64,000 nucleotides of DNA from Lachnospiraceae bacterium (GTDB taxonomy: Bacteria; Bacillota; Clostridia; Lachnospirales; Lachnospiraceae): assembly GCA_017411305.1 (NCBI GenBank), contig JAFQQI010000107.1:1-64000 (forward strand), in the 5' to 3' direction. Under the pieces are notes generated by a model. That model was not told the origin of the DNA, ran no database searches, and saw only the letters and a list, made by a program, of their open reading frames with translations. The translations under genes were made by a program, and so were the position numbers. Positions 1 through 64,000 of the stretch are shown here, one piece after another. Positions within the stretch are counted from its first letter, which is position 1, and each line of letters opens with the position of its first letter.

Positions 1-8
1 CGGGTGGA

Positions 9-776
9 ATGAATATGACGAAGGCAACAGATTCTGTCAGCAAGAATATTCAGAATCAGATTGCTAATGCTCAGAAGCAGTTGCAGGAGCTTTCTGCCAA
101 CAAGGACATGAGCATTGAAGAAAAAATGAAGAAACGACAGGAAATACAGCAGCAGATTACGGATTTGAATAATCAGTTAAGACAGCATCAGATTGAACAG
201 AGGAAAGAACAGCAGGCAAAGAAATCTTCAATGGATGATATGCTTGGTGGCAGTAAGAAAACTGCTCCGAAAGCTGGAAAGCAAAGTACAGGTCTGTCAC
301 AGGCAAGTATGAAGGCTATGATTTCTGCTGATTCCGCAATGGCTCAGGCACAGGTACAAGGTAGCGTTGCTACAAAAATGGAAGGCAGAGCCGGAGTTCT
401 GGAGTCTGAAATCAAGTTGGATTCAGCTCGTGGTGATGATGTAGAGGCAAAGAAAGAGGAACTTGCAGAAGTAGAGCAGAAGGCTGCTTTAGCAGAATCA
501 GCACAGATGAATACATTGGCTACTGCGAACAAGGAATTGGAAGAAGCTGCAAAAGCAGATCAGCAGACTGAAAAAGCAGATGATAAAGATAAGAAAACAG
601 ATAAGAAGGAAGCTGCCTCTGGTGAAAAAGAGGATAAGACTGTGGCAGGCACAGAAGAAACCGAGAATGTGGGTGCTGCTGTTAAGACCGAAACAGTTAA
701 TACGGATATAGCAGAGCCGGTAGAGGTATCTGTATCGGAAACAGTTGCATATACCCATGTGGATGTGCGTTTGTAG
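9..776 (+). CDS. FlxA-like coiled-coil protein (possibly 5'-partial)
   Basis: Glutamine- and lysine-rich protein of up to 255 residues. Residues 10-70 form a coiled coil (runs such as NAQKQLQELSANKDMSIEE) resembling FlxA-like proteins, a family of unknown biochemical role found in flagellar regulons. Residues 95-190 are alanine/glutamate-rich helix and 190-240 a charged, low-complexity tail. No signal peptide or membrane segment. The reading frame stays open to the first base of the window and only GGTGG-like bases precede the first ATG, so the true start may lie upstream. It sits directly ahead of a sigma-28 promoter and two further putative flagellar-regulon genes, which fits the family call. 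Family assignment comes from composition and context, not a search. Confidence 0.6.
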   Translation: MNMTKATDSVSKNIQNQIANAQKQLQELSANKDMSIEEKMKKRQEIQQQITDLNNQLRQHQIEQRKEQQAKKSSMDDMLGGSKKTAPKAGKQSTGLSQASMKAMISADSAMAQAQVQGSVATKMEGRAGVLESEIKLDSARGDDVEAKKEELAEVEQKAALAESAQMNTLATANKELEEAAKADQQTEKADDKDKKTDKKEAASGEKEDKTVAGTEETENVGAAVKTETVNTDIAEPVEVSVSETVAYTHVDVRL

Positions 777-788
777 GAGGTGCTTACT

Positions 789-833
789 ATGTCAGAGATA
801 AATAGTTTCATTCCGCCAGGTAAAGATAATTGA
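789..833 (+). CDS. 14-residue peptide behind a strong ribosome site
   Basis: ATG at 789 follows AGGAGG (774-779) at good spacing and encodes MSEINSFIPPGKDN before TGA. The reading frame is too short for a family call. The next promoter's -35 element (821-824) lies inside its last codons, so it may be the stub of a deleted flagellar gene, a leader peptide, or chance. The ribosome site is the only positive evidence for translation. Confidence 0.25.
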   Translation: MSEINSFIPPGKDN

Positions 834-847
834 ATATTTGCCGATAT
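821..847 (+). promoter_or_regulatory. Sigma-28 (FliA/SigD) promoter
   Basis: TAAA at 821-824, a 15-base spacer and GCCGATAT at 840-847 match the flagellar sigma factor consensus TAAA-N15-GCCGATAA at all but the last base. Transcription would start near 853-856, just ahead of a terminator-like hairpin and then the gene at 932. Confidence 0.8.
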
Positions 848-853
848 ACTTAA

Positions 854-912
854 TAGCTAAGGATGGCGTCTGTTTTCAAAGGATTGAATGTGAAAACAGA
901 CGCTGTTTTTCG
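854..912 (+). ncRNA. Sigma-28-driven hairpin RNA or leader, copy A
   Basis: The predicted transcript opens with AGCTAAGGATG, then a perfect 13-bp stem (866-878 with 891-903) with a 12-base loop and TGTTTTT, giving a ~58-nt RNA that ends at an intrinsic terminator. A-N-G-G-A motifs, the core of CsrA-binding sites, occur before the stem (859-863) and in the loop (879-883). A second copy with stem-preserving changes lies at 4343-4403. It may act as a small RNA, or as an attenuator for the gene starting at 932. Existence as an RNA and binding by CsrA are inferences. Confidence 0.5.
866..912 (+). terminator. Intrinsic terminator, copy A
   Basis: Arms 866-878 and 891-903 are exact complements (13 bp), followed by T-rich 904-914. 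It lies downstream of the sigma-28 promoter and upstream of the ATG at 932, so it would stop the FlxA operon, and also transcripts from the promoter at 821 unless read through. Confidence 0.75.
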
Positions 913-931
913 TTTGAATTGGAGTTATATT

Positions 932-1891
932 ATGAGAATACAAGCAACAAATACATTTTATACAGGTACTTACTCTGTTTTGAATACGGAGTCATCATTT
1001 CCATATGCTGTGAAAGTTGAAGGTTACGGAAAGACAGGAAACCAAAGGAGTTTATTTCAGTTTGCCCATGTGACAATAACGGAACATATGGTAAATGCAA
1101 AATATGGTACAAAGATTACAAATGGTCCGAGAGTACAGATGCAGACAGCAGGTAGTAAGAAAAAAGAAGATTGGACTGAGGTTTCAAAAAAGCAGTTGGC
1201 AGAAGTAAAACTACCGGCTTCATTTGAAAAATTGAAAGAACAAAATTCTTATTTTTATCATGGAGAAAACATATCGGATTATGAGTTGGTGCAAACTGCA
1301 GTAGCATTGGGGAAAATGGAATTACCTACAGATGAGAAAAAGTGTAGCCCGGACAGAGTTGCAATGGATGCATTTAATGTGCTTGTCAGAGACCAGGCGG
1401 CTCCCAAAAACTCATGGTCAAATACATTGTATTCGGAAGATGGAAAATATACTTTTACAAAGACGGAAAGCGGCAGATGGCAGATGCACTTGCTTGATGA
1501 TGTTGGTATGGAAGCCTCTGTGGAAGATATTGCTAATTGGATGATGAGCGGCACGCCCAATAGAAATATTGAGACACGCTACCTAAATTATCTTCATACT
1601 GTTGATCCGGATTTGTATCATGTGGCGATGCGAATAGGTTCCGAGGTTCGTACTTATGGTTTTATGGAGGATTTACATCAGCAGGGAATATTAAGTGATA
1701 GTCAAAATCAGTATGATATGAGTCTGTTGGGTATGTTATTTGGTAAAGATGCGGATAGTATGCGTCTGTTATTGCATGGGTGCAAGGAGACCGGCAATTT
1801 TTTGGAGTTATTAGATTTGTATAGCCCGGATGGAGCAAAATCATTGGATAAGCTTCGGGAACAGCAATACAAGCACGGTGGAATTGTTTAA
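932..1891 (+). CDS. Unrecognised protein, putative flagellar regulon
   Basis: 319 residues if started at the ATG at 932, which has GGAG at 921-924. The open frame extends back to 863, but those codons would cover the terminator hairpin, so I reject the longer start. No signal peptide, membrane segment or motif I can name. The N-terminus (MRIQATNTFYTGTYSVLN) is beta-prone, and the C-terminal third (residues ~195-319) looks helical, with a leucine-rich run near the end. It is transcribed from the sigma-28 promoter at 821 if the intervening hairpin is read through, and sits between a FlxA-like gene and another sigma-28 promoter. A motility or cell-surface role is inferred from context only. Confidence 0.7.
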   Translation: MRIQATNTFYTGTYSVLNTESSFPYAVKVEGYGKTGNQRSLFQFAHVTITEHMVNAKYGTKITNGPRVQMQTAGSKKKEDWTEVSKKQLAEVKLPASFEKLKEQNSYFYHGENISDYELVQTAVALGKMELPTDEKKCSPDRVAMDAFNVLVRDQAAPKNSWSNTLYSEDGKYTFTKTESGRWQMHLLDDVGMEASVEDIANWMMSGTPNRNIETRYLNYLHTVDPDLYHVAMRIGSEVRTYGFMEDLHQQGILSDSQNQYDMSLLGMLFGKDADSMRLLLHGCKETGNFLELLDLYSPDGAKSLDKLREQQYKHGGIV

Positions 1892-1949
1892 TACAAAAAA
1901 GCAGTAAAGATTGATGTATCACTCTAATTTCAGATTTCGTTCTATTTGA

Positions 1950-1976
1950 ACAAGAAAAAAGAATTATTACCGATAT
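1950..1976 (+). promoter_or_regulatory. Sigma-28 promoter and structured leader
   Basis: ACCGATAT at 1969-1976 is preceded at 15 bases by ACAA, a weak -35, in a context (AAGAAAAAAGAAT) shared with the promoter at 4311. The ~60-nt leader contains two possible stems (1980-1984 with 1999-2003; 2005-2011 with 2024-2030), the second ending just before the AAAGGAG ribosome site at 2033-2039. Confidence 0.6.
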
Positions 1977-2043
1977 ATACCACTTGGTCCTTTCGGAGAG
2001 TGGTGAGGTTCTGACTGACAGAGGAACCTCAGAAAGGAGAATT

Positions 2044-4107
2044 ATGCAGGTAGGAAGTAGTGTCAGCAACAGGTATTATACATCGTATCAGACGAATACG
2101 AGTGTGAAATACTTTGCAGATTTTTCACAGACAGAAGATGGGAAACTGATATCCAATGAAAAAAAATCACAGGATTTAACAGAAAATCCCGGATTTGCAG
2201 AGCTTGCGGATTATCAGGAATTTCACAAGGCATGGATGTCCCAAAGGGGAGTGACAAAGACTGTAGAAGTTTGTACCGAAAAGCAGACCGGAGCAGTATC
2301 CATAGCTGAAACTGAGGACGATGGAGAATTTTTGGGACTTACTATGGTTCCGGAAGAAGGTCAGTCTGTTACCTATGGTATGCGGGCAATGCTTAGTGAA
2401 AAGTCCACACCGGATAATCCCATAGTACAGGTGGTTTCGAATCTTGGCGGTAAGAAGGTAATCTATAATGTAGAAGTGAATAAGGTAAACCCTAATAATG
2501 CAACACAACTTGAGATGTTCGCATTGTTAAGTTACACCGATAAGATGGGAATTACAGATGGAGGAACCTTTGGCTCTCATCAGCTGCTTGAGGTATATGG
2601 AGGAAATGCAAGCAGTATCGGATATTGCGGAAGCCTTTCAGGTGCAGATGTGTTTTTGAATGAAAGATTTGATTGGACATCCATCATGGAGAAGATGATA
2701 CAGGTATACAAGGACGCCGGAATAGAGAATCAGGCAGAGGATTGTAAAGCATTATTTGATTTTTTTGCTACATATACAGCGAATAATGAAGTGAAAGATA
2801 ATACTGCAATTGATTTTTCACGATTTGCACCAAATGCTCCGGAGGAAGTAAAACAGGCATTTATGGAAGCTGCTGAAGAAACCGGGTACAACGAAGGTGA
2901 GAGAATGGATTACCTTTCACAAGTTTTTATACATCAGGTAGAGAACAGACAGAACGGTGTGGCAGATTACACGGATGTATTTGGCGGTTCTGTAGCATCC
3001 GCATTACAAGCGGCAAGAGAGATGCTGTATGACTTGGAAAATCCTCTTATGCCGATAGGCCAGCGGGGGGAAAAAGCCGCTAAATATGTGGAGCAGGAAA
3101 AGGAGTTTTACAGAGCATTTATTGAAAAACTGGAAGGATTAACAGGTACAGATACTGCTGACACAGAGGAAACAGTGGATTATGCAAAAATTCTGGAAGA
3201 AAAGATAAATGAGATTTTTGCAAAAATTCAAGATGGGGATACGGAAGCCTCATATCAGATTGGCTCACAGTCTTTCACAGAAAAAGAGTGGGAGGAGTTC
3301 CTTGACAAATTTGATTCCGTCCAAGAGGCAATTCAGGAACTAATGAAGGAGGAGCAGGCTAGAAAAGAGGAAAAGGAAAACAAAAAGGAAGATGTGTTTA
3401 CTACTGATGCAAGCACTTTATTAACCACAGAATCCACTTCTTGTGTGTATGAAACTGCTGATCCGGATGATGACGATATCCGTTATATCACATGGTATAC
3501 CGAGGAAGGCATTTTCTGTAGAAAAGCGGGACAGACCGAAGGGTATGAGTGGTCTATTACCTTTGAAAATAAGGAACAGTATGACAAAGTTATGGAATTT
3601 ATCGGACAGTTCCCTTCTGACTGGAATATGCGTTTTGCAGCCCATAAAAATTTCTGGAATGATTTTCTGAATGATGAGATTGACATGGAAGGCTTTATGG
3701 AGTTTATCAATGGAACAAATAAGGGCGTTCCTGATTACTCCATTACGGTAGGGGATTCCATGTATATTGACAAAGACAAAATGCAGTGGGCGAAGTATAC
3801 TAATCCGTTAGGAGTCAGATTCTATACATCAGAAGAAATGCATCAGATGCAAATGGAGATTATGGCCGCGAATGAGGAAAAATTGAAAGCACAGCAGGTT
3901 TCTTATGAGGAAATGTATAAGAGAACTCATCCTGAGTACAACGGGGAGAGAATATTCCGCACAATTTCAGGAGGACAATTATATACAGCGAATGAAATTG
4001 ATGAGTTGCTTTATAAGGAAATGTTGGAGCGTATGGGCACAACAGAAGAGAGGGAGCAGCAGAAACGTGAGGAATGGAGAAAGCAGATGGGCTATCCGGG
4101 ATATTAG
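2044..4107 (+). CDS. Large unrecognised protein, putative flagellar regulon
   Basis: 687 residues from the ATG at 2044, which follows AAAGGAG (2033-2039). The frame is open to 1984, but that region is the promoter leader. No signal peptide or membrane span. Residues 1-190 are mixed alpha/beta, 230-330 helical, 380-470 a charged coiled coil with many E and K, 480-600 mixed, and the C-terminus (610-687) strongly helical and basic, ending EEWRKQMGYPGY. I cannot assign a family. Its own sigma-28-type promoter and its place between flagellar-type genes suggest a late flagellar or surface function. Codon use matches the neighbours. Length and lack of recognisable domains make it one of the more novel genes here. 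Confidence 0.75.
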   Translation: MQVGSSVSNRYYTSYQTNTSVKYFADFSQTEDGKLISNEKKSQDLTENPGFAELADYQEFHKAWMSQRGVTKTVEVCTEKQTGAVSIAETEDDGEFLGLTMVPEEGQSVTYGMRAMLSEKSTPDNPIVQVVSNLGGKKVIYNVEVNKVNPNNATQLEMFALLSYTDKMGITDGGTFGSHQLLEVYGGNASSIGYCGSLSGADVFLNERFDWTSIMEKMIQVYKDAGIENQAEDCKALFDFFATYTANNEVKDNTAIDFSRFAPNAPEEVKQAFMEAAEETGYNEGERMDYLSQVFIHQVENRQNGVADYTDVFGGSVASALQAAREMLYDLENPLMPIGQRGEKAAKYVEQEKEFYRAFIEKLEGLTGTDTADTEETVDYAKILEEKINEIFAKIQDGDTEASYQIGSQSFTEKEWEEFLDKFDSVQEAIQELMKEEQARKEEKENKKEDVFTTDASTLLTTESTSCVYETADPDDDDIRYITWYTEEGIFCRKAGQTEGYEWSITFENKEQYDKVMEFIGQFPSDWNMRFAAHKNFWNDFLNDEIDMEGFMEFINGTNKGVPDYSITVGDSMYIDKDKMQWAKYTNPLGVRFYTSEEMHQMQMEIMAANEEKLKAQQVSYEEMYKRTHPEYNGERIFRTISGGQLYTANEIDELLYKEMLERMGTTEEREQQKREEWRKQMGYPGY

Positions 4108-4127
4108 GTCAGAGTCAGAAAGGATGA

Positions 4128-4270
4128 GATGATGAGTAATCCGATGCTCTTATGTCCTATGCAAGTCTGCAGACGGGAGAATCTGGAATGATATTATGTA
4201 GTTTGCGTATTGCTTTGGAGATATGAAAGGTTACATGGAGTGGAAGAAGTATGTGGCTCTGATTGGGTGA
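4128..4270 (+). pseudogene. Probable frameshifted gene relic
   Basis: An ATG at 4132 opens only 19 codons, but reading 4138-4195 one frame over and then a third frame to 4270 gives plausible protein-like sequence, broken by TGA and TAG. No family can be named. Composition does not set it apart from the flanking genes. It could equally be ordinary spacer. Confidence 0.3.
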
Positions 4271-4310
4271 TTGCGGAAGAATGATAAATTAGGGTTTTGT
4301 TCCATTGAAG

Positions 4311-4337
4311 TAAGAAAAAAAGAATATTTGTCGATGC
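4311..4337 (+). promoter_or_regulatory. Sigma-28-like promoter
   Basis: TAAG at 4311-4314, 15 bases, GTCGATGC at 4330-4337. It is a weaker match than the one at 821, but stands in the same position relative to a copy of the same hairpin element. Confidence 0.5.
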
Positions 4338-4342
4338 ATATT

Positions 4343-4403
4343 ATCAGCTAAGGATGGCGTCTGTTTTCAAGGGAGTGAGTGTGGAAATGGACGCTATTTT
4401 TAT
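4343..4403 (+). ncRNA. Sigma-28-driven hairpin RNA, copy B
   Basis: Second copy of the element at 854-912. It shares AGCTAAGGATGGCGTCTGTT and then diverges. The right arm (4382-4394) differs from copy A, yet all 13 pairs are kept, three as G-U, so the structure rather than the sequence seems to be held. A-N-G-G-A motifs again fall 20 bases apart (4350-4354 and 4370-4374), the second in the loop. No intact gene follows for nearly 290 bases, so here it cannot simply be a leader of an adjacent gene. Confidence 0.5.
4357..4401 (+). terminator. Intrinsic terminator, copy B
   Basis: Stem 4357-4369 with 4382-4394 (13 pairs, three G-U), then TATTTTTATTT. The T tract is strong. Confidence 0.65.
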
Positions 4404-4453
4404 TTAAGAAAGAATTTCATTCCCGTTCAGATGGGGTTTCGTTCCTTTTGTCC

Positions 4454-4480
4454 CAAAATGGCAAAAAAAGGTGCCGATAT
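4454..4480 (+). promoter_or_regulatory. Orphan sigma-28 promoter
   Basis: CAAA at 4454-4457, 15 bases, GCCGATAT at 4473-4480, a near-consensus match. Only a 16-codon open frame (4495-4545) follows before the mannosidase 200 bases on, which suggests that its original gene has been lost or that it makes an RNA. Confidence 0.6.
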
Positions 4481-4567
4481 ATGAAATGAGAACCATGAAG
4501 AAAAGAAAGTTAGATATGATATTAGGTTTTGATTTGAATGAATGAATGTAAGGGTGATGAAGCGGGC

Positions 4568-4616
4568 AGGAATTTATAAAGTATGGATTGTGTAGGAATT
4601 TATAAAGTATGGATTG
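4568..4616 (+). repeat. Tandem 23-bp direct repeat
   Basis: AGGAATTTATAAAGTATGGA plus TTG occurs at 4568-4590 and again exactly at 4594-4616, a 26-base period, just upstream of the mannosidase promoter. It looks like a recent slippage duplication. Confidence 0.9.
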
Positions 4617-4620
4617 CTGC

Positions 4621-4650
4621 TTGCTTTTTTGCTGTTTATTTTTATATAAT
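4621..4650 (+). promoter_or_regulatory. Sigma-A promoter of the mannosidase gene
   Basis: TTGCTT at 4621-4626, an 18-base spacer and TATAAT at 4645-4650, 39 bases ahead of the ATG at 4689. A housekeeping-type promoter, unlike the sigma-28 type of the flanking genes. Confidence 0.6.
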
Positions 4651-4688
4651 AAAATAGATATACTTTAGGAGAAATCGGAGGATATTTT

Positions 4689-7160
4689 ATGATTGACTTA
4701 ACAGGCTTATGGAATATGAAATGCACGGAAGACGCTGATTGGCAGGAGGCTGTCGTACCCGGCAGTGTATATACAGACCTTCTTAGAAACGGTAACATGA
4801 AGGACCCCTTCGTAGGAGAAAATGAATATGAAATTTGTCAGTTATCCGAATACGACTATGAGTACACAAAAACTTTTGTCATAGAACAGGACGACCTAGA
4901 CTTTCAGCAGCTTGTCCTGGTTTGCGAGGGGCTGGATACCCTTGCTGAAATCTGTATCAATGATACGTTAATTGCCAGAACAAATAACATGCACCGTACC
5001 TATCGTTTTGATATTAAACCTCTTTTACAAATCGGTGAAAACACCATACATATTTTATTCCGTTCCCCCCTGCAGTTTGTCCGTAAGGCTGATGAAAAGA
5101 AACCTTTATGGGGCGTTTCCAGTACAGTACCCGGATATCAGCATATCCGTAAGGGACATCATATGTTTGGTTGGGATTGGGGGCCCAAACTTCCGGACCT
5201 TGGTGTTTTCAGAAATATTTATATTGAAAAATTGCAGGAGGCACGGGTAAAAGACTTCTATGTAACGCAGGAGCATAAAGACGGAAGCGTAACCCTGAAC
5301 ATCGATATTGAGAATGAATTTGCGACGGATAGCAGCACAAGCAGTTCTTTCACGGAAACCCTGACCATTTGTGATGAGGAAAAGAACGTAATCTGGGAAG
5401 GCAGCACAGAGCTGAAGCCGGAAAACAATATGACCTGCACCATTGATAATCCCAAGCTTTGGTGGCCAAACGGCTACGGTGAGCAGCCTTTATATACCGT
5501 AACCGTTACCTTGTCAAAAGACGGCGAAGAAATTTCCCGCAAAGAAAAGCGTATCGGTCTCCGTACCCTGACTATGAAGCGAAAGAAAGACCGCTACGGA
5601 GAAACTTTCGGCTTTGAAATCAACGGAGTTATGATTTTTGCAAAGGGAGCAAATTATATTCCCGAAGATAATCTTTACGGGCGGACAAATGCTGAGAAGA
5701 CCCGGAAATTATTACATACCTGTATTGCAGCAAATTTTAACTGTATCCGTATCTGGGGCGGCGGTAATTATCCGGAAAGCTATTTCTATGATATCTGTGA
5801 TGAACTGGGCTTAATTGTATGGCAGGACTTTATGTTTGCATGTGCTGCTTACGATTTGACGGAGGAATTTGAGGAAAATATTAAGGCAGAGTTTGAGGAC
5901 AATATCAGAAGGCTGCGCAATCATGCATCCCTCGGCATGTGGTGTGGTAACAATGAAATGGAATCTGCGTGGCTTTACTGGGGACTTCCCGAAAATAAAA
6001 AGCTCCATCAGGATTATCTGACCATGTTTGAACGAATCATTCCGGAAGCAGCAAACCGCTTTGATCCGGAAACCTTTTACTGGCCTTCCTCCCCCTCTTC
6101 AGGCGGCGGATTTGACAAGACCTGTGAAGAAGGCTACGGGGATGCCCACTATTGGGATGTATGGCATGGCAAAAAGCCATTTGAAGATTTTGAAAATCTG
6201 TATTTCCGTTTTGCAAGTGAATACGGATTCCAGTCTGCCCCTTCCATGAAGACGATCAGAACCTTTGCAGAAGGCGATGATTTAAATATGTTTTCCAATG
6301 TAATGGAAAATCATCAGAAGTGTATTGATAACGGACACGGAAATGTAACCTTAATGACCTATCTGCATAACTATTATCAGATGCCTAAGGATTTTGCAAC
6401 AACACTTTACACCACCCAGATTTTGCAGGCAGATTGTCTGGAAATTGCGATTTCCCATTTCAGAAGCCACAGAGGAAGGTGTTTGGGAAGCACCTACTGG
6501 CAGCTAAATGACTGCAATCCCGTAATTTCCTGGTCCACCATTGATTATTTCGGACGCTGGAAAGCAGCACATTATGTGGTGAAACGTTGTTATGAACCTA
6601 CGATTGTCAATATGCGTAAGGATGAAAACGAGCTGATTTTCTATGTATCAACGGAGCTTATGGAAAGGGAAGAATATACATTCTCTTACAAAATCATCCA
6701 TCAGCAGAAAGGGGAGATAAAATCTGATAGCTTACCGGTTTCCGTATCACCCTTATCTGCCAAAGAAATTTGCAGAGTTACCGTACCGGAAATGGAACTT
6801 GCGGATATTCGTAACTGCTATGTGGTATATGAATTAAAGAAAAACGAAGCAGTGGTTGCTTTGCGGACGGCCCTTCTTGTAAAACCCAAGCAGTTTGCCT
6901 TTAGAAACCCTGAAATAACTGTAAGCTGGTGCGAAAAAGAGGCGGCCTATGAATTAACGTTAAATGCCAAAGAATATGCAAGAAGAGTGTGTGCAGACTT
7001 TGTCAATATTGATGCAGTACTTTCAGATAACTGTTTTGATTTGCTTCCGGGAGTGGCAAAGACGGTTACAATTGCAAAGAGCAAACTGCCGGAAGGAACG
7101 GATTTAAGCATACTGCAAAAAGAATTGGAACTTATGAGCTGCTACCATATTACGAAATAA
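4689..7160 (+). CDS. Beta-mannosidase, glycoside hydrolase family 2
   Basis: 823 residues. Hydrolyses terminal beta-1,4-mannosyl residues of manno-oligosaccharides. Order: sugar-binding-like beta domain (about 1-180), immunoglobulin-like domain (190-295), TIM barrel (300-600), C-terminal beta domains. The barrel has RIWGGGNYPES, WQDFMFACAAY and WCGNNE with the acid/base Glu423, and FASEYGFQSAPS with the nucleophile Glu511, the pattern of family 2 mannosidases rather than galactosidases. No signal peptide, so it acts in the cytoplasm on imported oligosaccharides. GGAGG at 4677-4681 fixes the start. No transporter or other mannan gene adjoins. It sits inside a flagellar-regulon cluster and overlaps by its 3' end the next sigma-28-like promoter, suggesting insertion there. 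Confidence 0.92.
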   Translation: MIDLTGLWNMKCTEDADWQEAVVPGSVYTDLLRNGNMKDPFVGENEYEICQLSEYDYEYTKTFVIEQDDLDFQQLVLVCEGLDTLAEICINDTLIARTNNMHRTYRFDIKPLLQIGENTIHILFRSPLQFVRKADEKKPLWGVSSTVPGYQHIRKGHHMFGWDWGPKLPDLGVFRNIYIEKLQEARVKDFYVTQEHKDGSVTLNIDIENEFATDSSTSSSFTETLTICDEEKNVIWEGSTELKPENNMTCTIDNPKLWWPNGYGEQPLYTVTVTLSKDGEEISRKEKRIGLRTLTMKRKKDRYGETFGFEINGVMIFAKGANYIPEDNLYGRTNAEKTRKLLHTCIAANFNCIRIWGGGNYPESYFYDICDELGLIVWQDFMFACAAYDLTEEFEENIKAEFEDNIRRLRNHASLGMWCGNNEMESAWLYWGLPENKKLHQDYLTMFERIIPEAANRFDPETFYWPSSPSSGGGFDKTCEEGYGDAHYWDVWHGKKPFEDFENLYFRFASEYGFQSAPSMKTIRTFAEGDDLNMFSNVMENHQKCIDNGHGNVTLMTYLHNYYQMPKDFATTLYTTQILQADCLEIAISHFRSHRGRCLGSTYWQLNDCNPVISWSTIDYFGRWKAAHYVVKRCYEPTIVNMRKDENELIFYVSTELMEREEYTFSYKIIHQQKGEIKSDSLPVSVSPLSAKEICRVTVPEMELADIRNCYVVYELKKNEAVVALRTALLVKPKQFAFRNPEITVSWCEKEAAYELTLNAKEYARRVCADFVNIDAVLSDNCFDLLPGVAKTVTIAKSKLPEGTDLSILQKELELMSCYHITK

Positions 7161-7176
7161 TATAATCTGCCGATAT
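7150..7176 (+). promoter_or_regulatory. Sigma-28-like promoter and CsrA-type leader
   Basis: GCCGATAT at 7169-7176 is a full -10 match. The -35 (TTAC at 7150-7153, inside the mannosidase 3' end) is weak. The leader has two AAGGATG motifs at 7190-7196 and 7212-7218, 22 bases apart, the second serving as ribosome site for the ATG at 7224. That layout is like CsrA-controlled flagellin leaders. Confidence 0.55.
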
Positions 7177-7223
7177 AGTTATTGATACAAGGATGTAGCA
7201 ATGAAACATAAGGATGTGGTCAT

Positions 7224-7832
7224 ATGATAATTAAAGAAGCAAGAATACAATATAGTCAGCAGATAAAAGCTTATCATGAGCAACAGAGTATACTTCAAAA
7301 GCAGAAACAGGAGTTAGAGCATAAAATAAACACGACTCCCGATGGGAAAAATGTTTATGCCAACGAGGCAGCCACCTTAGAGCTGACCATAGAAGCGGTA
7401 AATGAAAAGAAAGATGAATATCAGGAATATATGGATAAGCTGTTAGAACAATGGTCAGCTGCTGCAAACATGGTTTCTGCAGAGCAGCAGGGCGATGCCA
7501 TGAAAGAGTATGCGGAAGACATGGGCAAAATTTTGGAGGTTGCCAGACGGATTATGAAGGGTGGAATCGTACCCGCATCCGATGAAAAGAAGCTCATGGA
7601 ATTCAGTATGGAAATGTATCAGGCTGCCAAAAATATCGGAGCCATGGCAAAGAAAAAAGAAGAATATGAGACTCTTTGGGAAGATGAAGAAAAGAAAGAA
7701 TATGAGGATCCGATGGAAGTAGCCGATCATACGGAAGCTTTTGCAGATGGACCGGAGATAGTAAGTGTAGAGGATACAATGGCATCTGTTGCCCCGGCAG
7801 AGACTACGGTACCTGAAAGGAGAATACTATGA
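7224..7832 (+). CDS. Coiled-coil protein upstream of chemoreceptor
   Basis: 202 residues, no signal peptide or membrane span. Residues 10-75 are a coiled coil (YHEQQSILQKQKQELEHK); 80-150 are helical with EVARRIMKGGIVPASDEKKL; the tail (160-202) is acidic and probably disordered. It shares with the FlxA-like gene a general helical, glutamine-rich make-up. The stop overlaps the start of the chemoreceptor gene by four bases (ATGA), so the two are translationally coupled and transcribed from the sigma-28-like promoter at 7150. Ribosome site AAGGA at 7212-7216. I do not recognise a named family; a motility-linked role is inferred. Confidence 0.75.
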   Translation: MIIKEARIQYSQQIKAYHEQQSILQKQKQELEHKINTTPDGKNVYANEAATLELTIEAVNEKKDEYQEYMDKLLEQWSAAANMVSAEQQGDAMKEYAEDMGKILEVARRIMKGGIVPASDEKKLMEFSMEMYQAAKNIGAMAKKKEEYETLWEDEEKKEYEDPMEVADHTEAFADGPEIVSVEDTMASVAPAETTVPERRIL

Positions 7833-9541
7833 AAGTACGTAAAATAGGAATATTTACCCAATTATTCATTTGGCTCGCGGTATTACTTTTGGTAGGAAAT
7901 GCGTTATTGGGATACTTTGCATATACCCGTTCGGAAAGTGCATTGTTTACGCAGATTCAAAATAATGTTATGAATATTGCCAGATGTGCAGCCATGAATG
8001 TGGACGGAGAGATTCTGCAGCAGATAGCAGAAGGAGATGAAGAAAGCGAGAGTTATGAACTTGTAATTCAGCAACTGGCTTTGTTCCGTGACAATGCGGA
8101 TATTGAGTATATTTATACGTTACGCCGAATTGGCGAGGAACAGTTTGTTTTTGTTGCGGATGCAGACCCGGAAGAACCTGCGGCAATCGGAGAAGAATGC
8201 GAAGCTACGGATGCACTTTGTGCTACCTTCGACAAGAAGATAACAGCAGCCGATGATGAACCTTTTACAGATGAATGGGGAATCCATGTATCTGCATACA
8301 GCCCGATTATGGTAGGAGATGAAGTAGTCGGAGCGGTAGGGGTTGATATCAGTGCCAACTGGATTGAAGAACAGATGCATGCACTTCGTAATCTGGTAAT
8401 TATCATATGTGTCATTACATATATAGTAAGTCTCGGAGTTTTATTCCTTCTGATGATTAAGTTTAAGGGCGGAATGAATAAGCTGAATAATAAAATCAAA
8501 GAGCTGGCAAGCGGTTCCGGCGATTTGACGAAAGAAATTGATATTAAATCCGGTGATGAACTGGAGGTGATTGCAGGAAATATGAATGCATTTATCCGTC
8601 AGGTTCGTGCATTGGTAAAGGACGTAGCGCAATCAGCAGAGGAAATTATCGTATCAGGAGAAGCCCTTGGCAGTACCGTGAACGAAAATAATCTGGTTAT
8701 GTCAGAAATGAATACGGACATTGCCGAAATCAGTAAAAATATGGAGCAGAGTGCAGCAGCCAGTAAAGAACTTTCAGAAAGCCTTTCTGAAAATGCAAGT
8801 CACATCGCTGATTTTGCAAAGGAAGTAAATGAAATCTGCCGGATGGTACAGAAAGCAAATGAAAATGCGCAGACTACTTCGGTAATGGCTAAAGACAACC
8901 GTAAGAATGCCATGGATGCCATTCACTCCTTACAGGAGAGGATGAACCAGACCGCAGCAGATGTACAAAAGGTGGAACAGGTAAAGCAGATTGCAGAGGA
9001 AATCGGTGCAATTGCCAGTCAAACCAGAATGTTAAGCTTGAATGCACAGATTGAAGCGGCACGTGCAGGTTCTATGGGAGCAGGATTTGCGGTGGTGGCT
9101 ACGGAAGTAGGAAACCTGAGTGTTGATATTGACAACGCAGTTGCTGAGATTAATAACATTAACGGACAGGTGTTATCTGCAGTAGGTACCTTAACAGATG
9201 TTTTGGATGAAATGATTCGTTTTGTATCAGAAAATGTAGCCAAAGATTATGATTCCTTTGCAGATTTAGGGGAAGAATACGGTAATACTACAGATACAAT
9301 CCGAAATCAAATGACCAAGATAGGAGAGCAGAGTGCGGATATTTCCAAGACTATTGCGGATATTAATGCAAGTCTGGAGGGAATCACGGAAGTTGTGACG
9401 ATGACAGCAGAAAGTGCCAATGCATTGGCTCTTTCCACCAATAAAGTGGCAGAAAGCTTTGAAAACCTGAATGAAGCTTCCCACAAGAATTCGGAAAATT
9501 CCGAGAATTTAAGTGAGCAGGTAAGTAGGTATACTTACTAA
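7829..9541 (+). CDS. Methyl-accepting chemotaxis protein
   Basis: 570-residue membrane chemoreceptor that passes ligand signals to CheA/CheW. Membrane spans at about 12-32 and 188-212 flank a ~150-residue extracellular sensor with a Cache-like look (VFVADADPEEPAAIGEE, WGIHVSAYSPI, VVGAVGVDIS). HAMP follows (213-268), then the signalling coiled coil, whose hairpin tip reads IGAIASQTRMLSLNAQIEAA with ARAGSMGAGFAVVATEV after it. No C-terminal docking pentapeptide. Start overlaps the preceding gene. Expression from a sigma-28-type promoter fits chemotaxis genes. The ligand cannot be told from sequence. Confidence 0.95.
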   Translation: MKVRKIGIFTQLFIWLAVLLLVGNALLGYFAYTRSESALFTQIQNNVMNIARCAAMNVDGEILQQIAEGDEESESYELVIQQLALFRDNADIEYIYTLRRIGEEQFVFVADADPEEPAAIGEECEATDALCATFDKKITAADDEPFTDEWGIHVSAYSPIMVGDEVVGAVGVDISANWIEEQMHALRNLVIIICVITYIVSLGVLFLLMIKFKGGMNKLNNKIKELASGSGDLTKEIDIKSGDELEVIAGNMNAFIRQVRALVKDVAQSAEEIIVSGEALGSTVNENNLVMSEMNTDIAEISKNMEQSAAASKELSESLSENASHIADFAKEVNEICRMVQKANENAQTTSVMAKDNRKNAMDAIHSLQERMNQTAADVQKVEQVKQIAEEIGAIASQTRMLSLNAQIEAARAGSMGAGFAVVATEVGNLSVDIDNAVAEINNINGQVLSAVGTLTDVLDEMIRFVSENVAKDYDSFADLGEEYGNTTDTIRNQMTKIGEQSADISKTIADINASLEGITEVVTMTAESANALALSTNKVAESFENLNEASHKNSENSENLSEQVSRYTY

Positions 9542-9569
9542 TCATATATAAGTTAAAAAAATACAGATT

Positions 9570-9603
9570 AAGAAGTATCACAATTCAGTGATGCTTCTTT
9601 TTA
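9570..9603 (+). terminator. Intrinsic terminator after the chemoreceptor
   Basis: AAGAAGTATCAC (9570-9581) pairs with GTGATGCTTCTT (9588-9599) over 12 positions with one mismatch, followed by TTTTTATTT. Confidence 0.8.
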
Positions 9604-9744
9604 TTTGTAAAAACTACAAATCAGTTGCTCTTATACAAATAAAATTAATTCAGATTGTATACTATAGACCAAAATGAAGACAATATCAAAATAAGAACTA
9701 AAAAGTATATATGCATGATTATTAGATTACAGAGGTTATGATTC

Positions 9745-10941
9745 ATGACGATTACAGAGGACATTAAATATATAGGAGTAAATGACTATAAAATCGATTT
9801 GTTTGAGGGGATGTATGTGGTGCCGGAAGGTATGACCTATAATTCTTATGTCGTTATGGACGACAAAATTGCGGTTTTAGATACAGTGGATGAAGGTTTT
9901 ACCAAGGAGTGGCTTGCAAATTTGCAGCGGATATTGGGAAAGCGGAAGCCGGATTATTTGATTGTACAGCATATGGAGCCGGATCATTCTTCCAATATTA
10001 TGCATCTGATAGAGCAATTTCCTGAAATCATTCTTGTAGCATCTTCGAAAGCATTTACCATGATGGGTAACTATTTCGGTACGGATTTTAAGGAAAAGAG
10101 AATTGTTGTGTCGGACGGAGATGTTCTGTCCTTAGGGAAGCATAAGCTTACGTTCTTATCAGCTTTAATGGTGCACTGGCCGGAGGTAATGGTAACCTAC
10201 GACAGTACGGACCGCGTATTGTTTTCCGCAGACAGCTTCGGAAGATTTGGGGCAGACAAAGAAGCAGACTGGACGCAAGAAGCTGCCCGTTATTACTTCG
10301 GTATTGTGGGGAAGTACGGAATTCCGGTGCAAAAACTACTTGGCAAGATAACAGAGCTTACCATCGAAAAAATATGTCCCCTTCACGGACCGGTACTTTC
10401 GGAAAATCTTGAATACTATATAAAGCTGTATGATATATGGTCATCTTATCGTCCGGAAAAAGAAGGGGTATTAATTGCTTATACCTCTGTATACGGAAAC
10501 ACCAAAGAAGCTGCGTTGCTCCTTGCTAAAGCATTACGCAAAAGGGGCTGTGAAACAGTACTTGTCAGGGATTTGGCAAGAAGTGATATGTCGCAGGTGG
10601 TAGCGGAGGCTTTTCGCTACAGTAAGCTGGTACTTGCTACAACCACCTACAATACCTTTCTTTTTCCGCCGATGAGGGAATTCATCAGCTGGCTGACAGA
10701 GCGTAATTTCAGTAACAGAATAGTGGCTTTTATTGAAAACGGCAGCTGGATGCCGACAGCTGCCATGCATATGAAGGAACAGTTGAAGGAAAGTAAGGGC
10801 ATTATTTTTGCAAAAGAATGTGTGAAAATTATGTCTGCCATTCACGAAGAAAACAGCATGCAGATAGAAAAACTGGCAGAAGAATTATCAAAAGAATTGC
10901 CGGAAGAATGCAAGGAAATAGATATTTTTGAAAAGAAATAG
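9745..10941 (+). CDS. fprA: Flavodiiron protein (A-type flavoprotein)
   Basis: 398 residues. Reduces O2 (and/or NO) to water (or N2O) with electrons from rubredoxin. N-terminal metallo-beta-lactamase-like domain (1-235) has every diiron ligand: His76, Glu78, Asp80 and His81 in HMEPDH, His144 in LMVHWPE, Asp163 and His214. Flavodoxin domain (243-385) has the FMN phosphate loop YTSVYGNT. Cytoplasmic. The next gene, 26 bases on, is rubredoxin, the usual electron donor, and the two after that form a ferredoxin-reducing oxidoreductase, so the operon looks like a self-contained oxygen-scavenging set. A candidate -10 (TATACT, 9658-9663) lies upstream. Confidence 0.95.
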
Positions 10942-10967
10942 AATGGGAAGAACAGGAGGAAATAGAA

Positions 10968-11129
10968 ATGAAATATGTGTGCGATGTATGCGGATGGATT
11001 TATGATGAGGAAGAAGGAGCACCGGATTTGGGAATTGTACCGGGAACTGGATTTGAAGACCTTCCGGAGGACTTTGTATGCCCGTTATGTTCCGTGGGAA
11101 AAGACTTCTTTAGCGAAGTAAGCATGTAA
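10968..11129 (+). CDS. Rubredoxin
   Basis: 53-residue one-iron electron carrier. The four iron-binding cysteines are in [11 protein letters not shown] (5 and 8) and [11 protein letters not shown] (38 and 41), with the usual spacing. Ribosome site AGGAGG at 10954-10959. It lies 26 bases after the flavodiiron gene and 61 before the oxidoreductase, and would pass electrons to the former. Confidence 0.95.
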
Positions 11130-11190
11130 TGCTATGAGAGAAAGAAACGGCGTAAAATAAAAGCAGATAATTCTGAGAAAGAAGGAAAGC

Positions 11191-12297
11191 ATGGAACAGG
11201 AAATTGTAAAAGAAAACAGTTTAATAGAAAAACTTTCGGCAGGGAAAGAATATTATGAAGTCCGTTTGGAAAGTATCGGCGGTTTGGGAGCTAACTTGTG
11301 CGGAAAGATGTTGGGTGAACTTGGAGTAAAGTATCTGGAACTTAACAGCAGCAGCTTTGCAAGCTATGGCTCGGAGAAAACAGGAACACCGGTAAAAGGT
11401 TATATCAGATACTGCAACAAAGAAAAAGAAATCGGGGTACATTCTCCTGTGGTAGAGCCGGACTTATTGGTAATATTTCATCAGGCGCTTTTGAAGGATG
11501 CATCTGTTTGGAAGGGATGCGGATCAAAGACATCGGTAATTATTGCATTGGATGAAGGGCAGGAGCAGATATCGATACCACAAGGTATTTGCTATGGACT
11601 TAAGGCACAACGTATTGCCATGGAGACCCATTCCAGAATCAATGTGGTAATGTTGGGTGCAGCACTAAAAGTGATGGGAATAGAAAACCTGAAGGCAGGT
11701 GAAATGATTTGTAAGGATACTCTCGGAGCCAAGTATCCGGATGCGTTATCTGCAAATCTGGAAGGTATGCGGAAAGGTTATGAGGAAGTACGAAGGCTTC
11801 CGGCAATGGAGAATGCGGCTAAAGAGGGATCAAAAGAATCAGCACAGGAAAAGCAACCGGAATGGGGCTATGCAAATGCACCGATTGGCGGCATCAATCC
11901 CAGATTCGGCAGCACGGTAATCGCAGATTTATCACCATCCAGGCAAGGGTATATTCCTCTCTTTATTAAGGAGAGGTGCATTAACTGCGGCTTGTGTCAT
12001 TCTACTTGTCCGGATATGGTATTCCAATTTACCAAGGGAGAATATAAAGGTAGGGAAATGATGGTAAATCAGGGACTTGACTATTACCATTGTAAGGGAT
12101 GCCTTCGCTGTGTGGATGTCTGTCCGGTAAATGCGCTGGTGCGTGGGATGGAAGCCGAGCATAAGGAGAAGGAGCATTTTGTGCCAAACAGAGAACTTTT
12201 GCGGATGCCGGAGTATTATGAAAAAGCAGGAGCAGACGGCTATATTACATCGGAATCCTATCTGACGGAACAGAGAATGGAAGGAGGAGAAGTATAA
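11191..12297 (+). CDS. 2-oxoacid:ferredoxin oxidoreductase, gamma-delta fusion
   Basis: 368 residues. Residues 1-180 are the gamma domain (YYEVRLESIGGLGANLCGKM, SFASYGSEKTGTPVKG). After a linker, residues ~258-320 are a two-[4Fe-4S] ferredoxin domain with CINCGLCHSTCP and CKGCLRCVDVCP. In this enzyme class gamma supports CoA and ketoacid binding and delta carries electrons to ferredoxin. Its stop overlaps the ATG of the alpha-beta gene by one base (TAATG). Substrate (pyruvate, 2-oxoglutarate, branched or aryl 2-oxoacids) is not decided by the sequence. Confidence 0.9.
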   Translation: MEQEIVKENSLIEKLSAGKEYYEVRLESIGGLGANLCGKMLGELGVKYLELNSSSFASYGSEKTGTPVKGYIRYCNKEKEIGVHSPVVEPDLLVIFHQALLKDASVWKGCGSKTSVIIALDEGQEQISIPQGICYGLKAQRIAMETHSRINVVMLGAALKVMGIENLKAGEMICKDTLGAKYPDALSANLEGMRKGYEEVRRLPAMENAAKEGSKESAQEKQPEWGYANAPIGGINPRFGSTVIADLSPSRQGYIPLFIKERCINCGLCHSTCPDMVFQFTKGEYKGREMMVNQGLDYYHCKGCLRCVDVCPVNALVRGMEAEHKEKEHFVPNRELLRMPEYYEKAGADGYITSESYLTEQRMEGGEV

Positions 12298-14513
12298 TGA
12301 AAAAACAGGTCATGGAGTATGCCTCAGGAAATGAAATGGCGGCAATAGCAATTAAGCAAATCGGATATGATTTAATGGGATATTATCCGATTACCCCTTC
12401 CACACAAATTGCAGAAAATCTGGATATTATGCGGGCAAAAGGGGAAACGGACCTAGTTATGGTAGCTGCAGAGGGAGAACATAGTGCGGCGGGGATTTGC
12501 TATGGGGCATCGGTTGCCGGAGGACGTGTGGTAAATGCCACCAGTGCCAACGGACTTCTTTATGCCATTGAGCAATTTCCGGTGCAATCCGGTACACGAT
12601 ATCCTATGGTAATGAATGTAGTTTGCCGGACTGTTTCCGGTCCTTTATCAATTAAAGGTGATCATAGCGACATTATGTACCTTCTGAATGCAGGCTGGCC
12701 TATTTTGTTTGCGAGTACAGTGCAACAGGTATATGATTTTAATATTATTGCGCTAAAACTGGCTGAGCAGGCAAGACTTCCGGTGGTGGTTGCTTATGAC
12801 GGATTCTTCACCAGTCACCAAAAGGGACGATGCCTCCGTTTTGAAGATGATGAGGTTGTGCGGGAATATATTGGGGAAAAGAAAGAAGAGTACCCGTTTT
12901 TGGATTTGGAGCATCCCATTACCGTAGGCTCTTATATGAATGAGCCTGACTTAATTAATAACAGATATCAACTACACATGGCCATGGAAAAGGCAGACCG
13001 CCTGCTACCGGAATTATTTGCTTCCTATGAAGAATTTTCGGGACGAAATTATGGGAAAGTAGAAGGAATAGGATGTGAAGATGCAGAAAGCATACTGGTT
13101 TTATTAGGTTCTTCCTTTGACACCGCTATGGAAGCAGTAGAAGAAATGAGAAAAAAGGGGAAAAAAGTGGGAACGGCTACGTTACATGTGCTTCGTCCGT
13201 TTCCCGGAAAAGAACTTTATGCTATGCTTCGAAGTGCTGCAAATATCATGGTGGCAGACAGACAGGACAGCTACGGGGCAGGTGGCGGAAACTTATCCTT
13301 AGAGGTGCGTGCGCTAATGCAACGCTACGGAAGCAGAACTAGGATTAAGTCACTAATTTACGGTCTTGGAGGCAAAGACTTTTTTAAAGAAGATGCCAAA
13401 GACATGCTTGCCTGGGCTGAAAATCCAGCAAAGCCTGAATTCGCCTATTACGGAATCACGCCGGGGGATGAGGAACAGGAAGCAGGCGATAATCTGTATG
13501 AAGGAGCAGAAAAGAATTTTGCCCCCCTTTTTATGCCGGTAACAAGAGAACGGACACAAATCGGTGCAGGAAACAATTTAAATGCAGTTACGGCTATGCC
13601 GGGGCGAATTGCGCCGGGACACGGTGCCTGTCCGGGGTGTGGCATTCCGGTGAACTTAAATCTTCTTCTGAGAGGGATTGAAGACCCGGTAGTCTTTTTA
13701 TTCCAAACCGGTTGTGCCATGATTGTGACTACGTCATATCCGAGAACAAGCTTTAAGGTGCCGTATCTTCATAATTTGTTCCAGAATGGTGCTGCCACCT
13801 TAAGCGGCGTAGCAGAAATTTGTTATCGTAAGCAGAAAAAAGGAGAGATTCCGCCGGGAGATATTATCTTTATTATGGTAAGCGGTGACGGTGGTATGGA
13901 TATCGGCATGGGTTCAGCCATCGGAACGGCGCTGCGCGGTCACAGACTGCTTTTGTTTGAATATGATAACGGCGGATATATGAATACCGGTTATCAGCTT
14001 TCCTATTCTACTCCATTAGGAGCAAGAAGTGCTACCTCTCACGTAGGAAAAGAGCAGTATGGCAAAAGCTTTTTTCACAAGGATATGCCACAGCTTATGG
14101 CGGCTACAGGAATTCCTTATGTAGCAACCGTGGCAGAGTCCAATCCCACAGACTTTCTGAAAAAAGCCGCTAAGGCAGCAGATTATGCAAAAAATTGCGG
14201 GACAGCATATGTGAAAGCTATTTCAGCCTGCCCTTTAAACTGGAATGATAAGCCGGCAACGGAACGGAAAGTGATAGAAGCGGCGGTAAACTGCTGCTAT
14301 TTCCCGCTTTATGAAGTGGAGCAGGGGAAAACGATGCTTTCCTATGACCCGGAAAAGATGGGAAAGAAAATCCCTGTCCTTGACTGGCTTTCCATGATGG
14401 GACGAACGAAGCATTTACAAAAAGAACAATATAAGGATGTGGTAGACCGATTGCAGCAGGAAACAGACAGAAGATTTTATGAGCTGAAAAAGAAGGCGAA
14501 GGAAGCAGAATAA
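12297..14513 (+). CDS. 2-oxoacid:ferredoxin oxidoreductase, alpha-beta fusion
   Basis: 738 residues. Oxidatively decarboxylates a 2-oxoacid to acyl-CoA, reducing ferredoxin. The alpha part (1-370) begins with YASGNEMAAIAIKQIGYDLMGYYPITPST. The beta part (~440-700) binds thiamine diphosphate and a cluster: GHGACPGCGIPVNLN, and VSGDGGMDIGMGSAIG followed by YDNGGYMNTGYQ, the GDG-N thiamine motif. Alpha and beta are separate genes in many organisms; here two fused genes make up the whole four-domain enzyme. Coupled to the preceding gene by TAATG. Ends in a terminator that overlaps the stop codon. Confidence 0.92.
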   Translation: MKKQVMEYASGNEMAAIAIKQIGYDLMGYYPITPSTQIAENLDIMRAKGETDLVMVAAEGEHSAAGICYGASVAGGRVVNATSANGLLYAIEQFPVQSGTRYPMVMNVVCRTVSGPLSIKGDHSDIMYLLNAGWPILFASTVQQVYDFNIIALKLAEQARLPVVVAYDGFFTSHQKGRCLRFEDDEVVREYIGEKKEEYPFLDLEHPITVGSYMNEPDLINNRYQLHMAMEKADRLLPELFASYEEFSGRNYGKVEGIGCEDAESILVLLGSSFDTAMEAVEEMRKKGKKVGTATLHVLRPFPGKELYAMLRSAANIMVADRQDSYGAGGGNLSLEVRALMQRYGSRTRIKSLIYGLGGKDFFKEDAKDMLAWAENPAKPEFAYYGITPGDEEQEAGDNLYEGAEKNFAPLFMPVTRERTQIGAGNNLNAVTAMPGRIAPGHGACPGCGIPVNLNLLLRGIEDPVVFLFQTGCAMIVTTSYPRTSFKVPYLHNLFQNGAATLSGVAEICYRKQKKGEIPPGDIIFIMVSGDGGMDIGMGSAIGTALRGHRLLLFEYDNGGYMNTGYQLSYSTPLGARSATSHVGKEQYGKSFFHKDMPQLMAATGIPYVATVAESNPTDFLKKAAKAADYAKNCGTAYVKAISACPLNWNDKPATERKVIEAAVNCCYFPLYEVEQGKTMLSYDPEKMGKKIPVLDWLSMMGRTKHLQKEQYKDVVDRLQQETDRRFYELKKKAKEAE

Positions 14514-14535
14514 CGCTGCTTCCTTTGCCTTTTAA
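14493..14535 (+). terminator. Intrinsic terminator of the redox operon
   Basis: AAGGCGAAGGAAGCAG (14493-14508) pairs with CTGCTTCCTTTGCCTT (14516-14531) with one mismatch, then TTTAAAAT. The stop codon (14511-14513) is in the loop. Confidence 0.75.
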
Positions 14536-14551
14536 AATATGAAAAAGCCTA

Positions 14552-14580
14552 TTGACATATATGAAAAAAAGCGTTATTAT
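14552..14580 (+). promoter_or_regulatory. Sigma-A promoter of the aldolase gene
   Basis: TTGACA at 14552-14557, a 17-base spacer, TATTAT at 14575-14580: a near-perfect housekeeping promoter, immediately followed by a palindrome. Confidence 0.8.
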
Positions 14581-14587
14581 TATAACA

Positions 14588-14623
14588 ACACTTTAGAACT
14601 TTAAAGTGTAACGGTTTAAAGTG
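14588..14623 (+). promoter_or_regulatory. Operator-like inverted and direct repeats
   Basis: ACACTTTA (14588-14595) and TAAAGTGT (14602-14609) form a perfect 8-bp inverted repeat centred near +17 of the promoter at 14552; a third half-site TTTAAAGTG follows at 14615-14623. The position over the transcription start suggests a repressor site. No regulator gene adjoins. Confidence 0.5.
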
Positions 14624-14656
14624 AAATAGGATGCGGTTTGCATTTTGGAGGAAGCT

Positions 14657-15637
14657 ATGAAAAAGGATAACGGTAATTTAATTGCATTCAGGCCTGATAT
14701 TAAAGTGGTAGACTGTACTTTGCGTGACGGCGGTCTTGTTAATAATTTTGAATTCACTGATGAATTTGTAAAAGATTTGTACCGTGCCAATATAAAGGCA
14801 GGGATTGATTATATGGAGTTTGGATATAAAGCATCTAAGGACATTTTCAGTAAAGAGGAATATGGAAAATGGAAATTTTGTGATGAGGATGATATTCGGG
14901 CGATTGTGGGGAATAATGATTTCGACTTAAAGATTTCCGTCATGACGGATGTGGGAAGAACTGATTTCAAAAATGATATTTTAAAGAAAGAAGACAGTGT
15001 AATCGACATGGTGCGTACGGCCACCTATATTCACCAGATACCGGCAGCTATTGAGATGATTCAGAATGCCCATGAAAAAGGATATGAGACAACTGTCAAC
15101 ATTATGGCAATTTCCAAGGTCCGTGAAGAGGAATTGGACAACGGTCTTGAAATTTTGGCAGAATGCGATGTAGATGTGATTTATCTTGTGGACAGCTTTG
15201 GTGCTTTTTACCCGGAGCAGCTTCGCAGGCTTACCGACAAATACATGAATATTGCAGAGAAACATGGTAAGAAAATCGGTATCCATGCGCATAATAACCA
15301 GCAGCTTGCTTTTGCTAATACAATTGAAGCTCTCAGTAACGGTGCCAGCTTGCTTGATGCCACCGTAAGCGGCATGGGGCGGGGAGCAGGAAACTGCTAT
15401 ATGGAATCTTTGCTTGCGTTTCTTCGTAATCCGAAGTACAATCTGGTTCCGATTATGGATTTTGTGCAGAAGTATATCCGGGCAGAAATGGACAAAGGGA
15501 ATATTTGGGGATATAATATTCCTTACTTACTGACAGGGATTATGAATTCACATCCTTCTTCGGCAATACGTTTTACCAAAGAAGGAAGAGATGACTATTC
15601 AAGATTTTATCAGGAATTGTTGGACAATATGGAATAA
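14657..15637 (+). CDS. HMGL-like aldolase family protein
   Basis: 326 residues of the HMG-CoA lyase/homocitrate synthase/4-hydroxy-2-oxovalerate aldolase superfamily, a metal-dependent TIM barrel that makes or breaks C-C bonds of 2-oxoacids. VVDCTLRDGGLVNN near residue 17 is the RDG metal/substrate motif; IGIHAHNNQQLAFAN supplies the His-x-His metal ligands; SGMGRGAGNCYMESLLA matches the glycine-rich signature of the family. The closely fitting ribosome site GGAGG at 14648-14652 selects the ATG at 14657 over the in-frame TTG at 14645. Monocistronic, between its own promoter and terminator. No pathway partner adjoins, so the exact substrate is unknown. Confidence 0.85.
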   Translation: MKKDNGNLIAFRPDIKVVDCTLRDGGLVNNFEFTDEFVKDLYRANIKAGIDYMEFGYKASKDIFSKEEYGKWKFCDEDDIRAIVGNNDFDLKISVMTDVGRTDFKNDILKKEDSVIDMVRTATYIHQIPAAIEMIQNAHEKGYETTVNIMAISKVREEELDNGLEILAECDVDVIYLVDSFGAFYPEQLRRLTDKYMNIAEKHGKKIGIHAHNNQQLAFANTIEALSNGASLLDATVSGMGRGAGNCYMESLLAFLRNPKYNLVPIMDFVQKYIRAEMDKGNIWGYNIPYLLTGIMNSHPSSAIRFTKEGRDDYSRFYQELLDNME

Positions 15638-15647
15638 AAATTATGGT

Positions 15648-15686
15648 AACGGCGGATTACAAAGAATTCCGCCGTTTCTTTTTTTA
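15648..15686 (+). terminator. Intrinsic terminator of the aldolase gene
   Basis: AACGGCGGA (15648-15656) and TCCGCCGTT (15668-15676), then TCTTTTTTT. Confidence 0.9.
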
Positions 15687-15811
15687 CTTATTTCCTGAAA
15701 AGTGCAGAATCATTCAAAACAATAGAATATTTATTGTTTTATAGTAAAAATGTGATAAAATAATAATTGGGAGAATTTTTGATTAGATTATGGTTTGATA
15801 GAGGGCGGAAT

Positions 15812-17470
15812 ATGAAAAAGATAAGATTCAGATATTTAATTATGTGTATAACAGTGTGTATTATAACATTGCTTCAATGCACAATGACTACAAATGCAGG
15901 TGGTTTGGAAAGAGGCAGAATCCTTTTTATCAGCGCCTACTCATATGGCTGGGATACGGTGCAGATTCAAATCGAAGGAATTAAAGCAGGCGTAGGTCCG
16001 AATGTCGTGGTAGATTATGAGTTTATGGACACCAAAAGGGTGAATGATGAGACTTCTGCACAGATGTTTTATGAGGGTCTGGCATACCGCATGTCACAGG
16101 TGGAGCCTTATGACGTAGTTATTTTGGGAGATGACGCAGCACTTTTGTTTGCAATGGAGCATCAGGACGATTTATTTGCGGGCATTCCGTTGGTGTTTGA
16201 GGGCGTGAATGATATAGAATTGGCAAAGGAAGCATCAAAGAATCCCATGATTACCGGTGTTGTGGAGCAACTTTCTGTTGAGAAGAATATTGAATTTGGT
16301 TTGAAACTAAACCCCAAGGCCAAAAAAGTGGTAGCGATTTTGGATGATACCATTACCGGCGAAGCAGAGAGAAAGAACTTTTATAGTTATGCAGAGCAAT
16401 TTCCTGATTTGATTTTTTCTGAAATCAATACTTCAAAGCTTTCCAGCGTAGACCTAAAAGTAGAGTTGGGATTGGTAAAAGAAGACAGTATTTTAATCTA
16501 TGTTGTGATGACAGAAGATGCCAGCGGAAAACAGTATTCCAACAGTGAATCGGTTGAAATGATTGCTAAATATGCCGGTGTTCCTGCTATGCGTATGGTA
16601 GAAGGCGGAGTCGGACAGGGACTTCTTGGCGGCAATGTGGTATCCATGCATAAGTCGGGAGAACTGGCTGCCGGTATGGCAACAGAAATAATTAACGGTA
16701 CCCCTTGCAGTGAAATTGAAGTGATATTAGAGAGTCCCAATATTTATTGTGTTGATGAACAGGTAATGAAAAAGTATGGGATGGATATTGATTTGATTCC
16801 GGCGGATGCTAAGGTAATCAATCATGAACCTACCTTCAGCGAAAAATACCATGAGCTGTTTAGACCGTTAGGAATGCTGTTCATAACTTTATTGGTAATT
16901 ATTTTGATTGTTTGTGTGGATAATTATAAACGACGTAAATTGATGGTAGAGCTGGAAGAGGCCAGGGGAATTATGGAATCTGCTTCCCAGCATGATTTCC
17001 TGACGGGATTACCTAACCGTAGCAAGTTTATGGAGGACTTGGAAGCAACTATCTCCGCAGAGGCACCTTTTACCATCATGATGATGGATATTGACAATTT
17101 CAAGACAATAAACGATACTTTTGGGCATACTGCCGGTGATGATGCGCTAAAACAGCTTGCAGCCAGACTCAAAGAGATTAATACCCAGATATTTACTTCC
17201 TATCGTTTTGCAGGGGATGAGTTTATTGTTATATTAAAAAGCACATCCGGCAAAATAGTAGAGAAAGCGGCCCACCAGTGCAGACAGATGTTTGACAAAC
17301 CCTTTGTATTGGACGGTGAAAAACGTAAGGTAGGAGGCAGTATCGGTATTGCATCCTATCCGCAGGATGCAACAACCATAGAGCAGTTAATCGGATGCGC
17401 AGATGAAGCAATGTATGAAGTGAAGAAAAACGGCAAAAATAGTTTTGCATATTATCATAAGAACGTGTAA
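15812..17470 (+). CDS. Periplasmic-binding-protein/GGDEF fusion, diguanylate cyclase
   Basis: 552 residues. Signal-anchor segment at ~7-25, then an extracytoplasmic domain (~35-320) like the ABC_sub_bind binding proteins (GRILFISAYSYGWDTVQ, VVILGDDAALLFAMEH), a membrane span at ~350-370 and a GGDEF domain (~385-550). The active site reads RFAGDEF, an accepted variant of GGDEF; DFLTGLPNRSKF, MDIDNFKTINDTFGHTAGD are typical. No RxxD inhibitory site precedes it. It would make cyclic di-GMP in response to a small ligand. GAGGGCGGA selects the ATG at 15812 over the in-frame TTG at 15767. Only 14 bases separate it from the TPR gene. Confidence 0.88.
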   Translation: MKKIRFRYLIMCITVCIITLLQCTMTTNAGGLERGRILFISAYSYGWDTVQIQIEGIKAGVGPNVVVDYEFMDTKRVNDETSAQMFYEGLAYRMSQVEPYDVVILGDDAALLFAMEHQDDLFAGIPLVFEGVNDIELAKEASKNPMITGVVEQLSVEKNIEFGLKLNPKAKKVVAILDDTITGEAERKNFYSYAEQFPDLIFSEINTSKLSSVDLKVELGLVKEDSILIYVVMTEDASGKQYSNSESVEMIAKYAGVPAMRMVEGGVGQGLLGGNVVSMHKSGELAAGMATEIINGTPCSEIEVILESPNIYCVDEQVMKKYGMDIDLIPADAKVINHEPTFSEKYHELFRPLGMLFITLLVIILIVCVDNYKRRKLMVELEEARGIMESASQHDFLTGLPNRSKFMEDLEATISAEAPFTIMMMDIDNFKTINDTFGHTAGDDALKQLAARLKEINTQIFTSYRFAGDEFIVILKSTSGKIVEKAAHQCRQMFDKPFVLDGEKRKVGGSIGIASYPQDATTIEQLIGCADEAMYEVKKNGKNSFAYYHKNV

Positions 17471-17484
17471 ACGGAGGCATGTAT

Positions 17485-19815
17485 ATGAACATAGAGCTTG
17501 TGTTACAGCAATTGGATTCATTATTTGCGGAGCATAAGGTTTACCAGGTAGAAGATTTTCTTAAGGGCAAGATAGAGGAAGCAGCAGGTGAAGGTGACAG
17601 GAATGCTGTGATTACTCTTATGAATGAAATAATCGGTCATTTTAGGGAAACAGGTGAATTTGATAAATCAATTGAATATTGTGAACAAGTGCTTTTACTT
17701 ATGAAGAAGATGGGGATGGAAGGAAGTGTGGCATATGCAACTACCCTTTTAAATGTGGCCAATGCTTATCGCGCAGCCGGACTTCTCAGGGAATCCATGG
17801 CAGCCTTTCAGGCTGTACAGTCTATTTATGAAGGAACCATTTCTTACCATGATTTTCGATATGCAAGTCTTTATAATAATATGAGCTTGCTTTTTCAGGA
17901 AATGGGTGATTTCGAAAGTGCATGTGACTGTTTAGAAAGGGCGTTGGGAATTGCAACTCAATACAGCAATGCTGAGATTGAGGTGGCGGTAACATATACA
18001 AATCTGGCAGTTTCACAGTTGAAGCTGTGAAGATATGAAGAAGCCATCATTAATTTAAGAAGAGCATTTGCGATTTTTGAGCGGGATGATAATAGAGATT
18101 ATCATTATAGCGGTGCTCTGTCTGCAATGGGGGAAGCACAATACCTTGCAGGTAATTTGGAAGAAGCGGCCGCATATTATCAACTGGCACTGGATGAAAT
18201 CGAAAAAAACGTAGGCAGAAATAAAGCTTATGAAATTACACTGCAGAATTTACATGCTGTAACGGCTCAGATGAAACAACCGCCTGTAAGCAGAGTGTTC
18301 AGAAACGGTATGGAACTTTGTGAGGCGTTTTATCAGGAATATGGAGTGCCGATGATTCGTACATTGTTTCCTATGTATGAGTCTATGATAGCAGTTGGCC
18401 TGGTAGGAGAAGGCTCAGAATGCTTCGGATTCGATGATGAAGTGTCGAGAGACCATGATTTTGGCCCCGGATTTTGTATGTGGCTGACCGACCAGGTGTA
18501 TGAGGAAATTGGTGAAAAATTGCAAAAAGCTTACGACGATCTTCCTTCTACTTATTTGGGAATTACCAGAATAACCACTGCCAAAGCAGGCAAACGGGTA
18601 GGTGTATTCCGCATTAGTGAGTTTTATGAAGGACTAATCGGACTGAATGATATTCCCACAACGCAAAACCAATGGTTGTTTTTGGATGATTACAGACTGG
18701 CAACAGCAAGCAACGGAAAAGTATTCAGGGATGATTTGGGGGAATTCAGTAGAATCAGAGAAGGATTACTTGCATATTATCCGGAGGAAGTCCGTGTTAA
18801 AAAGATTGCAAGACAGGCGGCACTAATGGCACAGTCAGGACAATATAACTATTCCCGTATGTATGGACGTGGTGAAACGGTAACAGCCCAGATTGCATTA
18901 TCAGAGTTTATGAAGCATACGATGGCAATGGTATATTTGTTGAACCGTAGATATGCACCTTTTTATAAATGGATGCACAAGGGAATGGGGCAGTTGTATG
19001 TGCTTAGGGATATTAGGGATATTTTGACAGCACTGTCCCGTATGCCGATAGGGGATGACCGAATTTCGCAAACCATAGAGTTAATAGTTGCACTCATTAT
19101 AGCAGAAATGAAAAAACAGGGACTTACCAGCGGCGAAGATAATTATTTAGATAATCATACAGACAATATTCTCCGAAGCATTCCGCAGAAGGATAGAGAA
19201 GATGATTCATTTATGGCGGCATTGGTGAAGGAACTTGTTGCGCTGGAATGGGAAGCATTTGATAAGGTAGATAATGAAGGCGGCAGGGCAGATTGTCAGG
19301 ATGACTGGAATACTTTTTCTGTGATGAGAACCAGCCAATACGCTACGTGGACAGAAGAAATGTTAAGGAGTTACATCCATGACTTTCATGTAGCAAATGA
19401 TAACGGGTGGAATTTAATCGCGGAAAAGTATGCAAGAATGATGGAAAGCACAACACCTACGCGGTATGAGCAGATTAAAGACTCATTACCAGAGCTTTCA
19501 CCGGAGAAGAAAGAAATTATTAATGCCATTGTTGAAATTCAGGTGAAGTGGATGGAGGAATTTGCAGAGAAATATCCGAAGGCAGCATCCAATGCAAGAA
19601 GTATTCATTCTGAAGAAGACCATCCGTTTAATACTTCTTACGAGACTTATCTAAGAGGAGAATTGGGTACCTATTCCGATGAAACTTTGGATTTATACGG
19701 AAGATTCATTGCAAAGCTCTGCAGTGAGGAAAAGAATCTCGCAGAAATGATTATGTATCAAACTGCAATTCTTTACGGATATGAATCCTTGGAAGATTTG
19801 GAAAACAGATTATGA
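17485..19815 (+). pseudogene. TPR-DUF4037-DUF4125 protein, interrupted by in-frame TGA
   Basis: One continuous frame of ~776 codons broken by a single TGA at 18028-18030. Before it, ~181 residues of tetratricopeptide repeats; after it, LRRAF...GALSAMGEAQYLAGNLEEAAAYY continues the repeats. Around the stop the text is QLKL*RYEEAI; TPR consensus puts glycine there (LGRYEEAI), so GGA to TGA explains it. Residues from ~295 carry GSECFGFDDEVSRDHDFGPG, the nucleotidyltransferase-like motif of DUF4037 proteins, and the last ~90 match DUF4125 (SEEDHPFNTSYETYLRGELGTYS). GGAGG at 17473-17477 selects the ATG at 17485 over 17479. It is a nonsense mutant, a base error, or a readthrough gene; a re-start at 18127 could make a 562-residue C-terminal protein. 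Role unknown. Confidence 0.75.
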
Positions 19816-19860
19816 TTTAGCAATAGGAATAATTAAATCAAGATTAAATATATGGAAATG

Positions 19861-19891
19861 GTAGAGAATGAATGAAACATTCATTCTCTAC
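19861..19891. terminator. Bidirectional terminator between convergent genes
   Basis: GTAGAGAATGAATG and its exact complement CATTCATTCTCTAC are separated by AAA. The stop codon of the minus-strand amidase lies in the right arm. Confidence 0.8.
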
Positions 19892-20420
19892 TTTCTGCAA
19901 TGGTTTCCAGAATTCCGTTTGCAATTGCTTCGGCTATGTCGTTAAAACGGCTGTCAAAACGCATGTTGTCACGGTCAGTATTGATAAAGCCGACTTCCAC
20001 CAAAACAGAAGGCATATTGGTGCGGCGTAAAACGGCAAGATTAGTCCGTTCCTGAATGCCCTGATTGACATAGCCCACTGAAGCAAGATTCCTGTTAATA
20101 TTTTGTGCAATTAGTCCGGCAGTACTGTTGCGGTTATAAACCAGAGACTCAATTCCCGTATATTGATTATTATAAGGGCTTGAGTTCCGATGGATAGAAA
20201 TGAAATAGTCGGCACCGGCAGCATTGGCTTTGGATGCTTTTTGCGCAGGGGTTTCGTATACATCTCCTGTACGTGTATATATTACGTTGATACCGTTGTT
20301 TTCCAATATATTACCTACCGCAAGGGCAAGATTTAACGTATCATCTTTTTCCCGCCTTCCTAAATATGTGGCACCGAAATCGGAGCCGCCGTGTCCGGCA
20401 TCGATTACAATTGTCGGCAT
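19881..20420 (-). CDS. N-acetylmuramoyl-L-alanine amidase (Amidase_3)
   Basis: 179 residues: just the catalytic domain. Cleaves the amide bond between muramic acid and the stem peptide. IVIDAGHGGSDFGA holds the first zinc His (9), REKD the Glu (24), FISIHRNSS the second His (~76), and SVLVEVGFINT the catalytic Glu (~142). No signal peptide or cell-wall-binding repeats, so it is either a cytoplasmic/released enzyme (as phage- or spore-linked ones can be) or uses another export route. On the minus strand, divergent from the MATE gene and convergent with the DUF4125 gene. Confidence 0.9.
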   Translation of the reverse strand: MPTIVIDAGHGGSDFGATYLGRREKDDTLNLALAVGNILENNGINVIYTRTGDVYETPAQKASKANAAGADYFISIHRNSSPYNNQYTGIESLVYNRNSTAGLIAQNINRNLASVGYVNQGIQERTNLAVLRRTNMPSVLVEVGFINTDRDNMRFDSRFNDIAEAIANGILETIAESRE

Positions 20421-20498
20421 GATAACCTCGAAAAATGATTGTTAATCATATTATATGATGGCATCGATAAATTATTGACTGAAAAGAAGGACAGTAAC

Positions 20499-21872
20499 AT
20501 GAGCAATTTGAAAAAAAGCAGGCAAACATTTGAAATAGATATGTGTAACGGACCATTGCTTCCCAAAATGTTGTTGTTTACCATACCGCTTATTTTATCC
20601 GGAGTACTGCAGCTTTTATTTAATGCGGCGGATGTGATTGTGGTAGGACAATTTGCAGGAAATGAAGCGCTTGCGGCAGTAGGTTCAACAAGTTCCCTTA
20701 CAAATCTTTTGGTAAATTTGTTTATCGGTATGTCAGTAGGGGTGAATGTGCTGGTGGCAAGGTATTATGGCGGAAAGCAGGATGGCGAAGTTAGTGAAAC
20801 AGTACATACTGCCATTGTGATTAGCGTTTTGGGTGGTGTTTTATTGGCCGTAATTGGAATTGTTCTTGCAAAGCCTCTACTTACACTTATGGATACGCCG
20901 GAGGATGTTATCAAGCATTCCGTCCTATATATGAGAATTTATTTTATGGGGATGCCGGTAATGCTGCTGTATAACTTCGGAAGTGCAGTGCTAAGGGCAA
21001 TCGGAGATACCAGGAGACCTCTTTTTTACTTATCAATTGCAGGTGTTATCAATGTATGCCTGAATCTTTGGTTTGTGATTTCCCTGCATATGGGAGTTGC
21101 AGGTGTGGCACTTGCAACAATTATTTCACAGGCGGTTTCTGCAGTATTGATTGTGAGATGTTTAATACAAAGTGAAGGTTGCTTTAGGCTATATCCGGAA
21201 AAACTTAAAATCAGTTGGGACAAGCTGCTACGAATTGCCAGAATCGGTCTGCCGGCGGGAATCCAAGGCTCTTTGTTTTCCGTATCCAATGTGCTGATTC
21301 AGTCTTCTGTCAATTCCTTTGGTTCCGTTGCCATGGCAGGAAATACAGCTGCAAGTAATATTGAAGGCTTTGTATATACGGCAATGAATGCCGTGCATCA
21401 AACAGCCGTCAGCTTTACGGGACAGAATTTGGGCGGAAAACGATTTGACCGAATTTCTAAGATCTTAGCCCAATGCCTGATGCTGGTAACAATAATCGGA
21501 CTTGTAATGGGAAATGCTGTCGTTCTGTTCGGAGAACCGTTACTGGGACTTTATTCTTCTGATACGGAAGTAATCACATATGGACAGAAACGTTTACTTT
21601 ATATCTGCACAATTTATTGTATGTGTGGTATTATGGATGTGCTTGTGGGAAGCATCAGAGGCTTGGGGTATGCCATTATGCCCATGATAGTTTCACTGCT
21701 GGGAGCCTGTGCATTCCGGGTAGTATGGATTTATACGATTTTTAGCTGGAACAGAACCCTTGAAACCTTATATATATCCTATCCGGTATCATGGACGTTG
21801 ACAGCACTTGTACATTTGATTTGCTATATTATTGTGAAAAAGAAGCTGGTTAATAAGCTTGGAGGCGCCTGA
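20499..21872 (+). CDS. MATE family efflux transporter
   Basis: 457 residues with twelve predicted membrane spans in two six-span halves. Family members export cationic drugs or metabolites in exchange for Na+ or H+. Typical sequence: PLILSGVLQLLFNAADVIVVGQFAG at the start, and FGSVAMAGNTAASNIEGFVY in the second half. AGAAGGA at 20484-20490 selects the ATG at 20499 over 20439. Its stop overlaps the HAD gene start by one base (TGATG), so the two are co-transcribed. Substrate unknown. Confidence 0.9.
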   Translation: MSNLKKSRQTFEIDMCNGPLLPKMLLFTIPLILSGVLQLLFNAADVIVVGQFAGNEALAAVGSTSSLTNLLVNLFIGMSVGVNVLVARYYGGKQDGEVSETVHTAIVISVLGGVLLAVIGIVLAKPLLTLMDTPEDVIKHSVLYMRIYFMGMPVMLLYNFGSAVLRAIGDTRRPLFYLSIAGVINVCLNLWFVISLHMGVAGVALATIISQAVSAVLIVRCLIQSEGCFRLYPEKLKISWDKLLRIARIGLPAGIQGSLFSVSNVLIQSSVNSFGSVAMAGNTAASNIEGFVYTAMNAVHQTAVSFTGQNLGGKRFDRISKILAQCLMLVTIIGLVMGNAVVLFGEPLLGLYSSDTEVITYGQKRLLYICTIYCMCGIMDVLVGSIRGLGYAIMPMIVSLLGACAFRVVWIYTIFSWNRTLETLYISYPVSWTLTALVHLICYIIVKKKLVNKLGGA

Positions 21873-22531
21873 TGCAGAAACGCTATGATACTGTAATTTT
21901 TGACTTAGACGGAACTTTATTAAATACTTTAGAGGATTTACAAAGCAGTGTAAACTATGCTCTTGCATTGTATCAGATGCCACAACGTTCTTTAGAGGAA
22001 ATCAGGCGCTTTGTGGGAAACGGTGTACAGAGACTTATAGAGCTTGCAGTACCACAGAAAATATCGAAAGAAATGCTGGAAAATGTGTTTGCAGCGTTTA
22101 AAGAACATTATGCAATTCATTGTAATGATAAAACTGATTTATATCCGGGTATTCCTGAATTGTTGATACGATTGAAAGCGGAAGGATTTCGAACAGCGAT
22201 TGTTTCCAACAAGTTACAGGAAGGTGTGGATACCTTATATAAGCAATATTTTGAAAAAAGTGTTGAGGTTGCAATCGGTGCCCGTGAGGGAATCAGAAAG
22301 AAACCGGCACCGGACAGTGTTTTTGAGGCTATGAAGCTGCTTAATGCACAAAAAAACCGAACTGTTTACATAGGAGATTCGGAAGTAGATATTGCCACAG
22401 CTCATAATGCAGGGTTACCATGCATTACCGTGACCTGGGGATTTCGAAACAGACAAGAGCAAGAAGAAGCAGGAGGAGATGTGTTTGCAGAAAGCCCGGA
22501 AGAAGTTTTAAAATTGTTATACAAATATTAA
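21872..22531 (+). CDS. HAD-family hydrolase, phosphoglycolate phosphatase-like
   Basis: 219 residues. Motif I FDLDGTLLNT (nucleophile Asp11, acid Asp13), motif II in TAIVSNKLQ, Lys in RKKPAPDSV, and motif IV GDSEVDIATAHNAG. Insert after motif I gives a helical cap of the Gph/PGP type. It dephosphorylates a small phosphorylated metabolite; the substrate is not set by sequence. Starts within the MATE stop codon and ends 32 bases before the aroA start. Confidence 0.9.
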   Translation: MQKRYDTVIFDLDGTLLNTLEDLQSSVNYALALYQMPQRSLEEIRRFVGNGVQRLIELAVPQKISKEMLENVFAAFKEHYAIHCNDKTDLYPGIPELLIRLKAEGFRTAIVSNKLQEGVDTLYKQYFEKSVEVAIGAREGIRKKPAPDSVFEAMKLLNAQKNRTVYIGDSEVDIATAHNAGLPCITVTWGFRNRQEQEEAGGDVFAESPEEVLKLLYKY

Positions 22532-22563
22532 ATTCACATTTAATAATGAGTGGAGCGTTTGAG

Positions 22564-23865
22564 ATGAAAGAGACATATCAGGTAAGAAAATGGAATGGTA
22601 CAGGTATGATTGAAGTACAGGTGCCGGGTTCAAAAAGCATTACCAACAGGGCATTGCTGTTGGCTGCTTTATCCAATAAAAAATGTTTGCTGCGCGGAGT
22701 GTTGTTCAGTGATGATTCCAAAGCATTTTTAGATAGTTTACAGAAGTTAGGCTTTGCGGTAGAAATTGACGAAGAAAGAAAAGAAGTGATAATTCAGGGG
22801 ACAGGAGGAAGGATTCCCAATCCTGTCACACGGATTCATGTCAGAAGTGCAGGTACTGCTGCACGGTTCCTGACAGTAATGCTGGCGTTAGCCGGAGGAG
22901 AATACGAGCTGGATGCTTCTCCACAGATGTGCAAGCGCCCCATGGAACCGCTTCTTAGTATTTTGCAGGATGCAGGCGCAGAAATTACATATCGTGGAGA
23001 AAAAGGCCATTTTCCGTTTAAGATGAAATCGGATCAAATATCCCTTGAAGAAGTAAGTATTGATACCAAGATAAGCAGCCAGTTTGCAAGTGCGTTACTA
23101 ATGTCAGGGGTACTTATGGAACAGGGACTTACGATACAGATGGAAGGAGACCGGGCAGAGGGATCTTATATTAAAATGACCTTGTCTATGATGAGACAAT
23201 TCGGAATTGATTTCAGTAAAAAAGGAAGCAGCGTTACGGTTCCGGGAAATAGTGATTTTGGACTTTCGGAATACAGAATTGAACCGGATGTTTCCGGTGC
23301 ATGCTATTTTTATGCCATGGCTCCCCTGTTAAGAACGGATGTTATTGTTAAAGATGTACATAGAAATTCTCTGCAGGGAGATATTAAGTTTGTAGAATTG
23401 ACTGAGCAGCTTGGTTGTGTCCTTAAGGAAACAGAAGCAGGTCTTCTGGTGAAAGGAAGCCATATTACAGAGTTTCCCGGTCTTTCGGTTAATATGAAAG
23501 ATTTTTCAGACCAGACAATGACCATGGCGGCAATTGCACCCTTCGCAAGCAGCGAAACATTAATACAGAATGTAGGACATATCCGTTTTCAGGAATCTGA
23601 CAGAATAATTGCTATTGTAACAGAACTAAACCGTATGGGGATAAAATGTGAAGAGGCGCCACAGGAAGATGGAATCCGCATCTTGCCAATTGATGAAAAG
23701 GATGTAAAGGCTGCTTTGGTAGAAACTTATGATGATCATAGAATGGCAATGGCATTTACATTGGTGGGTCTTAAGACGGGAACCATTACAATTCATCATC
23801 CGGAATGTTGCCGTAAAACTTTTGAGAATTACTTTGAAGTAATTGATTCCTTATATAGACAATAA
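22564..23865 (+). CDS. aroA: 3-phosphoshikimate 1-carboxyvinyltransferase (EPSP synthase)
   Basis: 433 residues. Transfers the enolpyruvyl group of PEP to shikimate 3-phosphate, the sixth step to chorismate. PGSKSITNRALLLAAL near residue 22 and RSAGTAARFLTVMLA near 98 bind PEP; RPMEPLL, and DDHRMAMAFTLVGL near the C-terminus, are also conserved. GGAG at 22551-22554 and an ATG at 22564 fit the family's length; the open frame to 22420 lies in the HAD gene. In an operon with MATE and HAD genes and with no other aromatic-pathway gene beside it. Confidence 0.95.
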   Translation: MKETYQVRKWNGTGMIEVQVPGSKSITNRALLLAALSNKKCLLRGVLFSDDSKAFLDSLQKLGFAVEIDEERKEVIIQGTGGRIPNPVTRIHVRSAGTAARFLTVMLALAGGEYELDASPQMCKRPMEPLLSILQDAGAEITYRGEKGHFPFKMKSDQISLEEVSIDTKISSQFASALLMSGVLMEQGLTIQMEGDRAEGSYIKMTLSMMRQFGIDFSKKGSSVTVPGNSDFGLSEYRIEPDVSGACYFYAMAPLLRTDVIVKDVHRNSLQGDIKFVELTEQLGCVLKETEAGLLVKGSHITEFPGLSVNMKDFSDQTMTMAAIAPFASSETLIQNVGHIRFQESDRIIAIVTELNRMGIKCEEAPQEDGIRILPIDEKDVKAALVETYDDHRMAMAFTLVGLKTGTITIHHPECCRKTFENYFEVIDSLYRQ

Positions 23866-24000
23866 GTAAACCAATGGAAAAGTGGCGTAACAGGAATTAA
23901 AATGTAAAATAATAACTGATGATATCGAATATGAGTCATAGTGTTAAATTAAATGTAGATTTAATTAACGGAAACAAGCTAATGGCGTTAAGGTGACAAA

Positions 24001-25305
24001 ATGGAACAGGACTTTTTGAGAGAAGATGAATGGGAACAAGTGATTTTAGTAGGTGTGGAAACATCAGACGCATATGTACGGGAAGGTGATTTTGAACGTT
24101 CCATGGAGGAACTGATTAGCCTCGCAGAAGCTTGCTTTATGAAGCCTGTTGCAGTTGTTACCCAAAAGATGGAATTTATTAACAAAGGCTTATATATAGG
24201 TACAGGCAAAGTGCAGGAAGTAAAAGAACTTGTTAAAACAATGGAAGCTGGTTTGGTTATCTTTGACAATTCTTTGACTCCTTCCCAACTTAGAAATCTG
24301 CAGGAGGAACTGGAATGTCCTGTGATGGACAGAACAAATCTGATTTTGGATATTTTTGAGAGCCGTGCCAAAACGAGAGAAGCAAAATTGCAGGTTGAAA
24401 CTGCAAGATTGCAGTATCTGTTGCCCAGATTAGTGGGAATGCATGAAGCGCTTACCCGACAAGGTGGCACCAGCGGCAGCATGAGCAGTCGTGGTGCAGG
24501 TGAAAAGAAACTTGAACTTGACAGAAGAAGAATAGAGCATAGGCTCTCGGAACTTCGAAGAGAGCTGGAAGAAGTTTCGGAAGAACGGATGATACAGCGC
24601 AAAAAGCGCCAAAACTCAAGGCTTCCGCTTGTGGCACTTGTGGGATATACCAATGCGGGGAAGTCTACGATTATGAACGGACTGGTTCAAAAATATGTAG
24701 GAGACGATGAAAAGAGGGTTTTGGAGAAAGATATGCTTTTTGCCACCCTGGATACCACTGTAAGACGCATTAATACAGGAAATAACCGTGATTTTTTGCT
24801 GTCGGATACCGTGGGATTTATTGATAAACTGCCCCATAGTTTGGTTAAGGCATTCCGTTCTACGCTGGAAGAAGTAAAAAATGCTGATTTATTGTTGCAT
24901 GTAGTGGATTATTCTGATGAGTATTATCGAGAACAGATGCAGACTACCGTAGAAACACTTAGGGATTTGGAAGCCGGTAATATCCCTGTTATTACCGTGT
25001 ATAACAAGGCAGATAAACGTGACGATGGGATAGAATATCCTAAGCTTGTGGGAGATAAAATATACCTTTCTGCAAAAGAAAACTTGTCTTTAAATGCTTT
25101 AACAGAGCTGATTTTAGAAAAAATATATGCGGATTATGTAACAGTAACCTTTTTAATTCCGTATGAGAAGGGCGGATTGGTTTCTTACTTTATGGAAAAT
25201 GCCCAGATTATCAGCCAGGAATACAAAGAAAACGGCACAAAGCTTACGGTGAAATGCTATCCGGCAGATAGAGAGAAGTACAGTAGCTATATAATAGAAG
25301 ATTAA
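24001..25305 (+). CDS. hflX: GTPase HflX
   Basis: 434 residues. Ribosome-associated GTPase that helps rescue or split stalled ribosomes. N-terminal nucleotide-binding-like domain with GKVQEVKELV and NLTPSQLRNLQEE-like sequence, a linker helix (ARLQYLLPRLVGMHEALTRQGG, SRGAGEKKLELDRRRIEHRL), then the G domain: P-loop GYTNAGKST (~216), DTVGFIDKLPHSLV, NKAD. Cytoplasmic. Three bases separate it from the pseudouridine synthase frame, so it is an operon. Confidence 0.95.
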   Translation: MEQDFLREDEWEQVILVGVETSDAYVREGDFERSMEELISLAEACFMKPVAVVTQKMEFINKGLYIGTGKVQEVKELVKTMEAGLVIFDNSLTPSQLRNLQEELECPVMDRTNLILDIFESRAKTREAKLQVETARLQYLLPRLVGMHEALTRQGGTSGSMSSRGAGEKKLELDRRRIEHRLSELRRELEEVSEERMIQRKKRQNSRLPLVALVGYTNAGKSTIMNGLVQKYVGDDEKRVLEKDMLFATLDTTVRRINTGNNRDFLLSDTVGFIDKLPHSLVKAFRSTLEEVKNADLLLHVVDYSDEYYREQMQTTVETLRDLEAGNIPVITVYNKADKRDDGIEYPKLVGDKIYLSAKENLSLNALTELILEKIYADYVTVTFLIPYEKGGLVSYFMENAQIISQEYKENGTKLTVKCYPADREKYSSYIIED

Positions 25306-25317
25306 TAGGTGAATCGT

Positions 25318-26040
25318 GTGAAAAAAGAACGCTTAAATAAGTATTTGGCTTCCTGTGGAATTTGCTCCAGAAGGGAAGCAGACCGTTTCATAGAAGAAGG
25401 TAGAGTTACTATAAACGGGAAAATTGCGGATATGGGGATGCAGGTAGACGGGCAGGAGCAGATTTTGGTGAACGGTAAACCTGTACATGGCAAGAATGAG
25501 CATGTAGTACTGGCATATTATAAGCCCGTTGGAGTTGTTTGCACAGAAAAAGACCGCTTTGCGGATAAAAAAGTTACAGATATGGTAAAGTTTCCGGTAA
25601 GAGTTACCTATGCCGGAAGACTTGATAAGGATTCGGAGGGCCTTTTGCTCCTCAGTAATGACGGAAATTTAATCCATGCGATGATGCAGGGAAGTAACGG
25701 TCATGAAAAGGAATATGTGGTAAAGGTTCATAAAGAGATTACGGATGAATTTATACGAAAAATGGCTGAAGGGATTTATCTTCAAGAACTGAAAATCCGT
25801 ACAAAACCCTGTAAAATTGAGAAAATCGGCAAGTTCACTTTCAAAATAGTACTGACTCAAGGAGTCAATAGGCAAATTCGCAGGATGACCGGAGAATTAG
25901 GTTACCGGGTAAAGGCATTGAAACGCATCAGAGTGGTAAATATCCAACTTGCAAATTTAAAACCAGGCGAATTCCGACAGATAAAAGATGAAGAATTACG
26001 CGTGTTATACAATTCTTGCAGCTGTAACATGAATTTATAA
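25318..26040 (+). CDS. rRNA pseudouridine synthase, RsuA/RluF type
   Basis: 240 residues. S4 RNA-binding domain first (LNKYLASCGICSRREADRFIEEGRVTING), then the catalytic domain with GRLDKDSEGLLLLSNDG, whose Asp after GRL is the nucleophile, and GVNRQIRRM near the end. It isomerises a uridine of rRNA; length and the last motif are closer to RluF than RluB. Starts with GTG at 25318 (AGGTGA six bases ahead) or at the in-frame GTG at 25309; the first fits the ribosome site better. Directly follows hflX. Confidence 0.9.
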   Translation: MKKERLNKYLASCGICSRREADRFIEEGRVTINGKIADMGMQVDGQEQILVNGKPVHGKNEHVVLAYYKPVGVVCTEKDRFADKKVTDMVKFPVRVTYAGRLDKDSEGLLLLSNDGNLIHAMMQGSNGHEKEYVVKVHKEITDEFIRKMAEGIYLQELKIRTKPCKIEKIGKFTFKIVLTQGVNRQIRRMTGELGYRVKALKRIRVVNIQLANLKPGEFRQIKDEELRVLYNSCSCNMNL

Positions 26041-26302
26041 AATAATAAAATAACATGCAAAGCACAAAATGTTGTGTTGGGTGGTAATAGATGTTGTGGA
26101 ATTTGAAAAAAGTTTAAAATGAAGCCAAAATGAAGGCAAAAATAGTCAAGAAGTGGGATTTAAGCTTGTTTTTTCGTCAAAAACAGATGGAATTCATTAA
26201 AAACGGGTTTTATTTAATGGGCTCATGACAGAAAATGGATAATGGGTGACGGAAAACTTGCAAAAAATAGCCATATTTAATAATAGGAGAGCATGATTTT
26301 TT

Positions 26303-28285
26303 ATGGAAATGAAGAAAAAAAGATGTGAAGACCTGGTAAAATTATTAAATGAAGCTTCTGAAGCATACTACGGCGGCAAGGAAGAGATGATGTCCAATTA
26401 TGAATGGGATGCTTTGTTTGATGAGCTGACTATGTTGGAAACTGAGACAGGATATATATTACCGGATAGCCCCACACACAATACGGGTTATGAGGAAGAA
26501 GGCAGTGGTGAAAAAGAACCGCATGAGTTTCCGGCATTATCTCTTGCCAAAACAAAACAAATCTCAGAATTAGAGAAGTGGGCAGAGGATAAGGATATCT
26601 GGCTTTCCTGGAAACTGGACGGGCTTACCTTGGTGCTTACCTATGATAACGGAAAGCTTACCAAGATATTAACCAGAGGAAACGGTACCTTGGGTACTAA
26701 TATTACTTATTTAAAAAATGCAATCCATGGCATTCCTTTAAAAATAAAGAATAAAGGACATCTTGTGGTGCGTGGAGAAGCTACTATTTCTTATACTGAT
26801 TTTGAACTAATCAATACTACCATAGAAGATGACGATGAAAAATATGCTAATCCCAGAAATCTTGCTTCCGGAACTCTTAGCTTGGATGATCCGGAGAAGG
26901 TGAAAGAACGTCATGTGCATTTTACTGCTTTTACATTGGTTTATATTGAAGAAAATATAACATCCTGGGGAATGAGGATGGACTATCTGGAACGAGAAGG
27001 TTTCCGGGTTATTGAACGTGAAAAGTGTAATGCAGGACAGCTTACGGAAGTGATTGAAAGATGGACGAAGAAGGTAGAAAGCGGCGAAATGGATATTCCC
27101 GTAGACGGGCTTGTTATTTGTTATGACGATACAGAGTATGCGGCCTCCGGCAGTGTGACGGGACACCATGCTACCCGCGCAGGCTATGCGTTCAAGTGGC
27201 AGGATGTATCTGCACAGTCCCGGCTTTTGTATGTGGAATGGTCCTGTGCTGCTTCAACCATATCCCCGGTTGCGGTATTTGAACCGGTACAATTGGAAGG
27301 AACTACCGTTTCCAGAGCTTCCCTTTGTAATATCAGTGAAATGGAACGTCTGGGAATCGGAAAGAAATGTACCTTAGAAGTAATTAAAGCAAATAAAATT
27401 ATACCTAAGTGTATTGCAGTGACACAGGCAGAGGGAGAGTTTGAGATTCCGAAAGAGTGTCCTGTGTGTCATGCAATTACGGAAATTCATATCAGCGAAA
27501 AGAGCCGGACAAAGACTTTGCACTGCAGTAATCCGGACTGCAGCGCTAAGCACAGCAAGAAATTTACCCGTTTCGTGAGCAAATCCGGTATGGATATTGA
27601 CGGACTTTCCATTCAAACAATGTTAAAATTTATGAATGAAGGTTTTATTTCACAGTTTTCGGATATTTATCATCTGTCAGAGCATGAGGAAGCAATTACT
27701 GCTTTGGAAGGATTTGGAAAGAAATCTTTTGATAACATGATAAAGGCGATTGAGAAAAGCCGCAATGTGCATCCGGTTAACTTTATTTATGCGCTTTGTA
27801 TTCCCATGATAGGAGTAGATGCCGGTAAAAAAATGATTGCGGCAGTCGGTTTTGACGGTTTTGTTGAAAGATTAAGCAGTGGAGTGGGATTTGAAGATGT
27901 GGACGGTATCGGCCCCGAAAAGTCCGGCTCAGCCGTTGAGTGGTATGCAAACGATAAGAACAGGGAATCGTTGCAGAAGCTTCTTGAAGAAGTAAACATT
28001 GAAAAGGTGGACATGGCAGTAAAAGAAGGCGGAGCCTGCGAAGGGCTTACCTTTGTGATTACCGGAGATGTACATCATTATAAAAACAGAGATGAGTTTA
28101 AAGCATATGTAGAGTCTGCCGGAGGTAAAGTAACGGGCAGTGTAACCTCTAAGACTAATTATTTGGTAAATAATGATGTGAATTCTACTTCTTCAAAGAA
28201 CCGCAAGGCGAAAGAACTGGGAATTCCCATTATTTCTGAAGATACATTTGTTGAAAAGTTCGGAAGTCCGTATGAAACGATATAA
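26303..28285 (+). CDS. Divergent NAD-dependent DNA ligase
   Basis: 660 residues. N-terminal NAD-binding segment (YYGGKEEMMSNYEWDALFDEL), adenylation domain with the AMP-accepting lysine in WKLDGLTLVLTYDNG (Lys104) and TRGNGTLGTNIT, OB domain, a four-cysteine zinc finger (CPVC, CSNPDC), helix-hairpin-helix repeats (EGFGKKSFDNMIKAI) and a C-terminal BRCT domain (FVITGDVHHYKNRDEFKAYVESAGG). Seals nicks using NAD+. The active-site texts differ from standard LigA (KIDG, HxxPMLSL), so it may be a second, specialised ligase. AGGAGAG at 26284-26290 sets the start. A 260-base A-rich leader without a clear structure precedes it. Confidence 0.88.
   Translation: MEMKKKRCEDLVKLLNEASEAYYGGKEEMMSNYEWDALFDELTMLETETGYILPDSPTHNTGYEEEGSGEKEPHEFPALSLAKTKQISELEKWAEDKDIWLSWKLDGLTLVLTYDNGKLTKILTRGNGTLGTNITYLKNAIHGIPLKIKNKGHLVVRGEATISYTDFELINTTIEDDDEKYANPRNLASGTLSLDDPEKVKERHVHFTAFTLVYIEENITSWGMRMDYLEREGFRVIEREKCNAGQLTEVIERWTKKVESGEMDIPVDGLVICYDDTEYAASGSVTGHHATRAGYAFKWQDVSAQSRLLYVEWSCAASTISPVAVFEPVQLEGTTVSRASLCNISEMERLGIGKKCTLEVIKANKIIPKCIAVTQAEGEFEIPKECPVCHAITEIHISEKSRTKTLHCSNPDCSAKHSKKFTRFVSKSGMDIDGLSIQTMLKFMNEGFISQFSDIYHLSEHEEAITALEGFGKKSFDNMIKAIEKSRNVHPVNFIYALCIPMIGVDAGKKMIAAVGFDGFVERLSSGVGFEDVDGIGPEKSGSAVEWYANDKNRESLQKLLEEVNIEKVDMAVKEGGACEGLTFVITGDVHHYKNRDEFKAYVESAGGKVTGSVTSKTNYLVNNDVNSTSSKNRKAKELGIPIISEDTFVEKFGSPYETI
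28268..28272 (+). other. Ligase end region leading into metA promoter
   Basis: The ligase stop at 28283-28285 is followed by only 85 bases before metA; this contains the metA promoter and no terminator that I can see. Confidence 0.3.
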
Positions 28286-28309
28286 ATTGATTTCTGAACA
28301 TAACTTTGA

Positions 28310-28338
28310 TTGCCCATTTGGGGAAAATAGGATATAAT
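28310..28338 (+). promoter_or_regulatory. Sigma-A promoter of metA
   Basis: TTGCCC at 28310-28315, a 17-base spacer, TATAAT at 28333-28338, 33 bases ahead of the metA start. No S-box or T-box leader fits in that space. Confidence 0.7.
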
Positions 28339-28370
28339 GACGGATATGCATTTGAATAGGAGTAATGATT

Positions 28371-29276
28371 ATGCCGATTAAAGTACAAAGTGATTTGCCC
28401 GCAAAAGGGATATTGGAGAATGAGAATATATTTGTCATGGATGAATATCGTGCCATGCATCAGGATATCAGACCCCTAAAAATCTGTATTTTAAATCTGA
28501 TGCCGATAAAGCAGGATACAGAATTACAGCTGCTTAGGGCATTGTCCAACACACCGCTTCATATTGATGTGACATTTATGAAAATGAACAGCCATGTTTC
28601 CTTGAACACACCGATTCAGCATTTGAACCGTTTTTATAATACCTTTGATGAATTAAAACATTTGAAATTTGACGGACTGATTATTACAGGTGCTCCGGTA
28701 GAACAGATTTCCTTTGATGAAGTAGATTATTGGCCGGAACTGTGTGAAATTATGGAGTGGACCAAAACCCATGTAACCTCAACCTTACATATTTGCTGGG
28801 GAGCACAAGCAGGATTATACTATCATTTCGGCTTGGAAAAAATACAGCTTCCCAAGAAATTGTTCGGGGTTTACAGGCATAAGGTTATGAACCGGAAGAT
28901 TCCGTTGGTGCGTGGTTTTGATGATTATTTTATGATTCCCCACAGCAGACATACCACCGTTCCTGCCGAAGTGATTCGTGAATGCAAGGAGCTGACAGTG
29001 CTTGCCGAATCGGAGGAAGCGGGGGTACTTCTTTGTATGGCTGAAGAGGGAAAGCAGATTTTTGTCATGGGGCATCCGGAATATGACAGATATACCCTTC
29101 ACAATGAATATGAAAGGGATAAGAACAAGGGACTTCCGATAGAAATGCCTAAGAACTATTATCCGGACGATGACGATACCAAGAAACCGGATTTGCAATG
29201 GCGGTCTCATAGTAACAATCTGTATTCCAACTGGCTCAATTATTACGTCTATCAGATTACTCCTTACGATTTGTAA
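28371..29276 (+). CDS. metA: Homoserine O-acyltransferase, predicted acetyl-CoA-using
   Basis: 301 residues. Activates homoserine for methionine synthesis. Catalytic Cys142 in HICWGAQAG, His235 and Glu237 in MGHPEYD are at exactly the numbers of characterised family members. Residue 111 is Glu (ITGAPVEQ); in studied MetA enzymes Glu at 111 goes with acetyl-CoA, whereas E. coli (Gly) uses succinyl-CoA, so I predict O-acetylation. AGGAG at 28358-28362 is 8 bases from the ATG at 28371 and too close to 28365. Monocistronic; its stop codon lies in a 20-bp tandem repeat. Confidence 0.93.
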
Positions 29277-29307
29277 GAAAGAGCTAAGATTTGTAAGAAA
29301 GAGCTAA
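29268..29307 (+). repeat. Tandem 20-bp duplication across the metA stop
   Basis: GATTTGTAAGAAAGAGCTAA is present twice head to tail (29268-29287, 29288-29307). The first copy holds the last codons and the stop of metA, so the protein is unaffected. Confidence 0.95.
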
Positions 29308-29401
29308 GAAAACAGTAGTCAAACAGAGTGAAACAGTTTATAATATTTACACATAAATGTTAAAATAAGAGTCGATTACAATAATATAATCGGGAGGAAA
29401 T

Positions 29402-31099
29402 ATGCGCAAATTGAAGGGACAAATGATAAAGCATCTGAAAAAAACAATCGCACTGGCAGTTGCAGTGGGAATTATAATAATAGGAAGCAGCTCATCCATA
29501 ACCGCAGAGGCATCAGGGCGCCCTGTGTCCTTTGAATCCTGCTTGATTGAAGGGACAGACGTAGTATGCAAATTGAGTGCGAAGAGCGTACCTTCAAGTG
29601 ATGACGGCAAGTATTATGTATATGCAGATGAAGTATATGAAGATGGCCCTGTGGGCGACGTGGTTGCTACGATACAAGCGGGTAAGTCAGTAACTGTAAG
29701 CTTTCCTTTAAATCATAATACACCGGACTCCAATATGAGCCGCAAATTTTTGATTGCAGTTAAGCGCGGCGGACAGATGGTTCAGGTTAGTGATGAACAT
29801 TATATTACCAATCCGGAAGCAATGGCAACCTTTTCTTCCCCTCGGGCAAATGTGGGTATTAAAGGGCTTTTGCCGGATGTTACCATGCTGTCAAACGGCC
29901 AGTTACAGGAGCTTGGAATACAGCAGACAGTCTATAATATGAATGTAGATGACATTTGCTCGGATGCTTCTGTTCCTGGAGCGATTTTATTTTCTTATAA
30001 CGGACAGGATTATTATTTTGACGGTACCGTAATCGGTAATTATGATGCTCTTGTTAAGTATTTTAATAATCATGGTATTCAGGTAACTATGGTGCTCTTA
30101 AACTGTGGTAAAGGCGCATATTCTCAGGATTTAATTCATCCTCTTGCGAAGGATGGAACGGAATGTCCCGGATATGCTCTGAACGTGGCAGAAGAAGCAG
30201 GAACTAACCATTTAAAGGCTATTGGGGCATTTTTGGGACAGCGTTATTCAGGTGCTCTTGGTTTTGGTCAGGTTGATAACTGGATTTTGGGTAATGAAGT
30301 AAATGCCCGTACTTCATGGTGGTATATGGAATCTGATTCGCTGGAGTTGAATGTAAACTCCTATGTGAAGGCATTCCGTATTATTTATAATGAAATCAAG
30401 AGTATGAACGGTAATGCAAGAATTTATAACTCCATTGATCAGGAGTGGAACCGGAAATCCAATCCCGGAAGCTTTCTTGCCAAAGAATATTTAGATAAGT
30501 TTAACTACTTTATCAACCGTGAAGGTAATATTGACTGGGGACTTTCTTATCACCCTTATAATTCACCGTTGTTTGATCCGTATGCATGGAACGGACCGGA
30601 AGCATGGGTTGGCAGTACTTTGACAACACCTTATATTACCATGCAGAATATTGATATTCTGATTGACTATATGCATAGGGATGAATTTTTAAGTCCGACA
30701 GGTGAAGTCAGAAGCATTTCACTTGCTGAAATCGGTTACACCTCCAGCTACGGAGATGAAGCACAGGAGGCGTCCATTGCCTACGGTTATCTGAAGGCTG
30801 CGTCTCTGCCGGATGTGGACTCCTTTATTCTGTTCAGACAGACGGATGATGCACATGAGATGGAAAGCTGTCTGGCATTGGGACTTGTGGATTTAAACGG
30901 TAATAAAAAACCGGCCTTTGAAATTTATAAAAATCTTGGTACGGCAAATGAAGGGTTGGTAAAGGAAAGAGCATCTGCCATCATCGGAATGAGCATAGAT
31001 GAAATGATTGGTAATAACATTGTCTGGACCAGACCGGGCAGCGGTATCGGTCTTTTAACGCAGAATGTTCCGGAACAGGTTGCCCAAGAGGGAGAATAA
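29402..31099 (+). CDS. Secreted DUF5722-like TIM-barrel protein
   Basis: 565 residues with a signal peptide (basic start, hydrophobic ~15-30, likely cleavage after TAEA). A ~110-residue beta domain precedes a glycosidase-like TIM barrel (~140-500): NHGIQVTMVLLNCG, then WILGNEVNARTSWWYM, whose Asn-Glu pair resembles the acid/base site of clan A glycosidases, and SLAEIGYTSSYG as a possible nucleophile position. I take it as the DUF5722 family, whose substrate is unknown. GGGAGGAAAT sets the start. Extracellular or wall-bound, perhaps polysaccharide-degrading. A hydrolase role is inferred from fold only. Confidence 0.65.
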   Translation: MRKLKGQMIKHLKKTIALAVAVGIIIIGSSSSITAEASGRPVSFESCLIEGTDVVCKLSAKSVPSSDDGKYYVYADEVYEDGPVGDVVATIQAGKSVTVSFPLNHNTPDSNMSRKFLIAVKRGGQMVQVSDEHYITNPEAMATFSSPRANVGIKGLLPDVTMLSNGQLQELGIQQTVYNMNVDDICSDASVPGAILFSYNGQDYYFDGTVIGNYDALVKYFNNHGIQVTMVLLNCGKGAYSQDLIHPLAKDGTECPGYALNVAEEAGTNHLKAIGAFLGQRYSGALGFGQVDNWILGNEVNARTSWWYMESDSLELNVNSYVKAFRIIYNEIKSMNGNARIYNSIDQEWNRKSNPGSFLAKEYLDKFNYFINREGNIDWGLSYHPYNSPLFDPYAWNGPEAWVGSTLTTPYITMQNIDILIDYMHRDEFLSPTGEVRSISLAEIGYTSSYGDEAQEASIAYGYLKAASLPDVDSFILFRQTDDAHEMESCLALGLVDLNGNKKPAFEIYKNLGTANEGLVKERASAIIGMSIDEMIGNNIVWTRPGSGIGLLTQNVPEQVAQEGE

Positions 31100-31117
31100 A
31101 TTGTATTTTCTTCAGGA

Positions 31118-31147
31118 TTGTTTTATAGCCTGTAGGCGTGATATAAT
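31118..31147 (+). promoter_or_regulatory. Sigma-A promoter of apt operon
   Basis: TTGTTT at 31118-31123, an 18-base spacer, TATAAT at 31142-31147. About 50 bases remain to the ATG, too few for a purine riboswitch. Confidence 0.65.
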
Positions 31148-31197
31148 ATTTTTGTCGGATGACATAAGCAACACATTTTGTGTAAGGAGGTACATAT

Positions 31198-31722
31198 ATG
31201 AAACGGATTGAGGAGTATGTAAGAAGTATTCCGGATTTTCCGGAGGAGGGCATCATATTCCGTGATGTTACCAGCGTGCTTCAGGATGCGGACGGACTAA
31301 AGCTTGCCATTGATTCCATGATAGCACTTCTTGACGGGGTGGATTTTGATGTAATCGTAGGGACAGAGTCCAGAGGCTTTATTTTTGGAGTGCCGATAGC
31401 ATATGCACTTGGAAAACCGTTTGTACCTGCAAGAAAGAAGGGGAAACTTCCTTGTGAAACCGTTTCCGTAAAATATGATTTGGAATACGGAAGTGCAGAG
31501 GTAGAAATGCACAAGGATGCGATACTTCCCGGTCAGAAAGTTGTATTGGTAGATGACTTGATTGCTACAGGCGGAACCATAGAAGCCTGTGCCAAGATGA
31601 TTGAAATCCTTGGCGGTGAAGTGGTCAAAATCGTCTTTCTGATGGAACTTGCGGGCTTAAAGGGAAGAGAGAAACTTCAGAAATATGATGTTGCTTCTGT
31701 GATTACTTATGAAGGGAAATAG
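31198..31722 (+). CDS. apt: Adenine phosphoribosyltransferase
   Basis: 174 residues, normal for the family. Makes AMP from adenine and PRPP. PRPP loop VVLVDDLIATGGT at ~116-128; PARKKGKLP and FRDVTSVLQD are typical. AAGGAGG at 31184-31190. Twelve bases separate it from the purine permease, so salvage enzyme and transporter are one operon. Confidence 0.97.
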   Translation: MKRIEEYVRSIPDFPEEGIIFRDVTSVLQDADGLKLAIDSMIALLDGVDFDVIVGTESRGFIFGVPIAYALGKPFVPARKKGKLPCETVSVKYDLEYGSAEVEMHKDAILPGQKVVLVDDLIATGGTIEACAKMIEILGGEVVKIVFLMELAGLKGREKLQKYDVASVITYEGK

Positions 31723-31734
31723 GAAGGAGAAATC

Positions 31735-33093
31735 ATGTTAGAAAAGTATTTCAAACTGAAAGAGAACAACACTACGGTCAAGACAGAAGTGGTTGCAGGT
31801 ATCACTACCTTTATGACAATGGCTTATATTCTTGCCGTAAACCCCACTATGCTGGGTGATGCCGGAATGGACAGAACAGCAGTACTGATTGCAACCTGTC
31901 TGGCATCTTTCATCGGTACATTAGCAATGGCATTACTTGCTAATTATCCGTTTGCATTAGCACCCGGTATGGGACTGAATGCTTACTTTGCTTACACTGT
32001 ATGCGGTATTATGGGATATTCCTGGCAGGTAGCGTTGATGGCCGTATTTTTGGAGGGTATTATCTTTATTGCATTGTCACTGACTAACGTGCGTGAAGCA
32101 ATCTTTAATGCAATTCCCAGTACCTTGAAAAAGGGTGTTGGTGCCGGTATCGGTTTATTTATTGCATTTATCGGTCTGCAGGGCGCAAAGCTGGTAGTTC
32201 CCAATGCATCAACTCTTGTTACATATGTTGATTTTACCGGTGAATGGCATACCAAGGGTATTTGTGCAGTTTTAGCATTAATCGGATTGTTATTAACAGC
32301 TGTCCTTTATGCAAAGGGCTTTAAGGCATCTATCTTAATCGGTATTATTGCAACATGGGTTTTGGGTATGATTGCACAGGCACTCGGTATTTATGTGGTA
32401 GATGCGGAAGCAGGATTCTATTCCCTGTATCCTACATTAGCGTTTACTGATTTCACAGCACTTGGAAAAACATTCGGTCAGTGTTTTACAGCTGACTTCG
32501 GTGGTGTTGGAGTATTTAACTTTATCGTTGTTCTGTTTTCTTTCCTGTTTGTTGATATTTTTGACACACTGGGAACATTAATCGGTGTATCAACGAAAGC
32601 AGGTATGCTTGATAAGGATGAAAAACTGCCCAGAATCAAGCCCGCACTTTTGGCAGACGCGATTGCAACCAGTGCAGGTGCCGTTCTCGGAACATCTACC
32701 ACAACCACCTTCGTAGAGAGCTCTGCAGGTGTTGGTGCAGGTGCCAAAACAGGTCTTGCATCTGTAGTAACAGGATTTATGTTCCTTATTGCAATTTTCT
32801 TTGCACCTATCTTTACCGCTATTCCCGGTTTTGCAACAGCTCCGGCACTTATTTTTGTAGGATTCCTTATGGTATCTGCAATTTTAAAGGTTGATTTTGA
32901 AGATATTACAGAAGCGGTTCCCGCATACCTTTGCTTCTTGGCTATGCCCCTTATGTATAGTATTTCCGAAGGTATCGCAATCGGTGTAATCTCTTATGTT
33001 ATTATTAATCTTTGCTGTGGTAAGTCAAAGAAGATTACACCTCTTATGTATGTACTTGCAGTATTATTTGTATGTAAATATATTTTCTTATAA
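31735..33093 (+). CDS. NCS2 purine permease, AzgA-like
   Basis: 452 residues, twelve or more membrane spans. Purine:H+ symporter of the AzgA/PbuG branch: TFMTMAYILAVNPTMLGDAG, NYPFALAPGMGLNAYFAY, DIFDTLGTLIGVSTKAGM and TFVESSAGVGAGAKTGLASV are signature stretches. Adjacent to apt, which argues for adenine, though hypoxanthine and guanine are also possible. Confidence 0.93.
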   Translation: MLEKYFKLKENNTTVKTEVVAGITTFMTMAYILAVNPTMLGDAGMDRTAVLIATCLASFIGTLAMALLANYPFALAPGMGLNAYFAYTVCGIMGYSWQVALMAVFLEGIIFIALSLTNVREAIFNAIPSTLKKGVGAGIGLFIAFIGLQGAKLVVPNASTLVTYVDFTGEWHTKGICAVLALIGLLLTAVLYAKGFKASILIGIIATWVLGMIAQALGIYVVDAEAGFYSLYPTLAFTDFTALGKTFGQCFTADFGGVGVFNFIVVLFSFLFVDIFDTLGTLIGVSTKAGMLDKDEKLPRIKPALLADAIATSAGAVLGTSTTTTFVESSAGVGAGAKTGLASVVTGFMFLIAIFFAPIFTAIPGFATAPALIFVGFLMVSAILKVDFEDITEAVPAYLCFLAMPLMYSISEGIAIGVISYVIINLCCGKSKKITPLMYVLAVLFVCKYIFL

Positions 33094-33175
33094 AATAGAA
33101 TTGTCAAATAAATTGAATAGGTAATTCATGGAAATAGGAACAGCATTGTGCTATAGTAATACATGAATCTACAAT

Positions 33176-33210
33176 TGGCGCACATTCCGGTTGGGATGTG
33201 CGCCATTTGT
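33176..33210 (+). terminator. Strong hairpin after the apt operon
   Basis: TGGCGCACATTCC (33176-33188) pairs with GGGATGTGCGCCA (33193-33205) over 13 pairs with a GGTT loop, then TTTGT. The stem is very stable though the T tract is short. Confidence 0.75.
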
Positions 33211-33278
33211 AATGAAAGATATTGTGTTGATATAGTAGGAAGTGAGCAAATTTTCCGGTAAGCAAAGAAGGTAGAAAA

Positions 33279-34631
33279 ATGTTTAAGCAGAAATACAACA
33301 AAGAGCATATAAAAATAACCATAGACATGGCATGGCCTGCGATTTTGGAATCTTTTTTTGTGGCATTTGCAGGACTTGTAGACTCGCTTATGGTAAGTTC
33401 GCTGGGTTCCTATGCAGTAGCGGCGGTGGGACTTACCACCCAGCCGAAATTTCTGGGACTGTCCTTATTTTTTGCAACCAATGTAGCGATTTCAGCCCTG
33501 GTGGCCAGAAGACGTGGTGAGAATAAGCAGAAGGAAGCAAACGGCATTTTATATACGGCACTTGTTTTTGTAGTATTAGCGGCAATTGTGTTAAGTACTC
33601 TGTTTGTTCTTTTTGCAAGTCCGATTATCAGACTTTGCGGTTCCACACCGGAAACGCATGACAGTGCAGTGGCTTATTTTAGGATTATCATGGGTGGTAT
33701 GATCTTTAACTGTGTGCAGATGTGTATCAACTCAGCCCAGCGTGGTGCAGGAAATACTAAGATTACCATGCGTACGAATCTAACTTCTAATACAGTAAAT
33801 ATGATAGGGAATTATCTGCTGATTGGCGGGCATTTTGGATTTCCGGCACTTGGAATTCATGGTGCGGCGTTAGCAACTGTGCTGGGTACGGTAGTTGCCT
33901 GTGTGATGAGTATGATTTCGATTTTTAAGCCGGAAGGCTTTATCAGTATTCCCTACATCCTAAAGAATAAAGTTAAACCGGCATTTGTAACTTTTATTCA
34001 TATGGTGAAAGTGGGATATAGTGTATTCTTTGAACAGATTTTAATGAGAATCGGCTTTATGTTGACAGCAGTGATGGCAGCAAGCCAGGGAACCGATGCC
34101 ATGGCAGCACATCAGGTGGGTATGAATATTATGGGACTATCCTTTTCCTTTGGAGATGGTCTTCAGTCTGCAGCAGTAGCCTTAATCGGACGAAGCCTTG
34201 GCGCCGGAGATCAGGAGCTTGCCAAGGAATACGGCGGAATCTGCAGATGGATTGGCGGCATCATTTCTGTGTGCCTTGCAGTAGTATATTTTACGGGAGC
34301 CAGAACACTGCTTAGCTTGTTCTTTAAAGAGGAGCATATTGTTGACATCGGCGTAGGAATCATGCGTGTCATCATTTTTGTGGTAGTGTTCCAGATTAGC
34401 CAGGTTATTTATATGGGATGTCTGCGCGGAGCAGGAGATACAGCCTACACAGCCATGGCTTCTACTGTCAGTGTTACCTTGATTCGTACGGTGGTTTCCT
34501 ATATTTGCGGCTATGTATTCCATTGGGGAATTGTGGGAATCTGGCTTGGCGTTTTGGGAGACCAGGTGTCCCGGTTTATTTTTGCATCGGTGCGGTTTAA
34601 GGCCGGTAAATGGACGCAGATAAAGATTTAG
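33279..34631 (+). CDS. MATE family efflux transporter
   Basis: 450 residues with about twelve membrane spans (MAWPAILESFFVAFAGLVDSLMVSSLG at the start; AAHQVGMNIMGLSFSFGDGLQSAAVALIG in the middle). A second multidrug/metabolite Na+ or H+ antiporter in the window, not closely alike to the one at 20499. GAAGGTAG-type ribosome site. The WYL regulator starts 25 bases after its stop and may control it. Confidence 0.9.
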   Translation: MFKQKYNKEHIKITIDMAWPAILESFFVAFAGLVDSLMVSSLGSYAVAAVGLTTQPKFLGLSLFFATNVAISALVARRRGENKQKEANGILYTALVFVVLAAIVLSTLFVLFASPIIRLCGSTPETHDSAVAYFRIIMGGMIFNCVQMCINSAQRGAGNTKITMRTNLTSNTVNMIGNYLLIGGHFGFPALGIHGAALATVLGTVVACVMSMISIFKPEGFISIPYILKNKVKPAFVTFIHMVKVGYSVFFEQILMRIGFMLTAVMAASQGTDAMAAHQVGMNIMGLSFSFGDGLQSAAVALIGRSLGAGDQELAKEYGGICRWIGGIISVCLAVVYFTGARTLLSLFFKEEHIVDIGVGIMRVIIFVVVFQISQVIYMGCLRGAGDTAYTAMASTVSVTLIRTVVSYICGYVFHWGIVGIWLGVLGDQVSRFIFASVRFKAGKWTQIKI

Positions 34632-34656
34632 TGTGTGAGTTATTAGAGGAGAAGAG

Positions 34657-35565
34657 ATGTTAGACCGCCTGCTTGAAATTATTTATATATTAATGAATAG
34701 AGGAAAAGTGACTGCAAAAGAATTAGCAGAGCGGTTTGAGGTTTCAACCAGAACCATTTACCGCGATGTGGAGCATCTGAGTATGGCGGGAATTCCTATT
34801 TATGCCACAAAAGGAAAGAACGGCGGAATCAGTTTGACAGAGCAGTTTGTGTTGGATAAAAGGCTGGTTTCTGAGGAGGAACAGAAGGAGATATTGGCAG
34901 CACTTGTCAGCCTGCAGGAAACCGGTGCCGGGAATGAAAGTAAGACCTTAAGAAAACTGGGAGATTTTTTTCAGGTAGACGACTTTCAGTGGGTGTCCAT
35001 TGATTTTTCGGATTGGAGCGGCAGAAGACAGGAACTGTATGAGCAGCTGAAGGAATCAATTTTAAATAAAAAGAAGATTTGCTTTGACTATTATGGGCAG
35101 TATGGAGAAATGTCTAACCGGACAGTACATCCGATGCAGCTTTTGTTTAAAGAATATACATGGTATCTGAAGGCCTTTTGTGAAAACAGAGGTGCTGTGC
35201 GGCTTTTTAAGGTGTTGCGCATGAAGAGAGTTGAAGTTCTGGATGAGCACTTTGGAGAAACGGAGATAATTGCAGACGAGAATAGCAAAGATGTGAATAG
35301 TAAAGGTGCGAATGATAAAGCCATACATACAGAAATTCATCTGCTGATTGATAAAAAGGAAGCCTACAGGGTTTATGACCGTTTTGAAGAAGAGGATATT
35401 ACTGTATTGGAAAACGGAGATTTTTTGATTCAGACGTGGCAGCTGATTGATGACTGGGTGTATGGAGTGATATTGTCTTTTGGCCCGTCAGCCGAAGTAC
35501 TTGCTCCTTCGTTTGTGAAAGAAGAAATAAAGCGCCGGATTGCGGAGATGCTGAAAAAATATTAA
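34657..35565 (+). CDS. HTH-WYL transcriptional regulator (YafY-like)
   Basis: 302 residues. N-terminal DeoR-type helix-turn-helix (residues 1-60: GKVTAKELAERFEVSTRTIYRDVEHLSMAG), then a WYL ligand-binding domain (~130-210) with TWYLKAFCENRGAVRLFKVLRM, and a C-terminal WCX part. Residues ~207-225 hold a low-complexity insert (ENSKDVNSKGANDKAI). AGAGGAGAAG ribosome site. Immediately after the MATE gene; local control of the exporter is likely but not shown. Confidence 0.9.
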   Translation: MLDRLLEIIYILMNRGKVTAKELAERFEVSTRTIYRDVEHLSMAGIPIYATKGKNGGISLTEQFVLDKRLVSEEEQKEILAALVSLQETGAGNESKTLRKLGDFFQVDDFQWVSIDFSDWSGRRQELYEQLKESILNKKKICFDYYGQYGEMSNRTVHPMQLLFKEYTWYLKAFCENRGAVRLFKVLRMKRVEVLDEHFGETEIIADENSKDVNSKGANDKAIHTEIHLLIDKKEAYRVYDRFEEEDITVLENGDFLIQTWQLIDDWVYGVILSFGPSAEVLAPSFVKEEIKRRIAEMLKKY

Positions 35566-35638
35566 GGATAAAGGAAATAGCATTGAGGAAATTGGAAATA
35601 ACATAAGAATCTGGAGAAAAGACGAAAGGGACAGAGCG

Positions 35639-35968
35639 TTGGATAACGGAGTTTTTAACCTAATCTATGATATAGTAAAACAGATTCCCAAAGGAAAGGT
35701 GGCAACTTACGGTCAGATTGCGGCTCTTGCAGGAAACCGCCGTTTGGCGAGAGTAGTAGGATATGCACTACATGCAAATCCCGATCCGGAGCATATTCCC
35801 TGTCATCGGGTGGTTAACAGATTGGGACAGGTATCTGAGGCGTTTGCATTTGGAGGCGGAAACAGGCAGATAGAGTTACTGGAGGCAGAGGGAGTTATAC
35901 TTACAGACGGTGCAGTTGATTTGAACAAATACAGATGGAACCGTGTAACGACGGATTTCTTTTTGTAA
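35639..35968 (+). CDS. MGMT-family DNA alkyltransferase-like protein
   Basis: 109 residues: only the DNA-binding, active-site domain. IPKGKVATYGQIAALAG, the helix-turn-helix with the arginine finger region, and IPCHRVV with the acceptor Cys (in alkyltransferase-like proteins that only flag lesions this is Trp). It could thus remove O6-alkyl groups from guanine despite its small size. Starts with TTG at 35639, with AAAGGG eight bases upstream; no ATG is available in frame. Confidence 0.85.
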   Translation: MDNGVFNLIYDIVKQIPKGKVATYGQIAALAGNRRLARVVGYALHANPDPEHIPCHRVVNRLGQVSEAFAFGGGNRQIELLEAEGVILTDGAVDLNKYRWNRVTTDFFL

Positions 35969-35979
35969 CATTTTAAATA

Positions 35980-35995
35980 TGACACACAGGTGTCA
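35980..35995. promoter_or_regulatory. Perfect palindrome upstream of zinc ribbon gene
   Basis: TGACACACAGGTGTCA: six-base arms about a four-base centre, 13 bases before a TATAGT -10-like element (36008-36013). Placement between or over the -35 suggests a regulator site for the genes at 36059 and 36332. Confidence 0.5.
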
Positions 35996-36058
35996 AATTA
36001 AGTCTGGTATAGTAGTCCTACAAGAATAAACTAAGAAGAATTGAAGGAGGACTATTGT

Positions 36059-36316
36059 ATGGATATGAAAATTTGTCAAAGCTGCGGAATGCCGATGCAG
36101 GAGAACCAATACGGAACAGAAAAGGACGGTAGCGCCAATGATAAGTATTGCTGTTATTGCTACAAGGACGGCGAATTCGCCCAGCAGTGCAGTATGGAGG
36201 AAATGGCTGATTTCTGTGCGCCCTTTGAGGTAGAAGGAGGGCGTGCAAAAACCTTGGAAGAAGCGAAAGCGGGCCTGATGCAGTATTTTGCAACATTGGA
36301 GCGCTGGAAAGAGTAA
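36059..36316 (+). CDS. Small putative zinc ribbon protein
   Basis: 85 residues. MKICQSCGMPM and DKYCCYCYKDG give CxxC pairs typical of the putative zinc ribbon domain (Zn_ribbon_2), often next to stress regulators. AAGGAGG at 36044-36050 sets the ATG at 36059; the longer frame from 36041 is not supported. The stop is 15 bases before the Fpg-like gene, so they share an operon. Confidence 0.8.
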   Translation: MDMKICQSCGMPMQENQYGTEKDGSANDKYCCYCYKDGEFAQQCSMEEMADFCAPFEVEGGRAKTLEEAKAGLMQYFATLERWKE

Positions 36317-36331
36317 GTAAAGGAGTCGGAT

Positions 36332-37174
36332 ATGATAGAAATACCGGAAAGCATTACGATTGCGGGGCAATTGAATGAAACCGTGAAGGGAAAGAAAATC
36401 ATAGAAGTAAAGGCAGCACATACGCCTCATTCCTTTGCGTGGTATGCAGGAGAGCCTTCAGCATACGCCCCGATAATGGAGGGCAAAAGGATTGGAACAG
36501 CAACAGGAATCGGCAGCATGATAGAAATCGAACTGATGGGCCGGGATGAAAAGGAAGATGCGTACAGCTTTGTGGTAGGAGATGGCACCAATATCCGTTA
36601 TTTTGCACCGGAGGACAAATTGCCGGAGCGTTATCAGACGGGGATTACGTTGGAGGACGGAAGTTCTTTAATTTGTACGGTAGCAATGTATGGTGCCATG
36701 TTTCTGATTCAGCCGGAAACTTATGATAATCCTTATTATCTTGTTGCTAAAGAAAAGCCTTTTCCGGGAACGGAAGAATTTGATTATGAATATTTTACTT
36801 CTCTGCGAGAGGAGCTTTCCGGGAAGATATCCGTCAAAGAATTTTTGGCAACCCATCAGAGGATTCCGGGACTTGGCAATGGTGTGCTTCAGGATATTTT
36901 GCTTCAGTCAGGGATGCATCCCAAACACAAAATCGGGATGTTACAGGAATCCGATTGGAGGCGGATGTATGAAGCGGTGATATCCGTGCTTGGGGAAATG
37001 ACAGCATTGGGAGGAAGAGATACGGAGAAAACATTGTTTGGTGAGACGGGTGGTTATCAGACCATGCTTTCCAAAAAGACATACGGTAAATCTTGCCCTT
37101 ATTGCGGTAATATGATTCAAAAGGCAAATTATCTGGGCGGTACGGTTTACTTTTGCCCGGAGTGCCAAATATAA
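36332..37174 (+). CDS. Fpg/Nei-family protein without catalytic proline
   Basis: 280 residues. Formamidopyrimidine-DNA glycosylase fold: N-terminal beta sandwich, helix-two-turn-helix (QRIPGLGNGVLQDILLQSGMHPK) and a C-terminal zinc finger (CPYCGN, CPEC). Active Fpg and Nei enzymes begin Pro-Glu after Met, the proline being the nucleophile; this one begins MIEIPES, so Pro is replaced by Ile while the Glu is kept. Base excision by the usual Schiff base is therefore unlikely; it may bind lesions, act monofunctionally or have another role. Co-transcribed with the zinc ribbon gene. Confidence 0.85.
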   Translation: MIEIPESITIAGQLNETVKGKKIIEVKAAHTPHSFAWYAGEPSAYAPIMEGKRIGTATGIGSMIEIELMGRDEKEDAYSFVVGDGTNIRYFAPEDKLPERYQTGITLEDGSSLICTVAMYGAMFLIQPETYDNPYYLVAKEKPFPGTEEFDYEYFTSLREELSGKISVKEFLATHQRIPGLGNGVLQDILLQSGMHPKHKIGMLQESDWRRMYEAVISVLGEMTALGGRDTEKTLFGETGGYQTMLSKKTYGKSCPYCGNMIQKANYLGGTVYFCPECQI

Positions 37175-37218
37175 GTATCTTAGTAGGTTTACGAATTCTA
37201 TTCATGGAGGGATTTGTT

Positions 37219-37935
37219 GTGACAAAGGAAGAGTTATTTGCACCAATACGCGAGAAATACAGTGAATTAAAGATAGCATTAGAGGGAACTGATATAGACA
37301 AAATAAAAGAACTTACACTGGAGGTACATGCATTGGTTCATCCGGCGGAGATTTCGGGAAAAACTGAAAAAACGATTGCAGACTATGTTTTGGATTATAT
37401 GTTAAAAGGCAATCAGAATACACTTGTTCCGAGAGAAGATTATGACGTTGATTTGCATTATGCCGGAACAAGGACTGTTCCTATGTGTTGGCAGTTTTGG
37501 CATACATATAGAGTAGAAGATTTAGTAAGTAATATTTTGATGGTAAATCAAGAACAAATATTTAACGGGGAATGGCAAAGAAAAATAGGAGCATCTATTA
37601 CAGATACAGGAAATGCTCTGGAACTTGATGAAGCTATAGCATTTGGAAAAGAACTTAATATCGAGGCACTTCGTGAGTACATGATTACAGTGGGAAAGAA
37701 TACAAGAACAATATTGAAAAATCTCACATTAGAACAAACCAAATCAATGGTACCGGAAGAATGGGTAATGAGAATATTAGAAGAAGGTGGAGTGACAACT
37801 GATTTTCGTTCAGTTTGGTTATTGGTCTTTTGGGGAAGATTGACCAGAGGTGGCATGATTTTGACACCAATGACAGATCATCATATGATGCACTTACCGC
37901 CGTGTTTAAATAGCTTACCTATTTTAGGAGAATAA
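37219..37935 (+). CDS. DinB-like putative metal-binding protein
   Basis: 238 residues, mostly helical. His residues in WQFWHTYRVEDL (first helix) and TPMTDHHMMHLPP (last helix) match the three-histidine site of the DinB/YfiT four-helix superfamily. These enzymes are thiol-dependent transferases or of unknown function. Starts with GTG at 37219, GGAGGG seven bases before; the frame from 37153 lies in the previous gene. Followed by a 636-base gap. Confidence 0.65.
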   Translation: MTKEELFAPIREKYSELKIALEGTDIDKIKELTLEVHALVHPAEISGKTEKTIADYVLDYMLKGNQNTLVPREDYDVDLHYAGTRTVPMCWQFWHTYRVEDLVSNILMVNQEQIFNGEWQRKIGASITDTGNALELDEAIAFGKELNIEALREYMITVGKNTRTILKNLTLEQTKSMVPEEWVMRILEEGGVTTDFRSVWLLVFWGRLTRGGMILTPMTDHHMMHLPPCLNSLPILGE

Positions 37936-38245
37936 ATTTTTGATATAAAGAGACTGATTTGTATTTTCTTGTTTTTGAGATTATGTGTTGGGGTGTGGAG
38001 GTTTCATTTAAATTAAAATAACCTATTACATCTATATTTTCAATCTAATACCAATATATACGCCCAAAATAATAGTTAAAAAACATCGTAGGCAGATAGT
38101 ATTTTGAATAACAGTAATTATAGATGATGAAAAATGTGTTTTGGGGATGATTGCTTACTTTTTTTGTTCGTTTAAAGGAATTTTGACGTATATATTTTTA
38201 ATATATGCTCTGTATAGATGATAGGACTTGATTTCTTATCCATTT
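37936..38245 (+). other. AT-rich spacer
   Basis: About 310 bases with no open frame above 30 codons and no clear hairpin terminator; poor in G and C. It ends at the promoter of the RNA candidate. Confidence 0.5.
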
Positions 38246-38273
38246 TTGGGCAGATATATTTCCTTTATATGAT
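38246..38273 (+). promoter_or_regulatory. Sigma-A promoter of RNA candidate
   Basis: TTGGGC at 38246-38251, a 16-base spacer, TATGAT at 38268-38273 (or TATAAA at 38273). Predicted start near 38280, where the composition turns from AT-rich to GC-balanced. Confidence 0.55.
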
Positions 38274-38279
38274 ATAAAT

Positions 38280-38477
38280 AGACGCTTTCGCAGGGTAAAG
38301 GGAGTTTGAGAGTTCGCCATGCCGATAGGTTCGTCAGCTTTCGTCAGTTAATTCGGTTTATCTGTGCACAGCTCATTGCTACGAGTAAGAATTCAGCGTT
38401 CTAAGGCAAAGATATATAGTGAAAAGTATCTTGATGATACTGGACAGAGACAGCTTAGGCTGTCTTTTCTTTTTTTC
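38280..38477 (+). ncRNA. Structured non-coding RNA, class unassigned
   Basis: About 195 bases with no open frame, higher G+C than its flanks, its own promoter and an intrinsic terminator. Contains a self-complementary CTGTGCACAG, tandem TTCGTCAG repeats (38330-38346) and a GTATC-loop-GATAC hairpin before the terminator. Size and isolation recall 6S RNA or the raiA-motif RNA of Firmicutes; I lean slightly to the latter but cannot confirm. It does not look like tmRNA, RNase P, SRP RNA or a T-box. It ends about 95 bases before the HD-domain gene, so a leader role is less likely. Confidence 0.6.
38448..38477 (+). terminator. Terminator of RNA candidate
   Basis: AGACAGC (38448-38454), TTAG loop, GCTGTCT (38459-38465), then TTTCTTTTTTTC. 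Confidence 0.9.
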
Positions 38478-38571
38478 TTTCAGTCAGAAAAGAATTCTGT
38501 TATAATAATATTCAAAGAAACAGAAACTATATAATTATAGAATGCGAAGAGTGAGACAGAAAGGAACATCT

Positions 38572-39231
38572 ATGAAAATTACTTATGCAGACGTTGTAAA
38601 GGATGAAACAATTAAGACATATATTCAAAGAGCTGACGAGACATTAATAGCTCTTGGCTATACCGAGCATAGTTTTGCCCATGTAACGAAGGTAGCCAAG
38701 TTAGCAAGTGAAATTCTGTTAACCTTAGGTTACAGTGAGAGAGAGGCAGAGCTTGCCAGCATTGCAGGTTATCTGCATGATATCGGTAATGTGATTAACA
38801 GAGTAGATCATGCACAATCCGGTGCAGTTATGGCATTTCGTATTTTAGACAGAATGGGAGCAGATCCGGAGGATATTGCAACCATTATTACTGCAATAGG
38901 AAATCATGATGAATCTACAGCATTTCCCGTAAATTCCATTGCAGCTGCTTTGATTTTGGCTGATAAAACAGATGTGCGTTATACCCGTGTAAGAAATCAG
39001 GATTTTGCAAGCTTTGATATTCACGACAGAGTTAATTATTCTGTAAAGGAAAGTGAGGTTACCGTTGAAAAGGACTCTCACATTGAACTGAAACTGAAAA
39101 TAGAAACAAAGATGTGTACTGTCATGGATTATTTTGAAATTTTCTTAAACCGTATGATTCTTTGCAGGAAAGCAGCAGAGAAGCTTGGTGTAGAATTCAG
39201 ACTGGTGATAAACGGACAGCGATTATTATAA
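38572..39231 (+). CDS. HD-domain phosphohydrolase
   Basis: 219 residues. Metal site His in EHSFAHVTKVA, HD pair in GYLHDIGN, His-Asp in GNHDEST, and Asp in ADKTDVRY make a full HD domain. Such proteins hydrolyse nucleotides or phosphoesters; the substrate is open. AAAGGA at 38560-38565 sets the ATG at 38572 over the in-frame ATG at 38542. TATAAT at 38501-38506 is a likely -10. It is 102 bases before the EAL-HDOD gene. Confidence 0.88.
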   Translation: MKITYADVVKDETIKTYIQRADETLIALGYTEHSFAHVTKVAKLASEILLTLGYSEREAELASIAGYLHDIGNVINRVDHAQSGAVMAFRILDRMGADPEDIATIITAIGNHDESTAFPVNSIAAALILADKTDVRYTRVRNQDFASFDIHDRVNYSVKESEVTVEKDSHIELKLKIETKMCTVMDYFEIFLNRMILCRKAAEKLGVEFRLVINGQRLL

Positions 39232-39333
39232 TAAATTTTCATAAATAAGGCGTTAATACTATATAAAATTCTGACGAAATATAGTATAATATAAAAGTAG
39301 TAGAAAAATATGATTAGATAAGGAGAAGATACC

Positions 39334-40560
39334 ATGCTTGTAGCAACAATCCCTTTGTTTGATGAAAATATGACAGTACAGGCCTATTCCTTATATGTGC
39401 AGAGCAAGAACTATCTGTTGAATCCAAGCCTACTGGGTACGGGACGTAATGACGGTGTATTTCATATACCGGGTCTTGATATCATCAGGGCGGTAGGAGT
39501 AGATGCGGTTGCTGCCGATAAGGAAGTCTTCGTTGAGATTAACAATATTTCTGTTTTTACTGATATTGAGGTACAATGTGAAGCAGCTCACGATAGAATT
39601 GTACTTTTGATGGACAATACCATCAAACCGGATGAAATGTACATAAACAGATTGAAAGCACTGAAGGAAAGCGGATTTAAGCTGGCAATCCGTAAGCTTC
39701 CGGTAGTAAGCTTTGAACCTTACAGAGAAATTCTGCTTTTGATGGATTATATCCTGCTTGACCATAAGAAGATTGATATTACTAAAGCAAGAATTTATTT
39801 TAGCAAAATTTATCCTAATATCAAATTATGTGCCGGAAATATCAAAACTAAAGAAATCTTTGAAGGATTAAAGGCGGAAGGCGGATATCATTTTTATGAG
39901 GGCGAATTCTTCCGTATGCCGGTAACCCAGGGGCAGGCAGAGGTTTCTCCTTTGAAGGTGAATTATATTGAGCTTTTGAATCTGGTAAATGATGAGGATT
40001 TTGAGCTTACCAAAGCAGCTGACGTAATCGGAAGAGATACGGCACTTGTAATATCCCTTCTTAAGATGGTAAACAGAATGGCTGTAAATTCTGAAATTAC
40101 ATCTATTCGTCATGCGGCTGCAATGCTGGGTCAGAAGGAGCTTAAGAAGTGGATTAATACTGCCGTAACCAATGAATTATGTGCAGATAAGCCTAATGAA
40201 ATTACCAGAGTATCTCTGCTTCGTGCGAAATTTGCTGAGAATCTTGCACCTATATTTGAGATGGCAATTAATTCCTCAGAATTATTCCTGATGGGTCTGT
40301 TCTCTGTGCTAGATTTAATTTTGGATAAGCCGATGGCAGAAGCCCTTGACATGGTTAAGGTATCCAAGGATATCAGAAGTGCATTGGTAGATAAAGAAGG
40401 AAAATTTGCTCCTGTTTTAGATTTTGTGACCAAGTATGAAGCTGCTGATTGGCAAGAGGTTTCCAGACAGATGTTGCTTCAGAACATTGATATGAATCGT
40501 GTATACGAAGCGTATACTGATTCGTTGAAGTGGTATCGTGACTTATTTGTGGTGCAATAA
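39334..40560 (+). CDS. EAL-HDOD domain signalling protein
   Basis: 408 residues. Residues ~1-200 resemble an EAL domain that has lost its catalytic residues (no EAL; DRIVLLMDNTIK, LKESGFKLAIRKLP), and ~200-395 form an HDOD domain (ELLNLVNDEDFELTKAADVIGRDTALVISLLKMVN, IRHAAAMLGQKELKKW). This pairing is found in YuxH-type regulators of motility and cyclic di-GMP signalling. Likely a protein-interaction module rather than an enzyme. AAGGAGAAG ribosome site; TATAAT at 39285-39290. Confidence 0.85.
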   Translation: MLVATIPLFDENMTVQAYSLYVQSKNYLLNPSLLGTGRNDGVFHIPGLDIIRAVGVDAVAADKEVFVEINNISVFTDIEVQCEAAHDRIVLLMDNTIKPDEMYINRLKALKESGFKLAIRKLPVVSFEPYREILLLMDYILLDHKKIDITKARIYFSKIYPNIKLCAGNIKTKEIFEGLKAEGGYHFYEGEFFRMPVTQGQAEVSPLKVNYIELLNLVNDEDFELTKAADVIGRDTALVISLLKMVNRMAVNSEITSIRHAAAMLGQKELKKWINTAVTNELCADKPNEITRVSLLRAKFAENLAPIFEMAINSSELFLMGLFSVLDLILDKPMAEALDMVKVSKDIRSALVDKEGKFAPVLDFVTKYEAADWQEVSRQMLLQNIDMNRVYEAYTDSLKWYRDLFVVQ

Positions 40561-40588
40561 AAGAAGAAGAAAAAAAGAAAAGAAAAGG

Positions 40589-40631
40589 GAAAGACTCATG
40601 GCCGCTTGCAGAAAGCGTTTATGAGTCTTTC
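40589..40631 (+). terminator. Two-tier hairpin before the galactosidase
   Basis: GAAAGACTCAT (40589-40599) pairs with ATGAGTCTTTC (40621-40631), with an inner CGCTT/AAGCG stem. It lacks a T tract on the plus strand and abuts the AAGG ribosome site of the next gene, so it may act in translation as well as termination. Confidence 0.55.
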
Positions 40632-40641
40632 AAGGTATTAG

Positions 40642-43779
<3,138 letters not shown>

Positions 43780-43788
43780 GTAATCAAA

Positions 43789-43828
43789 AACGCTCCATGT
43801 GAGGTGATATTACCTTACGTGGAGCGTT
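43789..43828. terminator. Convergent terminator
   Basis: AACGCTCCA at 43789 and TGGAGCGTT ending 43828 close a long stem of about 16 pairs. On the minus strand it is followed by TTTTT, so it is a true terminator for the DUF4317 gene and a stem without T tract for lacZ. Confidence 0.75.
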
Positions 43829-43867
43829 AGTCATTATGAGAAGTGTGATGTTATGCAAACAGTATTA

Positions 43868-45001
43868 TTATTCTCGTTTAAAGGCCTTTACATTGATTCC
43901 GTTTACTTCTACGTGGTCATTAATTTCAATTACAAGACACTGTCTGCCGTCTACCGTCATGGTATTAACCAAGTCGGCACGCTCAGGATTTACCTTAACC
44001 ACTACATCAGGCATTTTGACCTCGAAGGTACGCACATTAGCCACATTATTTACCATGAGAGAAGTATCTTCACCGGCTGCGGCATCATAAAGCTTATCAA
44101 AGTCAGCTAATTTTTCTTCTTCTACACCGCTTTTTTCAAGAAGATTTTTCACGTCTTTCTTGTCAAGCATGAGGGGTTCGGGAATTTCTTTATGTTCTTC
44201 AATCATTTCGGCAAGGTTTTCATGAATGTTTTTGATTACTTCGTATTCACAGTCCTCGCCAAGTGTTTCTTCGATGATGGCATGGAAGGTTTCTTTTTGC
44301 CCGCCTGCGGAGAGGGGCAGTGAACAGCCTAATATGCTGTCAACAAATTCCTCATGGGGTTCTTCACAATTCTTGGCATAGTAAAGCGTACTGTGGATGT
44401 TTGTGCATCTGTCATCAAAGGAGGGGAATAAAAATCCTGTTTCCGGCATATTCACAACCCAGTCGCGGATTCTGTTATGAAATTCATTCATTTCCACATC
44501 GTAGGAAAGTCCGGGTTTAGATAAGGCTACCGGACAGATGCAGCACATAATGTATTCAAAGACCGTATCAGAGGCATCATCCATGGTAAGCCCATCAGTA
44601 GTCTTGCCGGGGACATCGTAAGCATCATGAATTAACAGAATCAAATAATTGCCTACGAATTCATAGGAATTAATAATTCGGTCGTAGAATTCTTCCAGCA
44701 AAGCATCATCCTTTAATTTGCTGGCACGCAGCCTCATCAAAAATTCCTGCTGGCCGCCATCTTCTTCTGCATACATGGGGAATTCCAAATTTAACAAATT
44801 TTTGCCGATATTTCCGGATAAATTTTTCCTGAGAATTTCAAAGTATTTAAATATTTCTTCTTCGGGAAGAGAAAGAAATGCTTCTTTAAATTCTGTTTTT
44901 TTGTTTTTTTCACCGTCAACGTAGCAACCGCAGATGCGGTTGATGGAGCAGTTGCTGGGAGTGAAAAGCTTTTTGATTTCATTAATTTCTGCTTTTATCA
45001 T
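43868..45001 (-). CDS. DUF4317 family protein
   Basis: 377 residues, no signal peptide or membrane span, acidic. MIKAEINEIKKLFTPSNCSINRICGCYVDGEKNKK at the start and the C-terminal VVVKVNPERADLVNTMTVDGRQCLVIEI are typical of DUF4317, a family of unknown function common in gut Firmicutes. Several conserved cysteines (ICGC, CCICP). Shares the strand with the activase gene 134 bases upstream, from which a terminator separates it, so it has its own promoter. Confidence 0.85.
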   Translation of the reverse strand: MIKAEINEIKKLFTPSNCSINRICGCYVDGEKNKKTEFKEAFLSLPEEEIFKYFEILRKNLSGNIGKNLLNLEFPMYAEEDGGQQEFLMRLRASKLKDDALLEEFYDRIINSYEFVGNYLILLIHDAYDVPGKTTDGLTMDDASDTVFEYIMCCICPVALSKPGLSYDVEMNEFHNRIRDWVVNMPETGFLFPSFDDRCTNIHSTLYYAKNCEEPHEEFVDSILGCSLPLSAGGQKETFHAIIEETLGEDCEYEVIKNIHENLAEMIEEHKEIPEPLMLDKKDVKNLLEKSGVEEEKLADFDKLYDAAAGEDTSLMVNNVANVRTFEVKMPDVVVKVNPERADLVNTMTVDGRQCLVIEINDHVEVNGINVKAFKRE

Positions 45002-45095
45002 TTTGTTGTTCCTCCTGTATTGATAATTACATTTTTATCAACACGAAATAATTTTATCATAAAAAGACGCAATTTGTCACTAGAGATAAAACAAA

Positions 45096-45129
45096 GAGCC
45101 TTTCTGTAATTTTCATCATAGAAAGGCTC
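45096..45129 (-). terminator. Terminator of activase gene
   Basis: GAGCCTTTCT and AGAAAGGCTC (45096-45105, 45120-45129) pair perfectly; on the minus strand TTTGTTTTATC follows. Confidence 0.8.
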
Positions 45130-45135
45130 CGATTA

Positions 45136-48100
45136 TTATTTTAGATTCTTTTGTGCGGTAGACAGCATCAGCTTAATACGGTTCAGCTGATTTACTTCGC
45201 TGGCACCGGGGTCATAGTCAATGGCAACGATGTTACTTAAAGGATATTGCTTTCGAAGCTCTTTAATAACACCTTTACCAACTACATGGTTGGGCAGACA
45301 GCCGAAGGGCTGTGTACATACAATGTTGTTAACTCCACTGTGTATCAGTTCTACCATTTCTCCGGTAAGGAACCAGCCTTCACCGGTCTGATTACCGATG
45401 GAAACAATGTCCTTAGCGTATTCCACTGTCTGATAAATACTGATAGGCGGATGGAAGTGGATACTATTTTTAAAGGCTTTGGTAGCACCGCTTCTGAGCA
45501 TTTCTAAGCCTCGGATACCCATACGACAGAGCATGGCGGCTTTTTTGCTTGTACCAAGATATTCTGCTTTATAAATCTGGTTATAGAAGCAGTAAAGCAT
45601 AAAGTCGAGCAAATCCGGAACCACCGCTTCGGCACCTTCGGATTCTAGTAGTTCTACCAGGTAGTTATTTGCTGCAGGGGCAAATTTTACCAGGATTTCA
45701 CCTACGATGCCGACTCTGGGCTTTCTTTCATCTATGATAGGAATTGCATCAAATTCTGCAACCATCTGTTTGCACATTTTTTGGAACTTAAAGAAGTTTA
45801 AATGCTTGCCGGATACAAAGGCGCGGCATTTAATCAGCCATTTCTGATGCAGGGAATCCACAGCTCCCTTTTCCTTTTCGTAAGGGCGCATACGGTAAAC
45901 ACAGCGCATGAAAATATCTCCGAAAACGGCGCCGTAAGCAACGCGCATCAGCAGTTTCAGGTTGATATGGAAGCCGGGATTGCTTTCGATTCCGCCTAAG
46001 TTTAAGGAAATCACGGGAATTTGAGGCATACCTGCCTTTTCCAAAGCACGTCTGATAAAGCCAATGTAGTTGGTGGCACGGCAACCGCCGCCGGTCTGGG
46101 TCATAATAACGGCAGTCTTGTTTAAGTCATATTTGCCGGAAAGAAGGGCATCCATAATCTGGCCGACTACAATCAGGGAAGGATAGCAGGCATCGTTGTT
46201 TACATATTTAAGACCTACATCGATTGCCTGTTTGTTGTCATTGGAAAGCACTTCAAAGTGATAGCCGCAAGCCTTCATGGCAGGCTCAATCAAGTCAAAG
46301 TGAATCGGTGACATCTGAGGACAAAGGATGGTATAATCCTTACGCATCTCTTCTGTGAAGGAAACCTTGTTAATGGCAGAAGAGCGGATGGTACGTTCCT
46401 TTTGCTTTTGTTCACGCACTTTAATGGCGGAAAGCAGGGAACGGATACGGATTCTTGCTGCCCCTAAGTTGTTTACCTCATCTATCTTGAGGCAGGTATA
46501 AATCTTGTCGGAGCCTGTAAGGATATCATTTACCTGATCGGTAGTAACCGCATCCAGACCGCAACCGAAAGAGTTTAACTGGATTAAATCCAGATTGTCT
46601 ACTGTTTTCACATAGCTTGCCGCCGCATAGAGACGGGAATGATACATCCACTGGTCGGAAACGATTAAAGGCCGCTCCGGCTTTGCAAGATGTGAAATGG
46701 AGTCTTCGGTAAGAACGGCAATATCATAGGAGGTAATCAGCTCCGGAATACCGTGGTTGATTTCCGGGTCAATATGGTAAGGACGTCCCGCAAGAACGAT
46801 GCCGCGTTTCTTATTTTCTGCAAGGTAAGCAAGAACCTCTTCCCCCTTATCCTGCATATCTTTGCGTGCTTTGGACTGTTCTTCAAAAGCAAGACGGGCA
46901 GCTTCCATGACTTCCTCTACGGGTAATTCTTTAAATTCTCTAACAAGTGCTTCCGTAATGGTTTTTAAGTCCTTGAAAGACATAAAAGGATTACGAAGAA
47001 CTGCTTCCCCTCTGCCGATTTCCTCTACATTGTTTTTGATGTTTTCTGAGTAAGAGGTAACAATGGGGCAGTTGTAGTGGTTGTTGGCATCTTCAAATTC
47101 GCATCTTTCATAGAAAAGAGCAGGATAGAAGATAAAGTCAACCTTCTGGTTAATCAGCCAGCTTACATGGCCGTGCGCTAATTTGGCAGGGTAGCACTCC
47201 GATTCGCTGGGAATGGATTCGATACCAAGCTCATAGATCTTCCGGTTGGAAACAGGGGATAAGACCACCTGATACTTTAGCTGTGTAAAGAAGGTAAACC
47301 AGAAGGGATAATTTTCGTACATGTTCAGCACGCGGGGGATACCCACGCGACCTCTTACCGCTTCGTCAGCAGGAAGGGGTTCATAGCCGAAAATACGCTT
47401 TAACTTGTAGTCAAACAAATTAGGAACACTGTTTTCATTTTTTTGTTTGCCAAGGCCGCGCTCGCAACGGTTTCCTGATATGTACTGGCGTCCGCCGGTA
47501 AATTTATTGATGGTCAGACGGCAATTATTGGTACAGCCCTTACACTTTGCCATGCTGGTTTCGAATTGAAGTGTATTGATTTTTTCGATGGGGAGCATAG
47601 AGGTTTGATAGCCCTCTCTGTAATGCTCTCTGGCAATTAAAGCAGCACCAAAGGCCCCCATGATTCCGGCAATATCGGGACGGATGGCTTCACAGTCTGC
47701 TATTTTTTCAAAGCTTCGAAGGACCGCATCATTGTAGAAGGTACCGCCCTGCACAACAATATTTTTGCCAAGCTCGGAAGCACTGGATACCTTAATAACC
47801 TTAAATAATGCATTTTTGATAACGGAATAAGCAAGTCCTGCAGAAATATCGGAAACGGAAGCTCCTTCCTTCTGGGCTTGTTTTACCTTGGAATTCATAA
47901 ATACGGTACAGCGGGTTCCAAGGTCAATGGGATGCTCTGCAAACAGGGCAGTATAAGCAAAATCCTCTACGCTGTAGTTTAAGGATTTTGCAAAGGTTTC
48001 GATAAAGGAACCGCAGCCGGAAGAGCAGGCTTCATTAAGCTGTACGCTATCTACGGTTTGATTTTTGATTTTGATGCATTTCATGTCCTGACCGCCGATA

Positions 48101-49362
48101 TCAAGAATACAGTCCACATCAGGATTAAAGAAAGCGGCAGCATAATAGTGGGCCACGGTTTCTACTTCACCGTCGTCCAAAAGAAATGCGGCTTTCATCA
48201 GTGCTTCCCCATAGCCGGTGGAGCAGGAACGCACAATTTTGGCTCCTTCGGGGAGCTGTGCATAAATTTCCTTGATGGCACGAATGGCGGTTTTTAAGGG
48301 ACTGCCGTCATTACTGCTGTAGAAGGAATAAAGCAGACTTCCGTCCTGGGAGACGAGAGCTACCTTGGTGGTAGTACTTCCTGCGTCAATGCCCAGATAA
48401 CAGTTTCCTTTGTAGGAAGCTAAATCAGCAGTAGTGATATGATGTCTGGAATGTCTTTGTTTAAATACTTCATAATCTTCCGCACAAGCAAAGAGCGGTT
48501 CCATACGTTCTACTTCAAATTCCATTTTAATATCGGAAGTAAGCTTGCCCACCATTTCTTCCATGGAATAGCAAACCTCTTCCTTAGCATTTAAAGCAGA
48601 ACCGATTGCTGCAAAGAGATGAGAGTGGTCGGTTTCGATAATATGCTCGTCATCTAATTTCAGGGTTCTGATAAATGCGGTCTTTAATTCAGATAAAAAG
48701 TGTAAGGGACCGCCAAGGAAGGCAACATGACCGCGGATCGGTTTTCCGCAGGCAAGTCCGCTGATGGTCTGGTTGACTACGGCCTGAAAAATGGATGCTG
48801 ACAAATCTTCTTTAGTAGCACCTTCGTTAATCAGGGGCTGGATGTCGGACTTGGCAAACACACCGCATCTGGCCGCAATGGTGTATAAAGAGTTATAATT
48901 TTTGGCATATTCATTTAAGCCGGAAGCATCTGTTTGAAGAAGAGATGCCATCTGGTCAATAAAAGAGCCTGTACCACCGGCACAGATTCCGTTCATACGC
49001 TGCTCTACATTACCGCCTTCAAAATAAATGATTTTGGCATCTTCGCCGCCAAGTTCTATGGCAACGTCAGTTTTTGGTGCCAATTCCTTTAATGCGGTCG
49101 CAACGCTGATAACCTCCTGTACGAAAGGAACCTGCAAATGATTTGCAAGTGTAAGACCGCCGGAGCCGGTAATCATAGGGTGCAGGGAAATGTTTCCCAA
49201 TTTGGCATATGCATCCTGCAGTAAATCAGATAAGGTTTCTTTAATGTTGGCAAAGTGTCTTTTGTAATCAGAAAAAAGAATACTGTGCGCATTATCCAAT
49301 ATGGCAATCTTTACCGTAGTGGAACCGATATCAATTCCAAGCGTATAATGCTGATTATTCAT
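45136..49362 (-). CDS. 2-hydroxyacyl-CoA dehydratase activase-related protein
   Basis: 1408 residues. Two BadF/HgdC-type ATPase domains in tandem (~5-270, beginning YTLGIDIGSTTVKIAILD; ~320-585, YLGIDAGSTTTKVALVS), each with its cluster-binding Cys (GICAGGTGSFIDQ; ACSSGCGSFIETF). Then a cysteine-rich segment (KCKGCTNNCRLTI), a DUF2229-type domain (~680-900) and a region like the dehydratase D subunit (~900-1400; ACYPSLIVVGQ, TQTGGGCRATNY). Activators use ATP to push an electron into a dehydratase; in these long proteins activator and dehydratase-like parts are joined, and the reaction is unknown. No other acyl-CoA gene adjoins. Ribosome site AAAGGCGG just upstream. Confidence 0.9.
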   Translation of the reverse strand: MNNQHYTLGIDIGSTTVKIAILDNAHSILFSDYKRHFANIKETLSDLLQDAYAKLGNISLHPMITGSGGLTLANHLQVPFVQEVISVATALKELAPKTDVAIELGGEDAKIIYFEGGNVEQRMNGICAGGTGSFIDQMASLLQTDASGLNEYAKNYNSLYTIAARCGVFAKSDIQPLINEGATKEDLSASIFQAVVNQTISGLACGKPIRGHVAFLGGPLHFLSELKTAFIRTLKLDDEHIIETDHSHLFAAIGSALNAKEEVCYSMEEMVGKLTSDIKMEFEVERMEPLFACAEDYEVFKQRHSRHHITTADLASYKGNCYLGIDAGSTTTKVALVSQDGSLLYSFYSSNDGSPLKTAIRAIKEIYAQLPEGAKIVRSCSTGYGEALMKAAFLLDDGEVETVAHYYAAAFFNPDVDCILDIGGQDMKCIKIKNQTVDSVQLNEACSSGCGSFIETFAKSLNYSVEDFAYTALFAEHPIDLGTRCTVFMNSKVKQAQKEGASVSDISAGLAYSVIKNALFKVIKVSSASELGKNIVVQGGTFYNDAVLRSFEKIADCEAIRPDIAGIMGAFGAALIAREHYREGYQTSMLPIEKINTLQFETSMAKCKGCTNNCRLTINKFTGGRQYISGNRCERGLGKQKNENSVPNLFDYKLKRIFGYEPLPADEAVRGRVGIPRVLNMYENYPFWFTFFTQLKYQVVLSPVSNRKIYELGIESIPSESECYPAKLAHGHVSWLINQKVDFIFYPALFYERCEFEDANNHYNCPIVTSYSENIKNNVEEIGRGEAVLRNPFMSFKDLKTITEALVREFKELPVEEVMEAARLAFEEQSKARKDMQDKGEEVLAYLAENKKRGIVLAGRPYHIDPEINHGIPELITSYDIAVLTEDSISHLAKPERPLIVSDQWMYHSRLYAAASYVKTVDNLDLIQLNSFGCGLDAVTTDQVNDILTGSDKIYTCLKIDEVNNLGAARIRIRSLLSAIKVREQKQKERTIRSSAINKVSFTEEMRKDYTILCPQMSPIHFDLIEPAMKACGYHFEVLSNDNKQAIDVGLKYVNNDACYPSLIVVGQIMDALLSGKYDLNKTAVIMTQTGGGCRATNYIGFIRRALEKAGMPQIPVISLNLGGIESNPGFHINLKLLMRVAYGAVFGDIFMRCVYRMRPYEKEKGAVDSLHQKWLIKCRAFVSGKHLNFFKFQKMCKQMVAEFDAIPIIDERKPRVGIVGEILVKFAPAANNYLVELLESEGAEAVVPDLLDFMLYCFYNQIYKAEYLGTSKKAAMLCRMGIRGLEMLRSGATKAFKNSIHFHPPISIYQTVEYAKDIVSIGNQTGEGWFLTGEMVELIHSGVNNIVCTQPFGCLPNHVVGKGVIKELRKQYPLSNIVAIDYDPGASEVNQLNRIKLMLSTAQKNLK

Positions 49363-49574
49363 AAAATACCGCCTTTCTGGTGTTTTTTGCTGTCTATATA
49401 TCAGAAATAATTATTTCTTATTATTATGTAATCGACATAATACGACATACTAAAATATTATACGCTACTAAATTTTAAAATGCAACGAGGGGGACATAAA
49501 CAAAGCGTTAAGAATTTATGCAGAATTCTAAAAAAAATATAAACTGCAGCATTTATTAAATTTTTATAGCTTTG

Positions 49575-49603
49575 TTTACATTTAAAGGTGGGAATGATAA
49601 AAT
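49575..49603 (+). promoter_or_regulatory. Sigma-A promoter of rhomboid-like gene
   Basis: TTTACA at 49575-49580, 17 bases, TAAAAT at 49598-49603. The 290-base gap from 49363 is otherwise AT-rich and should also hold the activase promoter on the minus strand. Confidence 0.6.
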
Positions 49604-49654
49604 ATATGTTACTGTTTTGAAAATATTGACAGAAGGAGAATGTGAAAGCAGCGT

Positions 49655-50569
49655 ATGAGTAAGTTTGAGAAGAAATTCGGTAAATATGCCATTAAAAATA
49701 TTTCACTGGCACTGATTATGTGCTATGCCTGCGGTTATTTAATCAGTTGGATTAATCCCTCTTTTTTAAATTATTTGACTCTAAATCCGTATGAAATTTT
49801 ATTTCACGGACAGGTGTGGAGGTTAGTGACATGGTTGATTGTGCCGCCGGAGAGTTTTAGCTTTTTTACATTGATTATGTTGTACTTTTATTATTCTCTC
49901 GGCACGACGTTAGAGCGCACATGGGGAACCTACAGATATAATGTTTATTTGTTCCTTGGTATGATATTTACGGCAGTTGGGGCCTTTGTACTGATGGGTT
50001 ACAGCTATCTGTTTGAGGCGGAAGCTGTTGCTTTATACGGAGCGGAGAATTATTTCGCAGTATTTGCCAGCAGATTCAGCACTTATTATGTGAATATGTC
50101 AATTTTCCTTGCATTTGCCTCTACTTTCCCTAATATGCAGGTGTTGTTATTATTCCTGATACCGATTAAGGTGAAGGTACTGGGGATTATTTATGGGGTG
50201 ATGCTGGTTTATCAGTTTGTTACCGGTTACGGAAACGGTCTGATTTCTTATGGCGGCATGGTAATGCCGGCTCAGCTGTTAACAATCGGTGACCGGTTTG
50301 TAATCGGTGCCTCTCTTTTAAATTTTGTGGTATTTTTCCTGACAGGAAGAAGTATGATTCATATGTCACCGAAGCAGGTAAAGCGTAGACAGGAATTTAA
50401 GCGTGAGGTGAAAAAAACTGTCAGGGTTACCAGACATAAATGTGCTGTTTGCGGAAGAACAGAGGAAACAAATCCGGAGCTGGAGTTCCGTTTTTGCTCT
50501 AAGTGTGAAGGAAATTATGAATATTGTCAGGATCATCTGTTTACACATACGCATGTAAAAAGAAGTTGA
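49655..50569 (+). CDS. Rhomboid-like membrane protein with C-terminal zinc ribbon
   Basis: 304 residues. Six membrane spans (~15-235), with GQVWRLVTWLIVPP resembling the rhomboid WR loop and a Derlin-like order of helices. The serine protease motif GxSG and the catalytic His are not visible, so it should be an inactive, rhomboid-like protein. The cytoplasmic tail (240-304) is basic and then has CAVCG, CSKCEG and CQDH(x)6H, a zinc ribbon. I do not know this fusion's role; membrane protein quality control is one guess. The nearest strong ribosome site (AGAAGGAG, 49631) is 16 bases off. It starts an operon with the two genes below. Confidence 0.65.
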   Translation: MSKFEKKFGKYAIKNISLALIMCYACGYLISWINPSFLNYLTLNPYEILFHGQVWRLVTWLIVPPESFSFFTLIMLYFYYSLGTTLERTWGTYRYNVYLFLGMIFTAVGAFVLMGYSYLFEAEAVALYGAENYFAVFASRFSTYYVNMSIFLAFASTFPNMQVLLLFLIPIKVKVLGIIYGVMLVYQFVTGYGNGLISYGGMVMPAQLLTIGDRFVIGASLLNFVVFFLTGRSMIHMSPKQVKRRQEFKREVKKTVRVTRHKCAVCGRTEETNPELEFRFCSKCEGNYEYCQDHLFTHTHVKRS

Positions 50570-50583
50570 AATGAGAGGATTGT

Positions 50584-51327
50584 ATGGGAGTAAATCAGGA
50601 AGTATTATTTGCGAAAACATTAGAACAGGTAAGAAAAACTGCCAAGGAACAGGGGAACTGTATATCCGTAGAACAGGTAGAAGAGGCGTTTCAAGAACTT
50701 GCCTTATCAGGAGAACAGTTAGAGCTGGTTTATGATTATCTGAAAAAGCATAAAGTGGGTATCGGGGAACCTGTGGATTTGGATGAGTATTTATCCGATG
50801 AAGAAATGGATTATTTGGAGGAATACAAAAAGGAACTTGACCTTCTTGAGCCTATTAGCGAGGGAGAAAAAGAAGCAATTACCCTTTCTGCTATGGCAGG
50901 GGAGAAGGATGCGCAGCAGAAGCTGATTGCAGTGTATCTTCCCCAGGTATTGGAAATTTCCAAGCTATATGCAGGACAAGGTGCGTATTTGGAAGATTTA
51001 ATCGGTGAAGGAAATGTAGCACTTACCATGGGGGTTACCATGCTTGGATGTGTAGAGCACGCTGCGGAAGCAGAAGGCATGTTAATTAAGATGATTATGG
51101 ATGCTATGGAAGAATTTATCGCAGAGACAGCAGCAGATGATGAGCGTAGCAGGAAAGCACTTCAAAAGGTAAATAAAGTTGCCAAGAAAGCAAAAGAACT
51201 GTCAGAGGATTTAAAAAGGAAGGTAACGGTTGCAGAGCTTTCCGAAGAAACCGGTATGAGCGAAAAATCAATATTAGAGGCATTGCGTTTTTGCGGCTAC
51301 AGCATTGAAGAAATAGAACGGCCTTAA
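50584..51327 (+). CDS. Sigma-70-like protein lacking region 4
   Basis: 247 residues. An acidic helical N-terminus (1-60) like sigma region 1.1; ~105-165 match region 2.1-2.2 (KLIAVYLPQVLEISKLYAGQGAYLEDLIGEGNVAL); ~200-245 resemble region 3 (KVTVAELSEETGMSEKSILEAL). The DNA-melting and -10 reading segments (2.3-2.4) are not evident and region 4 is absent. It may bind RNA polymerase core without reading promoters, as an inhibitor or a partner for another factor. It starts 14 bases after the rhomboid-like gene. Confidence 0.6.
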   Translation: MGVNQEVLFAKTLEQVRKTAKEQGNCISVEQVEEAFQELALSGEQLELVYDYLKKHKVGIGEPVDLDEYLSDEEMDYLEEYKKELDLLEPISEGEKEAITLSAMAGEKDAQQKLIAVYLPQVLEISKLYAGQGAYLEDLIGEGNVALTMGVTMLGCVEHAAEAEGMLIKMIMDAMEEFIAETAADDERSRKALQKVNKVAKKAKELSEDLKRKVTVAELSEETGMSEKSILEALRFCGYSIEEIERP

Positions 51328-51370
51328 AACCACGGCTAAGAGGTAATTTGCAGAATAAGAAACACTGAGC

Positions 51371-51823
51371 ATGGAGAAATACGAGATGCAACAGAATGAA
51401 CAGAACTTACAGGATAACGATTTTAAGTATGTGATGCAGGATACGGGAAGTGTCTATTTGGGCGCAAGATTTACTTTTGGAGAGTTGATGGATCAGGAAA
51501 TGGTGCCTTTTAAAATAAAGGCAATTCTGACACATTACATTTTTAAAGAGGTAAACCCGGATACATCATTGGAAAGTCAATTTTATTACATGGAGCCCGG
51601 AAATTTCTTATATGAAACCTTTTGTCAGCTGAAAATCAGAGTGAAGGTAAATGTTCTGGAAGAAAAAAAGACACTGTTTGGGAAGAAAAAGACAGTGTAT
51701 GTAGAAAAGATATATCCCTTACAGAAATTTGTGGAAATAAATCTTGCCAAAAAGAAAGCAAGCGGTGTAATTATCCGTGAAATTATCATATCAAAGCTGG
51801 CAATGATGACATTTAACGTTTGA
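51371..51823 (+). CDS. Unrecognised protein of the sigma-like operon
   Basis: 150 residues, no signal peptide or membrane span. Predicted mixed alpha/beta, with a beta hairpin rich in Lys (LEEKKTLFGKKKTVYVEKIYP). No family recognised. Start at the ATG at 51371 or 51386; the gap after the sigma-like gene is 43 bases, so it is probably in its operon, and the two may act together. Confidence 0.6.
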   Translation: MEKYEMQQNEQNLQDNDFKYVMQDTGSVYLGARFTFGELMDQEMVPFKIKAILTHYIFKEVNPDTSLESQFYYMEPGNFLYETFCQLKIRVKVNVLEEKKTLFGKKKTVYVEKIYPLQKFVEINLAKKKASGVIIREIIISKLAMMTFNV

Positions 51824-51899
51824 GGAAAGACTTATCCCATTGCCGAAAACAGAAGAATCATAAATTGGTGAAAGTTTAAAAAAATTTCATAAAATATGC

Positions 51900-51928
51900 T
51901 TGCCAAATTAAACATTGTTTGCTATAAT
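51900..51928 (+). promoter_or_regulatory. Sigma-A promoter of small RNA candidate
   Basis: TTGCCA (51900-51905), 17 bases, TATAAT (51923-51928). The start would be near 51935; a terminator follows after 90 bases with no open frame between. Confidence 0.8.
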
Positions 51929-51934
51929 TTACTT

Positions 51935-52024
51935 ACAGTTGCAGATGCAACTTATTAAATTTCGGTAAAATTCCCCTTTTACACTGAACGGATGGAGACT
52001 AGTTCTTCATTCGTTCTTTTATTT
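51935..52024 (+). ncRNA. Three-hairpin small RNA candidate (~90 nt)
   Basis: Between a strong promoter and a terminator, three hairpins follow in line: AGTTGCA/TGCAACT (51937-51952), GTAAAA/TTTTAC about a TTCCCC loop (51965-51982), and the terminator stem (51986-52015). No start codon with a ribosome site. The exposed CCCC loop could pair with a ribosome site of a target mRNA. It could also be an attenuated leader for the peptidase gene, which has its own promoter further down. Confidence 0.55.
51986..52024 (+). terminator. Terminator of small RNA candidate
   Basis: GAACGGATGGAGA (51986-51998) pairs with the run ending TTCATTCGTTC (52015), 12-13 pairs with two G-U, then TTTTATTTT. Confidence 0.8.
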
Positions 52025-52049
52025 TCGGGGTTGTCGCCGTGTTTCTCTA

Positions 52050-52077
52050 TTGTAATTTGCAGAATTTAGGTTATACT
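52050..52077 (+). promoter_or_regulatory. Sigma-A promoter of the peptidase gene
   Basis: TTGTAA at 52050-52055, 16 bases, TATACT at 52072-52077, 35 bases before the start codon. Confidence 0.65.
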
Positions 52078-52111
52078 TTTAATAGAATATTTAGCGGAAG
52101 GAATGGAAGAT

Positions 52112-55039
52112 ATGAGACAGCAGTTTGAAGCCCATAACGCATATGATGTATTAGAAAAAAGAATGATTTCTGATTTAAATTCGGAAGGCATTCTTTTAAA
52201 ACATAAAAGGACAGGTGCCTATGTTACCCTTTTACTGAATGATGATGAGAACAAAGTATTTTATATCGGATTCCGCACTCCGCCGGAAGACAGTACGGGT
52301 GTGGCCCACATTTTGGAACATTCCGTGCTGTGCGGTTCTAAAAATTATCCGGTAAAGGATCCCTTTATTGAACTGGCCAAAGGCTCCTTAAATACGTTTT
52401 TGAATGCCATGACATATCCGGACAAAACAGTGTATCCGGTTGCAAGCTGTAATGATAAGGATTTTAAGAATCTGGTAAAAGTATATCTTGATGCAGTATT
52501 TTATCCCAATATTTACAAAGAGGATAAGATTTTTAAACAGGAAGGCTGGCACTATGAATTGGAAGATGAAAATGATGAGCTTTCTATCAATGGTGTAGTT
52601 TATAATGAAATGAAGGGCGCTTTTTCTTCCCCGGATGATGTGGTGGAAAGAGAGATTATGAACTCCCTGTACCCTGACACAACCTATGGATTGGAATCCG
52701 GCGGCGACCCTGATATAATTCCAAAGCTTACCTATGAACAATTTTTGGATTTTCACGGAAGGTATTATCATCCTTCAAACAGTTATATCTATTTGTATGG
52801 AAATATGGATGCAAATGAGTATCTGACACTTTTGGATACAGAGTATCTGAATGATTTTGAGATGCTGGAGATTGATTCTGAAATAAAGAAACAACCGGTT
52901 TTTGATACCAGACGGGAAATTGTAAAGGAATATTCTGTAATGGAGGATGAATCCACTGCGGAAAATACTTACTTAACTTATAATATTTCGATTGGAAGTA
53001 GCCTTGATAAAGAACTGTATGTTGCCATGGATGTACTTGATTATGTGCTTTGTTCCGCACCCGGTGCACCGGTAAAGCAGGCACTGCTTGATGCAGGAAT
53101 CGGTAAGGATGTATACAGTAGTCTGGAAACAGGCATTTTCCAGCCTTATTTTAGTGTAATATCAAAAAATGCTGACGAAGCACAGAAGGATGCTTTTGTG
53201 AAGATTATTGAGGATACTTTAACGAAGCTTGTAGAAAAGGGGATTGATAAAAAAGCGCTTCGCGCAGCCATCAGCTATTTTGAATTTAAGTACAGAGAGG
53301 CAGACTTCGGCTCTTACCCGAAGGGACTTATTTTGGGATTAAATGCTTTTGACAGCTGGCTTTATGAAAAAGAAGCACCTTTTATGCACATTGAAGCGAA
53401 TGATACCTATAAAGCGCTTAGAGAAAAGATTGATACGGACTATTATGAAAAGCTGATTGAAAGATGGATGATTACCAATCCCCATAAGACAATTTTGACC
53501 GTAAAGCCTGTTCCGGGGCTTACCACCAAAAAGGATGCGGCTTTGTTCGAAAAACTGCAGGAGTATAAAAAGTCCTTAAGCACGGAGGAGGTTGCTAAGA
53601 TTGTAGAGGAGACTAAAGAACTGAGAATGTATCAGGAGGAACCCAGTTCGAAGGAAGCCTTAGAAACCATTCCTCTTCTTGCAAGGGAGGATATGAAAAA
53701 AGAAGCAACCGCTTATGTAAATGATGTAAGGAAAGCAGGGGATACCACCTTACTGGTGCATGATATTTTTACCAACGGAATTGCTTATATCAATTTAGTA
53801 TTTGATTTGGGAAAGGTTCCGGCTGATTTATTTCCCTATGTGGGAATTTTAAAAGCTGTATTGATGATGGTTGATACGGAAAATTACAGTTACGGAGAGC
53901 TGTTTAATGAGGTGAACATTCAAACAGGCGGTATCCGGTTTGTAATTAATACCTATACCTATGCAGATGATATGGATAAGTACAGTGTGAAACTGGAAAT
54001 GAAAGCAAAGGCACTTTATGAAAACAGAGATAAGGCATTAAATTTGATGAAGGAAATCCTGCTGACCAGTGATTTTACGGATGCCAAGCGTCTCCATGAA
54101 ATTATTGCGGAAGCCAAATCCAGAATGCAGGCGTCTATGACCGGTGCGGGACACTCTCTTGCGGCAATCCGCGCCATGGCAGGCTTTTCTCCCACAGCGG
54201 CGGTTTCAGAGCAATTAAACGGAATTCCGCAGTACCGCTTGTTAGAGGAACTGGATAGTGATTTTGAAAATAAGAAAGAGGAGCTGATAAGAAAGCTTCA
54301 GACTTTAATAACCTATATTTTCAGACCGGAGAACTTGCTTGTGGATTATACCGGTACAGAAGAAGGTCTTATAGGGATTGAAGAGCAGATTGTATTGCTT
54401 AAAACAGAGTTATTTACGGATGAAGTATCGGGAGCCGGATTTGTGCCTGCACGAAAGGTTTCCAAAGAAGGCTACATGACAGCAGGACAGATTCAGTATG
54501 TATGCCGTGCCGGAAATTATATCAAAAAAGGCCTTCCCTATACAGGAGCCCTTAAGGTACTGAAGGTGATGATGGGATATGAGTATCTTTGGAACCAGGT
54601 GCGTGTAAAAGGAGGTGCGTATGGCTGCATGTGTAATTTTGCCAAGAACGGAGACGGCTATTTTGTATCCTATAGAGACCCGAATCTGGAAAAGACGGTA
54701 GAGGTCTACGAACAAGCTGCTGATTATATTAAAAACTACGAAGCAGATGAGCGTACCGTAACGCAATTTATTATCGGTGCAATCAGTGAGCTGGATGTAC
54801 CTATGACGCCTGTTACAAAAGGTGCGTACTCGTTGGGCGGTTATTTAACAGGCCTTCCCATGGAGAAAATCCAACAGGAAAGAGATGAGCTTCTTTCTAC
54901 AGATGCCGAGACGATAAAAGACCTTTACCGTTATGTGGAGGCATTTATGAGTTATGACTGTCTCTGCGTAGTAGGAAACGGAGACAAAATAAAAGAAAAG
55001 CAAGAGATGTTTGAGACGATAGAACAATTATTTCATTAA
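52112..55039 (+). CDS. M16C zinc metallopeptidase (PreP/Cym1 type)
   Basis: 975 residues, a full-length four-domain presequence-protease-type enzyme. Inverted zinc motif HILEH (His66, Glu69, His70) in GVAHILEHSVLCGS and distal Glu166 in GVVYNEMKGAFSSPDD. C-terminal M16C domain with RVKGGAYGCMCNFAKNGDGYFVSYRDPN, which supplies the Arg/Tyr of the second half of the active site. Degrades short unfolded peptides; no signal peptide, so cytoplasmic. AAGGA (52098-52102) favours the ATG at 52112 over 52103. Upstream of a lipoprotein gene 17 bases away. Confidence 0.92.
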   Translation: MRQQFEAHNAYDVLEKRMISDLNSEGILLKHKRTGAYVTLLLNDDENKVFYIGFRTPPEDSTGVAHILEHSVLCGSKNYPVKDPFIELAKGSLNTFLNAMTYPDKTVYPVASCNDKDFKNLVKVYLDAVFYPNIYKEDKIFKQEGWHYELEDENDELSINGVVYNEMKGAFSSPDDVVEREIMNSLYPDTTYGLESGGDPDIIPKLTYEQFLDFHGRYYHPSNSYIYLYGNMDANEYLTLLDTEYLNDFEMLEIDSEIKKQPVFDTRREIVKEYSVMEDESTAENTYLTYNISIGSSLDKELYVAMDVLDYVLCSAPGAPVKQALLDAGIGKDVYSSLETGIFQPYFSVISKNADEAQKDAFVKIIEDTLTKLVEKGIDKKALRAAISYFEFKYREADFGSYPKGLILGLNAFDSWLYEKEAPFMHIEANDTYKALREKIDTDYYEKLIERWMITNPHKTILTVKPVPGLTTKKDAALFEKLQEYKKSLSTEEVAKIVEETKELRMYQEEPSSKEALETIPLLAREDMKKEATAYVNDVRKAGDTTLLVHDIFTNGIAYINLVFDLGKVPADLFPYVGILKAVLMMVDTENYSYGELFNEVNIQTGGIRFVINTYTYADDMDKYSVKLEMKAKALYENRDKALNLMKEILLTSDFTDAKRLHEIIAEAKSRMQASMTGAGHSLAAIRAMAGFSPTAAVSEQLNGIPQYRLLEELDSDFENKKEELIRKLQTLITYIFRPENLLVDYTGTEEGLIGIEEQIVLLKTELFTDEVSGAGFVPARKVSKEGYMTAGQIQYVCRAGNYIKKGLPYTGALKVLKVMMGYEYLWNQVRVKGGAYGCMCNFAKNGDGYFVSYRDPNLEKTVEVYEQAADYIKNYEADERTVTQFIIGAISELDVPMTPVTKGAYSLGGYLTGLPMEKIQQERDELLSTDAETIKDLYRYVEAFMSYDCLCVVGNGDKIKEKQEMFETIEQLFH

Positions 55040-55056
55040 TTAGAGAGGGAATGCAA

Positions 55057-56079
55057 ATGAAAAAGAGAGGAACTTTCGGTTTTTTGGGTACACTTTTACT
55101 GGCAGTAACATTACTGGCGGGCTGCGGCGGCAGCTCGTCAGAGAGTAGGCCGGCTTCAATTACTACAGATGCAACGGATTCTGCCATGTATTATGAGGAT
55201 ATTTATCCTTCGGAAACAGTGATAGAGGAAGCAGCCGCTGCAGAAGAAGCAGGTGGGGGAAGTGAGCCCGTTGAGGTAAAAGAAACAGAGCGCAAGCTAA
55301 TCCGTAACGTGAATATGGATGTGGAAACGGAAAACTTTGATGAACTGATGAGTAATGTATCAAAGAAAACGGAAAGTTTGGGCGGATATATTGAGGACAG
55401 CCGTGTATATAACGGAAGTCAGTATAATGAAGAAAGAAGAAATGCAGATTTGACATTGCGTATTCCTGCAGAAAATCTGGATTCCTTTTTATCGGCTGTA
55501 TCCGAAAACTGTAATGTCATCAGCCAAAACGAAAGCGTAGAGGATGTCACCTTACAGTATGTGGATATGAAAAGCCATAAGGAAGCGCTTGAAACAGAGC
55601 AGGACAGATTGCTGGAGCTGTTAGAACAGGCAGAAACAGTAGAAGATATTATTACCATTGAAAGCAGACTTTCTGAAGTTCGTTATCAGTTAGAAAGTAT
55701 GGAATCCCAGCTCCGCACTTTGGATAATCAGGTATCCTATAGTACGGTTTATCTTTACATACAGGAAGTAAAGAGATACACACCTGTGAAGGAACAGACC
55801 ACATGGGAAAAGATTTCTTCAGGTTTTGTAAACAGCCTTTATGATGTGGGAGAAGGAATTTGCAATTTCTTTATTAATTTAATTATAAATCTTCCGTATC
55901 TGGTTGTTTGGGCAGTTGTGATTACGGTTGCGGTAGTGGCAGTGAGATGGCTTAGAAGATTTTCTAAGAAAAGAAAAATCAAAAAAGCAGAAAAGAAAGC
56001 AGAGAAAGAAGCGGCAAAGGCTGCGAAAAAGGCCGGGACAGAAACAGAGCAAGAAAAGATACAAAAAGAAGAGAAATAG
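55057..56079 (+). CDS. DUF4349 lipoprotein
   Basis: 340 residues. Lipobox LLAGCG with Cys about 23 gives a membrane-anchored N-terminus. Residues 75-245 are DUF4349 (RKLIRNVNMDVETENFDELMSNV; LTLRIPAENLDSFL; a coiled coil through EALETEQDRLLELLEQAETVEDI). One membrane span at ~272-295, then a very basic Lys/Ala/Glu tail of ~45 residues in the cytoplasm. So it is anchored at both ends. Function unknown. GAGGGA precedes the ATG at 55057 by six bases; 55051 is the alternative. Leads into era 12 bases on. Confidence 0.85.
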   Translation: MKKRGTFGFLGTLLLAVTLLAGCGGSSSESRPASITTDATDSAMYYEDIYPSETVIEEAAAAEEAGGGSEPVEVKETERKLIRNVNMDVETENFDELMSNVSKKTESLGGYIEDSRVYNGSQYNEERRNADLTLRIPAENLDSFLSAVSENCNVISQNESVEDVTLQYVDMKSHKEALETEQDRLLELLEQAETVEDIITIESRLSEVRYQLESMESQLRTLDNQVSYSTVYLYIQEVKRYTPVKEQTTWEKISSGFVNSLYDVGEGICNFFINLIINLPYLVVWAVVITVAVVAVRWLRRFSKKRKIKKAEKKAEKEAAKAAKKAGTETEQEKIQKEEK

Positions 56080-56091
56080 AGGAAACGCTAC

Positions 56092-56994
56092 ATGAATATT
56101 CAGCACAAATCCGGTTTTGCTACTTTGATTGGCAGACCAAACGTAGGAAAGTCCACGTTAATGAATAGCTTGATCGGACAGAAAATTGCCATTACGTCCC
56201 GCAAGCCTCAGACTACCAGAAACAGAATCCAGACAGTATATACCTCTGATGAGGGACAAATTGTGTTTGTAGATACGCCGGGAATTCATAAAGCCAAGAA
56301 TAAACTGGGCGACTACATGGTAAATATTGCAGAACGCACCATCAAAGAGGTGGATGTGGTGCTTTGGCTGGTAGAACCTACCAACTATATCGGAGCCGGA
56401 GAACAGCACATTATCGAACAACTAAAGAAAGTCGCAACGCCGGTCATACTGGTAATTAATAAAATCGATACAGTAAAAAAGGAAGAGTTGTTTGGCTTTA
56501 TCGATACCTATCGCAAAGAAATGGATTTTGCGGAAATTGTACCGGTATCTGCACTGAAAAAAGAAAATGCCGATGAGTTGATTAAATGTATCATGAAGTA
56601 TATGCCTTACGGACCTGCTTTTTATGATGAGGATACCATTACCGACCAGCCCCAGAGGCAGATTGTGGCAGAGATGATTCGGGAAAAGGCCCTACGCCTT
56701 CTGGAAGAGGAAATACCTCACGGAATTGCCGTTACCATTGAAAAGATGAAGTGGCGCGGCCGAATAGTGGATATTGACGCAACCATAATTTGTGAAAGAG
56801 ATTCCCACAAGGGAATTATCATCGGCAAGCAGGGAAGTATGCTAAAGAGAATCGGAACCAATGCCCGTAAAGACATTGAGAATATGTTGGAATGTCAGGT
56901 GAATTTACAGCTTTGGGTAAAGGTGAAGAAGGATTGGCGTGACAGTGATTTCCTTCTGAAAAATTTCGGATATAATCCGAAGGAGTACGAATAG
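56092..56994 (+). CDS. era: GTPase Era
   Basis: 300 residues. Binds the 3' end of 16S rRNA during 30S assembly. G domain with GRPNVGKSTLMNSLIG, DTPGIH, and NKID; C-terminal KH domain with CERDSHKGIIIGKQGSMLKRIG. Begins shortly after the DUF4349 gene and precedes the small YqzL-like gene and recO, an order seen in many Firmicutes. Confidence 0.97.
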   Translation: MNIQHKSGFATLIGRPNVGKSTLMNSLIGQKIAITSRKPQTTRNRIQTVYTSDEGQIVFVDTPGIHKAKNKLGDYMVNIAERTIKEVDVVLWLVEPTNYIGAGEQHIIEQLKKVATPVILVINKIDTVKKEELFGFIDTYRKEMDFAEIVPVSALKKENADELIKCIMKYMPYGPAFYDEDTITDQPQRQIVAEMIREKALRLLEEEIPHGIAVTIEKMKWRGRIVDIDATIICERDSHKGIIIGKQGSMLKRIGTNARKDIENMLECQVNLQLWVKVKKDWRDSDFLLKNFGYNPKEYE

Positions 56995-57047
56995 AATAAA
57001 GAAAAAAGCAAACCCTAATATCATATATATTACTTAGGGGGCGCAAG

Positions 57048-57224
57048 ATGAAGGAATTAAATTACTGGCAACAATTTATGAGTACGGGAAAAGTAGAAGA
57101 TTATTTGTCTTATAAAAGGCAGAAGGAACAGGAACAAGGACAAGTTAAGGGAGAGCATCCTTATGCAGGAACTTTTCAGTGTGACAGGACTCATTTTGAA
57201 GGCGGAACCTTTCGGGGAATATGA
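57048..57224 (+). CDS. YqzL-like small protein
   Basis: 58 residues from ATG 57048 (AGGGGGC-type ribosome site at 57036-57042). Starts MKELNYWQQFMSTGKVEDYLSYK, like YqzL of Bacillus (WxxFxxTGxxxxYL), and ends GTFRGI. It lies between era and recO, the place of yqzL, and overlaps the recO start (57163) by 62 bases in another frame, so the two are translationally linked. No function known. Confidence 0.75.
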   Translation: MKELNYWQQFMSTGKVEDYLSYKRQKEQEQGQVKGEHPYAGTFQCDRTHFEGGTFRGI

Positions 57225-57825
57225 CAGAAGAATTGTAATACTTACAAAAGAACGGGGGAAAATAGCCGCTTTTGCAAAAGGTGCAAGAAAACAGGGCAGC
57301 AGGTTATTGGCATCAACCAATCCTTTTTGCTTCGGAGAATTTAAAGTGTTTGAAGGCAGAACTTCTTACAGTATTTCGGAAGCAGTAATCAGTAATTATT
57401 TTGAAGAGCTTCGGGATGATTTTGAAGGTGCCTGTTACGGAATGTATTTTAATGAAATGATGGACTATTATACCAGAGAGAATAATGATGAAAAAGAAAT
57501 GTTAAAGCTTCTGTATCAATCACTTAGGGCACTTTGCCATAAAAGCTTTTCCCATTCTCTGGTGCGGTACATATTTGAGATAAAGGCACTTGCCATTAAC
57601 GGTGAGTATCCGGGACTTTCCGAACAGAAAAACTATCAGGAATCTACACTATATGCAGTGTCTTATATTGTGAATTCTCCTGTGGAAAAGTTATATACGT
57701 TTAAGGTAACAGACAGTGTGCTTGCAGAGCTTTCGGAAATTGCAGAAGATTTCAGACGGAGATTTATTGACAGAAAATTGAAAAGTCTGGATATTTTATG
57801 TGAGCTATGTGGCGAGAGTATGTAA
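57163..57825 (+). CDS. recO: DNA repair protein RecO
   Basis: 220 residues. Anneals single strands and loads RecA. OB fold at ~1-80 (VTGLILKAEPFGEYDRRIVILTKERGKIAAFAKGARK), then the helical domain; only a C-terminal CELC of the zinc site is visible. Ribosome site GGGAGAG (57149-57155) lies inside the overlapping small gene. Confidence 0.92.
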   Translation: MQELFSVTGLILKAEPFGEYDRRIVILTKERGKIAAFAKGARKQGSRLLASTNPFCFGEFKVFEGRTSYSISEAVISNYFEELRDDFEGACYGMYFNEMMDYYTRENNDEKEMLKLLYQSLRALCHKSFSHSLVRYIFEIKALAINGEYPGLSEQKNYQESTLYAVSYIVNSPVEKLYTFKVTDSVLAELSEIAEDFRRRFIDRKLKSLDILCELCGESM

Positions 57826-57943
57826 AAACAGAAGGGGTTTTGCTCATGGATTAGTGAAATTCCATGTTGAAAAACAAAGATAAGTCATATATAATGGATT
57901 GGGTGTAAGGGTTAACAGAAATAAAATGGGAGCTGACAGGATT

Positions 57944-58567
57944 ATGACAAAAGGTTTTTCCTGCAAGAGGATAACACTTAAGAGAATAATCATTTTGTGT
58001 TCGGTACTGATGATAACAGGCAGCACGGCTTGCGGTTTTGGTAAGCAGACGGAGCAGACAGAAATTACCATATCAAAAGATGGTACGGTCAGCATGCAGA
58101 TTATAGAAAGCTTCGATAAGCCTTACTACGATAAGGAGGAGCTGCAGCAGAGAATACTGGCAGAAGTGGCAAGCTATAACCGGAATGTGGAAAACGGTAA
58201 TATTTCAGTAGAAAAGATTGAAGTAGAAGAACAAAGTGCCAAGGTTATTATGGTGTATGCCGGATGTGAGGATTATGCACAATTCAACGGGAATATATTT
58301 TTCATTGGAAGTGCAGCCGAAGCACAGGAGGCAGGATATGATTTGGATACGGTTCTTTCGGGAGCAGAGGATGCCATGGAAACCGTAGGAATGTCGGATA
58401 TGCTGATGATGACGGATCACCGCATTTTGATTACTGACAGTAAGGAACCGATTACACTGGACGGAAAGGCAGATTACATCAGCGGAAATGTGACTGTAAG
58501 TAAAAACAAAAAGACAATCACTCTTGCACAGGATGCAGATGCACCTGCTTATGTCATGTTTCAATAA
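57944..58567 (+). CDS. Putative lipoprotein of unknown function
   Basis: About 207 residues. Basic start, hydrophobic segment ([13 protein letters not shown]) and STAC, a weak lipobox. The mature part begins with [19 protein letters not shown] and has a regular alpha/beta appearance; ends with DAPAYVMFQ. No known family. Start is uncertain: ATG at 57944 (nearest, with AGG close by) or 57926. It stands between recO and glyS on the same strand. Confidence 0.6.
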
Positions 58568-58626
58568 ACAAGTTCATGTGCGCGAATGCGCTTAAGTACA
58601 GAATAAAAACGAAAGGTATGTGTATT

Positions 58627-60015
58627 ATGGAAAAAACAATGGAAAAAATCGTAGCCTTAGCAAAAGCGAGAGGATTTGTATATCCCGGCTCTGAAATTTA
58701 CGGAGGTCTTGCAAATACTTGGGATTACGGTAATCTCGGTGTAGAACTGAAAAATAACGTAAAAAAAGCATGGTGGCAGAAATTCGTGATGGAAAACCCC
58801 TATAATGTAGGTGTTGACTGTGCGATTCTTATGAATCCCCAGACATGGGTGGCTTCCGGTCATCTTGGCGGATTCTCTGACCCTTTGATGGATTGCAAGG
58901 AATGTCATGAGCGTTTCCGTGCAGATAAAATTATTGAAGATTATGCAGCAGAAAAGGGGATTACATTGGAAAACTCCATTGACGGCTGGTCTCAGGAACA
59001 GATGAAGGCATTTATTGAAGATAACAATGTGCCTTGTCCTACCTGTGGTAAGCATAACTTTACAGATATCCGTCAGTTTAACCTGATGTTTAAGACCTTC
59101 CAGGGAGTTACTGAGGATGCAAAAAATACAGTATACTTAAGACCTGAAACAGCACAGGGTATTTTTGTAAACTTTAAGAATGTACAGAGAACCTCTCGTA
59201 AGAAAATTCCTTTCGGTATCGGTCAGATTGGTAAGTCCTTCCGTAACGAAATTACACCCGGTAACTTTACCTTCCGTACCAGAGAATTTGAACAGATGGA
59301 ACTTGAATTCTTCTGCGAGCCCGATACAGACCTTGAATGGTTTGCTTATTGGAAGCAGTTCTGTATTGACTGGTTACAGACACTTGGTATCAAGCCTGAA
59401 GAAATGCGTGTCCGTGACCATGATAAGGAAGAGCTTTCCTTCTACTCCAAGGCAACTACCGATATTGAGTTCTTATTCCCCTTCGGATGGGGCGAGCTTT
59501 GGGGGATTGCTGACAGAACCGATTATGACTTAACCCAGCATCAGAATGTATCCGGACAGGATATGAGCTACTTTGATGACCAGAAGAATATCAAATATGT
59601 TCCTTATGTTGTAGAACCTTCTTTAGGTGCTGACCGTGTAGTATTAGCATTCCTTTGCGCGGCATATGATGAAGAAGAAATCGGTGAAGGCGATGTGCGT
59701 ACCGTGCTTCATTTCCATCCCGCACTGGCACCGGTAAAGATTGGTGTACTTCCGTTATCCAAGAAGTTAAATGAAGGCGCTGAGAAGATTTTCACAGAGC
59801 TTTCCAAGAAATATAATTGTGAATTTGATGACAGAGGAAATATCGGTAAGAGATATCGCCGTCAGGATGAAATCGGAACTCCTTTCTGTATTACTTATGA
59901 CTTTGAATCCGAAACAGACGGCTGTGTAACCGTAAGATTCAGAGATTCCATGGAGCAGGAGAGAGTGGCAATTGCCGATCTTGATGCTTATTTTGCAGAT
60001 AAGTTCACATTTTAA
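58627..60015 (+). CDS. glyS: Glycyl-tRNA synthetase, single-chain type
   Basis: 462 residues, the dimeric archaeal/eukaryotic-like form used by many Firmicutes. Motif 1 region after [27 protein letters not shown], a CxxC pair (CKECHERF and CPTCGKHNF) for zinc, motif 2 [24 protein letters not shown], and the anticodon domain (~370-460). AAAGG at 58612-58616 selects the ATG at 58627 over 58618 and 58576. Nineteen bases upstream of alaS. Confidence 0.95.
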
Positions 60016-60034
60016 GTAAGGAGAAAAGCCCAAA

Positions 60035-62686
60035 ATGAGACAATTCACTTCAGATGAGTTAAGAAAAACCTGGAAGCAATTTTATATTGACCGCGGACAT
60101 GTGGACGTAGGTGCAGTTTCTCTTGTATCCGACGGTTCTACAGGTGTACTTTTTAATGTAGCAGGTATGCAGCCTCTAATGCCCTATCTGCTTGGACAGA
60201 AGCATCCCTTGGGCACCAGACTTTGTAATGTACAGGGTTGTGTTCGTACCAACGATATTGATTCCGTAGGCGATAAGAGCCATGTAACCTTCTTTGAAAT
60301 GATGGGAAGCTGGAGTCTTGGTGATTACTTTAAAGAAGAGCGTTGCAAATGGAGCTATGAGCTGTTAACAGAGGTGTTCGGATTTGATGCAGACCATTTG
60401 GCAGCTACGGTATTCGCAGGAGATGAAAATGCGCCCAGAGATGAGGAAGGTGCGCAGTATCGTATTGCTTCAGGATTTAAGAAAGAAAATATTTATTATT
60501 TACCTGCCGAGGATAACTGGTGGGGACTTGAATATGGTCCCTGCGGTCCTGACAGTGAAATGTTTTATATTGCAGACAGACCGGATTGCGGTCCGGATTG
60601 CGGTCCCGGTTGTCATTGCGGAAAGTATACGGAGCTCGGAAATGATGTATTTATGCAGTATGAAAAGCATCATGATGGTCATTTGACACCTCTTGCCAAG
60701 AAGAATGTAGATACCGGTTGGGGACTTGAACGTATTTTGGCATTTTTAAACGGTAGCAGAGATGTTTACCAAATTGACCTTTTTGCGCCTATTATTGCTT
60801 ATATAGAAAAGGTATCCGGTGTAAAGTATGAACAGGATGAAAAACTAACCCGTTCCATGCGTATTCTGGCAGACCATATCCGTACAAGCGTAATGCTGAT
60901 TGGTGACGAAGCAAAGCTTCTTCCTTCCAATGCAGGAGCAGGTTATGTACTTCGCCGTCTGATTCGCCGTGCAGTAAGACACGGACGTACTTTAAAGCTT
61001 GCTACGGAAGACTTGATTAAGATTGCCGGTCTTTATATTGATGAGATTTATAATGAAAGCTATCCTCTTTTAGTAAAGAACAGAGAATATATTCTTTCAG
61101 AACTTAAGAAAGAGATTGCCCGTTTTGAAAGTACACTTGAAAACGGTATGAAAGAATTTTATAAGATTTTGGAGCAGAAGAGAAGCGAAAACAAAGCCGA
61201 AATCGATGGTAAGTCTGCATTTTATCTGTATGACACTTTTGGATTCCCTATTGAGCTTACGGTAGAACTTGCGGAGGAAGAAGGACTTAAGGTTGATGAA
61301 GCAGGCTTTGCGGCAGCTATGGAAGAACAAAAGCAGAAGGCAAGAGACAATCAAAACTTCTCCGCGAAGCTGAATGTGGGAGCAGGCTTATTTGATGAAC
61401 TGCCAGCTGATATTGTTAGTGTATTTGCAGGCTATGATAAGCTTTCCTGCGAAAGTAAGATTACAGCACTTGTTTCTGAAACAGAAATTTGTAATACATT
61501 AAAAGAAGGGGAGAAAGGTACAGTAATCGTACCGGAAACTACCTTCTATGCAACCATGGGTGGACAAAAGGGTGATATCGGTGTGATAACCACCGAAAAC
61601 GGTACCTTTGAAGTACAGGATACCATTAAAATTTCCGGTGATAAAATCGGACATGTGGGATGTGTTGTTTCCGGCAGTATGAGTGTAGGTGAAGCTGCCA
61701 TGATGAATGTAGATGCAATGAATCGTGGCAATACCTGTAAGAACCATTCTGCAACTCATTTATTACAAAAGGCTCTTAAGGTGGTGCTTGGTGAACATGT
61801 AGAACAGCAGGGATCCTATCAGGACAGTGCAAGAACACGTTTTGACTTTAGCCATTCCCAGGCTCTTACTGCAGATGAAATTGCTAAGGTAGAGCAGATT
61901 GTGAATGAAAAGATTGCTGAAAATCTTGCAGTTGTGACTGAAGAAATGGGAATTGAAGATGCCAAGAAAAAAGGTGCTATGGCACTTTTCGGTGAAAAGT
62001 ACGGTGAGAGTGTAAGAGTTGTATCAATGGGTGATTTCTCCATGGAACTTTGCGGCGGTACTCATGTACAAAGTACAGGTGATATTGCTTTCTTTAAGAT
62101 TTTATCCGAAAGCGGTGTTGCAGCAGGTGTCAGAAGAATCGAGGCCTTAACGGGAGCTAATGTAATGGCATACTATAAGGCTATGGAAGAGAATTTCTTA
62201 AATGCGGTAAATGCAGCAAAAGCAACTCCGGCTACATTGGTTGATAAGATTCAGCATATGCAGGCAGAAGCAAAGGCAATGACTTCTGAAATTGAATCCT
62301 TAAAGAGCAAAGCTGCAAAGGATGCTCTTGGTGATGTGATGAATCAGGTTGTGGAAGTGAAGGGTGTTAAGCTCCTTGCTACTAAAGTTCCCGGCGTTGA
62401 TATGAACGGATTAAGAGATCTTGGAGATCAGTTGAAGGCAAAGCTTGGTGAAGGTGTTATTGTTCTGATTTCCGATGCAGACGGCAAAGTGAACATGGTT
62501 GCTATGGCAACCGATGACGCAATGGCAAAGGGAGCCCATGCTGGTAACCTGATTAAAGGAATTGCGGCACTTGTAGGCGGTGGCGGCGGCGGTCGTCCCA
62601 ATATGGCTCAAGCCGGCGGTAAGAATCCTGCAGGAATCGATGCAGCAATTGCAGAAGCTGCTAAGGTACTGGAAGGTCAGTTATAA
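60035..62686 (+). CDS. alaS: Alanyl-tRNA synthetase, atypical branch
   Basis: 883 residues, the full four-part enzyme. Catalytic core (MMGSWSLGDYFKEE for motif 2, with Trp-Ser in place of the usual Asn-Phe), a cysteine-rich insert (CGPDCGPGCHCGKYTELGND, ~185-205) that could bind zinc, tRNA-recognition helices, an editing domain with HSATHLLQKALK and CGGTH, and the C-Ala domain (GGGGGGRPNMAQAGG). The N-terminal sequence (VDVGAVSLVSDGSTGVLFNVAGMQ) differs from standard bacterial enzymes. It is presumably the sole AlaRS, but a second copy elsewhere is possible. Confidence 0.93.
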   Translation: MRQFTSDELRKTWKQFYIDRGHVDVGAVSLVSDGSTGVLFNVAGMQPLMPYLLGQKHPLGTRLCNVQGCVRTNDIDSVGDKSHVTFFEMMGSWSLGDYFKEERCKWSYELLTEVFGFDADHLAATVFAGDENAPRDEEGAQYRIASGFKKENIYYLPAEDNWWGLEYGPCGPDSEMFYIADRPDCGPDCGPGCHCGKYTELGNDVFMQYEKHHDGHLTPLAKKNVDTGWGLERILAFLNGSRDVYQIDLFAPIIAYIEKVSGVKYEQDEKLTRSMRILADHIRTSVMLIGDEAKLLPSNAGAGYVLRRLIRRAVRHGRTLKLATEDLIKIAGLYIDEIYNESYPLLVKNREYILSELKKEIARFESTLENGMKEFYKILEQKRSENKAEIDGKSAFYLYDTFGFPIELTVELAEEEGLKVDEAGFAAAMEEQKQKARDNQNFSAKLNVGAGLFDELPADIVSVFAGYDKLSCESKITALVSETEICNTLKEGEKGTVIVPETTFYATMGGQKGDIGVITTENGTFEVQDTIKISGDKIGHVGCVVSGSMSVGEAAMMNVDAMNRGNTCKNHSATHLLQKALKVVLGEHVEQQGSYQDSARTRFDFSHSQALTADEIAKVEQIVNEKIAENLAVVTEEMGIEDAKKKGAMALFGEKYGESVRVVSMGDFSMELCGGTHVQSTGDIAFFKILSESGVAAGVRRIEALTGANVMAYYKAMEENFLNAVNAAKATPATLVDKIQHMQAEAKAMTSEIESLKSKAAKDALGDVMNQVVEVKGVKLLATKVPGVDMNGLRDLGDQLKAKLGEGVIVLISDADGKVNMVAMATDDAMAKGAHAGNLIKGIAALVGGGGGGRPNMAQAGGKNPAGIDAAIAEAAKVLEGQL

Positions 62687-62703
62687 TTTTTGAAAAATGT
62701 TGT

Positions 62704-62731
62704 TGACTTGCCATAAATTTGTGTTATAATC
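62704..62731 (+). promoter_or_regulatory. Sigma-A promoter of rpsU
   Basis: TTGACT (62704-62709), 16 bases, TATAAT (62726-62731). The 75-base leader up to 62814 contains a G-rich run ending in AGGGAGG. Confidence 0.75.
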
Positions 62732-62813
62732 GTTATTGTGCAAGTGTGTGCACAAATAAAAACCCAATCAGTCGTGTTACTAGGAAGGGACTGAAGGGAG
62801 GTCAGGTGTAAGA

Positions 62814-62990
62814 ATGTCAAATGTAATCGTAAAAGAGAACGAGACTTTAGATAGCGCTTTACGTCGTTTTAAGAGAAGTTGCGCAAAGGCTGGTATCCAG
62901 CAGGAAATTCGTAAGAGAGAACATTACGAAAAGCCCAGCGTAAAACGTAAAAAGAAATCTGAAGCAGCAAGAAAACGTAAATACAACTAA
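62814..62990 (+). CDS. rpsU: 30S ribosomal protein S21
   Basis: 58 residues. [21 protein letters not shown] at the start and [21 protein letters not shown] are the S21 signature. Own promoter and terminator. Confidence 0.97.
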
Positions 62991-63004
62991 TTATATGTAT
63001 GCAG

Positions 63005-63036
63005 AGTCCTTGGCAGTGTTGCCAAGGACTTTTTGC
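63005..63036 (+). terminator. Terminator of rpsU
   Basis: AGTCCTTGGCA (63005-63015) pairs with TGCCAAGGACT (63020-63030), then TTTTTG. Confidence 0.95.
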
Positions 63037-63170
63037 GTTGAATGATAGAATAACAATGATACGGAAGATGCAATTTAAAAATTTATGCCTGTACAAATTT
63101 ATTGTATGACATTTTGGCAGAAAGCAACACATATTTATGGTAGTAGAATACATATGGGGAGAGATGGAAA

Positions 63171-64000
63171 GTGAATAAATTTTTAAAAGTAACCCTATGC
63201 TATACGATGAGTGTTGTGCTGTTTTTGATGATGCCGATGAGTGTGCAGGCAGTACCGGAAATCGAAGCGCCGTCTTACATTTTATTGGAGGCTTCTACAG
63301 GAAAAGTTATATGCGCAGAAAATGAAACGGAGAGAAGAAGTCCGGCAAGCATAACCAAAATCATGACGTTACTGTTGATTTTTGAACATTTGGAAACAGG
63401 AAGAATTAATTTAAATAGTGAAGTGATGACAAGTGCATATGCCAAGTCCATGGGAGGCTCACAGGTTTTCTTGGAAGAAGGCGAAATTCAAAGCCTTGAA
63501 ACCATTATTAAGTGTATTGCCATAGCTTCCGGCAATGATGCCAGTGTGGCTGCAGCAGAATTTATTGCGGGAAGTGAAACGGAATTTGTAAAGCTGATGA
63601 ATGATAAGGCAGCGCAACTCGGAATGACAGATACTCATTTTGAGGATTGCTGTGGGTTAAGTGATTCTGATAATCACTATACAACTGCAAAAGATGTGGC
63701 AATTATGTCAAGGGAGTTAATTACGAAATACCCGCAGGTGCTTGACTACACCAAAATCTGGATGGAGGATATTACTCATACCACAGCCCAGGGAAGTACA
63801 CAATTTACCCTATCCAGTACCAATAAGCTGCTAAAAATGTATGAGTGGACCACCGGATTAAAAACAGGTTCTACGAGTAAAGCCTTATATTGCCTTTCCG
63901 CAACCGCAAGCAAAGATAACATTGACATAATTGCGGTGGTTATGGGTTCGCCAAGTAATAAGGTGCGTTTTCAGGATGCGATGGCACTTTTGAATTATGG
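63171..64000 (+). CDS. D-alanyl-D-alanine carboxypeptidase, 3'-partial
   Basis: 276 residues up to the window end. Penicillin-binding S11 peptidase that trims the terminal D-Ala of wall peptides. Signal peptide at 1-27 (…SVQA). Active-site motifs in order: Ser60-Ile-Thr-Lys63, Ser120-Gly-Asn122, Lys231-Thr-Gly. Starts with GTG at 63171; GGGGAGAG (63156-63163) lies seven bases upstream. Continues off the end, where the C-terminal anchor should follow. Confidence 0.93.
   Translation, partial: MNKFLKVTLCYTMSVVLFLMMPMSVQAVPEIEAPSYILLEASTGKVICAENETERRSPASITKIMTLLLIFEHLETGRINLNSEVMTSAYAKSMGGSQVFLEEGEIQSLETIIKCIAIASGNDASVAAAEFIAGSETEFVKLMNDKAAQLGMTDTHFEDCCGLSDSDNHYTTAKDVAIMSRELITKYPQVLDYTKIWMEDITHTTAQGSTQFTLSSTNKLLKMYEWTTGLKTGSTSKALYCLSATASKDNIDIIAVVMGSPSNKVRFQDAMALLNY

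Follow-up and report, generated by a model that had tools for sequence, protein, structure and literature searches.

Introduction

The best-known target of CsrA in Firmicutes is the flagellin mRNA. In the hag leader of Bacillus subtilis, where CsrA and FliW control flagellin through a translational block, we know of no conserved terminator. Campylobacter jejuni, in which a sigma-28-dependent flagellar leader (flaA) is controlled by CsrA, belongs to another phylum than the gut bacteria studied here. According to excerpts of the respective papers, CsrA blocks ribosome binding on the B. subtilis hag mRNA (PMC6529632), and the C. jejuni flaA leader has two GGA hexaloops 21 nt apart, is bound by CsrA and can titrate it, the optimum GGA spacing being cited as 18 nt (PMC4894983). 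In the E. coli pgaA leader, CsrA changes folding and termination (excerpts of PMC7652899). The CsrB, CsrC and RsmZ sponges present GGA motifs in hairpin loops (excerpts of PMC7652899 and PMC4894983).

The leader element described here resembles flaA in its upstream sigma-28 promoter and in its two GGA sites, which are predicted CsrA sites, lie 17-21 nt apart and have a predicted hexaloop form. At flaA, CsrA blocks flagellin translation, whereas in the present element the two sites overlap with a stem resembling a terminator, and most of the many genes downstream are unannotated. The overlap with the Shine-Dalgarno sequence known from flaA and hag was not found: both sites are inside the element, and the probable starts of the genes follow its end at a median of 54.5 nt. 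The element would share the CsrA-FliW theme with hag. As at pgaA, CsrA binding is proposed to alter leader folding and transcription termination; however, pgaA termination is Rho-dependent and promoted by CsrA, while here the stop would be intrinsic. CsrB, CsrC and RsmZ are stand-alone RNAs with many sites, whereas the present element has two sites per copy in about 55 nt, mostly before genes.

Results and discussion

The element in the window

The window is the whole stretch of DNA that was analysed, 64,000 nt (positions 1 to 64,000 of contig JAFQQI010000107.1, assembly GCA_017411305.1, a Lachnospiraceae bacterium). It holds a first copy of the element behind a FlxA-like gene (9-776). Two structure models are used below, R1 from three copies and R2 from 72; copy 1 is itself among the sequences from which both were built, which applies to its scores in this list.

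821..847, + strand: sigma-28-type promoter, TAAA (821-824)-N15-GCCGATAT (840-847), from the sequence
855..910, + strand: leader RNA element, copy 1 (R1 82.3 bits, R2 78 bits)
859..863, + strand: 5' ANGGA site (AAGGA), from the sequence and the family alignment
865..904, + strand: outer stem of the terminator-like hairpin (865-878 with 891-904), from covariation
879..883, + strand: loop ANGGA site (AAGGA), from the sequence and the family alignment
905..910, + strand: U tract 3' of the stem, GTTTTT, from T counts across copies
932..1891, + strand: downstream gene, 319 aa, with element-following homologues in other genomes
4311..4337, + strand: degenerate sigma-28-like promoter of copy 2, TAAG-N15-GTCGATGC, from the sequence
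4346..4401, + strand: element copy 2, an orphan, from the model match

The folding energy of copy 1 (73 nt) was -26.2 kcal/mol (z -5.6), and none of 200 shuffles was equally stable. Two smaller hairpins are predicted as well, each with the hexaloop AAGGAU: GCU (856-858) might pair with GGC (865-867) around the 5' site, and UUCA (875-878) with UGAA (885-888) could close the loop around the second one. The original prediction had placed a hairpin with a T tract directly behind a flagellar promoter, with two A-N-G-G-A motifs 20 bases apart, a distance suited to a CsrA dimer. We found all of this at 855-910, the GGA starts of copy 1 being exactly 20 nt apart. Its stem of 13 bp gained one further G-U pair, 14 in all. 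A second copy had also been predicted, with both motifs kept and the stem maintained through G-U changes, and it is present (4341-4401): 85% identical to copy 1, it retains AAGGA and AGGGA and keeps its stem by G-U pairs. It folds with -23.1 kcal/mol (z -4.5; 0 of 200 shuffles as stable). Its -10 box is degenerate (GTCGATGC), and the nearest likely gene start, of a family 2 glycoside hydrolase, is 287 nt downstream. No described family had been known for such an RNA, and Rfam 15 gave no match at the gathering threshold in the window or in 14 further loci (7 + 7), nor any up to E 5 in window 780-4600. Going by Rfam and open-licence papers, the family seems undescribed.

Size and spread of the family

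A 26-mer sequence search (up to 3 mismatches, 194 genomes) returned only the window's own genome, G000, and the close relative G007. This was too narrow, so we turned to a structure model. Within the genus, neighbouring genes had leaders of the same layout whose stem was different. Three copies that had not been fitted to any structure (two from the window, one from G012) already pair at all 14 positions, with five pairs changed on both sides. R1, built from these three, was run on 37 genomes of the genus, and about 20 of them had convincing copies by eye, including G024 and G033, which were identified by leader inspection. A degenerate-pattern scan of 84,980 species gave 63 stretches, where our arithmetic for even base composition expects fewer than one by chance. 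All were titled as Lachnospiraceae, a genus thereof, or an uncultured or unplaced bacterium, and the named cultures among them were Roseburia inulinivorans DSM 16841, Pseudobutyrivibrio ruminis DSM 9787 and Parablautia. R2 matched 58 of 397 family genomes at E 0.01, with 12 copies in G304, and 38 of 392 genomes of the order at E 0.001. Four of the latter are outside the family: G576, G121 and G655 have both GGA motifs, with CGATA within 50 nt in G121 and G655 and not in G576, while the match in G119 is a palindromic terminator without GGA motifs. The covariance-model search that had been suggested yielded further copies in the genus, the family and the order, and the pattern scan across species gave others.

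In the loci read there were 122 distinct copies, from Lachnospiraceae and three other families of the order, a number that omits some variants since the copies in L084/L085 (G033, G024) and L087 (G003) were missed by R1 and R2 at the thresholds used. Three antisense matches (L235, L239, window), both L274 matches and both L300 matches were left out before the counts. Match sequences were inspected for 38 of the 58 element-bearing family genomes. Among the weak matches, L270, L272, L273 and L274 come from csrA-less genomes and show a broken two-motif pattern with no CGATA within 50 nt; the R2 matches in the csrA-bearing G112 and G477 likewise do not have the two-motif pattern. Patterns of a promoter plus two AAGGA matched 21 times in the 37 genus genomes (reversed controls 7) and 50 times in the 397 family genomes (controls about 17), and these matches were not used for counting copies. 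In G304 (L275, L276), several of the 12 copies precede related unannotated genes, a candidate regulon.

Covariation and conserved motifs

In an alignment of 106 distinct rows, 96.3% of the stem cells were paired, 247 cells were double-changed and 13 of the 14 pairs had changed on both sides. Neither the pairing nor the double changes were reached in 500 shuffles, and slid structures paired 37-59%. The alignment was fitted to the structure under test, which favours it, and the three unfitted rows agree. We regard a conserved structured RNA as virtually certain, and judged by the family data copy 1 is not a product of chance.

Each motif has the form A-N-G-G-A, in which N is free, as is the base that follows the motif. 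At the 5' site A, G and G were present in 113 of 113 rows and the final A in 112. These figures are partly selected by the scan pattern, and the models also weight GGA; in the 48 copies outside the pattern, the 5' motif had A, G, G and A in 48/48 and the loop motif had A in 46, G in 48, G in 47 and A in 48. The GGA spacing was 17-21 nt in all 106 rows and 20 nt in 60 of them.

The preferred CsrA site is GGA in a hairpin loop, mostly of six nucleotides (excerpts of PMC7652899). The 5' and the inner mini-hairpin were each fully paired in 94 of the 106 rows, and both in 83; among the 48 pattern-independent copies it was 37 for each. Columns 4 and 12 of the 5' mini-hairpin pair in 114 of 125 rows, a level reached in 2 of 10000 permutations, although these columns vary little, the permutations ignore relatedness and the top pair is broken in the other 11 rows. 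In alignment A9 the 5' mini-hairpin pairs in 86% of cells, with 20 of 500 shuffles as high. It takes the form GCA/UGC in L267, L292 and L296, and GGU replaces GGA in L292 and L296. Covariation of the 5' mini-hairpin is modest.

Promoter

A promoter match alone is weak evidence, since TAAA-N14-16-CCGATA occurred at 53 sites in the assembly and its reversed control at 45. Across the family, CGATA lies within 75 nt upstream of 99 of the 122 distinct copies, and of 61 of the 75 distinct R1 copies, for which the other strand gave 3 and shuffles 5.6. The sigma-28 origin that had been proposed is borne out by these counts, and we hold the promoter to be very probably of this type. The ACGATA variants among the copies fit the Butyrivibrio sigma-28 consensus, TAAA-N16-17-MCGATAa, given in the available part of PMC3720852. 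The commonest distance from CGATA to the element was 8 nt, so the RNA should often begin at the element or just before it.

An ordinary terminator of the upstream operon, joined by chance to a promoter and GGA motifs, would also place a GC-rich hairpin and a U tract behind the FlxA-like gene. This is hardly credible, as the promoter, both GGA motifs and the following gene are conserved across many genera, and a conserved family refutes it. No more credit can be given to a coding sequence from ATG 863. Read from 863, the frame stays open up to 1891, but this start would need ANGGATG, and many copies have AAGGAGA or similar, including the L235 copy before a homologue of ORF 932.

Probable terminator and downstream genes

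The scan pattern ends in the loop, so the 3' side of the copies it found is informative. Of the 57 distinct copies, 54 have a pairing 3' arm (shuffled 3' sides: mean 13.9, maximum 23), and 49 of these 54 have at least five T in the next 8 nt, compared with 2 for a control stretch. Among model-found copies at least five T of 8 follow the stem in 100 of 106 (control stretch 4), a count on which it bears that the model includes six positions after the stem. Real termination at this hairpin is likely.

A likely gene start was found within 130 nt of 93 of 111 copies, a set without the 11 copies that have less than 650 nt downstream. The same was true for 24% of 555 random same-strand places and for 2 copies on the other strand. 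With several weak matches included, 110 of 117 copies had a likely gene start within 420 nt and 95 within 130 nt; we rely on 130 nt because random places already reach 55% at 420 nt. With stem and then U tract lying between promoter and gene, the layout of an attenuator is present. In the window, only 19 nt separate 912 from the start codon at 932, which leaves no space for another promoter, so this gene must be transcribed through the hairpin or from upstream. Its 319-aa product had no Pfam match. In a Pfam scan of ten proteins (eight encoded downstream of elements, two from window genes), one protein passed a cut-off, with LytTR, and one had a FliD_C match that stayed below it. Several N-termini of downstream proteins recur across genomes, and the element flags gene families of unknown function as likely late flagellar genes. 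The comparison of copies shows a sigma-28-type promoter, a covarying stem, a U tract, an ANGGA pair about 20 nt apart and a downstream gene, and the element would mainly be a leader with an internal terminator.

The original prediction had offered two roles, an attenuator in front of the gene and a small CsrA-titrating RNA. The first fits most copies, given their distance from gene starts, and the second, as a stand-alone RNA, fits a few orphans such as 4346-4401. A CsrA sponge would have the terminated RNA of about 55 nt as its product, made only with active sigma-28, and the gene would be incidental. It is favoured by the two CsrA-type sites at a spacing suited to a dimer, by a U tract at which the RNA would end, by the orphan copy in the window and by the 12 copies in G304. 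However, 93 of 111 copies are near a gene start, far above random places, orphans are few and the orphan in the window has a degenerate promoter. Moreover, when the complete RNA is folded, the best structure of several copies has the 5' ANGGA paired with the U tract, so that the 5' site may be masked. We consider a sponge as the main role unlikely; terminated leaders could also titrate CsrA.

Another explanation makes the hairpin a stabilising 5' structure and not a terminator, with CsrA acting on stability or translation from the 5' end. The frequent distance of 8 nt from CGATA puts both sites near the 5' end, similar to E. coli flhDC, whose 5' end is shielded by CsrA (excerpts of PMC7652899). 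Since the two sites are not at the Shine-Dalgarno sequence (the element ends a median of 54.5 nt before the gene start) and this reading leaves the conserved U tract directly after the stem unexplained, we find it rather improbable.

csrA in element-bearing genomes

The suggested search for csrA succeeded in the group. It is present in 33 of the 37 genus genomes, among them the close relative G007 (94% complete), and was not found in the window's own assembly G000, which is 82.6% complete. Element-bearing G004 (86% complete) and G033 (96% complete) gave no csrA match either. Within the genus about 17 of 20 element-bearing genomes (by eye) and 16 of 17 others have csrA, which is no association. 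Across the family, where the sample had mostly a single genome for each genus, it was present in 52 of 58 element-bearing genomes vs 157 of 339 others (Fisher 1.2e-10, the weak matches L270 and L272-L274 being counted as misses), a link that is confounded because csrA and sigma-28 both travel with flagella. The six csrA-less genomes are four with these pattern-breaking matches, G000 and G248 (81% complete). For all Eubacterium and Roseburia genomes examined in PMC3720852, the available part of that paper reports csrA at the flagellar locus. From the sequence evidence we take CsrA to be the probable ligand, with an estimate slightly lowered by the nearly complete, element-bearing G033 without csrA.

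A proposed model for CsrA at the leader

We lean towards reading the element as the 5' leader of sigma-28-dependent genes with an intrinsic terminator and a two-site CsrA target. In this model a single CsrA dimer would grip the two sites while the RNA is still being made. The 5' mini-hairpin, GCU-ANGGAN-RGC, would borrow bases that the terminator stem needs for its foot, and the inner one, UUCA-ANGGAN-UGAA, would compete with the top of that stem. CsrA binding would weaken the terminator and let the polymerase continue into the gene, while in the absence of free CsrA, for example when it is bound by FliW, transcription would terminate, with a leader RNA of about 55 nt as the product. In all 106 copies the terminator fold was more stable than the two-mini-hairpin fold (mean -14.0 vs -4.4 kcal/mol), which means that CsrA would need to bind early or else overcome a difference of about 10 kcal/mol.

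We see an even chance that CsrA controls read-through at all, and that it favours read-through instead of blocking it is a tentative proposal. It is possible, if short of probable, that the copies are CsrA-switched attenuators with intrinsic terminators, in which a dimer on two hexaloops, one of them made from the terminator foot, decides between a stop and late flagellar genes, and each stop frees a CsrA-binding small RNA, giving a feedback loop with FliW and flagellin. Among open-licence papers we found none testing a CsrA read-through mechanism on this leader. The element marks candidate CsrA targets, mostly unannotated genes, across many motile gut genera including Roseburia inulinivorans, and its copies may be switches that couple downstream genes to flagellum building. 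What it offers is a set of predicted targets, together with a model, testable in vitro, in which CsrA acts on intrinsic termination.

A missing third copy and neighbouring leaders

A further gene in the window has an element in front of it only in the relative.

1969..1976, + strand: -10 box of the ORF 2044 leader; G007 has a third element copy at this place
2044..4107, + strand: gene, 687 aa; the G007 orthologue is 97% identical and follows an element copy

Compared with G007, the third copy is absent from the window as an 83-nt gap at the -10 box, with the box kept, and there is another gap of 22 nt upstream. The element can thus be lost as a unit. The missing copy might also be an assembly error.

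The leader that remains at window 1980-2038 is of a second conserved type, in which two hairpins (CCRCTYGGNCCTTTC-GGA... and ...CTGACTGACAGA...) are followed by AGAAAGGAG and the start codon. This type was also seen in L086, L222, L240, L073, L074 and others, with no Rfam match in the loci searched. By a strict regular expression it stands behind the element in 19 of 122 copies, and at window 1980-2038, L073 and L074 it occurs without the element.

Other short features were noted nearby. Between the FlxA-like gene and the promoter, at 789-833, an open frame of 14 codons has a good Shine-Dalgarno sequence. Directly after copy 2 there is a sigma-28-like promoter, CAAA-N15-GCCGATAT (4454-4480). 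Its G007 counterpart precedes an apparent response-regulator gene and the one in the window precedes the glycoside hydrolase gene at 4689, so the junction differs. At 7169-7223 a sigma-28-like -10 is followed by ACAAGGAUGU and CAUAAGGAUGU before gene 7224; these are near the CsrA SELEX consensus, and a terminator is absent. In a similar leader of G007 (L006 near 3776, minus strand), the loop of a small hairpin holds one AAGGA.

Two loci hold damaged elements. In MAG RUG297 (L219:454-532), the 3' half is gone and the 5' half is joined directly to the middle part of an ORF 932 homologue. At L207:2555-2604 a decayed element before the second leader type has kept its stem and lost both GGA motifs.
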